NCBI GenBank assembly: GCA_028875055.1
Contig: JAPPGG010000012.1
Location: 1-36,297, forward strand
Origin: Chloroflexota bacterium
GTDB taxonomy: Bacteria > Chloroflexota > Dehalococcoidia > Lucifugimonadales > UBA3495
Direction of reading: 5' to 3'
Length of the DNA stretch: 36,297 bases
Shown here: piece by piece, positions 1 to 36,297 of the stretch
How positions within the stretch are numbered: the stretch's first letter is position 1
How the letters are laid out: every line of letters starts with the position of its first letter
Translations under genes and position numbers: made by a program
The notes under the pieces: generated by a model
Database searches by the model: none
What the model was told of the DNA's origin: nothing
What the model saw: only the letters and a program-made list of their open reading frames with translations

Positions 1-68
1 GCACTTCGTTTGTGAGTTTAGCGAATCCAGCAAGGCTGACAGTGAATACAGGTCAGGCGGTGCAAGGA

Positions 69-135
69 ATCCTGGATACCGGCATTCGCCGGTATGACGG
101 CGCTGGCTGGCCTGGAAATTCCACCAACTCTGAAC
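69..135 (+). repeat. Hairpin-containing repeat, degenerate relative of the MITE-like element at 26.5 kb
   Basis: A perfect 7-bp stem, TACCGGC (77-83) and GCCGGTA (88-94), with loop ATTC, is followed by TGACGG and then by a tail at about 110-135 ending CCAACTCTGAAC. The element at 26487-26632 has the same order: a GC hairpin, then GACGG, then a tail ending CCAAGTCTGAAC. The tails match at most positions by eye. No flanking duplication or left inverted repeat was found for this copy, so it is either decayed or a different subtype. Confidence 0.5.
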
Positions 136-183
136 TCTTGCTGAATTGTGGTTCCGTTGCTCTTCAGGTGTTCCATAGCAGGT

Positions 184-208
184 AGGGGCGGGTTTGAAAC
201 CCGCCCCT
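184..208. repeat. GGGGCGGGT-type palindrome, copy 1
   Basis: This is a perfect inverted repeat with 12 nt on each side of a single central G: AGGGGCGGGTTT and AAACCCGCCCCT. It belongs to a family of four similar palindromes in the window (also at 3436, 19325 and 34974). The other three lie at gene 3' ends, so this copy may mark the 3' end of a gene that lies left of the window. No T-tract follows. Confidence 0.7.
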
Positions 209-345
209 GATAGCATTTCGACCGTTCTGCCTCTGCCATACCACCCGTAAGATAGCCTGTCAAATGGAACGTTGCTATGAATAGCGCCAGGACAATCGCG
301 TTAAATGTCGGGACGGTAGGTCGCGCAAATTCGATAGGCAATAGT

Positions 346-434
346 CATGTCGCCCTGAGCCTGCCGAAGGGCCTGAAAGCCTTGTCCTCAGCCCTGCTTC
401 GGGTCCGAAAGCTGGTTTGTATGGAGGATTCCAG
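346..434 (+). repeat. Dispersed repeat, copy A
   Basis: The sequence begins CATGTCGCCCTGAGCCTGCC and ends near TTCCAG. A second copy with scattered substitutions lies at 9561-9648 in the same orientation. The first 27 nt or so recur inverted at 20601-20626. All copies lie in intergenic DNA. Whether the repeat is mobile, regulatory or inert cannot be told from the sequence. Confidence 0.65.
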
Positions 435-528
435 TCTCTTCGGCGCAGTTTATCCTGAGCCAGCCGCGGGGCTAAGCATGTCATTCTCCAAAACACCTGC
501 TCCCCCCCACCCCCACTCCCCCTTTACG

Positions 529-557
529 TTGCGCCCGGCAATGGCCGGCATTATACT
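529..557 (+). promoter_or_regulatory. Candidate sigma70-type promoter for korA
   Basis: TTGCGC (529-534) and TATACT (552-557) are separated by 17 nt. The -10 hexamer is good, but the -35 matches only its first three bases. Transcription would start about 60 nt upstream of korA. This is a motif match by eye only. Confidence 0.35.
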
Positions 558-623
558 AGCAACAACTTTAAGGGTGGATTCGGGCGGTCGGGGTATCGGG
601 GCAGTTTAGTCTAGGAGTCCCAA

Positions 624-2402
624 ATGGCTTCAAACAAGTACGATCTTGCCATGGGTATCGGCGGTGAGGCCGGTCAGGGCATCGCAACCCCGGGCGACAT
701 TCTCGCCCGCATCTTTGTCCGCCGTGGCCTCCACCTCTATACCTACAACGCTTACCAGTCCATCATCCGTGGCGGCCACATCTTCCTCACCGTCCGCGTC
801 TCGGACCAGGAGATCTACAGCCACGGCGACAAGCTCGACCTTCTCCTCTGCCTTAACCAGGACACCATGGACCGGCACCTCAGCCTCATGGGCCCCGGCA
901 GCCGCGTCATCTATAACGGCGACAGCATCAACCCCGGCGACGTCAACGATGGCGTGCATCTCTGCCCCCTGCCCGTCGCCGACCTCAGCGCCAGCCGCAA
1001 CCGTTTGGTCCAGAACACCATCGCCGTCGGCGCCATTATGTCCCTTATGGGCGTGGACTTCGAGGTCCTGGAAGAGAGCCTGAGCCTCCGTTTCCAGCGC
1101 CAGGGCCAGAACGTCATCGACGAGAACGTGCGCGTGGCCCGCGCCGGTTTCGAATACGCCGCCACGAACTTCGTACCCTACTACGACGTCCTTCCCGACG
1201 GTGGCAAGCCCCTGGGCGTCTGGGCGGGTAACGATGCTCTCGCCATGGGAGGCGCTGCCGCCGGCGTCAAGTTCTACTGCGCCTATCCCATGAGTCCTTC
1301 CAGCGGCATTCTCCACTGGATGGCCGCCAACGCCCGCAACCTGGGCATTATGGTCCGCCAGGTCGAGGACGAAATCGGCGTGGCCAACATGGCCATCGGC
1401 GCCGCCCACACCGGCGTCCGCACCATGTGCGGCACCTCCGGCGGTGGCTTCGCCCTGATGACCGAGGCCGTCGGCGCGGCGGGCATGATGGAAATCCCCG
1501 TCGTCTTCATCGACGTGCAGCGGGCCGGTCCTTCCACCGGCGTTCCCACCAAGACCGAGCAGGGCGACCTGTGGCAGGCCCTGGGCGCCAGCCAGGGCGA
1601 CTTCGAACGCTTTATCGTCGCCCCCAAGGATGCTCTCGACTGCTTCAACACCATGCCCGAGCTGTTCAACCTGGTGGATAATGCCCAGTGTCCCGCTATC
1701 GTCCTTTCCGACCTGCTCATCGGCGAGGGTCGCTTCAGCGTTGACCCCGACGACATCAACATGCATCCCGGCATTGACCGGGGCAGCCTGATCACCGAGC
1801 CCGCGCCCTCCAACGGGTACATGCGCTACGAAAATACCGAGTCCGGCGTGTCTCCCAGGGCCCTGCCCGGCGTCCCCGGCTACGTCCACGTGGTCGCCAC
1901 CGACGAGCACGACGAGAATTCCGTCCTCATCAGCGACGAGTTCACCAACCCCCACAAGCGCCGCATGATGGTGGAAAAGCGCGCCCGCAAGTTCCAGGAC
2001 GTCGTCAAGGAAATCGCGCCCCCCGAAATCGAGGGTCCCGCCGACGCCGACGTCACCCTGGTGGGCTGGGGCTCCACCGAGGGCGTCATCCGGGAGGCGC
2101 GGCAGCTCCTGGCCGAACAGGGCGTCTCCGCCAACCAGCTGGCCGTCAAGTGGATCGTACCCTTCCACGTTGACGCGGTTACCAGCGCCGTTAACGGCGC
2201 CAGGAAGGTCTTCATTGTAGAGAACAACCACTCCGGCCAGTTTTACCGCTATATGCGCAGCGAAACTGGCCTTTCCGTTGATGGCCACATCCGCAAGTAC
2301 GACGGCGAACCCTTTATGCCCCATCACATCGCCGACGGCGCCAGGGAATTGCTGGCCGGAAACGCCGAGGTATTCGTCCCCACCCAGGAAGTCATCGTAT
2401 AA
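624..2402 (+). CDS. korA: 2-oxoacid:ferredoxin oxidoreductase, fused gamma-alpha subunit (KorA type)
   Basis: This is the large subunit of a two-subunit 2-oxoglutarate (or related 2-oxoacid):ferredoxin oxidoreductase, a cytoplasmic enzyme converting a 2-oxoacid plus CoA to acyl-CoA, CO2 and reduced ferredoxin. The 592-aa protein has an N-terminal gamma domain (about 1-190; glycine motif GIGGEAGQG near residue 11, then the characteristic YNAYQSIIRGG stretch). This is fused to the alpha (pyrimidine-binding) domain, which carries YPMSPSSGI, VRQVEDEIGVANMAIGAA and the T-S-G-G-G/RAGPSTGVPT segments. Domain order and length match KorA proteins. The ATG start has AGGAG at 613-617, 6 nt upstream. korB follows after 94 nt, as in most KorAB operons. 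No delta/ferredoxin subunit is adjacent. Substrate specificity (2-oxoglutarate rather than pyruvate or branched-chain acids) is inferred from the architecture. Confidence 0.93.
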   Translation: MASNKYDLAMGIGGEAGQGIATPGDILARIFVRRGLHLYTYNAYQSIIRGGHIFLTVRVSDQEIYSHGDKLDLLLCLNQDTMDRHLSLMGPGSRVIYNGDSINPGDVNDGVHLCPLPVADLSASRNRLVQNTIAVGAIMSLMGVDFEVLEESLSLRFQRQGQNVIDENVRVARAGFEYAATNFVPYYDVLPDGGKPLGVWAGNDALAMGGAAAGVKFYCAYPMSPSSGILHWMAANARNLGIMVRQVEDEIGVANMAIGAAHTGVRTMCGTSGGGFALMTEAVGAAGMMEIPVVFIDVQRAGPSTGVPTKTEQGDLWQALGASQGDFERFIVAPKDALDCFNTMPELFNLVDNAQCPAIVLSDLLIGEGRFSVDPDDINMHPGIDRGSLITEPAPSNGYMRYENTESGVSPRALPGVPGYVHVVATDEHDENSVLISDEFTNPHKRRMMVEKRARKFQDVVKEIAPPEIEGPADADVTLVGWGSTEGVIREARQLLAEQGVSANQLAVKWIVPFHVDAVTSAVNGARKVFIVENNHSGQFYRYMRSETGLSVDGHIRKYDGEPFMPHHIADGARELLAGNAEVFVPTQEVIV

Positions 2403-2496
2403 AAAGAACCGGAAAAATTCCCTTCCCCCGTCAGGGGAGAAGGACAGGACGGGGTGAACAAACCCCTGGAAAATCATCGTTGTAGAGGGAAGGCCA

Positions 2497-3408
2497 ATGA
2501 CTACTACCGAAAGAAACACGGGAGACTCTGGTGTCGTTGCCTTAACGGCACGCGACTTCAAGGGGGCCGTTGACCCGGACTGGTGCCCGGGGTGCGGCGA
2601 TTTCGGGGTACTCAACAGCCTGCAGCGAGCCGTGGCCGGCCTGGGACTCCAGCCCCACGAAATCCTGACCATCAGCGGCATCGGCTGTTCCTCCAACCTG
2701 CCGGGCTACTTCAACAGCTACGGCATGCACACCCTCCACGGCCGCTCCCTGGCCGTGGCCACCGGCGCCAAGCTGGCCAACCACGAACTGACGGTGGTGG
2801 TCACCGGCGGCGACGGCGATGGTTACGGCATCGGCGGCAACCACTTCACCCACACCGCCCGCCGCAACATCGACCTCACCTACATCGTGATGAACAACCA
2901 GATCTACGGCCTCACCACCGGCCAGATCTCACCCACCAGCCGCGACGGCATGAAGACCAAGAGCACTCCCTTCGGCAGCGTGGAGATGCCCGTCAATCCC
3001 ATCACCTCCGCCATCATGAACGGCGCTACCTTCGTGGCCCGGGGTTACAGCGGCGACGTCCGCCACCTCACCGATCTCATGCAGCAGGCCATCGAGCACA
3101 AGGGTTTCGCCCTCGTGGACGTCTTCAGCCCCTGCGTCACCTTCAACCTCGACAACACCCACAACTTCTTCAAGGACCGGGTGGTCAAGCTCGAGGACGA
3201 GGAGCACAACACCAGCGACTGGAAGCTGGCCTGCGAGAAGGCCATGGTGTGGGGCGAGACCATCTACACCGGCGTCTTCTTCCAGTCCCCCGAGAGCGTC
3301 AGCCTCGGCCGCCGTGAGCCCGTCCTCGACGACGGCGGTCCGCTGGCCTTCCGTGAACTCGGCCTCACCGAAGACCAGGCCAACAACATCATCCGCCGCA
3401 TGATGTAA
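2497..3408 (+). CDS. korB: 2-oxoacid:ferredoxin oxidoreductase, beta subunit (KorB type)
   Basis: This is the thiamine-diphosphate and Fe-S carrying partner of KorA. The 303-aa protein has W29-C-P-G-C33 near its N-terminus, a further Cys in GIGCSS and another in FSPCVTFN; these are the expected [4Fe-4S] ligands. It has the ThDP/Mg motif GGDGDGYGIGGNHF followed by NNQIYGLTTGQISPTS, which is diagnostic of KorB/PorB. The ATG start has a purine-rich GAGGGAAGG about 6 nt upstream. The 94-nt gap after korA contains a C-rich/G-rich imperfect hairpin (about 2420-2445) of the kind found as a dispersed repeat. The gene ends just before a strong palindrome at 3436-3458. Together with korA it could run the TCA cycle oxidatively or fix CO2 reductively; the window does not decide which. 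Confidence 0.93.
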   Translation: MTTTERNTGDSGVVALTARDFKGAVDPDWCPGCGDFGVLNSLQRAVAGLGLQPHEILTISGIGCSSNLPGYFNSYGMHTLHGRSLAVATGAKLANHELTVVVTGGDGDGYGIGGNHFTHTARRNIDLTYIVMNNQIYGLTTGQISPTSRDGMKTKSTPFGSVEMPVNPITSAIMNGATFVARGYSGDVRHLTDLMQQAIEHKGFALVDVFSPCVTFNLDNTHNFFKDRVVKLEDEEHNTSDWKLACEKAMVWGETIYTGVFFQSPESVSLGRREPVLDDGGPLAFRELGLTEDQANNIIRRMM

Positions 3409-3435
3409 CCCCCGTCATTCCTCCAAAAAAACCTT

Positions 3436-3458
3436 GGGGCGGGTATTACACCCGCCCC
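3436..3458. terminator. Likely bidirectional terminator, GGGGCGGGT palindrome copy 2
   Basis: GGGGCGGGT (3436-3444) and ACCCGCCCC (3450-3458) form a perfect 9-bp stem with loop ATTAC. It is preceded by AAAAAA (3425-3431) and followed by TCATCTTTT. It lies between the convergent 3' ends of korB (+) and the VOC gene (-). The A-run on one side and T-rich stretch on the other suit intrinsic termination in both directions. Confidence 0.65.
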
Positions 3459-3520
3459 TCATCTTTTGCCATTATTCCGCCGGACCCGGCCCGGCAATGT
3501 CACGAACAACTACTTTGTGA

Positions 3521-3546
3521 AAATTCGTGCCCATTCGTGGATAAAT
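3521..3546 (+). repeat. ATTCGTGG-type dispersed repeat, copy 1
   Basis: AAATTCGTGCCCATTCGTGG followed by ATAAAT lies just past the VOC stop codon. An inverted copy lies on the other side of the VOC gene (about 4812-4842) and a related direct copy at 8642-8670. Function is unknown. Confidence 0.5.
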
Positions 3547-3550
3547 TCCC

Positions 3551-4786
3551 CTACCCCAGCGGACCCTGGAACACCTGGTCCACGTACGTATCCGACAGCG
3601 GCTCAATCGTGTCCGGCCAGTTGGCCGGCACTTCCCGACGCAGCTCCTGCGGACGCGGCTTCCCGCTCCACCCGATCTGCTCCATGTAGTAATAAAGCTC
3701 GATCATATGCCCGTCCGGATCAAAGGCATACGCGGCGTAGTCAATCCCCGGGTGCAGCTCCGCCGGCATCTCCTTGAACGTCACCCCGTTCTCCTTCAGG
3801 AAGCCTACCGCATTCCGCAGCTGGCTGTAGCTCCCCACCTCCACGCCAAACGACGCGCTGGTGGTGTGCGGACTGCATCCCAGCTCCGACCGCAGCGCCC
3901 TGGGGAACAGCCCCAGGCTGTGGTGCTCCGACCCGTTGCGCAGGAAGTACAGCCGGTGCCCGTTGATTTCCGTCTCTTCCGTCAGCACGAACCCCAGGTG
4001 GTTCTGGTAGAAGTTCAGCGACGCCCCCATGTCCTGCACGAACAGGTTCACCGGCCCGATCTTGGTAATCTTGAAGGGCCTCGGCAGCATCACCCCTTCC
4101 ACGTCGTACTTGGCGGGTAGCTGGTTGACGCCCCGGAATCCCGAGAATATGTCAATGCCCTTGGCCACCGCCTCTTCCACCTCCGCCTCTTCCGACATCT
4201 GCGGCAGGGTCGGTTCGTCGTGGAAGATGCGGTAGTACATCTCCCGCGGCTTGCTGCGGCGCGTCCAGTCTATCTGCTCAATCCCGTAGTAAAGCTCGTT
4301 GATGTGCCCGTCCGGGTCGTAGGGATAGACGTGCCAGTTGCTCCCCGGCATGTCCCGTCCCACCCGCTGGATCCCGATGCCCTGTTCCTCGAAGAAGTGC
4401 GCGCCGTTCACCACCTCTTCCAGCGCCCCGGTCTGCCACGTAATCTGGTTGATGGTCACCTCGCCCTTGCCGCCGCCACCGCCGCCGGCCGCCACGAAGG
4501 CGTCCATCACGTTGCGCGGGAACAGCACAAAGGCGTGGTGGTCGCTGCCGTGGGTGAAAAACACCCCCCGCCCGTCCTCTATGTGGGCCAGCTTGTCCTC
4601 CAGCCCCGGAATCCGCTTGAAGTCCAGCACGTCCGACTCATAGAACCCCAGCAGGTCCCGGTAAAACTTCACCGACTCTTCCATCTTGTCTGAATTAAAG
4701 CCGAAGTGACCCAGCCGGCGAATCTTGAACGGCCGGTCCAGCATCACCCCGCCCACGCTGTACTGCTTTTTCTCAGTAGTAGTCAT
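3551..4786 (-). CDS. VOC-superfamily protein with two tandem glyoxalase/dioxygenase domains
   Basis: This 411-aa soluble protein consists of two full vicinal-oxygen-chelate domains (about 14-175 and 230-375). Both begin with the same GVML-RPFKI sequence and both end with DPDGH-IELYY and MEQIGW-like segments, pointing to internal duplication. The fold suggests an extradiol ring-cleavage dioxygenase or glyoxalase-like enzyme. By eye alignment, domain 1 keeps H27 and E164 but has Q114 where the second His ligand is expected. Domain 2 keeps E363 but has P245 in place of the first His. Neither domain shows a complete His-His-Glu triad, so catechol dioxygenase activity should not be assumed. A run of six glycines (about 101-106) lies in the domain 1 linker. 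The ATG start at 4786 lacks an obvious strong SD. The nearby dienelactone hydrolase and maleylacetate-reductase-like genes hint at aromatic catabolism (inference). Confidence 0.8.
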   Translation of the reverse strand: MTTTEKKQYSVGGVMLDRPFKIRRLGHFGFNSDKMEESVKFYRDLLGFYESDVLDFKRIPGLEDKLAHIEDGRGVFFTHGSDHHAFVLFPRNVMDAFVAAGGGGGGKGEVTINQITWQTGALEEVVNGAHFFEEQGIGIQRVGRDMPGSNWHVYPYDPDGHINELYYGIEQIDWTRRSKPREMYYRIFHDEPTLPQMSEEAEVEEAVAKGIDIFSGFRGVNQLPAKYDVEGVMLPRPFKITKIGPVNLFVQDMGASLNFYQNHLGFVLTEETEINGHRLYFLRNGSEHHSLGLFPRALRSELGCSPHTTSASFGVEVGSYSQLRNAVGFLKENGVTFKEMPAELHPGIDYAAYAFDPDGHMIELYYYMEQIGWSGKPRPQELRREVPANWPDTIEPLSDTYVDQVFQGPLG

Positions 4787-4811
4787 ATCTCATCCACCCC
4801 AAGGGAAATGT

Positions 4812-4842
4812 TGCGTAAATTATCCACGAATATTCACGATTG
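4812..4842 (-). repeat. ATTCGTGG-type dispersed repeat, copy 2 (inverted)
   Basis: Read on the minus strand this gives AATCGTGAATATTCGTGGAT then AA, closely matching copy 1 at 3521-3546. The VOC gene is therefore bracketed by inverted copies, and this copy also marks the left edge of the AT-rich helicase unit. Confidence 0.5.
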
Positions 4843-4875
4843 TCCACTGACTGTGCCTGTCAGATTACTACATTG

Positions 4876-7722
4876 CTAGGCGGTAAGTGTTGCTGAGGCT
4901 AGCAAAACTGTGTCATTGGGGTGACGCAGAGCTGTGCACTGGCTGGCGAGTTCGTTGTCGGCACACTCATCCAACAATCTCCTGGTCATTTGATTTGCAA
5001 AAGTATCTGAGGCCAAAGACGTTGCCTTGTCCCTTTCATCAAGGAGCAGGGTTCGGAAGAAATCAGCGTATGGAATTGCCTTGTTGCTACCATCAGGTAA
5101 GAAGGTAGGTAGCAGTGCTTCCCACTTTGGGACGCCTTGATCATCTTGCCAACGCACTTTGTACAGATTCAGAACTCCTGGCACAGGACCTCCAAAAGTA
5201 GCACTCTCACCTCCAAAGCTTGGAGACTTGGCGAATTCAATCAGTTCAGCAAAAAAAGCACTGGCAAAGTCCATTAGAGCTATATCAGGACGTTGAGCGG
5301 CAAGACTCCGGTCAGCTGACACGCGGACGACCGTTGCTCTTAGAGGAAACTCCGAATAGCTGCCTCGCATCTCTGCTGGCAGTTCTAATTCGAGAACTCT
5401 GCCGCTGTACATCTCTTGCCTGAGACGGATGCTTCGGTATGGCAGAATGCCTCTAAGGAAGGCAATTACCTCGTCGGGCCCAAATTTCTGAAATAAAGCA
5501 ATTGAGTCAGGGTTGTAGCCTTCCACGTCAGCGAAAAGAATCTCCTGTTGGGATTGAGATTCCTTAGCCCGGGCTAAGGCTTCATCGATTTCTGCATTCG
5601 TGCGTGCCATATCCATGTCACGGTTGGTGGCCAAAATAGACGACATGTCAATCCTTTCAAGAAATGCCCCAATGATTTCATCGTGAAGCCCATCCCTGAA
5701 CTCGGAACTGACGGGGTGCATGTCTTCAGCAATTTGGTTGACACGCTCAAGCATCCGACTAATAGTCAGATTGTCAAACCCATCGACCGCCATCAAGTTA
5801 AAGACTATCACTCTTTGGCTCTGCCCATATCGATAGAGCCGACCCGATCTTTGAACTAGGCGGCCGGGATTCCAAGGGAGATCGTAATTGACCATGATGT
5901 GACAGTTTTGGTGTAGATTAATCCCTTCGCCACCAGCCTCGGTTGAAACCAAAAACTGGGCATGTTCGTTGAAAGAATTTATGCTATTGCGCTTCTCGTT
6001 GAGGGACATACCCCCGTTAATTTGTGCTACCGAAGTTCCAGAGTAGCGTTCCTGTAGGGCATGGACAAGGTAGTCCTGAGTGGCCCGGTATTCAGTAAAA
6101 ATTAGAACCTTCTCTCCAACCTCTTGCAGCGGGTCAACTATCTCTGATAGAAACTGCATTAGCTTGCGGTCGTCATTCTTTACCGCCGCAGCCGTGTCCA
6201 GCAGCTGGGCAATATATGACTCTTCTCCAGTAAAGAATGGTACGGAGGAAGTCTGGGTTGCCTGCGCTAGGTCATCCTGCGCATCTATCCCTTCGATGAA
6301 TGCGTCTTCATCAAAATCACGGCCGCACACACTTTCGAGATCGTCGTAGAATGAATTGCTACTGTTGGAGTCAGAATTCAGGCGAGACAGACGTCTTTGG
6401 AGGGCCTGCTCAATGGCATAAATGCTGGAAGACGCTAATTTGCGATAAATCGTCATAACGAATCCGATTGCACGCCCAGTAGTCCCTCCGGCTTCGGATG
6501 CCGCATAGCCTTCCTTCAAATAAGTTTGCAGGCGTAGGTCAAATTCCTTGGCCGCTTCGGAGAGAGAAATCTCCACCCGACGGGTATCTTGACCGCGAAA
6601 CAGAAAGTTTCCATCAACGTCGGTGACCAGGCTCTTACGGTTGCGCAGAACCACTTCAGCAACCACCGACGGGTTAGTGAACATCGTCGTAAGCCGCCGC
6701 GTTAAATCAGGCCGAAGCAGTCTCAGAAGATTTACGAATTGCTCCGAGTCGCCCTGATGGGGCGTTCCTGTCAGAAAGACAAACTCGTCAGTCAACTTAC
6801 GCAAAGTCTCGGCTAGCCGATACCGTTGAGTAACTGCTTGTCCTTCTATTTTGCTGAGGTGGTGGGCTTCGTCAAAGATGATTAAATCCCAAGTGCCTGA
6901 TTCACTAATGATTGGGCAGTGATTCTCGGTCTTGGCCCGGTCTATAGACACAATGACCTTATCGTAGCCCGCCCAGTGGGAAGGGTGATTAATGTGAAAG
7001 TCTAAGCCGTAGATGCGAAAATCTTCATTGAACTTGTACTGCATTTCATCTTGCCACTGTCGGACCACAGAGGCAGGAGAAACTACCATCACCCGGCGAG
7101 CCAACCGCCTGCGTTTTTTGGCGGCCAACAAAAGGCCAACTTCAATAGTCTTTCCTAAACCAACATCGTCAGCGATTAGCCAATTAGACTGATCGGAAGT
7201 CATAATACGGTGGACCAAGTCAATCTGGTGAGGGAGCGGATCGACATCCAAACGATCTAAAGCACCAGTAATCTGGTTCCAAGAATCCAGGGAATGAGCC
7301 AAAGCTTTCAGACGAAAACGGTTAGGGCTATCGGGCTCCTCGTTATGACGTTGCCTGACGCACAATAGATTTTCGTAAGGTAGCCATTTGCTTTCCCCCG
7401 TATTATGGAGTTGCACCAACACTTGGTCCCGGCTGGCAATATGACGTGTATTGAGCACCAACCCAGTTCCTAGAGATCTCTTAGTGTTAGATACGGGGGC
7501 ATCCTGCACTATGCAACCTGGCAAGAAGCCGGAGCCTAATTCTGCGGGAGAGTGCCAATCCCTCACTTGTTCGCTACCCCAACTCACTTCGACCAAAACA
7601 GCCTGCCCTACAGTCTTGTTACCGAGCACTACTCCAATTGTATCTTTGTAACCACCGTTCAGGTGAACTACAAAGCAACCGCGCACTGGTACGGGAGCTT
7701 CCGGCGGGTGTCCTAAAGTCAC
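4876..7722 (-). CDS. SNF2/RapA-type superfamily 2 helicase (candidate defence or DNA-repair helicase)
   Basis: This is a 948-aa ATPase/translocase. The N-terminal about 130 residues resemble the small beta-barrel lead of RapA-like proteins. It continues with a lead-in (DPLPHQ, 161-166), motif I DDVGLGKT (185-192), motif II DEAH (284-287), motif III LTGTPHQG, and a C-terminal helicase lobe with VLIFTEYRATQDYL, INGGMSLNEKR, STEAGGEGINL and the motif VI region QRSGRLYRYGQ. A charged C-terminal part of about 270 residues has no motif I recognise. The start is GTG at 7722, chosen because AGGAGGT lies 7 nt upstream. The 261-aa gene ends 38 nt upstream on the same strand, so the two form an operon. 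Base composition is clearly lower in GC than the flanking genes, suggesting acquisition. Size and layout resemble DrmD (DISARM) and DpdE helicases, but no other DISARM or Dpd gene is present. Confidence 0.88.
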   Translation of the reverse strand: MTLGHPPEAPVPVRGCFVVHLNGGYKDTIGVVLGNKTVGQAVLVEVSWGSEQVRDWHSPAELGSGFLPGCIVQDAPVSNTKRSLGTGLVLNTRHIASRDQVLVQLHNTGESKWLPYENLLCVRQRHNEEPDSPNRFRLKALAHSLDSWNQITGALDRLDVDPLPHQIDLVHRIMTSDQSNWLIADDVGLGKTIEVGLLLAAKKRRRLARRVMVVSPASVVRQWQDEMQYKFNEDFRIYGLDFHINHPSHWAGYDKVIVSIDRAKTENHCPIISESGTWDLIIFDEAHHLSKIEGQAVTQRYRLAETLRKLTDEFVFLTGTPHQGDSEQFVNLLRLLRPDLTRRLTTMFTNPSVVAEVVLRNRKSLVTDVDGNFLFRGQDTRRVEISLSEAAKEFDLRLQTYLKEGYAASEAGGTTGRAIGFVMTIYRKLASSSIYAIEQALQRRLSRLNSDSNSSNSFYDDLESVCGRDFDEDAFIEGIDAQDDLAQATQTSSVPFFTGEESYIAQLLDTAAAVKNDDRKLMQFLSEIVDPLQEVGEKVLIFTEYRATQDYLVHALQERYSGTSVAQINGGMSLNEKRNSINSFNEHAQFLVSTEAGGEGINLHQNCHIMVNYDLPWNPGRLVQRSGRLYRYGQSQRVIVFNLMAVDGFDNLTISRMLERVNQIAEDMHPVSSEFRDGLHDEIIGAFLERIDMSSILATNRDMDMARTNAEIDEALARAKESQSQQEILFADVEGYNPDSIALFQKFGPDEVIAFLRGILPYRSIRLRQEMYSGRVLELELPAEMRGSYSEFPLRATVVRVSADRSLAAQRPDIALMDFASAFFAELIEFAKSPSFGGESATFGGPVPGVLNLYKVRWQDDQGVPKWEALLPTFLPDGSNKAIPYADFFRTLLLDERDKATSLASDTFANQMTRRLLDECADNELASQCTALRHPNDTVLLASATLTA

Positions 7723-7760
7723 CGTAGCTACCTCCTAACGTCAAGGCCTATCCCCATTAC

Positions 7761-8546
7761 TTAGTTCAAATTGTCTAGCCACTCCGCTCCACTATACCAA
7801 TCCTGATGGAGAAGCCATTCGGGAAGAGTGAGTCGGCGATCAATTAGTTCGGCCAGAGAGAGTTCCCCAGTACGCTCGAGAAGTTCGTTAGAGTATTCTC
7901 CTGCCTTTTCAGGCCACTCTTCAGCCAAGTAATTATGAGCAATCTGCTGATGCCGGTCCGCATGATCCCCCAATTCTGCGCGGAACAATGCATAAGATGA
8001 GAATGATGTAAACCCCTTGGCCCACAGCTCGTGCTCATGCCAATCTTCGAACCATTCCTGGTCAATCACCTCTTCAGGGGTACAATGGTTGCGTAGCTGA
8101 ACCAATAAATAGCAACTGTCCAAGGACAAACTGCCTCTACTCCAAACTGGTTGCCAGCTATCAAGCCACTGATTGTAGAAATATACTTCCCACCATTCCT
8201 GGTTGTTTTCCCAGCAATGTAGAAACTCCAAGAAAAGGCGCAGGTTCCCGATTTCCCAAGCCTTTTCTTTAAGCCAGTTAAATCTGTAACTTCGCCGATA
8301 ACAGAAAGCCCATAGCAATTCCGACACTTCGTTGAACCCAATGTCTCCAGAACTGCCAATTTGGGCAGTCAACTCGTCAATTTGTAGGTTCCACTTAATG
8401 TCAACATCTTCATCTGCTTCGAGGTCAAACTGCACCTGATTACGTTCGCTGTCGAAGTCTTCAATAGGCTCAGGCAGGTTCATTTTTTTGGGCGCGGGTC
8501 GAAATTCATGCATATCATGATTGACTATTCGCCGCCTCTCACTCAA
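7761..8546 (-). CDS. Unrecognised Trp-rich 261-aa protein, operon partner of the helicase
   Basis: I do not recognise a family. The protein is acidic and very rich in Trp, Leu and Glu, especially from residue 75 on (WLKEKAWEIGN, WENNQEWWEVYFYNQWLDSW, DQEWFEDWHEHELWAKG). It looks soluble and mostly helical; no signal peptide or membrane segment is seen. The N-terminal 40 residues are polar and probably disordered. The start is uncertain: TTG at 8546 gives 261 aa without a clear SD, and ATG at 8513 (residue 12) is an alternative. The gene is AT-richer than its surroundings, like the helicase that follows after 38 nt, and the pair looks like one transferred unit. A role as specificity or sensor partner of the helicase is only inference. 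Confidence 0.75.
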   Translation of the reverse strand: MSERRRIVNHDMHEFRPAPKKMNLPEPIEDFDSERNQVQFDLEADEDVDIKWNLQIDELTAQIGSSGDIGFNEVSELLWAFCYRRSYRFNWLKEKAWEIGNLRLFLEFLHCWENNQEWWEVYFYNQWLDSWQPVWSRGSLSLDSCYLLVQLRNHCTPEEVIDQEWFEDWHEHELWAKGFTSFSSYALFRAELGDHADRHQQIAHNYLAEEWPEKAGEYSNELLERTGELSLAELIDRRLTLPEWLLHQDWYSGAEWLDNLN

Positions 8547-8641
8547 TAGGCCCGAAAATCTGACAAGGACCTTTCGTGGCTTTTTGTGGAAACGATTCGC
8601 CCTTCTTCGAACTAGAAAGGGCCAGGAATAAGGGGCGTTCC

Positions 8642-8670
8642 ATTCGTGCCCCTTCGTGTCCTTCGTGGAT
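8642..8670 (+). repeat. ATTCGTGG-type dispersed repeat, copy 3
   Basis: ATTCGTGCCCCTTCGTGTCC followed by TTCGTGGATTG, with a further TTCGTGGATTG at about 8674-8684, resembles copies at 3521 and 4812. It lies at the right edge of the AT-rich helicase unit, between that unit and the dienelactone hydrolase gene. Confidence 0.45.
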
Positions 8671-8694
8671 TGTTTCGTGGATTGAATGGAAAGC

Positions 8695-9408
8695 TTACGC
8701 CTTCAGGTATTTGTCAAAAAATTCAATGGTCCGGGGCCAGGCCACCGCCGCCCCCTCCGCATTGTGGCGCGCGCCCGTCCAGTCCATAAAGGCATGGTCC
8801 GCGCCAGCGTAGGTGTGGAAGGTATGCTCCTTCCCCAGCCGCGTTAGCTCCGCGTCCAGCTTGGCCATGTCCTCCTGCGACGGGTTCCGGTCTATCTCGC
8901 CAAAGTGGAACAGCATGGGACAGCTGATGTCCCCGGACAGTTCAAAGGGCGTCTTCTCGGGGTCGCCCCACTTGCCCATGATGGTGCCGCCGTAGAAGGG
9001 CACGGTGGCCTTGAAGATGGGATTGACCGCCGCCATCAGCCAGGCGACGCGTCCGCCCATGCAGAAGCCGGTGACGCCGATCCGGTCGTTGTCGATGGCC
9101 GAGTTGCCCGTCAGGAAGTCCACCGCCGCGTTCATGTCGGCGATGACGTCCGCGTCGTTCAGGTAGTTCAGCCGCTCCAGCCGACCACCGTTCAACTGCT
9201 CGTCGGTGTAGCGATGGAACAGGTCGGGCACCACGGCCACGTAGCCCTCCTCGGCGAACCGGTCGGCCATAACCTTGTCAAACTCGTCCATTCCGCCCAC
9301 GTGAAAGGCGATCACCACGGCGGGAAAGGGCCCCGACCCCTCGGGCACCGCGGCATACATGTCCATTTCATTACCGTTAACCGTCAACTTGTCCATAAAG
9401 GATGGCAT
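8695..9408 (-). CDS. Dienelactone hydrolase family protein
   Basis: This is a cytoplasmic alpha/beta hydrolase of the carboxymethylenebutenolidase family, which opens dienelactone to maleylacetate in (chloro)catechol catabolism; many members act on other lactones or esters. The 237-aa product carries the Cys-His-Asp triad of the family: C116 in GFCMGG, D173 in GEIDRNP and H205 in GADHAF. Length matches the family. The frame stays open further upstream, but the ATG at 9408 is chosen because GGAGG lies 9 nt before it; the upstream extension (RPASRDQSRHRR) is unlike the family. The maleylacetate-reductase-like gene lies upstream on the same strand across a 361-nt gap. The two enzymes catalyse consecutive steps in the textbook pathway, supporting but not proving the substrate. 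Confidence 0.85.
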   Translation of the reverse strand: MPSFMDKLTVNGNEMDMYAAVPEGSGPFPAVVIAFHVGGMDEFDKVMADRFAEEGYVAVVPDLFHRYTDEQLNGGRLERLNYLNDADVIADMNAAVDFLTGNSAIDNDRIGVTGFCMGGRVAWLMAAVNPIFKATVPFYGGTIMGKWGDPEKTPFELSGDISCPMLFHFGEIDRNPSQEDMAKLDAELTRLGKEHTFHTYAGADHAFMDWTGARHNAEGAAVAWPRTIEFFDKYLKA

Positions 9409-9769
9409 TACAGAAAACCTCCGATGTCTGGATTGATCTCGACTCGCCGGCCTCACCGGCCTGCCCATTGTAGCAAAGTAATGGCGCTCTCATCCCCGCC
9501 GGCCCTCCTCAGCCCCGGGCAATCGCGTCTCAAATGGAGGCTGATATTCTGAACAGCGGTCATGTCGCCCTGAGCATGCCGAAGGGCCTGAGAGCCTTGT
9601 CCTCAGCCCGGTTTCAGGTCCGAAAGCACGCTTGTATGGCGGATCCAGCCTTTGAGACTTCGCTCAGAGTGGCAGTCAGTTTACCCGCGACTGCCCCGCT
9701 CCGTAGCCTCGCCACGGGGATTTTCATTCCCTTGGCGATAATCCGTGGGCATTCACGGCTAACCCCGCC
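9409..9769. other. Intergenic gap with dispersed repeat copy B
   Basis: No gene is seen. The gap separates the dienelactone hydrolase start from the end of the maleylacetate-reductase-like gene. It holds the dispersed repeat at 9561-9648 and otherwise unremarkable GC-rich sequence. No clear promoter for the hydrolase was identified. Confidence 0.6.
9561..9648 (+). repeat. Dispersed repeat, copy B
   Basis: This is the second copy of the repeat at 346-434, starting CATGTCGCCCTGAGCATGCC and ending GATCCAG. The two copies align over the full 88-89 nt with about a dozen substitutions and one small gap by eye. Confidence 0.65.
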
Positions 9770-10966
9770 CTACCACGCCCTCTCCAGCAGCGGCAGCAAT
9801 TCCTCGGGCCTCGTTACCTCCACCGGGTTGTTGCGCGACGGGCCGTCCTCCAGCGTCATCCGGGCGATTTCGGGCAGGTCCTCCTGGGGGATTTCCAGCT
9901 CTCGCAGCCGGTGGGGCATGCCCAGTTCCAGGATGAACTGGTCCACCACCTGCGCCACCGCTTCCGAGGCCACTTCGTCGCTCATCCCCCGGGTGTCCAG
10001 TCCGGCCGCCTCCGCCAGCATGGCCTGCTTGTCCGCCGAGGCCGGACGGTTGAACTCCATCACGTAGGGCTGGGTTACGCAGGAGGTGTAGCCGTGCCCC
10101 ACGCTGTACTTGACGCCGATGACGTGACCGATGGCATGGCTCAACCCTGATCCTACGCTGGGCGCGCCCATCATCGACATCCACGCCCCCATCAGGCACC
10201 CGAGGCGGGCTTCCGGGTTGCCCATCTCCTCCCTGGACTGGGGCAGGTGCCTGAAGAGCAGTTCCGCCGCCTTCTGGGTGGTGGCGTCGGTGGCCGGCTG
10301 GCTTCCCCGGCAGTACAGCCGCTCGATACAGTGGTCCAGGGCCTTGACGCCGCTGGACAGCCAAAGCCAGTCCGGGGTCCCCTCGGTCATGTCCGGGTCC
10401 AGGACTATCAAATGGGCGTACAGCCCGGGGTGCCTCACCCTTATCTTGTGCCCCGCCTGGTCGTCCAGGACGTTCCCGCCGCCGGTGTTGAACTCGCCGG
10501 CCGACAGGGTGGTGGGTATGGACACCTGCAGGGGCAGCCTGGCGCGGTCGGCCGTGGACTGGAAGTTGCCGCCGCCCTGGTGCCCCCGTTCCCGCAGGGC
10601 ATCCTCGGTGGTCAGCCCCTCGGCCATCATCACCCCGATCATGCGGGCGGCGTCGGAGATGGTGCTGCCTCCCACGCCCACCAGCGTGTCCACGCCGTTG
10701 TCCAGGGCAATCTGCGTAGCCTCCACCGCGGTGGCCAGGGGCGCCCGCTGCGGCAGGTTGGAATAGACTGCCAGGCACCTGCCGCCCAGCAGGCTCTCCA
10801 CCCGCTTGACCGTGTCCGTCCGCTCGGCGATGCTCCGCCCCGACAGCACCATCACCCGCCGGCTGCCCAGTCGGTCCAGCTCCGAGGGCAGGTCTTCTGC
10901 CCTCCCCTGTCCAAAGATAACCTTCGAAGGTACCGGCGGCTCGTAGGTACCGTACAGTCCGGCCAT
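9770..10966 (-). CDS. Iron-containing alcohol dehydrogenase-fold protein, maleylacetate reductase-like
   Basis: The 398-aa protein belongs to the group III (Fe-ADH/dehydroquinate-synthase fold) dehydrogenases, most like maleylacetate reductases, which reduce maleylacetate to 3-oxoadipate with NAD(P)H. It shows the nucleotide motif GVGGSTISDAAR (97-108), the TTLSAGEFNTGG segment, and HAIGH plus GHGYTSC (H277, H281, H291). The position of the usual metal-ligand Asp in the family signature (G-M-D-A-L) is K208 here (GVKALDHCIE). Maleylacetate reductases also deviate at this site, so a metal-independent enzyme is plausible. The ATG start at 10966 has AGAGGTGA about 5 nt upstream. The downstream neighbour on the same strand is the dienelactone hydrolase. 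Another substrate such as hydroxyacid-oxoacid transhydrogenation cannot be excluded. Confidence 0.82.
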   Translation of the reverse strand: MAGLYGTYEPPVPSKVIFGQGRAEDLPSELDRLGSRRVMVLSGRSIAERTDTVKRVESLLGGRCLAVYSNLPQRAPLATAVEATQIALDNGVDTLVGVGGSTISDAARMIGVMMAEGLTTEDALRERGHQGGGNFQSTADRARLPLQVSIPTTLSAGEFNTGGGNVLDDQAGHKIRVRHPGLYAHLIVLDPDMTEGTPDWLWLSSGVKALDHCIERLYCRGSQPATDATTQKAAELLFRHLPQSREEMGNPEARLGCLMGAWMSMMGAPSVGSGLSHAIGHVIGVKYSVGHGYTSCVTQPYVMEFNRPASADKQAMLAEAAGLDTRGMSDEVASEAVAQVVDQFILELGMPHRLRELEIPQEDLPEIARMTLEDGPSRNNPVEVTRPEELLPLLERAW

Positions 10967-11064
10967 GGAATCACCTCTCTCCTCTATCCGTTCAGGTTCA
11001 CCCTTGCCGTGAGTTTAGCCCCAAAGGCCATGGTAAACAACCGCCGTCCGCGGGGCAGCCTGCG

Positions 11065-11093
11065 TTGACACTGAATAGGGGCCTACCTATACT
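11065..11093 (+). promoter_or_regulatory. Strong sigma70-type promoter for the ThDP enzyme gene
   Basis: A perfect TTGACA (11065-11070) is followed after exactly 17 nt by TATACT (11088-11093). Transcription would start near 11100, leaving a leader of about 80 nt before the ATG at 11179. This is the best promoter match noticed in the window. No riboswitch fold was recognised in the leader. Confidence 0.72.
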
Positions 11094-11178
11094 CAACCCA
11101 GGGTAGCCCAACTACCTCCCTCTGCAGGTTCAGGAAGCAGCCCTGCTGCCCTGACTCCAAACACTAGGAGGCCATAGC

Positions 11179-12888
11179 ATGACGCAAGCTCACACCCGGG
11201 ACGGCGGAGACGCCATTCTGGAAGCCTTCCGCAACCTGGGCATCGACTACATCATCTCCTCCCCGGGGTCTGAGTGGGCGCCCGTTTGGGAAGCCCTGGC
11301 CCGCCAGAAAATAGAAGAGGTAGATGGCCCAACCTACATCAACTGCTGGCACGAAACCCTGGCCGTGGATATGGCCCTGGGCTACACCCGGGTCACTGGC
11401 AAGATGCAGGCCGTACTCCTCCACGCGGGCGTGGGCCTGCTCCAGGGCGGCGTGGGCATCCACAGCGCCTACCTCGGCGAGGTGCCAATGCTGGTCTGCT
11501 CGGGCGAGGCAAACAGCTACGGCGAGAATCCCGAGCTTGATCCCCAGGGTCAGTGGTACCGCAACCTCAGCGTTGTCGGCGGCCCCAACCGCTTTGTTGA
11601 CCCCTTCGTCAAGTGGAGCGGACAGGCCACCAGCCCCTACACCCTCTACGAGCAGCTGGTACGCGCCGGCGAAATGGCCCAGCGCGTCCCCAAGGGCCCG
11701 ACTTTCCTGGACATCCCCATCGAGACGATGATCCACGACTGGGCTCCCCCTGCCAAGATCCGCCGCGTAGCCCAGGCCCCCAAGATACAGCCGGCTGCCG
11801 ATTCCATTGAACGACTGGCAGACCTCATCGCCAACAGCAGCCTTCCCCTGATAATCACCGAAGGGTCGGGACAGGAAGTTGCCGGTTACGAGAGCCTGGT
11901 CAACCTGGCGGAAATGATGGGCATCCCGGTCACTGAGAGCTCCTCTATCTACGCCAACTTCCCCAAGGGGCACCCTCTGTACCTGGGGACTCCTGAGGCC
12001 TACCTGAACCAGTGCGACCTGGTGTTGCTGCTGGGCGCTCGCTCCCCCTGGTATCCGCCCAGCGCCGGCCCGGCCAGCGCGACCGTAGTCGCCCTGGGTG
12101 AGAACCCGCTGAAGGGACAGATGGTGTACCAGAACCTCCTGGCCGATATGTACGTTGAAGGAGATATGACCATCACCCTTCAGCTGTTGACCGAAGCGCT
12201 TGAAGCCAATGGGGCTATGAAGGGGTCCAACGCGGCAAAGATAGCTCAGCGCCGCGAACGGTGGACTGCCGAGCATGACCGCCTGACTGCCGCCCGCCAG
12301 GCTGCCGAGGAAGCAGCTCGGACCAGGTCCCCCATAGATCCGGTCTGGCTCTGCGCCGCCATAAGCGAGGCCATGCCCGACAACACCGCCTACGCGGAAG
12401 AGGTAACGTCCCACCGGGGTCAGGTGCTGCGCCACGTGCAGTGGGACCGTCCTCAAAGCTACTTCCACCCCAACGGCGGCCTTGGCCAGGGGCTTGGCCT
12501 GGCGCTGGGAGTAAAACTGGCTATGCCCGACCGGCCGGTGGTGGCCCTGATGGGTGACGGCGGCTTCCTCTACAACCCTGTGACCCAGAGCTTTGGCGTT
12601 GCCTGCGAGGCCAACCTGCCCTTCCTGACCGTGATCTTTAACAACGGCAATTACGAAGCCATGCGCCGCAACCACGCCCATTACTATCCCGATGGCGACG
12701 CCGCCCGCTCCGGCATCTGGCACGGTGTCCACATTCCGGGCCCTGACTATCCCAAGCTGGTGGACCCCTTTGGGGGCTACGGGGTCAGGGTCGAGGATCC
12801 GGCGGAACTGGTGCCCGCCCTGAAGAAGGCGCTGGATGCCGTTAATGATGGCCGGATCGCCCTGGTGGACGTGGCTCTTTCCATCTAG
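11179..12888 (+). CDS. ThDP-dependent enzyme, acetolactate synthase/benzoylformate decarboxylase family
   Basis: The 569-aa cytoplasmic enzyme has the three-domain layout of the acetolactate synthase family. The N-terminal pyrimidine domain carries the catalytic Glu (E59, in CWHETLAVDMALGYTRVTGK). A central TPP_enzyme_M-like domain spans about 190-330. The C-terminal domain carries the Mg-ThDP motif beginning GDGGFLYN (459-466) and ending NNGNY. It lacks the specific signatures needed to name a substrate; candidates include 2-oxoacid decarboxylation or carboligation. The ATG start has AGGAGG at 11166-11171. It has its own strong promoter (11065-11093). A hairpin follows at about 12972-12996, before argS. 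Assignment as biosynthetic IlvB is unlikely because no IlvN or IlvC gene is nearby. Confidence 0.85.
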   Translation: MTQAHTRDGGDAILEAFRNLGIDYIISSPGSEWAPVWEALARQKIEEVDGPTYINCWHETLAVDMALGYTRVTGKMQAVLLHAGVGLLQGGVGIHSAYLGEVPMLVCSGEANSYGENPELDPQGQWYRNLSVVGGPNRFVDPFVKWSGQATSPYTLYEQLVRAGEMAQRVPKGPTFLDIPIETMIHDWAPPAKIRRVAQAPKIQPAADSIERLADLIANSSLPLIITEGSGQEVAGYESLVNLAEMMGIPVTESSSIYANFPKGHPLYLGTPEAYLNQCDLVLLLGARSPWYPPSAGPASATVVALGENPLKGQMVYQNLLADMYVEGDMTITLQLLTEALEANGAMKGSNAAKIAQRRERWTAEHDRLTAARQAAEEAARTRSPIDPVWLCAAISEAMPDNTAYAEEVTSHRGQVLRHVQWDRPQSYFHPNGGLGQGLGLALGVKLAMPDRPVVALMGDGGFLYNPVTQSFGVACEANLPFLTVIFNNGNYEAMRRNHAHYYPDGDAARSGIWHGVHIPGPDYPKLVDPFGGYGVRVEDPAELVPALKKALDAVNDGRIALVDVALSI

Positions 12889-12971
12889 TTTGTGGTGGCC
12901 GGACGGAGCGCGATTGGCTTGTTCCGTCGTTCCACAAGCCTGTAATCCGTTTTGGCTTTGGTTTAGAATAG

Positions 12972-12996
12972 TAGCCCGTTTCCCAATAACGGGTTA
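12972..12996. terminator. Hairpin between the ThDP gene and argS
   Basis: TAGCCCGTT (12972-12980) pairs with AACGGGTTA (12988-12996), 9 bp including one G-U, around the loop TCCCAAT. It lies 84 nt after the ThDP gene stop and about 40 nt before argS. It lacks a T-tract, so it may be a weak terminator or a leader structure of argS. Confidence 0.35.
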
Positions 12997-13035
12997 AGAC
13001 TCCTATTTGAAGTATTAGTGAAAAGGTAAATCGTA

Positions 13036-14715
13036 ATGGCAACGGCATTGGTTCGAGACCGCATTCAGGAAATGGTGGCGGAGGCCATCGGCAAGGCACG
13101 CCAGGAAGGGGCAATCCAGCTGGAGTCAATGCCAGAGGTCCTGGTGGAGCGCCCGGGCAATCCCGACCACGGGGATTTCGCTACAAGCCTGCCCCTGCGC
13201 CTGGCCCGCGCGACTCGAATCAACCCGCTGCAATTGGCTGAAACCCTGGTGGGGTTTATCCCCTCAGCCGCTGAAGTGAAGAAGGTGGAGGCTGCCCACC
13301 CCGGTTTCATCAACTTTTACCTGGAGGACGCGTGGGTACAGAGCCAGGTGGAGGCCGTCAGGCAGGCCGGGGACCAGTACGGAAACGTCCCTTCGGGTGA
13401 CGGCCGCCCGGTAATGGTGGAGTTCGTCAGCGTAAATCCCACCGGTCCGGTGCACGTGGGTCACACCCGGGGCGCCGTCCTGGGCAGCGCGCTGGCCAAC
13501 ACGCTGGACGCCGCCGGTTACCAGGTGACCCGGGAATACTACGTCAACGATGCTGGCACCCAGATGGAGGCCTTCTATCGCTCGGTTTACGCCCGCTACC
13601 GGGAAGTTCTGGGAAAGGACTTTGAATTTCCCTCCAACGGTTATGCCGGTGACTACATTTACGACCTGGCCCGGGAGATTGCCGACACCGAGGGCGAACG
13701 GTTTGTGGACGTAGAAGAGGGGCAAGCCGTACGGCAGATCGGAGACGTCGCCCGGGAAAAGATGGTGTCCCTGATCAGGGAGGACCTGCAGGAAATTGGC
13801 GTGTCCTTTGATAACTGGTTCAGCGAACGCTCCCTTTACGGCAACCAGGAGTACGAGCAGGCCATGGACCTGCTCCGGGAGAACAATTACCTGTCGGAGC
13901 GGGAAAACGCCCTGTGGTTCAACTCCACCATGCTGGGGGACGACAAGGACAACGTCGTAGTAAGGTCCTCGGGAGAGCCGACCTACTTCGCCTCGGACAT
14001 TGCCTACCACTACAACAAGTTCGTAAAGCGGCAGTTCGACCATGTGATCGATATCTGGGGCGCCGACCACCAGGGGCACGTGCCACGGATGAAAGCTGCG
14101 GTGGAAGCCCTGGGGATAGAGCCGGACGACCTGACGGTTCTCATCTCGCAGATGGTAACCCTGAAGCGCGGTTCGGAAGTGGTGCGGGCCTCCAAGCGCA
14201 CCGGCGATTTCATTACTTTGAGGGAACTGGCTGATGAAGTGGGCTCCGACGCCTGCCGGTATTTCTTCCTGGCGCGGTCGCCCTCCACCCAAATGGAGTT
14301 CGACCTGGAACTGGCCAAGAAGGAATCGTCGGAAAACCCCGTCTATTACATTCAGTACGCCCATGCTCGCAACGTCAGCATCCTCAACCTGGCTCGGAGC
14401 CGCGATATTGACTGGAGCCAGGGGGATGTTTCCCTGCTCACCGACCCCAACGAACTTAACCTGATCCGTACCATGATCCGGCTGCCCGAACTGGTGGACC
14501 AGATGGCTCGCACCCTGGAACCCCACCATCTGCCCCACTATGCCATGGAACTGGCTACGGCCTTCCACTGGTTCTACGAGAACTGCCGGGTCATATCAGC
14601 CAACGCCGAGGACAACGACATCACCCTGGCGCGCCTCAAGCTGGTGGAATCGGCCCAGATCGTCTTCCGCCGCGCCCTGGAATTGATGGGCATGACCGCG
14701 CCCGAACGGATGTAA
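13036..14715 (+). CDS. argS: Arginyl-tRNA synthetase
   Basis: This class I aminoacyl-tRNA synthetase charges tRNA-Arg in the cytoplasm. The 559-aa length is normal for bacterial ArgS. It has the N-terminal Arg-specific domain (about 1-110), the HIGH box as H140-V-G-H143 inside the hallmark VSVNPTGPVHVGHTRGAVLG, the conserved WGADHQGHVPRMKAA segment, and the KMSKR-like loop R384-A-S-K-R-T-G390. It ends with the all-helical anticodon-binding domain, whose C-terminus EARE-type ending here reads LELMGMTAPERM. The ATG start at 13036 has an AAAAGG-like SD about 11 nt upstream, which is modest. It is most likely a single-gene unit, since the next gene is 841 nt away. Confidence 0.96.
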   Translation: MATALVRDRIQEMVAEAIGKARQEGAIQLESMPEVLVERPGNPDHGDFATSLPLRLARATRINPLQLAETLVGFIPSAAEVKKVEAAHPGFINFYLEDAWVQSQVEAVRQAGDQYGNVPSGDGRPVMVEFVSVNPTGPVHVGHTRGAVLGSALANTLDAAGYQVTREYYVNDAGTQMEAFYRSVYARYREVLGKDFEFPSNGYAGDYIYDLAREIADTEGERFVDVEEGQAVRQIGDVAREKMVSLIREDLQEIGVSFDNWFSERSLYGNQEYEQAMDLLRENNYLSERENALWFNSTMLGDDKDNVVVRSSGEPTYFASDIAYHYNKFVKRQFDHVIDIWGADHQGHVPRMKAAVEALGIEPDDLTVLISQMVTLKRGSEVVRASKRTGDFITLRELADEVGSDACRYFFLARSPSTQMEFDLELAKKESSENPVYYIQYAHARNVSILNLARSRDIDWSQGDVSLLTDPNELNLIRTMIRLPELVDQMARTLEPHHLPHYAMELATAFHWFYENCRVISANAEDNDITLARLKLVESAQIVFRRALELMGMTAPERM

Positions 14716-15556
14716 ACATCTGAGGGGTACCAATGCCCCTGCCTGGTCCCTCGCAAAGTTCAACTACGGCCCTAGAGTGGCCCCGCACGTTGCGGAGCCA
14801 CACCTGTTGAGGACTGCCACCAACCAGGAGCGCAAGGCGCTCCGGACCTGGCGCTGCCGCCGAATTCCTTTTGCTGCCATTCTCGGCCATGTTGTCCCAT
14901 CTCCCACGTTGCCCACGTGGGGCTTCTCGATATGGGGAGAATAGCGGGTTCTGAACGTGTGACCCGGGGGGATGCCCTCACTCCCGGCCCTCTCCAGCGG
15001 GGGAAGTTGAGCAAGAGATTTGCGGCTGGCCGTTCTTCGGGACGGTACGGCCGAAAACCCTTAAGGTACCGGGTCGGTTCCATCCCACAGGCCAAGCCCG
15101 TTCGCTGGAATCGGTTGGAATTCCTGGCTTCGTTCCGGGGGGCGGCGGACCATGCGCATTCTGGTCCTGGTCGGTCCCTCTGCCGCATTCTCAGGGCAGG
15201 CGGGGGCTTTCGTCCGTTACTGGAGCAGAAAGCAGGAAGGGGTAGTTGGCGGCTGAAAAAGCGGCTGCAGGAAGGTGGTATTGCTGGAATGGACCGACAC
15301 GCCAGAATTGTCTGATTATTGTTAAATCAGATTAAATCTTGCTTGAATTATTTACAACTAAGGTATATTATGTCCGCTGTATTCACAGCATTTAAGCGGC
15401 ATTTTCGCCAGATTCCACGAGATTTCCCTTGCACGTCAGCTCTTTTCCCGGCTGACCCGTCAAATCCTGAATCCAAACTGAAACGGTGCGCACTCCCATC
15501 ACTTCCTGGACTTCTGCCAGGGCGATGGCCTACTTGCACCCCCTGAGGAAATCTAC
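14716..15556. other. 841-nt gap without a recognisable gene
   Basis: This is the longest gene-free stretch in the window. Open frames on both strands (for example 14917-15315) have no family resemblance and read through repeat-like sequence, including a segment at about 14965-15010 of the common CTCACTCCCGGCCCTCTCC type. A hairpin GGAGCGC-AAG-GCGCTCC lies at 14827-14843, extendable by CC/GG around a bulged A. From about 15310 the sequence becomes AT-richer and contains a candidate promoter (15343-15371) for the ABC exporter. No tRNA was recognised. A small RNA cannot be excluded. Confidence 0.6.
15343..15371 (+). promoter_or_regulatory. Candidate promoter for the ABC exporter operon
   Basis: TTGAAT (15343-15348) and TATTAT (15366-15371) are separated by 17 nt, inside a locally AT-rich stretch. 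The leader to the ATG at 15557 would be about 180 nt, long enough for regulation. No attenuator was recognised. Confidence 0.4.
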
Positions 15557-17377
15557 ATGAACATCCTGATGAGAATCACCCGGATGGCCTACTACTACCG
15601 CAAACGGCTGATTCTCGCTTATCTTTCCTTCTTCGCCGCGATAGGATTCTCCCTGCTGGTCCCCTGGCTCTTCGGCAAATCAATAGACCAACTGGTGGTT
15701 ATCGAGGGTGTGCTGGAAGAGGGGGGAAGGCTGATTCCCAACCCGGATCTTACCTGGCAGATCCTGTTCGTTATGGCCAGCCTGCTGCTGGGCGCCAGCC
15801 TGTGCCGCGGGTTCTTCGACTTTGCCCGCACCTACACCACCGACTCCCTTTCGCAGCTGGTCAGTTACGATTTCCGTAACCAGATTTATGACAAGCTGCA
15901 AAACGTCAGCTTCGCGTACCACGACAAGGAACACACCGGAAACCTGATGTCCAAGGCCACCGCGGACGTGGAGGCCATTCGCAGATTCGTCAACATGGGC
16001 CTGGTGCGCTCACTGGAAGTGGTGGTACGAACTATCGCCGTTACCAGCATCCTGATCTGGATCAACTGGGAACTGGCTCTCATCAGCCTGATATTCGTCC
16101 CCTTTTTGGTGTTGCGTTCCACCCTGGTAATCGGCAAGCTGCGCCGGATGTGGCTGCACGTGCAGGAGGTCAACGGTGAACTGGTAACCGTGCTTCAGGA
16201 AAACCTGGTAGGCATCCATGTGGTAAAGGCCTTCGGGTCGGAAAACTTCGAAAGGCGCAAATACGACAAGAAGGCCCAGGAACTGCGCGAGGAGTATTAC
16301 CAGTCGGAGAGGCTGCAGGGTACCAACAGCGCGTGGATGAGTCTTTACTTCACCTTCGCCCTGTGCCTGATTGTGTGGTACGGCGGCTGGGAAATCATTC
16401 GGGGCGACCTGACCCCCGGACAGCTGGCCCAGTTCGTGCTGTACCTGAACCAGTTGACCTTCCCGATCCGGGCGTCGGCGCAGATCATTAACAGCTTCTC
16501 CCGGGCCATATCATCGGGCCGACGTATCTTCGACGTTCTGGACAGCTCTTCTCCAGTGGAAGAGAAGCCGGACGCCAGGGTTATGGGCAGGGCAGAAGGT
16601 CACGTCCAGTTCAGGAGTGCGTCGTTTGCCTACGACGCTCGGTCTGCGACGCTCCAGAGTGTGAATATAGACGCAGAGCCGGGCAAGGTGACGGCCATCC
16701 TGGGCGCGCCGGGCAGCGGCAAGAGCACCATCGTCAACCTGATTCCCAGATTCTATGACGTAACCGACGGCGAGGTAACCATTGATGGAGATGACATCAG
16801 GGAATTTACCCTGGAGTCCCTGCGGCGCAACGTCGGTATCGTCCAGCAGGACATCTTCCTCTTTGACGCAACCATACGGGACAACATCGCATACGGGGTG
16901 TCGAACGCCAGCGAAGAGGACATCGTCAATGCGGCCAAGGTAGCCCAGCTCCACGACCAGATAATGTCCTTCGCCCACGGGTACGACACCTGGGTGGGTG
17001 AACGGGGCAGCACGCTTTCCGGCGGGCAACGGCAGCGACTGTCCATAGCCCGCACGGTTCTGGTGAATCCGCCCATTCTAATCCTGGACGATTCCACCTC
17101 CAGCGTGGACGTGGAAACCGAGCGCCAGATTCACCAGGCAATGGTGAATGTGATGAAGGGGAGGACGACCTTCGTTATTGCCCACCGGCTGAGTACGGTA
17201 CGGGAAGCGGACCAGATCCTGGTGCTGAAGGACGGACACATTGTTGAGGAGGGCAACCACGTCGAACTGATGGCCCGACGGGGTATATACCGCGACATTT
17301 ACGAGCTGCAACTGCGGCCCCAGGAGGAGGTCCTGCTGGACGCTTCCCTGGTCGGCGGCGACGGAGGTGACAACTAA
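15557..17377 (+). CDS. ABC exporter half-transporter with degenerate catalytic site (BmrC/TM287-like)
   Basis: The 606-aa protein consists of six transmembrane helices (about 1-320) fused to an ABC nucleotide-binding domain. It is the first subunit of a heterodimeric multidrug or lipid-type exporter in the cytoplasmic membrane. Walker A is G383-APGSGKS-T391 and the signature is a canonical LSGGQRQ. Walker B is LILD511-D512, where the catalytic Glu is replaced by Asp. This is the mark of the ATP-hydrolysis-deficient half in heterodimeric exporters. The H-loop is IAHRLST. The second subunit starts within the stop codon (TAATG overlap at 17375-17379), so the two are translationally coupled. The start is ATG at 15557 with GAGGAAA about 7 nt upstream. 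Substrate is unknown; no regulator gene is adjacent. Confidence 0.93.
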   Translation: MNILMRITRMAYYYRKRLILAYLSFFAAIGFSLLVPWLFGKSIDQLVVIEGVLEEGGRLIPNPDLTWQILFVMASLLLGASLCRGFFDFARTYTTDSLSQLVSYDFRNQIYDKLQNVSFAYHDKEHTGNLMSKATADVEAIRRFVNMGLVRSLEVVVRTIAVTSILIWINWELALISLIFVPFLVLRSTLVIGKLRRMWLHVQEVNGELVTVLQENLVGIHVVKAFGSENFERRKYDKKAQELREEYYQSERLQGTNSAWMSLYFTFALCLIVWYGGWEIIRGDLTPGQLAQFVLYLNQLTFPIRASAQIINSFSRAISSGRRIFDVLDSSSPVEEKPDARVMGRAEGHVQFRSASFAYDARSATLQSVNIDAEPGKVTAILGAPGSGKSTIVNLIPRFYDVTDGEVTIDGDDIREFTLESLRRNVGIVQQDIFLFDATIRDNIAYGVSNASEEDIVNAAKVAQLHDQIMSFAHGYDTWVGERGSTLSGGQRQRLSIARTVLVNPPILILDDSTSSVDVETERQIHQAMVNVMKGRTTFVIAHRLSTVREADQILVLKDGHIVEEGNHVELMARRGIYRDIYELQLRPQEEVLLDASLVGGDGGDN

Positions 17378-19296
17378 TGCGCGGAATGGGCGGCGGTTTC
17401 GGCGGCATGATGGGGGGGATGCGCGGCCTGAACTCGGGCGGCATCAACTCCCCGACAATGGACAACCTCAGCGATGACAACGCGCTGGGCGCGGTTTACA
17501 ACAACAAGGTAGTACTGCGCCTGATCTCCTACATGGGGCCCTACAAGAGCGACGTAATAAAGAGCCTGATTGCGGTACTGATTTACACGTTAGCCAATGC
17601 CAGCATACCAATGCTGATACTGCTGGGCGTGAACAATGGCATCAGTTCCGGCGATTTCTGGAGCATGCATCCCCTGCACCTGGTGGGAGCGGCTTTCCTG
17701 GGCGTTACCCTGGTGCACTTTGCGTCCAACTACCTGCAGTTCGTGTTCATGGCGAGGGTGGGGCAGAGCATTCTTTACTCCCTGCGCACCCAGATGTTCA
17801 GCCACCTGCAGGACATGTCGCCTTCCTTTTATCACCGGACGGCGACGGGACGGATTATGTCCCGCAGCCAAAGCGACGTGCTGCAGCTGCAGGAAACCTT
17901 TGAGATGCTGGTGCTGGCCCTGGCCGACGTTCTGACGCTGGCGTTCATCATCATCTACATGCTGCTGGTTGACTGGGAACTGGCCCTGGTGAGCCTGAGC
18001 ATTGTGCCGGTCCTGTTCTTCATCCTGGCTTACTGGCAGCGATTTGCCCGCCGGTCCTTTATGCGCATCCGCCGGGCCATTGCCATGGTCAACGGGGAAT
18101 ACAACCAGAACATTACCGGCGTTCGCGTGGTGCAGAGCCTCAACCGGCAAGACGAGAATCTTCGCCATTTTGAAGAACTGAACCACGAGCACCTGGATGC
18201 CAACCTGCAGGCCAGCCGGTTCTCGGGAGGGCTGCAGCCCATGGTGGAGTTCCTCATCGGCGTGGGCATGGGCTTCGGTGTGGTGTTTGTGGGCGGCCTG
18301 CTGGCCAAGAACGGCAACCTGGAATGGGGCGTGCTACTGGCATTCGCCGTCTGGATCCAGAGGTTCTTCGAGCCTATACGCCACCTTACCATGCAGTACG
18401 GCGTCTTCCAGCGTTCAATGGCTGCCGGCGTCCGCATCTTCGAACTGATGGACCTGAGGCCGGAGGTTGTTGACAAGCCCGATGCCATCGAAATGCCGCC
18501 AGTGAGGGGTGAAATCCGGTTCGAGGACGTGAACTTCCACTACGTGGAGGGCGTGGAAGTATTGCAGGACGTGAACCTGCACATCCGGCCTGGCGAAAAC
18601 GTGGCCCTGGTGGGTTCCACCGGCGCGGGCAAGAGTACCCTGGTAACCCTGATTCACCGCTTTGCCGACGTGACCAAGGGCAAGATAACCATTGACGGCT
18701 ACGACCTGCGGGACGTTCAACGGGAGTCCCTGGTGTCCCAGATGAGCATGGTGCTGCAGGAGCCTTACCTGTTCTCCGGCAACGTGCGCGACAACATCCG
18801 GTACTGCTACGACGACGCCACTGACGAGGACGTAATCGAAGCGGCCAAGGCCGTGGGGGCGCACGACTTCATCATGGCGCTGGAGGATGGCTACGACACC
18901 GTGCTGGCGGAACGGGGCGTTAACCTGAGCGTGGGCCAGCGGCAGTTGATCAGCTTCGCCCGGGCCATCGTTGGAGACCCCAGGATCATCGTGCTGGACG
19001 AGGCCACGGCCAACATTGACACCCACACGGAAATCCTGATCCAGGAGGCTTTAAGCCATGTCCTGGAAGGAAGGACGTCCATTGTGATTGCCCACCGTCT
19101 TTCGACGATTCGCAGCGCGGACAAGATCGTGGTGCTGGACCGGGGGCGCATCGCCGAGGTGGGGCGCCACGAGGACCTGCTGCGCCAGGGCGGCGTATAT
19201 GCCCGCCTCTACGCCATCAACTACGGCCTGAACCTGGACAATGGGGTTGAGCCAGGCGGCGGTCAGTTGATACCCGCCCCAGCGGACAATGATTAG
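17377..19296 (+). CDS. ABC exporter half-transporter, catalytically competent partner (BmrD/TM288-like)
   Basis: The 639-aa partner has a Gly/Met-rich N-terminal leader (GMGGGFGGMMGGMRG, about 3-17), six membrane helices (about 55-350) and an NBD with Walker A GSTGAGKST. Its Walker B, LD541-E542, has the catalytic Glu intact. The ABC signature is L517-S-V-G-Q521 instead of LSGGQ. The degenerate site of the heterodimer is built from Walker A/B of one subunit and the signature of the other. The Asp512 of the first gene and the LSVGQ here therefore fall in the same site, while the second site is canonical. This agrees with a TM287/288-type asymmetric exporter. The start overlaps the preceding stop. 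A terminator-like palindrome follows 28 nt after the stop. Confidence 0.93.
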   Translation: MRGMGGGFGGMMGGMRGLNSGGINSPTMDNLSDDNALGAVYNNKVVLRLISYMGPYKSDVIKSLIAVLIYTLANASIPMLILLGVNNGISSGDFWSMHPLHLVGAAFLGVTLVHFASNYLQFVFMARVGQSILYSLRTQMFSHLQDMSPSFYHRTATGRIMSRSQSDVLQLQETFEMLVLALADVLTLAFIIIYMLLVDWELALVSLSIVPVLFFILAYWQRFARRSFMRIRRAIAMVNGEYNQNITGVRVVQSLNRQDENLRHFEELNHEHLDANLQASRFSGGLQPMVEFLIGVGMGFGVVFVGGLLAKNGNLEWGVLLAFAVWIQRFFEPIRHLTMQYGVFQRSMAAGVRIFELMDLRPEVVDKPDAIEMPPVRGEIRFEDVNFHYVEGVEVLQDVNLHIRPGENVALVGSTGAGKSTLVTLIHRFADVTKGKITIDGYDLRDVQRESLVSQMSMVLQEPYLFSGNVRDNIRYCYDDATDEDVIEAAKAVGAHDFIMALEDGYDTVLAERGVNLSVGQRQLISFARAIVGDPRIIVLDEATANIDTHTEILIQEALSHVLEGRTSIVIAHRLSTIRSADKIVVLDRGRIAEVGRHEDLLRQGGVYARLYAINYGLNLDNGVEPGGGQLIPAPADND

Positions 19297-19324
19297 ATAA
19301 TTCGGTCAATCCGGCGACAAGGAC

Positions 19325-19349
19325 AGGGGCGGGTGCTGTACCCGCCCCT
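19325..19349. terminator. Likely bidirectional terminator, GGGGCGGGT palindrome copy 3
   Basis: AGGGGCGGGT (19325-19334) and ACCCGCCCCT (19340-19349) form a perfect 10-bp stem with loop GCTGT. It is followed by GATTTTTG. It lies between the convergent 3' ends of the ABC exporter operon (+) and the alpha/beta hydrolase (-). Confidence 0.7.
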
Positions 19350-19375
19350 GATTTTTGTCTCGGCACTGTCCCGAA

Positions 19376-20266
19376 CTACGGCTCGGCCAGGAACTCCATT
19401 ATCACTGAGGCAAGTTCGTCGGGTTTGTGGTAGCCGATGTCGTGAATCGTTTCAGGGATCCAGTGGACCCGGTTATTGGGTACGGCCCTGGCCGCTGCTT
19501 CTACCATAATGGTCTTGGTGCGGCTGAACTCGCCACCGGCCCGGTCGGGCCGGGGTCCGGCGGGAACTATCAGCGTGGGGCACTGGATGTTGGGCAAGGT
19601 AACCGAGGGCGGCTCCCCCCACATTGCCTCCAGCACCTGGGCGTGGTTGGACGGACGGAGGATGTCCTGGATGTGGCCCGATTCATCCTCGTACACCATG
19701 GTCTGGACAACGCGTTCCAGGTCATCGGCCCAGCAATCACCCAATTGTTCGCTTATGCGGTCCAGGAATTCCTGGCGGGTTCCGGATACATTGCGGGGCG
19801 CAAAGCGGTTGCGGAACAGGTCCCAGGAAGCATCGGGCAGCAGGTGGCCATCGAGAAATCCGCCGTCAATCATGACCAGCCGGCTGACTCTCTCCGGAAA
19901 TTTGGCAGCGACATTAATGGCCACGTTGCCGCCCCAGGAGTGGCCGAGGACGGCCGCCCTTTCAACGCCGAGGTGGTCCAGGAACCTGATGGCGTCCGCG
20001 GCCAGGGTTTGCCAGTCGTAGCCCGTGGGCGCCTGGGTGGTCTGGCCGTGGCCGCGCTGGTCGGGCGCCCACACCCGGTGCTGGGCAGAGAGCCGGGCGG
20101 CCAGCCTTTCGTACCAGTTGGCCGAGGAAGCCAGACCATGCAGGGCCAATATGGGAGTGGCGGCTGAGTCGCCGGATGAAAGCCACTCCTGGTACCGGAC
20201 TTCCAGGTCACCAATGGTGGCGCGATGTTCAGTCGGAGCGGCGGAAGCGTTGCCGGAACTGGTCAA
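19376..20266 (-). CDS. Alpha/beta hydrolase
   Basis: This 296-aa alpha/beta-hydrolase-fold protein resembles small-molecule hydrolases such as epoxide, haloalkane or ester hydrolases. It has the oxyanion segment LHGLASS (near 42), the nucleophile elbow GHS110WGG, and a C-terminal catalytic His in ETIHDIGYHKP. D70 in the PDQRGHG loop is family-typical. The start is set at TTG 20266 because GGAGG lies 7 nt upstream and the family-like sequence begins soon after. A longer frame from 20575 would add about 100 residues of non-family sequence and is rejected. Its substrate cannot be predicted. It is a single-gene unit, convergent with the ABC operon. Confidence 0.8.
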   Translation of the reverse strand: MTSSGNASAAPTEHRATIGDLEVRYQEWLSSGDSAATPILALHGLASSANWYERLAARLSAQHRVWAPDQRGHGQTTQAPTGYDWQTLAADAIRFLDHLGVERAAVLGHSWGGNVAINVAAKFPERVSRLVMIDGGFLDGHLLPDASWDLFRNRFAPRNVSGTRQEFLDRISEQLGDCWADDLERVVQTMVYEDESGHIQDILRPSNHAQVLEAMWGEPPSVTLPNIQCPTLIVPAGPRPDRAGGEFSRTKTIMVEAAARAVPNNRVHWIPETIHDIGYHKPDELASVIMEFLAEP

Positions 20267-20600
20267 AGCAAATCCTCCAGAAAATTGGCTGTCGAAGGGG
20301 GAATTACATGGGGATGGGGCGATTATAGCACGGGTATGTTGCCCCAACTCCTTGGGCCTTGGCGCCTCACGGGCGACGTCTTGCCTTGAGATCCGTGAAA
20401 AATTGTTTTTTAGCGCGATTTCCGCCCATTTTTGCTCGTCCCGTATCTGGGCATTTCCTTTCTCGAGCGGCAGTGGGAAGAAAATTGAGCGGTCTCCCGG
20501 GCTGTGACTTATGGAGGCGAGTGGCTGCGCCGAAGCATCTGAATCCGTACCTGGCTGGCAGGCATCGGGACCCAAACCACGGCTCCCTGCCAGGAGTTTA

Positions 20601-20626
20601 GACCCTTCGGCAAGCTCAGGGTGACA
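20601..20626 (-). repeat. Partial inverted copy of the dispersed repeat
   Basis: On the minus strand this reads ATGTCACCCTGAGCTTGCCG and on to AAGGGTC. It matches the first about 27 nt of the copies at 346 and 9561 with about three mismatches. Confidence 0.6.
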
Positions 20627-20680
20627 TTATAAAGGTCAAGCGTACATTATAGAGGTCAGGGGTACATGACAGGGCTCAGG
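20621..20680 (+). repeat. Imperfect 20-bp tandem repeat, three units
   Basis: Units GTGACATTATAAAGGTCAAG, CGTACATTATAGAGGTCAGG and GGTACATGACAGGGCTCAGG follow one another without a gap. Neighbouring units share about 15 of 20 positions. A fourth, very decayed unit may follow. Possible roles include a protein-binding array or an insertion-sequence remnant; nothing more can be read. Confidence 0.5.
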
Positions 20681-21040
20681 CTAACGCGATATGCCCAGGG
20701 GGACATGATTGCTTGCTGCGAGCCCTGGCGCAATTTGAGCGGAAATTACTATGCGATTGTTCCGGGCCCCTGACGTAATTCTCCCTGGTTCAGTCACTCC
20801 ACTATGACATGATAGTAGGCGAGGGATATCCGGCCTGAAAAGGTGGGAATGTCAGCGCTATGGTGTTAACGGCAATACTGTGCATCGCCTTTCGGCAGGA
20901 CTCGGGATGATGTTTTTACTTTGCCTAAAGGCTTGCGCAATCCTGGTTGGAGGAAAAATCCCTCGGCCTTGAGCAGTATTGTCTTGGCCCTGAAGGAATG
21001 GGTATGCTATCTTGTAATTGCCCCGCCAAGTTAAAGGTTG

Positions 21041-22699
21041 ATGGCAACCGTCACACCGGTAACCGGAGGGTTTTTGGCTGAAGTCACCCGAACGGTCGAG
21101 GAACTGGGACGCTACGACACCCTGGTTGAGTCCACGCTAGCTAGGCTGGACCGGGAGAAGGTGGTCGCTCGCATGTGGCAAGGCGACCACCGAGTGTGGA
21201 GCGACGACCCAACTGAAATTGAAGACCGGCTGGGTTGGCTGACCATTCCCGAAAAAATGGCGGGCAAAGTCTCCGCCCTTTCCACTTTTGCCTCCCAGGT
21301 ACAGGGGGCCGGGTTCACCAACGTGGTACTGCTGGGAATGGGCGGCAGTAGCCTGGGCCCGGAAGTAATACGGCGAACCCTCGGCAGCTCGCCCGGCTTC
21401 CCGCAACTGCGGGTGCTGGATTCGACCCTACCTGCCTGGATTCAGGCAACGGATGCGGCCATTGATCCCGCCAGGACAATTTTCCTGGTTTCTTCAAAAT
21501 CCGGCACAACCATCGAGTCCACCACCCTCTGCGCCCATTTCCTCCAACGGGTAACCGATGCGGTGGGAGAGGGGCCGGCCGGCGGCAATTTCGTAGCTAT
21601 CACCGACCCAAGCACTCCACTGGAAGCCCTGGGGAAAAGGGAAGGCTTTCGCCAGGTTTTCCTGAATCACCCGGAAATTGGTGGGAGATACTCGGTACTG
21701 TCCTATTTCGGGATGGTGCCCGCGGCGCTGATCGGCCTGGACCTGGCAGACTTCCTGACCAGGGCTGGCGCCATGCAGGCAAGTTGCTCCGTTGCGGAGG
21801 CGACCGCCAACCCGGGGGCCAGGCTGGGGGCCATAATGGGGTCAATGGCATTGGAAGGTCGGGACAAGCTGACCCTGGTTACTTCGCCGGCGCTGGCCGG
21901 GTTCGGGCTGTGGGTAGAGCAACTGTTGGCCGAGAGCCTTGGCAAGTCGGGGAAGGGGATCATACCCGTGCCCGGTGAACCGGAGCTTCCGCCGGACCAA
22001 TACAGCAACGACCGACTGATCGTTTACCTTCGCCTGCGGGGAGACGACAACGCAGCTACCGACACTCTTACGGAGAGTCTTTCCGGCAAGCACCCTACGG
22101 TACAGCTGGAATTGTGCGACCGTACGGACCTGGGGGCCGAGTTCTACCGCTGGGAGTTTGCCACTGCCGTGGCCGGCCACATCCTGGGAGTCCACCCCTT
22201 CGATCAGCCCAATGTGCAGGGCGCCAAGGACAAGACGGACCTGGTGCTGGAACAGTTCACCGCCACCGGCCGCCTGCCGACCATAAGGACCGGCGAGGCC
22301 ATGGAGAGCCTGCTGGGAAAGGCCGAGGCCGGCGATTACCTGGCCATTCTGGCCTATTTGCCCGATGACGAAGAGGTCTGCAGGTCCCTGGCGCAACTCC
22401 GCCTCCGCCTTACCGAAAAGCTGGGGATTCCCACTACCACCGGCTTCGGACCCCGCTACCTCCACTCCACCGGCCAGTTGCACAAGGGAGGGCCAGGCTC
22501 CGGAATTTTCCTGCAGCTTACCGCAGACCATCCGGTGGAGATGCCGATACCGGGACGACCATACACCTTCGGAACCCTGGCCGATGCCCAGTCTGTCGGC
22601 GACCTTCAGGCCCTGCAGGAACTGGGAAGGCGAGCTGCCCGGGTACACCTTGGCGCTGACCCGACCGCAGGAATCCAGCGGCTGACCGCTTCACTTTAA
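21041..22699 (+). CDS. pgi: Glucose-6-phosphate isomerase (Tal-Pgi type, isomerase part only)
   Basis: This enzyme interconverts glucose-6-phosphate and fructose-6-phosphate. The 552-aa protein matches the C-terminal isomerase half of bifunctional transaldolase/Pgi proteins; the transaldolase half is absent. It has two SIS domains: the first with LLGMGGSSLGPEV and SSKSGTTIES (sugar-phosphate binding), the second ending in GPRYLHSTGQLHKGGPGSG with the conserved His and Lys. EIGGRYSVLS carries the Glu region of the active site. The start is placed at ATG 21041 with AAAGG a few nt upstream; a TTG just before it is also possible. It leads a co-directional cluster with gnd (28 nt later) and zwf, which suggests an oxidative pentose phosphate operon. 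Confidence 0.88.
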   Translation: MATVTPVTGGFLAEVTRTVEELGRYDTLVESTLARLDREKVVARMWQGDHRVWSDDPTEIEDRLGWLTIPEKMAGKVSALSTFASQVQGAGFTNVVLLGMGGSSLGPEVIRRTLGSSPGFPQLRVLDSTLPAWIQATDAAIDPARTIFLVSSKSGTTIESTTLCAHFLQRVTDAVGEGPAGGNFVAITDPSTPLEALGKREGFRQVFLNHPEIGGRYSVLSYFGMVPAALIGLDLADFLTRAGAMQASCSVAEATANPGARLGAIMGSMALEGRDKLTLVTSPALAGFGLWVEQLLAESLGKSGKGIIPVPGEPELPPDQYSNDRLIVYLRLRGDDNAATDTLTESLSGKHPTVQLELCDRTDLGAEFYRWEFATAVAGHILGVHPFDQPNVQGAKDKTDLVLEQFTATGRLPTIRTGEAMESLLGKAEAGDYLAILAYLPDDEEVCRSLAQLRLRLTEKLGIPTTTGFGPRYLHSTGQLHKGGPGSGIFLQLTADHPVEMPIPGRPYTFGTLADAQSVGDLQALQELGRRAARVHLGADPTAGIQRLTASL

Positions 22700-22727
22700 G
22701 CGCTTACCCCACAAGGGAGGTCAATCC

Positions 22728-23648
22728 GTGGAACTGGGAATGATCGGCCTGGGCCGCATGGGCGGCAACATGGCGCAGCGGCTGCTGGTCTCCGGCCACC
22801 GGGTAGTGGCCTACGACACCAACCAGGACGCCGTTGCCGGAAGCAGGTCCCTGGGCGCAGACGGGGCCAGCACCCTGGAAGAACTGACGGCCCAGCTCAC
22901 TCCCCCACGTCCCATATGGTTGATGCTCCCCCAGGGCCAGCCAACGGAAGACACCATGGACGCGCTGGCGCCCCTGCTGCAACCCGCCGACGTAATACTG
23001 GACGGTGGAAACGCCAATTACAAGGACACCCTGCGGCGGGCCGAAAAGCTGGCTGGAATGGGCATTGACCTGGTGGACGTGGGGACCAGCGGCGGCATCT
23101 GGGGCCTGTCAGAAGGCTATACGCTGATGGTGGGCGGGAAGGACGAAGTATTCCAGCGGCTGGAGCCCATATTCCAGTCCCTGGCCCCCGGCCCCGACCG
23201 GGGGTACAGCCACGTTGGGCCGGTTGGCGCGGGCCACTTCGTCAAGATGGTGCACAACGGGGTGGAGTATGCCCTGATGGAGGCCTACGCGGAAGGCTTC
23301 GAGTTGATGGCGGCCAAGGAGGAGTTCAACCTGGACCTGCCCAGGATTGCCAACACCTGGCGGCACGGCAGCGTGGTGCGGTCCTGGCTGCTGGACCTGG
23401 TGGTGTCGGCGCTGGAGGATGACCCGAGCCTGTCGGACCTGCAGGCCTACGTGGAGGACTCGGGCGAGGGCAGGTGGACGGTCCAGGAGTCGGTGGACCT
23501 CGCCGTGCCCGCTCCGGTCATAACCCTCTCCCTGCTGCAAAGATTCCGTTCCCGCCAGGCCCAGCCCTTTGGCGCCAAGCTGCTGGCCGCCCTGCGCAAC
23601 CAGTTCGGGGGCCACCCAGTGCGGAGGTCCGGCGATGGCGATGACTGA
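22728..23648 (+). CDS. gnd: 6-phosphogluconate dehydrogenase, decarboxylating (short GndA/YqeC type)
   Basis: This enzyme oxidises 6-phosphogluconate to ribulose-5-phosphate and CO2 with NAD(P)H formation. The 306-aa protein is the short form of the family. It has the Rossmann motif GLGRMGGNMA (residues 6-15), the substrate-binding DVGTSGGIWG, and the catalytic GPVGAGHFVKMVHNGVEY with Lys and His-Asn. The start is GTG at 22728, supported by GGGAGG 7 nt upstream. The stop TGA overlaps the first 14 nt of zwf, so translation is coupled. No 6-phosphogluconolactonase gene is in the cluster; the lactone may open spontaneously or by an enzyme encoded elsewhere. Cofactor preference (NAD versus NADP) was not determined. 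Confidence 0.9.
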   Translation: MELGMIGLGRMGGNMAQRLLVSGHRVVAYDTNQDAVAGSRSLGADGASTLEELTAQLTPPRPIWLMLPQGQPTEDTMDALAPLLQPADVILDGGNANYKDTLRRAEKLAGMGIDLVDVGTSGGIWGLSEGYTLMVGGKDEVFQRLEPIFQSLAPGPDRGYSHVGPVGAGHFVKMVHNGVEYALMEAYAEGFELMAAKEEFNLDLPRIANTWRHGSVVRSWLLDLVVSALEDDPSLSDLQAYVEDSGEGRWTVQESVDLAVPAPVITLSLLQRFRSRQAQPFGAKLLAALRNQFGGHPVRRSGDGDD

Positions 23649-25125
23649 GACGATTGAACTGCCTGACGGTCCCATTACCCTGGTAATTTTTGGCGCCAGT
23701 GGAGACCTGACGCGCCGCAAGCTGATTCCCGCCCTGGCCAGCCTGCACAGCAAGGGACGACTGCCCCCCGACCTGAACATACTGGGGGTGGCTCGCAGCG
23801 ATATGGGGGACGCCGAGTTTCACACCGTGCTTGAGGAATTCCTGGGCAGCGACGGGATGAGCAGGCCAACCCCCGGCCAGTGGGCCGAATTCACCTCCCG
23901 CCTCCACTACTTGCACGGGGACGTTACCAGCGCGGAGGACATGGAAGAGGTGAGGCGAAAGCTGGCCGACATTGAAGGCGAGGGCAATGTCGGCAACCGG
24001 CTTTACTATCTTTCCCTTGCTCCCTCCCTGTACCAGCCGGCCATAACGGGGCTGGGCAATGCCGGCATGGCAGACGACAGCAATAGCTGGCGGCGGCTGG
24101 TTGTTGAGAAGCCCTTCGGGACCGATCTGGCTTCAGCCCGGGGGTTAAACGACATCGCCCACTCGGTGTTCCGGGAAGACCAGGTGTTTCGCATCGACCA
24201 CTATCTAGGCAAGGAAACGGTGCAGAATCTGCTGGTGTTCCGCTTCGCCAACGCCATCTTTGAACCGGTCTGGAATCGCAACTACATTGACCACGTTCAG
24301 ATAACCGTGGCGGAAACCCTGCGGATTGACGAGAGGGGAGAGTACTACGACCAGACGGGCATTCTGCGGGACATGTTCCAGAACCACCTGCTCCAGCTGC
24401 TGACGCTGGTGGCCATGGAGCCGCCCCATGCCTTTGAGGCGGAGGCGCTGCGCAACGAGAAGGTGAAGGTTCTCAGCGCCATCCGGCGGATTCACGCCGA
24501 GGACGTGGGACGCCACGCCATTCCGGGCCAGTACCGCAGCTACCGGGATGAGCCCGGGGTTTCTCCCGATTCGGAAACAGCCACCTACGCCGCCCTGCGC
24601 CTTCACGTGGACAACTGGCGCTGGCAAGGGGTGCCGTTTTACTTGCGTTCCGGCAAGGCGCTGCGCAGCAAGTCCACCGAAATCATCATCCAGTTTCGCA
24701 ACCCGCCCCATATGCTTTTCCCCCTGGCGGAGGACGAGGACATTCCGGCCAACACCCTGGCGATATTCGTGCAGCCGGACGAGGGCTTTCACCTGGAGTT
24801 TCAGACCAAGACGCCGGAAGCGGGACTTCAGATGCGCAAGGCAGAGCTGGAGTTTCACTACCACGAGGCCTTCAGCGGGCAGGCCATCCCCGACGCCTAC
24901 GAGCGACTGCTGCTGGATGCCCTGAACGGCGACGCCTCTCTTTTCACCCGGGCGGACGAAATCGAGCAGGCCTGGGGCATTGTAGATCCCATAATTTCCG
25001 GCCTGGACCTCCCGCAGGCGCCCCGCCCCTATTACTACTCCGAGGGCAGCTGGGGCCCCGTGGAGTCTGACCGATTCCTGGGCGCTGACGGGCGAGCGTG
25101 GCTGTCCGGCGGCAGGTCACGGTGA
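23635..25125 (+). CDS. zwf: Glucose-6-phosphate 1-dehydrogenase
   Basis: This is the first step of the oxidative pentose phosphate pathway: it oxidises glucose-6-phosphate to 6-phosphogluconolactone with NADP. The 496-aa protein has the nucleotide motif FGASGDLTRRKLIPAL near the N-terminus, the active-site RIDHYLGKE with its catalytic His, and VEKPFGTDL. Length is normal. The ATG at 23635 is chosen because GGAGG lies 7 nt upstream and the protein then begins MAMTETIELPDG. A longer frame into gnd (from 23569) has no family resemblance. It overlaps gnd by 14 nt. It ends with TGA, showing that UGA works as a normal stop in this genome. The selenoprotein genes begin 223 nt downstream. Confidence 0.95.
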   Translation: MAMTETIELPDGPITLVIFGASGDLTRRKLIPALASLHSKGRLPPDLNILGVARSDMGDAEFHTVLEEFLGSDGMSRPTPGQWAEFTSRLHYLHGDVTSAEDMEEVRRKLADIEGEGNVGNRLYYLSLAPSLYQPAITGLGNAGMADDSNSWRRLVVEKPFGTDLASARGLNDIAHSVFREDQVFRIDHYLGKETVQNLLVFRFANAIFEPVWNRNYIDHVQITVAETLRIDERGEYYDQTGILRDMFQNHLLQLLTLVAMEPPHAFEAEALRNEKVKVLSAIRRIHAEDVGRHAIPGQYRSYRDEPGVSPDSETATYAALRLHVDNWRWQGVPFYLRSGKALRSKSTEIIIQFRNPPHMLFPLAEDEDIPANTLAIFVQPDEGFHLEFQTKTPEAGLQMRKAELEFHYHEAFSGQAIPDAYERLLLDALNGDASLFTRADEIEQAWGIVDPIISGLDLPQAPRPYYYSEGSWGPVESDRFLGADGRAWLSGGRSR

Positions 25126-25348
25126 GGAGGCAGTTTCCCGCCACCATCAAGACAATAGCGAGGCCGAGAGTCTAAGCTGCCCTGACTTGTTCAGATTCCC
25201 CGGGGGTGAGACGCTCAGCACGCTGCTGGCCACCCCAGCAATCCGGAAGTCCGGCCCCATCGTATGCTAGAATTAGCAACGTCCCAAGAGACGGATGGTC
25301 TAGAGTCAAGGGACGGTTGGCTTACACTTTTGTACGGGGGTATTCCCA

Positions 25349-26419
25349 ATGAGAATTTTGAAGCGACGCCTTGGCTCGCCCGGGCGTCGGCCTCTCAAGC
25401 CGGTGGCGCTGGTCTTTTCGACGCTGTTGCTGGTACTGGCCCTGGCCTGTGGAGCCGCTGACGAGCCGGTGGCGCCCGCTGCGCCAGCCAGCGACCCCAG
25501 CCCAGCGGTCCAGTCTCAGCCAGTCGCGCAGCCGGAGACTCCGGTGAATAGGGCTCCGGCGGAGCAACCCGAGGCGGCAACCGCGACGGAGAGCATGGCC
25601 AGGACGGAACCGGCGCCTGCCACGGACAGCCAGCAGCAGCAGCCGCTGATAGTGCAGCCGTCGGTCAAGCAAATGCCAGTTGAGCAACCGGCCGCTGTGG
25701 AAGCCATTCCTGAAAAGGCCATGGAAGAGCCGCAGGCCCCGGCGGCAGATACCGTAGAGTCCCAGCCCGAGCCTGTGGTGAAGGCCATGGAAACGCAGGC
25801 AGAACCCGCTTCCGAGCCCACCGAGGTTGTGCCGGCAAAGCAGGAAGCCGCTCCGGAGCCGGTCCCCGCTGAACCCGCGCCCGCGCCGGTGGTGGTACCC
25901 GCGCCGGTTCCCACGGCAGCGCCCGCGCCCGTGCCGACGGAGGCGCCGGTGGTCCAGGAGCCTTTGCCCGACATTGGAAACCAGGTAGGCAACCGGATGC
26001 CGGACTTCACCCTGGAGCTGGTGGGGGGAGCCACCGTTTCAGTATCCAGCCTGGTGGAGTCGGGCAAACCTGCCTTCCTGTTCTTTACCTCCTCTACTTG
26101 AGGGCAGTGCGCTGCCGAGTTGCGGCAGATGAAGTCCATCTACCCGGAGTACGCTGAACAGGTTAACTTTTTCTCGATCGCAGTTTCCAAGTCCTTTGAC
26201 AACCTGGACCGGCTGGAGAACCAGCGCCAGAAGCAGGGGTATCCGTGGCCGGTGGCCAATATAGTTGAAGAGAGCCATGCATTATCTGCGCTGAATGTTT
26301 CCTACCAGTCCACCAAGATAGCCTTTGACTCCCGGGGCGTTATTACTTACCGGGACGGCTTTGGAGGCGGCAGCTCCAGCACGTGGCACCAGGTATTTTC
26401 GGACCTGGCGAGTCAGTAG
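25349..26419 (+). CDS. Putative selenoprotein: membrane-linked TlpA/ResA-like thioredoxin-fold protein, UGA-encoded residue 251 (U-G-Q-C)
   Basis: The reading frame from ATG 25349 meets TGA at 26099-26101 and continues in the same frame to TAG at 26419, giving 356 aa if UGA is read as selenocysteine. Residues 1-34 form a basic signal/anchor with a hydrophobic stretch and a lipobox-like ALAC ending at C34, so it is probably an exported lipoprotein. Residues about 35-205 are a Pro/Ala/Val/Glu-rich linker. From about 211 a thioredoxin-like domain begins (NQVGNRMPDFTLEL, then PAFLFFTSST), and the UGA falls exactly at the first position of the CxxC motif: U251-G-Q-C254. The frame then keeps family sequence (AAELRQMKSIYPEY, then YQSTKIAFDSRG). 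It is paralogous to the gene at 26700. A hairpin lies right after the UGA. A truncating nonsense mutation is the alternative, but two paralogs with UGA at the same codon make that unlikely. Sec machinery is not in this window. Confidence 0.82.
26099..26128 (+). promoter_or_regulatory. In-frame UGA with bacterial SECIS-like hairpin, gene 1
   Basis: UGA (26099-26101) is followed after 10 nt by a perfect 6-bp stem CUGCCG (26112-26117)/CGGCAG (26123-26128) with loop AGUUG. The loop G is at 26119, 17 nt after the UGA, within the usual range for bacterial SECIS elements. The same geometry recurs at 27012-27041. A competing stem GGCAG/CUGCC (26103-26107/26112-26116) shares bases with it. Confidence 0.7.
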
Positions 26420-26478
26420 GAAGAAAAGTGGCCCCAAGTGGTTGAGTATTGCCGCTCCGGGCCATGGAATCAGCGCAT

Positions 26479-26640
26479 ATACATCGTTACTGTTCAGAGT
26501 TGGAGATATTGCCTGCCCATACACCCGTCATACCCCCTACCCAACCCACGACCTGCGCAGGTTCCAGGTTCCCGCCTGCGCGGGAACGACGGGTTTTCCA
26601 GCCTTGTAACACACCAAGTCTGAACAGTTACAATACATCG
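26479..26640. mobile_element. MITE-like element with 8-bp flanking duplication
   Basis: The direct repeat ATACATCG occurs at 26479-26486 and 26633-26640. Between them, 26487-26632 (146 bp) has terminal inverted repeats: left TTACTGTTCAGAGTTGG (26487-26503) and right CCAAGTCTGAACAGTTA (26614-26630), matching at 15 of 17 positions. Inside are the palindrome ACCTGCGCAGGT (26551-26562) and an 8-bp hairpin GTTCCCGC/GCGGGAAC (26568-26587). It has no coding capacity. It sits in the 280-nt gap between the two selenoprotein genes. A degenerate relative of its right half lies at 69-135. The mobilising transposase is not in the window. Confidence 0.65.
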
Positions 26641-26699
26641 GGGGATATGACGCTATATTGCGGAGCGATATAAAACGGGTTATTCATAGGCGCAAATAA

Positions 26700-27332
26700 A
26701 TGAACAAAAACGGTTGGATAGGCAAGGCGTTGCTGGGGCTGGCGATTTTCCTGCCGGTGGCGGGACTTGCGGTTTCGGTGTACCTGTCTTCCGGAAACCA
26801 ATCCCCTTCAAATTCCCCTTCCACTGAAACGCCTGCCGCCGAAGAGTACGTATTGACGGCGGCGGACTTTCCTGAAGTGCGGGATACGGGCAACCAGGTC
26901 GGGTATCGGATACCCGACGTTACAATGGAACTGTATGACGGGACGACCGTCACCTCCGCCAGCCTGGTGGACCAGGGGAGACCAACCTACCTGTTTTTCT
27001 GGGCAACGATTTGACCGGTGTGCACCGCCGAGTTACGGCGGATGAAGGACATTTACCCCCAGTACGCTGACGACGTGGACTTCTATGCAATTGGGGTTCA
27101 CCCGGGAATAGTGGAAGACATAGAGACCCTCGAGAAGTACCGGGCTGAAAGGCAGCACCCATGGCCGGTGGCCACCGCGCCGTCGGAAGTAATGGCGGAA
27201 CTGGGCGTCACCATTCAGTCAACCAAGATAGCCTTTGACTCCACGGGGACCATCGTTTACCGGGAAGGCATGGGACTGGGATCCGACGAAGACTGGCACC
27301 AGATATTTACCGAGCTGTCCCAGGCTCAGTAA
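26700..27332 (+). CDS. Putative selenoprotein: membrane-anchored TlpA/ResA-like thioredoxin-fold protein, UGA-encoded residue 105 (U-P-V-C)
   Basis: The frame from ATG 26700 meets TGA at 27012-27014 and continues to TAA at 27332, 210 aa with selenocysteine at residue 105. Residues about 9-30 are a single hydrophobic segment (signal anchor), followed by a short Ser/Pro/Glu-rich spacer. The thioredoxin-like domain begins near 65 (NQVGYRIPDVTMEL). The active-site block reads WATI-U105-P-V-C108-TAELRRM, the textbook WATWCxPC pattern of TlpA/ResA proteins with the nucleophilic Cys replaced by UGA. Downstream it carries HPWPVAT and QSTKIAFDSTGTIVYREG, shared with the paralog at 25349, including near-identical DNA around the QSTKIAFDS codons. 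It lacks the long Pro/Ala linker of the paralog. It probably acts as an extracytoplasmic thiol-selenol reductase or peroxidase-like enzyme; substrate unknown. Confidence 0.83.
27012..27041 (+). promoter_or_regulatory. In-frame UGA with bacterial SECIS-like hairpin, gene 2
   Basis: UGA (27012-27014) is followed after 10 nt by a perfect 6-bp stem CCGCCG (27025-27030)/CGGCGG (27036-27041) with loop AGUUA; the loop G is at 27032, again 17 nt after the UGA. Compared with the copy in gene 1, one U-A pair (26113/26127) is replaced by C-G (27026/27040), a compensatory change that keeps the stem while altering an amino acid (Gln to Arg). Confidence 0.72.
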
Positions 27333-27701
27333 ACCGGAGGCGTCGAAACCGGGGAAGACATCCCCCATTCCCTCAGCCAACCAGGCCCCCTTTTTCAACT
27401 GCCCTGGGCTGTCCCCTTCTGCGACGTGGAGATACCCGGTCGGATGACTTGGGCCGGAGATGGGGAAGTCAATCTATGTGGCAGGTAGGGGGTGAAAGGG
27501 TAAAGCGCTGGGGACCGGAATTCACTCCGCCAGCGCTGGCAACCTGAGCCTCTTTCATCCGGCTTGGCATTCCCTTGCCCTTCCTGTCCGGATCAGGGCC
27601 GGAACACCGGGACGAGCGCATCCCGAGACTGCCTGACCCGGGAAGCTGCAAGAAGCCACAGGGTCCGTGGGGCAGCCCGACCGGGGCGAGGTGGACGCCG
27701 C
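27333..27701. other. Convergent intergenic region between the second selenoprotein gene and the UvrD gene
   Basis: No gene is supported. The region contains a 12-bp perfect palindrome GCCAGCGCTGGC at 27529-27540 and other GC-rich sequence. No clear T-tailed terminator was found for either convergent gene. Confidence 0.55.
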
Positions 27702-29951
27702 TTAACCCTGCACCTTTTCCAGGCCGGCGAAGCTCAGCAGCAGGCGCCGGAGTTCGCCGCCGTCAAAGCAGACGGAAACTTCGTAGTCGTTGCCCCATTG
27801 TTCGCACTGGACCACTTCGCCCTGGCCGAACTTGACGTGTTTCACCTGGTCCCCGACGGCGGGGACGTACTCGGGGCCCTGGGCTTCTTCGCCAGCAACG
27901 CCGCGGTCCCAGGTGGTCAGACTGCGGTCGAAGCTGGTGCGATGGGAAACGGTCTGGACAGTCCTGGCGCCGGGGGCGCGGGCGTAGGTGAGCAGCTTCT
28001 GGGGAACCTCGTCCAGGAATCGGGACGGCAAGGTGGACGAAGACCTGCCCCACATGGCGCGCTGGAAAGCCCGCACCAGGTACAGGCGTTCCTGGGCGCG
28101 GGTGATTCCCACGTAGCACAACCGGCGCTCCTCTTCCATATCCTCGTTGCTGTCCATGGAGCGGCTGTGGGGCAGCAGTCCCTCTTCCAGGCCAACGATG
28201 AAGACCACGGGGAATTCCAGTCCCTTAGCCTGGTGCAACGTGATCATGGTGAGGGTATCTTCCGATTCCTCGAGGTTGTCCACATCCGACACCAGCGACG
28301 CCCGTTCCAGGAAGGCAGCCAGGTCGTTTTCGGGACTATCGGACTCATACTCAGCGGCCAGGGCCATGAACTCCAGGATGTTCTCCATCCGTTCTTCCGG
28401 ATTGTTGTCGGTGCGCCGGATGTGGGCTTCCAGGCCGGCTTCATCCACCAGGAGCTTTATGAGGTCCGAAATGGGGAGTTTGTCCTTCAGCTCTTCCATC
28501 CGGATCATCAGGTCGCCGAACCGGGACACGGCGGTGTAAGCGCGCGAGGCCAGGGGCGCGGGGCAGGGAATGCCGGCAGCCTTGGCCTGGGCAATCTGCT
28601 TGATGGCCTCGAAGACGGAAATGCGCTGGCCCAGAGACCAGCTGGTGAGGTCCTGAATGGTCTTGTCGCCTATGCTGCGGGGCGGGGTGTTTATGGCGCG
28701 GGCCAGGTTAACGTCGTCCTGGGGGTTGTGCAGCACGCTGAGGTAGGCCATGACATCGCGAATTTCCCGGCGGCGGTAGAACTGGATGCCGCCGATGATG
28801 CGGTATTTGATGCCGAGGCGCAGGCAGGCTTCCTCCAAGGCGCGGGACTGGGCGTTGATGCGGTACATTACGGCGCAGCTGCCCGCCTTGACGTTCTCCC
28901 GGCGCGCCAGGTCCAGCACCTCCCGCGCCACAAAGTCGGCCTCTTCATCCTGGGTATAAGCCTCGTGGACTACCACTTCTGAGCCGGCAGATTTTTCCGT
29001 TGTCAATTCCTTCTCGACCCGCATGCCATTGTTGGCGATCAGGGCGCTGGCGGTGTCGAGGATATTGCGGGTGGAGCGGTAGTTCTGCTCCAGGGCGATG
29101 GTACGGGCGTCGGGATAGTCCTGCTGGAAACTGAGGATATTCCTGATGTCGGCGTTGCGCCAGGAGTAGATGGACTGGTCGGGGTCGCCAACTACGCAGA
29201 TGTTCTGGTCAGAGCCGGTCAACAGGCGGGCCAGGCGGTACTGGGCGATGTTGGTATCCTGGAACTCGTCCACCATCAGGTAGTGATAGCGGCGGTGATA
29301 GTCTTCCCTGACATCCTGGTTGTCCTGCAGCAGTTGAACGGCCCGCATCAGCAGATCATCAAAGTCCACCGCGTTGCTGCGGCCCAGCAGCTCTTCGTAG
29401 TGATGATATACGCGTGCGGCCAGTTCGGCCTGGTAATCGTCTTCCATCTGGGCCCGTTTCGCCAGGCCCACCGAATCCATCAACAGGCTCTTGGCCCGGG
29501 AGATGACGCCCTGAATGGCCCGGGGAGGGTTGCGTTTCTCGTCCACATCGGCCAACTGCATGGACTGCTTGATGAGGCCCAGCTGGTCGTCGGCGTCATA
29601 GATCGTGTAGTTGGAATCCAGGCCCACGCCCTCGCCATACCGGCGCAGCATCCTGGCACAGAAGGCGTGAAAGGTACCGGCGAAGACGGAGTCGGCGTCC
29701 GGGACCTGCAAGCCCTGAATGCGTTCACGCATCTCTCTCGCCGCCTTGTTGGTGAAAGTCACGGCAGCGATGCGGTAGGGGCTGACGTGGCTCTCCCTGA
29801 CCAGGTAGGCAATGCGGTGAGTTACCACACGAGTTTTGCCGCTGCCAGGGCCGGCCACGATGAGCAGGGGACCTTCGGTGGTGATGACCGCTTCGGCCTG
29901 GGCGTCGTTCAGGCCTTCAAGGATGTCGGGGAGGTGAACGGACATAACCAC
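27702..29951 (-). CDS. UvrD/PcrA-type superfamily 1 DNA helicase
   Basis: This is a 3'-5' DNA helicase of DNA repair and replication. The 749-aa protein shows all SF1A motifs in order: Q motif LNDAQAEAV, Walker A AGPGSGKT, VTFTNKAAREM, DEFQDTN (motif II), VGDPDQSIYSWRNAD (III), EQNYRS (IV), TLHQAKGLEFPVVF (V) and YVGITRAQERL (VI). The C-terminal tail VGDQVKHVKFGQGEVVQ is the Tudor-like domain typical of PcrA, which contacts RNA polymerase. Length matches PcrA/UvrD. The start is GTG 29951 or, equally well, ATG 29945 (MSVHLPD). A perfect TATAAT lies 9 nt before that ATG, leaving no room for an SD, so the mRNA may be leaderless. Confidence 0.94.
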   Translation of the reverse strand: MVMSVHLPDILEGLNDAQAEAVITTEGPLLIVAGPGSGKTRVVTHRIAYLVRESHVSPYRIAAVTFTNKAAREMRERIQGLQVPDADSVFAGTFHAFCARMLRRYGEGVGLDSNYTIYDADDQLGLIKQSMQLADVDEKRNPPRAIQGVISRAKSLLMDSVGLAKRAQMEDDYQAELAARVYHHYEELLGRSNAVDFDDLLMRAVQLLQDNQDVREDYHRRYHYLMVDEFQDTNIAQYRLARLLTGSDQNICVVGDPDQSIYSWRNADIRNILSFQQDYPDARTIALEQNYRSTRNILDTASALIANNGMRVEKELTTEKSAGSEVVVHEAYTQDEEADFVAREVLDLARRENVKAGSCAVMYRINAQSRALEEACLRLGIKYRIIGGIQFYRRREIRDVMAYLSVLHNPQDDVNLARAINTPPRSIGDKTIQDLTSWSLGQRISVFEAIKQIAQAKAAGIPCPAPLASRAYTAVSRFGDLMIRMEELKDKLPISDLIKLLVDEAGLEAHIRRTDNNPEERMENILEFMALAAEYESDSPENDLAAFLERASLVSDVDNLEESEDTLTMITLHQAKGLEFPVVFIVGLEEGLLPHSRSMDSNEDMEEERRLCYVGITRAQERLYLVRAFQRAMWGRSSSTLPSRFLDEVPQKLLTYARAPGARTVQTVSHRTSFDRSLTTWDRGVAGEEAQGPEYVPAVGDQVKHVKFGQGEVVQCEQWGNDYEVSVCFDGGELRRLLLSFAGLEKVQG

Positions 29952-29954
29952 AAG

Positions 29955-29960
29955 ATTATA
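29955..29960 (-). promoter_or_regulatory. TATAAT -10 box abutting the UvrD gene start
   Basis: The minus strand reads TATAAT 9 nt before ATG 29945 and 3 nt before GTG 29951. Transcription starting 6-8 nt after a -10 box would begin at or just before these codons, implying a leaderless transcript. The -35 region at 16-17 nt spacing is a poor match. Confidence 0.45.
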
Positions 29961-30118
29961 GCGTGGCGGCCTGTTGCGGGAAAGGAGTGGGAGTCAGCGG
30001 GCCTGATGCTGCCCAGCCTGATTACAAACAAGCTCTTCTTGCTCGTATGGGCGACGACTCTCTACCGGATGTGAGTTCGGGGCAAAGTCGTGGGTATGGT
30101 TCAAGTTAACCAATAAGC

Positions 30119-30147
30119 AACGCCAGGAACGGGCGGTTCCTGGCGTT
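30119..30147. terminator. Strong hairpin downstream of the TTC38-like gene
   Basis: AACGCCAGGAAC (30119-30130) and GTTCCTGGCGTT (30136-30147) form a perfect 12-bp stem with loop GGGCG. It lies 29 nt past the stop codon of the minus-strand TPR gene. The minus-strand sequence after the stem (GCTTATTGG) is only moderately T-rich. It is the longest perfect stem with a normal-sized loop that I noticed. Confidence 0.65.
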
Positions 30148-30176
30148 TATGGCGCGGTTAGCGCAATTGGGATGGG

Positions 30177-31619
30177 CTAGGTCAGGGCGCCGGAGAGCCG
30201 CTGCAGATTGTTCAGCTCCGGGGTGTCGGCGTCACCCATTTCCTGCCAGACGCCTGCTGCTTTGGACAGGCTGTCCTGGGCCTTTGAGGACTCGCCCTTG
30301 CCGGCCATTACGCGGCCCAGCCAGAAGGTGTCCCGGGGGGTCTCGCGGCGGCCGAGGCGTTCCCGCAGCATATCTTCGGCCTTGTCGAACTGCTCGGCCC
30401 GCAGGAAGGCCTCCAGCAGGGTGTCCTCAAAAACCTCCCGTTGGGCGTGGCTGCCGCCAATGCGGGTAAGCTGGGGGAATACGGGTTCGAGGTAATCCAC
30501 CGCGGTGTTGTAGTCCTGCTGGGCAAAGGCGTCAATGCCCTGGGCCAGGGGCAGGACTATTTCCTTGGCAAAAATATTCCCGTTTTCCGCATTGGTGCGC
30601 AGGCGACCTATCATCTGGTCCATGAGTTCCCGGTCACCGCTTGCCGCGAAGGCCAGGGCGGCGTGGGCGTCGCGGAAGGCCGCACCGGGGGTGGTGGCGG
30701 CCGGCGCCGCCTGTTCCTTAACCTCGTCCCAGGGCTTGGGAGGAGCTTCGCCGCCGTAGATGGTCATGCGCCACATGAAGGAGGCGCTGTCGGACAGGCC
30801 CGAAATGTTCTTGTTGATGGCGGTGGGACGAATCCAGTCCTCGTAAAGCTGCAACGCCTCGTCGTACCTGCCCAGGGCCAGTTCAAAAAGGGCCTGGTGC
30901 CAGGACAAGTGGGTGTGGTAGTGGGCGCGAGCGTCAAATCCCTCCAGCCAGTCGCCCAGGAAGTTGCCGCCGGTGGCCGCATCGCCGTACTCAAAGTAGG
31001 AGTGGGTTACCGAGTGGGCGGCGACGGCGTTGCCGGGATTCATTTCCAGGGATTTTTCGGCCAGGCTAAGAGCCTTGTCGAGGATGCCCATTTCGTGGTG
31101 AGCGAAGGCGTACTGGCCCAGGAAGGCCCAGTCGTCCCCGCAGTGGGGGGCTAATTCGTTCATCAGGGCCAGCAATGACGGAGGAAATACCGGGTCACCG
31201 GCTCCGCTGCAGCCCAGCATGAACAGGCGCTGGGCCAGGCGGTGGAGGACAGCATCGCGCGGGCATTCGGCCAGATGTTCCCTGACCAGGCGAAGAGCGT
31301 CGGGACCCTTACCATTGGCCCACAGGTTCACGGCCTCCAGGTGGCGCCGTTCCCGGTCCGTAATGCCGTCGGCCAGTTCCAGGCTGCGCTTGACGCTTTC
31401 CCGGGCCTGGTCGGGCCTGGCGCGAGTCATGTGCATGAAAGCCAGGCAGCCGTGGGCGATGGCGAAACCTTCGTCCAGGTCAATAGCCTCCTGCAGTTTC
31501 TCCTCTGCGCCGTAGGACTGGGAGAGGAGCAGGTCAATGCCCTCCTGCCAGCTGTCAGCGGCGGCGGGTGAACTGGTGGAGAGAGTCATTCCGTAACGAT
31601 CTTTAATGGTGCCAGGCAT
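30177..31619 (-). CDS. TTC38-like tetratricopeptide repeat protein
   Basis: The 480-aa cytoplasmic protein is built of helical TPR-type repeats and most resembles the TTC38 family. Telling segments are AIAHGCLAFMHMTR, ERRHLEAVNLWANG, FLGQYAFAHHEMG, AVAAHSVTHSYFEYGD and HTHLSWHQALFELALGRYDEALQLYEDWI, whose repeated His residues recall the conserved His-rich core of that family. The function of TTC38 proteins is unknown. The frame is open upstream to 31901, but ATG 31619 is chosen because GGAGGG lies 7-8 nt before it and the family-like sequence starts there (MPGTIKDRYGM). It appears to be a single-gene unit ended by the hairpin at 30119-30147. Confidence 0.82.
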   Translation of the reverse strand: MPGTIKDRYGMTLSTSSPAAADSWQEGIDLLLSQSYGAEEKLQEAIDLDEGFAIAHGCLAFMHMTRARPDQARESVKRSLELADGITDRERRHLEAVNLWANGKGPDALRLVREHLAECPRDAVLHRLAQRLFMLGCSGAGDPVFPPSLLALMNELAPHCGDDWAFLGQYAFAHHEMGILDKALSLAEKSLEMNPGNAVAAHSVTHSYFEYGDAATGGNFLGDWLEGFDARAHYHTHLSWHQALFELALGRYDEALQLYEDWIRPTAINKNISGLSDSASFMWRMTIYGGEAPPKPWDEVKEQAAPAATTPGAAFRDAHAALAFAASGDRELMDQMIGRLRTNAENGNIFAKEIVLPLAQGIDAFAQQDYNTAVDYLEPVFPQLTRIGGSHAQREVFEDTLLEAFLRAEQFDKAEDMLRERLGRRETPRDTFWLGRVMAGKGESSKAQDSLSKAAGVWQEMGDADTPELNNLQRLSGALT

Positions 31620-31960
31620 TTCGAAACCCTCCTTTGTCCAAGGTACACAGTGCGGCATGCCGCGGATATTTAACTGGAAACTGCCGGCGAGGAATCTTTG
31701 TCTTTCGCAACGAAAAGCAGTTGCAAACCATGTTACCACACCTACAGAGGCCAAACCATGAATGCTTCCGGGAAGTTTGAGACTACCTCCGGAGAATACA
31801 GGCGAAAGGGAAGGGGCGCCACATTGGCCGCGCTTCCTGATGAAAGAGAAGCCCGGTCCTGGTTGCCAAGGCCGGGGACAAAAAAGGAAGGGCGACCACA
31901 AGGGCCGCCTCCAGGGAGTTTCGGTGGTCTGTGCCGACTCGGCGGCCGGGCGCAGGGGTT
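31620..31960. other. 341-nt intergenic region
   Basis: No gene is supported; an open frame on the plus strand (31698-31964) has low-complexity Gly/Arg/Pro content and no family resemblance. The region carries the SD of the TPR gene. No clear promoter or terminator was recognised. Confidence 0.55.
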
Positions 31961-33058
31961 CTAAGCGTCGGGGATACGGATGACTGAGCGAAGGGTTTCG
32001 CCCATTTCCATGGCCTCGAAGGCGGCCTCGGTGTCTTCCAATCCGATAACCGCGGATATTACCCGGTCCAGGTCCAGCTCGCCGGAAAGGTAGTAGTTGG
32101 CAAGCAGGGGGAAGTCGCGGGAGGGAAGGTTGTCGCCGTACCAGCTAACGCGCAGAGACCCCCCCAGCCCGAAGAACTGGAGCATGGGAACGTCCACCAC
32201 CATCGTGGGGTCGGGTACGCCGATAAGGACGCAGGTGCCGGCCAGGTCGCGGGACCACAGGGCCTGAAGCAGGGTCTGGGGCATGCCCACGCACTCGAAG
32301 GAGTAGTCCACCCCGTGGCCGTCGGTCAGTTCCTTGATCGCCTCCACGGGGTCGACGTTGGCGGCGTTGACCACATCGGTAGCGCCAAAATCCCTGGCCC
32401 AGGCCAGCTTGTTCTCAGCAATGTCAACACCGATGATCCTGGAGGCTCTGGCCAGTTTCGCTCCCATGATGACGCTGGACCCGATGCCGCCGCAGCCATA
32501 CACGGCCACGGTGGAGCCCCGGCGGACGCCGGCGGTGTAGAGGACGGCCCCAACGCCGGTGGTAACACCGCAGCCCAGGAGGCTGGACTGTTCCGGCGGG
32601 CAGGCGGTGGGTACGGGGACGGCCTGGCGTGCCGCCACCACGGTGTGAGTGCAAAAGGTGCCGATTCCCAGGGCGGGATTTAGGACGGCGCCGTCTCTCT
32701 TTGCCGTCATACGGGGCTCGGCATTGAGGCTGGCGGAGCAGAGGTTCGGCTGCCCCAGGGCGCAGAACCGACAGTACCCGCAGGGCGCGCGCCAGGCCAG
32801 GACCACGTAATCACCCACTTTGGGTTCGGTAACGCCCTCGCCCACGGCCTCTACTATGCCCGACCCCTCGTGGCCCAGCAGGAAGGGGAATTCGTTGGTG
32901 ATTCTGCCCAGCTTGTAATGCAGGTCGGTGTGGCAGACTCCACTGGCCTGGATACGGACCAGAACTTCGCCCGGGCCGGGGTCGTCAACGATTATTTCTT
33001 CCAGCAGGGCGGGTTCGCCGGCTACCCTGGATATAACTCCCATTCCGTTGGTAGGCAT
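31961..33058 (-). CDS. Zinc-dependent medium-chain alcohol dehydrogenase
   Basis: This 365-aa MDR-superfamily dehydrogenase is similar to class III and mycothiol-dependent formaldehyde dehydrogenase-type enzymes. Catalytic zinc ligands are C42 (in GVCHTDLHY), H63-E64 (GHEGSG) and a Cys in LLGCGVTTGVGAV. Structural zinc ligands are C93, C96, C99 and C107. The NAD-binding motif is YGCGGIGSSVIMGA, followed by IIGVDI, whose acidic end favours NAD(H). It catalyses reversible alcohol/aldehyde oxidation; the substrate is not evident. The ATG start has GGAGGAG about 5 nt upstream. The small gene encoding a DUF2283 protein ends 56 nt upstream on the same strand, so the CoA-transferase, the small pair and this gene may be co-transcribed. 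Confidence 0.92.
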   Translation of the reverse strand: MPTNGMGVISRVAGEPALLEEIIVDDPGPGEVLVRIQASGVCHTDLHYKLGRITNEFPFLLGHEGSGIVEAVGEGVTEPKVGDYVVLAWRAPCGYCRFCALGQPNLCSASLNAEPRMTAKRDGAVLNPALGIGTFCTHTVVAARQAVPVPTACPPEQSSLLGCGVTTGVGAVLYTAGVRRGSTVAVYGCGGIGSSVIMGAKLARASRIIGVDIAENKLAWARDFGATDVVNAANVDPVEAIKELTDGHGVDYSFECVGMPQTLLQALWSRDLAGTCVLIGVPDPTMVVDVPMLQFFGLGGSLRVSWYGDNLPSRDFPLLANYYLSGELDLDRVISAVIGLEDTEAAFEAMEMGETLRSVIRIPDA

Positions 33059-33114
33059 GGTGGCTCCTCCAATCAGTCGTCAGATGTAGGCAAGGCAACC
33101 ATGACGATTCTGCT

Positions 33115-33354
33115 TTATGATGATGCCTTGGCAGGCTTGTTATTGGCATCTTCCTTAGCCTTCATTGCAGCTTGAAGGACTGGCAGCAGGATTTCGGCGG
33201 CGTGTTCAATGATTACTCCGTTGGGCTGGGTTTCTTCCATATCGAAGAATACCGTAACGTTTTCAGCGACGTCGTACCCAACGGGTGTAGACAAGCCGTT
33301 GCCTAACCATAAAGTATCGGATTCTTCGTGATAGTCTATTTCCAGCTTTCTCAT
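33115..33354 (-). CDS. DUF2283 (YuzE-like) small protein
   Basis: The 79-aa protein has the short DUF2283 pattern: MRKLEIDYHEESDTLWLGNG, followed by VFFDMEETQPNGVIIEHAAEIL, ending in a Lys/Ala-rich tail. DUF2283 proteins are commonly found next to DUF4258-type genes in toxin-antitoxin-like pairs; the molecular function is unknown. ATG 33354 is chosen because it overlaps the upstream stop as ATGA, with GGTGAG 6 nt before it. An alternative ATG at 33369 would add five residues. Confidence 0.75.
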   Translation of the reverse strand: MRKLEIDYHEESDTLWLGNGLSTPVGYDVAENVTVFFDMEETQPNGVIIEHAAEILLPVLQAAMKAKEDANNKPAKASS

Positions 33355-33602
33355 TGTGGTCTCACCCATCTCTTTAGTGCCCTGCCATCGATAAACCGGT
33401 TGAAGAGTTTTCCGTCTTCAAAAATGACCCTGATCCATTTGTCGGCTTCTTTAATGTAACCGTAGTAACGTATTCTACCATCGGGTTGAGTTTCGGTGTG
33501 CCAGGGATTTGCTAACACTCTGATTACCCATTCCTCAGCTACTTCAGGGTGCTTGAACTTTGCTCTCAGTTCAAAGTAATCGGTTGTTTCCAGATCCGCC
33601 AT
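33351..33602 (-). CDS. Small DUF4258-like protein, partner of the DUF2283 gene
   Basis: The 83-aa protein reads MADLETTDYFELRAKFKHPE at its start and later carries WVIRVLANPWHTETQPDGRI and YYGYIKEADKWIRVIFED. Spacing of a helical first half and a beta-rich second half resembles DUF4258/RelE-like small proteins; the assignment is tentative. The ATG lies 5 nt after the CoA-transferase stop, and its own stop overlaps the next start (ATGA), so three genes are translationally linked. It could be the toxin-like member of a two-gene module, or a small metabolic-neighbour protein of unknown role. Confidence 0.65.
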   Translation of the reverse strand: MADLETTDYFELRAKFKHPEVAEEWVIRVLANPWHTETQPDGRIRYYGYIKEADKWIRVIFEDGKLFNRFIDGRALKRWVRPQ

Positions 33603-33607
33603 ATCGC

Positions 33608-34831
33608 TTACACCGCCCCTTCCTCCTCCAATTCTGCCAGGTCTTCCGGGGTCAGGCCGCCCAGGGTGCACAGGACCTCGCGGTTGTGCTGGCCGAGTTG
33701 CGGGGCAGTTTCCGGCTCGACTGTGGCGCAGTCGAGGAGGCGGACAGGGGTGCGGAGGGAGCGGAAGGCGCCGCCGGCAGTGTCGCCGGTTTCCACGAAC
33801 ATGTTCCGGGCTTCAAGCTGGGGGCAACGGGATAGATCTTCGGTGTTCTGGGTTACGCCCATAGAGAAGCCCAGTTCGGTGATTTTTCCGGCCACTTCCC
33901 ACTTGGGGAGATGCTGAGACCATTCTTCCAGGGCGGGAATTACATTCTCAACGATGAAATTGCCGTCGGCCGGGGCCAGGTAGTCGGGGTTGTCGGCGAG
34001 GTCGTCGCGGCCCACCAGTTTCCACAGGTTTTGCCAGCGTTCAGGAACCCGGGCGCCGGCCATGATCACGTACCCGTCGCCGGCGCGGAAGGTAATTCCG
34101 GCGTTGGCCAGCCTGCTCCAGTCACGGGTGAACAAATCGCCGCTGGCTTCGTAGCCGTACATGTTGCTGAGGGTGTGGAGGACCATGCACTCGTACATGG
34201 CCATGTCCACGTGCTGGCCCTGCCCTGTCTGATCCCGGCTGCGCAGGGCGAGTACGATGCCCAGGGCCGACCAGACCCCGGGGATGGAGTCTCCGATGTT
34301 GTCGCCGACGCTCTGGGGCGGGCGGCCCGGTTCGCCAGTCAGTTCCATCCAGCCAGCCATACCCTGGATGGCCAGGTTATTGGCGGGCCAGTCGGAGTAT
34401 GGGCCTCGCAGGTCGTCGCTGTCGCCGTAGCCGGTGATGCTGGCGTAGATGAGGCCGGGATTAAGCTCCCGAAGGTGATCGTAGCCCAGGCCCAGGCGGC
34501 GAAAGGCTCCGGGACCCCAGTTATCCAGCAGCACGTCGGACACCTTGACCATTTCCTCGAAGGCGGCCTTGCAGCGGGGGTTGCGCAGATCCAGGGTGAC
34601 GCTTTTCTTGTTGCGGTTGAGGCCGATGTAACGGGAGCTTATGCGCTGGCCATCCTCCTTGGTGACGTAGGGTCCCCGGCCTCTAACCAGGTCTCCGGTG
34701 CGGGGCCGTTCAATCTTGATGACCTCGGCCCCCATATCGGCCAGGATCTGGGAGCAAAAGGGGCCGGCGACGATGTGGGTGGCGTCGAGGACGCGGACGC
34801 CGGTGAGGGGGAGGGGGTGCTGATCGGGCAT
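33608..34831 (-). CDS. CaiB/BaiF (family III) CoA-transferase
   Basis: This 407-aa enzyme transfers CoA between carboxylic acids through an aspartyl-CoA thioester. Family marks are GVRVLDATHIVAGPFCSQILADMGAEVIKIE at the N-terminus, NRNKKSVTLDLRNP, and the catalytic Asp in VGDNIGDSIPG (D181 by alignment with the family's IGD). These are followed by LRSRDQTGQGQHVDMAMYE. Length is normal for formyl-CoA transferase relatives. The ATG start has GGAGG about 6 nt upstream. Two small genes follow at 5-nt spacing and a 4-nt overlap. The CoA donor and acceptor cannot be predicted; such genes are frequently amplified in SAR202-like genomes that degrade recalcitrant organic matter (context inference). 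Confidence 0.92.
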   Translation of the reverse strand: MPDQHPLPLTGVRVLDATHIVAGPFCSQILADMGAEVIKIERPRTGDLVRGRGPYVTKEDGQRISSRYIGLNRNKKSVTLDLRNPRCKAAFEEMVKVSDVLLDNWGPGAFRRLGLGYDHLRELNPGLIYASITGYGDSDDLRGPYSDWPANNLAIQGMAGWMELTGEPGRPPQSVGDNIGDSIPGVWSALGIVLALRSRDQTGQGQHVDMAMYECMVLHTLSNMYGYEASGDLFTRDWSRLANAGITFRAGDGYVIMAGARVPERWQNLWKLVGRDDLADNPDYLAPADGNFIVENVIPALEEWSQHLPKWEVAGKITELGFSMGVTQNTEDLSRCPQLEARNMFVETGDTAGGAFRSLRTPVRLLDCATVEPETAPQLGQHNREVLCTLGGLTPEDLAELEEEGAV

Positions 34832-34973
34832 GGGTGGCCTCCGGTTGGCAAGGATTCAATAAAGAATTCAAGAGATGCTCAGGGTGATTTTGCCTGGCGG
34901 GGTTGCTGTAAAGAGATTATCGCTTGGGTGGCCGGAAATCAAAGTCCTAGCTGCAGACTCTCGGAGAAATATT

Positions 34974-34998
34974 CAGGGCGGGTCTGAAACCCGCCCTG
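34974..34998. repeat. GGGCGGGT-type palindrome, copy 4, likely terminator of the LLM gene
   Basis: CAGGGCGGGT (34974-34983) and ACCCGCCCTG (34989-34998) form a perfect 10-bp stem with loop CTGAA. It lies 25 nt past the stop of the luciferase-like gene and upstream of the CoA-transferase gene. No T-tract is adjacent, so termination would be factor-assisted or the element serves as an mRNA 3' end barrier. Confidence 0.6.
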
Positions 34999-35023
34999 GC
35001 AGTGACCGAATTTGGCGGAGGTC

Positions 35024-36157
35024 CTAGGTGGCGGTTACATCGGAGGGAGTGGCGCCGAAGCGGGCTGCCTGCAGCTGTTCCGAAGTGGCCGGCGGGGTTT
35101 CGGCCAGCTCGTCGGCCAAACCGGCTGGCGGCTCGACGTCCTTCAGGGCTGGAATTACCTCTTCACCCATGAGGCGGATGGAGCGCATGATCTTCTCGTG
35201 TTCCAGGCCGCCGAACATCATCCAGTTGCTTACGTTGGTTACGCCCAGCTCGGCGGCGGCGGAAAATTTCTTGATAACCGAGTCGGGGCTGCCGAAGTAG
35301 AGGCGCTCCATGAAGCCGTCGTCGTCCAGTTCGCCCTCGTAGGGGCCAACCTGGACCCGACCGTTCACAACCTCCAGGCGGTTGAGAGCGCGGCCGGCCC
35401 GGTTCTGCCAGCGCGCGTAGGGCAGCTGCTTGCGGGCTTCATCGTCGGTTTCCGCAACGTGGGTAATGGACTGCAGGCCCAGTTCCAGGCCGTGGTAGGA
35501 CTTGCCCAGGTTCTTGCGGGCGTGGATCAGGGAAGCGTAGTGAGTTTTGACCCCGGCGCCGCCCAGCAGTCCGGTGGTCAGTGGCATCATATCCCATTGG
35601 GCCGCCATATTCATGGACTCGACGCTGGTGCCCGCGATCCAGAAGGGCGGATGGGGCTTCTGCAGCGGCTTGGGCCACACCGTAGTGGCGTTGGGCACCT
35701 TGATGAACTCGCCGTCGTAGGTAAAGGACTCGTCCTGGGTCCAGGCTTTCACCAGCACGTCCATGCTTTCGTTAAACTTCTGGCGAGAGTCCTCCAGGGT
35801 TACGCCGAAGCGGGACATCTCGTGGGGCTGATAGCCGCGGCCAACACCGCAGATGAACCGCCCATCGATGAGGTTGTCAAGGACGGCAACCTCTTCGGCC
35901 AGGCGCAGGACGTCCCAGATAGGCACTACGATGATGCCGGTGGCTATCTGCAGTCTCTTGGTCCGCTGCCCGATGTAGAGGGCCTGCATAAGAGGGGCGG
36001 GGGAGTTGCCGTAGTTGGAGAAATGGTGCTCGGCAATGAGGCAGTATTCGAAGCCCATTTCTTCCGAGTACTGAATCTGCTCCACGCCTTCCTCGAACAG
36101 GGTTTTCCAGTTGCGCAAATTGGGGTTGGGCCATTCATAGAAGAGGCCAAACTTCAT
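35024..36157 (-). CDS. Luciferase-like (LLM class) flavin-dependent monooxygenase
   Basis: The 377-aa protein has the TIM-barrel LLM fold of bacterial-luciferase-type flavin monooxygenases and F420-dependent relatives. It shows MKFGLFYEWPNP, MGFEYCLIAEHHFSNYG with the conserved EHH, LQIATGIIVVPIWDVLRLAEEVAVLDNLIDGRFICGVGRGY (typical of the flavin/F420 phosphate-binding region), and PKPLQKPHPPFWIAG. Cofactor (FMN or F420) and substrate are not decided by the sequence. The ATG start has AAGGAG about 9 nt upstream. It is likely the first gene of its own unit behind the promoter at 36198-36227, ending before the palindrome at 34974. Confidence 0.9.
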   Translation of the reverse strand: MKFGLFYEWPNPNLRNWKTLFEEGVEQIQYSEEMGFEYCLIAEHHFSNYGNSPAPLMQALYIGQRTKRLQIATGIIVVPIWDVLRLAEEVAVLDNLIDGRFICGVGRGYQPHEMSRFGVTLEDSRQKFNESMDVLVKAWTQDESFTYDGEFIKVPNATTVWPKPLQKPHPPFWIAGTSVESMNMAAQWDMMPLTTGLLGGAGVKTHYASLIHARKNLGKSYHGLELGLQSITHVAETDDEARKQLPYARWQNRAGRALNRLEVVNGRVQVGPYEGELDDDGFMERLYFGSPDSVIKKFSAAAELGVTNVSNWMMFGGLEHEKIMRSIRLMGEEVIPALKDVEPPAGLADELAETPPATSEQLQAARFGATPSDVTAT

Positions 36158-36197
36158 AAGGGAAGACTCCTTGACCGGTTGCTGAATAACGCAGGGG

Positions 36198-36227
36198 AGT
36201 TTAACGATTAGAAGGGTTTGCAGTCAA
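36198..36227 (-). promoter_or_regulatory. Candidate promoter for the LLM monooxygenase gene
   Basis: On the minus strand TTGACT (36222-36227) and TAAACT (36198-36203) are separated by 18 nt, about 40 nt upstream of the ATG. Both hexamers match the sigma70 consensus at four or five positions. Confidence 0.45.
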
Positions 36228-36297
36228 ATGGAGCGGCCCTGTCGGGTGTCCGTCAGAAAATTGGGGACTATTTGGGGCGGCTAATGGGTGCCCGACG

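Follow-up and report, generated by a model that had tools for sequence, protein, structure and literature searches.

The locus examined here raises the question of whether two neighboring genes of a Chloroflexota bacterium, each interrupted by an in-frame TGA, are broken genes or genes for selenocysteine (Sec) proteins. Both lie in the window, the whole stretch of 36 297 nucleotides that was analyzed, and we refer to the upstream, stalked form as gene 1 and to the downstream, short form as gene 2 (Table 1). We put at about 95% the probability that 26700–27332 and 25349–26419 encode paralogous, membrane-anchored selenoproteins of the TlpA/ResA fold, in which a SECIS-directed Sec is the leading residue of a UxxC site and which most likely act as an extracytoplasmic seleno-thioredoxin/peroxidase-like reductase. 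As judged from the sequences, the reading of the UGA codons in both genes as Sec is very well supported. The reading frame, the machinery, the SECIS, the Sec/Cys interchange and the fold were established by computation, the coding of Sec by comparison among relatives and the fold by prediction.

Table 1. Positions of the two genes and their parts in the window.
Feature	Coordinates	Strand	Description
Gene 2, short form	26700..27332	+	210-residue read-through TlpA/ResA-like selenoprotein
Gene 1, stalked form	25349..26419	+	356-residue read-through paralogue; 49% identity to gene 2 over the domain
Gene 2 Sec codon UGA	27012..27014	+	Residue 105, U of UPVC
Gene 1 Sec codon UGA	26099..26101	+	Residue 251, U of UGQC
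Gene 2 second active-site Cys	27021..27023	+	Residue 108; invariant in 136/136 family rows
Gene 2 N-terminal hydrophobic signal anchor	26727..26786	+	About residues 10–29, no lipobox; predicted from hydropathy
Gene 1 lipobox Cys	25448..25450	+	Residue 34, LALAC-G; putative, from sequence
Gene 1 Pro/Ala/Glu-rich stalk	25451..25969	+	57% P+A+E; 166-residue linker after the hydrophobic anchor
Gene 2 SECIS hairpin	27025..27041	+	CCGCCG-AGUUA-CGGCGG; hairpin alone −10.2 kcal/mol
Gene 1 SECIS hairpin	26112..26128	+	CUGCCG-AGUUG-CGGCAG; hairpin alone −8.9 kcal/mol

When the TGA is read as a residue, gene 2 is a single frame with exactly one TGA (...YLFFWATI-U-PVC-TAELRRMK...). The original prediction had placed this codon at 27012–27014 within the block WATI-U-PVC; the position is right, and the TGA is the only interruption of gene 2. 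Gene 1 likewise contains one TGA (...FLFFTSST-U-GQC-AAELRQMK...), which lies at the homologous codon, as had been claimed for the paralogue. The read-through products of both genes match AhpC-TSA/Redoxin across the TGA, and they match ResA/TlpA-like NCBIfam models at scores well under the cut-offs (33 of 170 bits for ResA). Under translation table 11, gene 2 falls into two 104-residue open reading frames, 26700–27014 and the GTG-started 27018–27332; standard gene calls split genes of this kind. The description of one protein as stalked and the other as short also agrees with the sequences, since gene 1 has a Pro/Ala/Glu-rich stalk and gene 2 a short linker. The most fitting assignment for gene 1 is a lipoprotein and for gene 2 a signal-anchor protein, both predicted from the N-terminal sequence. 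In one relative (G179, L027), the stalk of the gene 1 orthologue is broken by a TAG and a frame change while the domain is intact; the contig is short (3.3 kb) and of low coverage, and the break is either an assembly error or stalk decay.

A hairpin follows each UGA. In both genes it begins 11 nt after the UGA, has six base pairs and an AGUUR loop, and is placed with a UGA-to-loop spacing of 16 nt; the two differ by one compensatory pair change. The bacterial SECIS rules given in PMC13188914 are a loop of 3–9 nt with G and then G/U among the first loop positions, a stem of 4–16 bp, a UGA-to-loop spacing of 16–37 nt and a minimum free energy of −7.5 or lower, and both hairpins satisfy them. A search of the region against Rfam gave chance hits and no bacterial SECIS match. 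Among relatives, six pairs (with a single bulge allowed) form in 114 of the 129 distinct UGA sequences, and the other 15 form five. Shuffling synonymous codons gives 5.8 six-pair sequences as the expectation and 13 as the maximum in 300 shuffles, and six pairs form in 0/16 Cys homologues. The pair columns hold many compensatory pair types (for example, CG 66 and TA 14 at one pair). The loop leucine codon (U+7) is TTR in 114/114 sequences compared with 227/1350 (17%) elsewhere in the same domains, an excess with p ~3 × 10⁻⁸⁰; the SECIS p-values are only indicative because the sequences are related. Since pairing goes beyond the synonymous null, a constraint on the RNA can be told apart from that on the protein.

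The source genome (3.75 Mb, 98% complete) contains the full machinery for Sec: SelA (450 bits), SelB (345 bits over its cut-off), SelD (385 bits) and a tRNA-Sec (67.5 bits) with anticodon TCA (UCA). A normal tRNA-Trp(CCA) is present beside the tRNA-Sec. The SelD gene (G000:C49:5814-6737, L019) contains one in-frame TGA itself, so SelD is probably a selenoprotein too.

To follow the codon through relatives, 250 genomes of the source order were searched, and the domain copies were aligned and freed of duplicates. A match occurs in 222 of the 250 genomes, and 135 non-redundant domain copies have UGA at the same column. Across these copies, 87–114 residues are aligned after the UGA. The aligned domains contain no second in-frame UGA, TAA or TAG in any of the 135; stops or frameshifts downstream of the UGA in relatives, named in the original prediction as the result that would speak against it, were looked for and none occurs in the aligned domains past the UGA. 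The codons after the UGA are under purifying selection: dN/dS among close orthologues is 0 to 0.19 for gene 2 and 0.10 to 0.30 for gene 1, comparable to or lower than the values before the UGA (0.06–0.30) in most comparisons. The original prediction had also argued that two independent nonsense mutations at homologous active-site codons would be very unlikely. The tree gives a UGA-bearing ancestor of both paralogues, so the two codons share one ancestry and that argument fails, while the conclusion of Sec stands.

These data bear on two explanations without Sec. If the UGAs were ordinary stops or nonsense mutations, the downstream halves would be pseudogene remnants or separate short genes, as the two table 11 frames of gene 2 could suggest. 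Such a stop would cut the thioredoxin fold within its active site, and the 135 relatives retain the UGA and then continue with intact, selectively constrained sequence, with a covarying SECIS that occurs only alongside UGA; we therefore reject a frame disruption or pseudogene and regard ordinary stops as extremely improbable. The other explanation is that UGA is reassigned genome-wide, for example to Trp, or is decoded by a suppressor tRNA, selenium playing no part. One relative with TGG at the Sec codon would fit this (G249, L079, strand −, domain start 1141). However, TGA is a normal terminator, being the terminal stop in 48 of the family's genes, the tRNA-Trp is normal and accompanied by tRNA-Sec(UCA), the Sec machinery is complete, SECIS elements are present and the replacement residue is Cys in six family members. 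Genome-wide recoding is thus rejected, and a reading of UGA without selenium has hardly any probability left. The TGG copy keeps its SECIS intact (6/6 pairs) and has in G246 a UGA sister of nearly the same sequence; either Sec truly changed to Trp here or the codon was misread in sequencing.

At the column of the Sec codon, 16 copies have Cys, six inside the family and ten in classical TlpA paralogues, and one has TGG. The Cys rows of the tree lie at separate places within the UGA clade, so we take Sec to be ancestral in the family and count about three changes to Cys. SelA occurs in 202 of the 250 genomes and in 89 of the 95 with a UGA copy; the six without it are at most 83% complete, and several Sec genomes are incomplete metagenome-assembled genomes. 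The Cys-only genomes of at least 90% completeness, G245 (97%) and G151 (91%), both lack SelA and SelB. The Cys members G166, G167, G168 and G170 (family f35) retain SelB, and a switch to Cys is therefore possible without losing the machinery. As the genomes are related, the Fisher value for this Sec/Cys comparison is indicative only. Near fixation of Sec at a single active-site position throughout an order, with rare replacement by Cys, appears to be new. A DNA pattern of UGA plus SECIS was also searched in about 85 000 species genomes and gave 49 contigs, 48 of them from Chloroflexi/Dehalococcoidia/SAR202; because the pattern derives from this family, it maps the occurrence of the family and not of other selenoproteins. 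The remaining contig, from Sedimentisphaerales (L189), shows no homology in any frame and was taken as chance. Beyond the order, a sample of the whole phylum has high-scoring UGA copies in only two genomes, together with a few weaker ones.

For the gene 2 domain, the AlphaFold model (pLDDT 91) has ResA (PDB 4nmu) as its best PDB match with a TM score of 0.84, and the best match in a PDB sequence search is also ResA; the predicted fold is a thioredoxin fold of the TlpA/ResA type. The family rows have Sec or Cys at position 0 and Cys at +3, a WCxxC site with Sec allowed in place of the first Cys. Position −1 is Trp in 105/136 rows (genes 1 and 2 have Thr and Ile, respectively) and position −3 is Ala in 111, Ser in 13 and Thr in 12, which gives the motif WATW-U-P-x-C; Glu lies three residues after the second Cys in 125/136. 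By analogy, Cys108 of gene 2 would be the resolving Cys. The cis-proline that faces the active site is lacking in the family: the position is Ser in 105, Ala in 20, Met in 9 and Pro in 1 of the 136 rows and is preceded by Gln in 129, compared with Pro in 10/10 classical TlpA rows. This Gln-Ser/Ala replacement appears to be new, and the chemistry may differ as a result. A hydrophobic N-terminus is present in 127 UGA rows and a lipobox-like site in 104, so that anchoring is predicted on the primary structure only. In summary, the pair fits the predicted tandem of membrane-anchored, selenol-based thioredoxin-fold proteins through the Sec machinery, the SECIS, the Sec/Cys interchange and the conservation after the UGA. 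The proposed likeness to TlpA/ResA holds for fold and motif but not for the cis-proline or for CcdA/DsbD, which is absent.

For export, catalysis, substrate and the direction of electron flow, we infer the following scheme. SelB on the SECIS hairpin immediately 3′ of the UGA would deliver Sec-tRNA-Sec, and the UGA would be read as Sec at the first position of UxxC. The products would be exported and membrane-anchored with the TlpA/ResA-fold domain displayed outside the membrane, the gene 1 product on a lipid anchor and long Pro-rich stalk and the gene 2 product on a signal anchor and short linker. The selenol would most likely attack an oxidized partner (a protein disulfide, a peroxide or a sulfenate), the Cys three residues on would resolve the intermediate as a selenenylsulfide, and a donor would then re-reduce the site. 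Neither CcdA/DsbD (PF02683) nor VKOR, as a possible oxidant, was found in the source genome. PF02683 is missing from 46 of 50 family genomes, single-contig ones included, and present in only four, an absence that appears to be new. Thus, there is no support for electron transfer along a ResA-like route, despite the ResA-like fold and motif. The source genome does have extracytoplasmic redox proteins.

The missing CcdA/DsbD reductant and cis-proline could also mean that the proteins are mainly extracytoplasmic peroxidases of a peroxiredoxin-like kind, not protein-disulfide reductases; AhpC-TSA is the best Pfam match in all 18 members of a family alignment. We consider this possible but doubtful, as ResA-type thiol-disulfide oxidoreductases are the best matches both by structure and in the PDB sequence search, the spacing of the UxxC site and the Glu at +3 from the Cys are as in ResA, and the peroxidatic TxxC/TxxU motif of peroxiredoxins is absent as a rule from the 136 family rows. 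Whether the two selenoproteins work together is a separate matter. As had been suggested, the two genes occur side by side as a conserved pair in SAR202/Dehalococcoidia genomes; the family as a whole has UGA in 135 and Cys in six members. Two or three copies occur in 33 of 102 locus-strand groups, and in several separate clades the tandem copies group as sisters; duplication, or concerted evolution, has thus recurred. In all 28 pairs with both anchors placeable, a longer linker of 78–188 residues accompanies a shorter one of 1–48; this difference exceeds random pairing (p ~1.5 × 10⁻⁴, one value for each of seven clades, whose boundaries we chose from the tree). Two UGA domains are joined in one frame by a Pro/Thr-rich linker in G018 (L072), G163 (L112) and G165 (L099), which are predicted to be two-Sec fusion proteins and come from two families. 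Such repeated long/short duplications, sometimes fused to one two-Sec protein, appear to be new, and our hypothesis is that the two proteins cooperate. On the other hand, 69 of the 102 groups hold one copy, the order of long and short copies varies between clades and no conserved operon partner was found across families; synteny is within-genus only, with otherwise scattered neighbors, and so gives no functional hint. The chances are therefore about even that genes 1 and 2 are selenoproteins linked only by frequent tandem duplication and serving unrelated substrates, set against duplicates that arose or were kept in separate clades, always as long plus short where measurable, and are fused in two families. 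More tentatively, we propose an envelope selenol relay for SAR202-type Chloroflexota, in which a UxxC head lacking the cis-proline was repeatedly duplicated or fused, and a head near the membrane and a far one on a long proline-rich stalk may jointly move electrons or reduce substrates across the envelope with a donor other than CcdA/DsbD. Separately, a sponge SAR202 genome of the same genus (G176, L028, G176:C53:21749-23861) has three tandem UGA copies.

Several known systems resemble the family in part. UxxC selenoproteins of the same fold are already catalogued (PMC2398784, PMC9312934 and PMC13188914) and, as far as described in the accessible text of these papers, share with genes 1 and 2 the fold class, the Sec position, an in-gene bacterial SECIS and Cys homologues, whereas neither the paired or fused long–short architecture nor the cis-proline replacement was found in that text. 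The three papers make no mention of Chloroflexi/Chloroflexota or SAR202, and the literature searched on selenoproteins of SAR202, Dehalococcoidia or Chloroflexota contained no account of these genes. The paired or fused near–far architecture, the loss of the cis-proline and the order-wide fixation of Sec set the family apart; the catalogued marine sequences may include the clade. NCBIfam NF041054 (ResA-like WAxxUGC motif protein) and NF053656 (redoxin TUGYCR) are seleno-thioredoxin-fold models of related sequence, and each matches only 2/18 members of the family alignment (E of 1 × 10⁻⁶ and 2 × 10⁻⁵); their motifs are UGC and TUGYC, compared with UPVC in gene 2. ResA of Bacillus (PDB 4nmu and 1st9) and TlpA/StoA/CcmG share the fold, a membrane-anchored extracytoplasmic domain, the two-residue active-site spacing and the conserved Glu at +3 from the second Cys; they differ in having Cys where the family has Sec and cis-Pro where it has Gln-Ser/Ala, in addition to the low ResA score and the CcdA/DsbD absence given above. 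Pneumococcal Etrx1 and Etrx2 (PDB 4hqs and 4hqz) are structural matches too: they are lipid-anchored, and two TlpA-like proteins occur in one organism, although they use Cys and the present family Sec. Etrx1 and Etrx2 work with CcdA, which the source genome lacks.

According to these results, an uncultured lineage of marine and sponge-associated bacteria uses selenium outside its cytoplasmic membrane, and if its envelope proteins depend on Sec, these bacteria are tied to the selenium supply. The missing CcdA/DsbD poses a concrete question about the electron donor, and the near/far pairing with two-Sec fusions offers a testable idea of why two selenol heads stay together. The same-genus relative G176 is MPMM01000002, SAR202 bin22 of the sponge Aplysina aerophoba; according to the accessible text of PMC5649159, SelA and SelB co-occur in most sponge symbiont bins, and that text makes no mention of selenoproteins of the gene 1/2 type.

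Within the genus, related genomes have the pair flanked by a glucose-6-phosphate dehydrogenase gene on the upstream side and by UvrD/PcrA on the downstream side. In the window, the upstream region 21038–25125 holds phosphoglucose isomerase-, 6-phosphogluconate dehydrogenase- and glucose-6-phosphate dehydrogenase-like genes. Between genes 1 and 2, an inverted repeat at 26483–26634, with 21-nt arms of 86% complementarity set 110 nt apart, encloses CCCGCCTGCGCGGGAACGACGGG; it occurs once in the window and looks like a small REP/MITE-type insertion.
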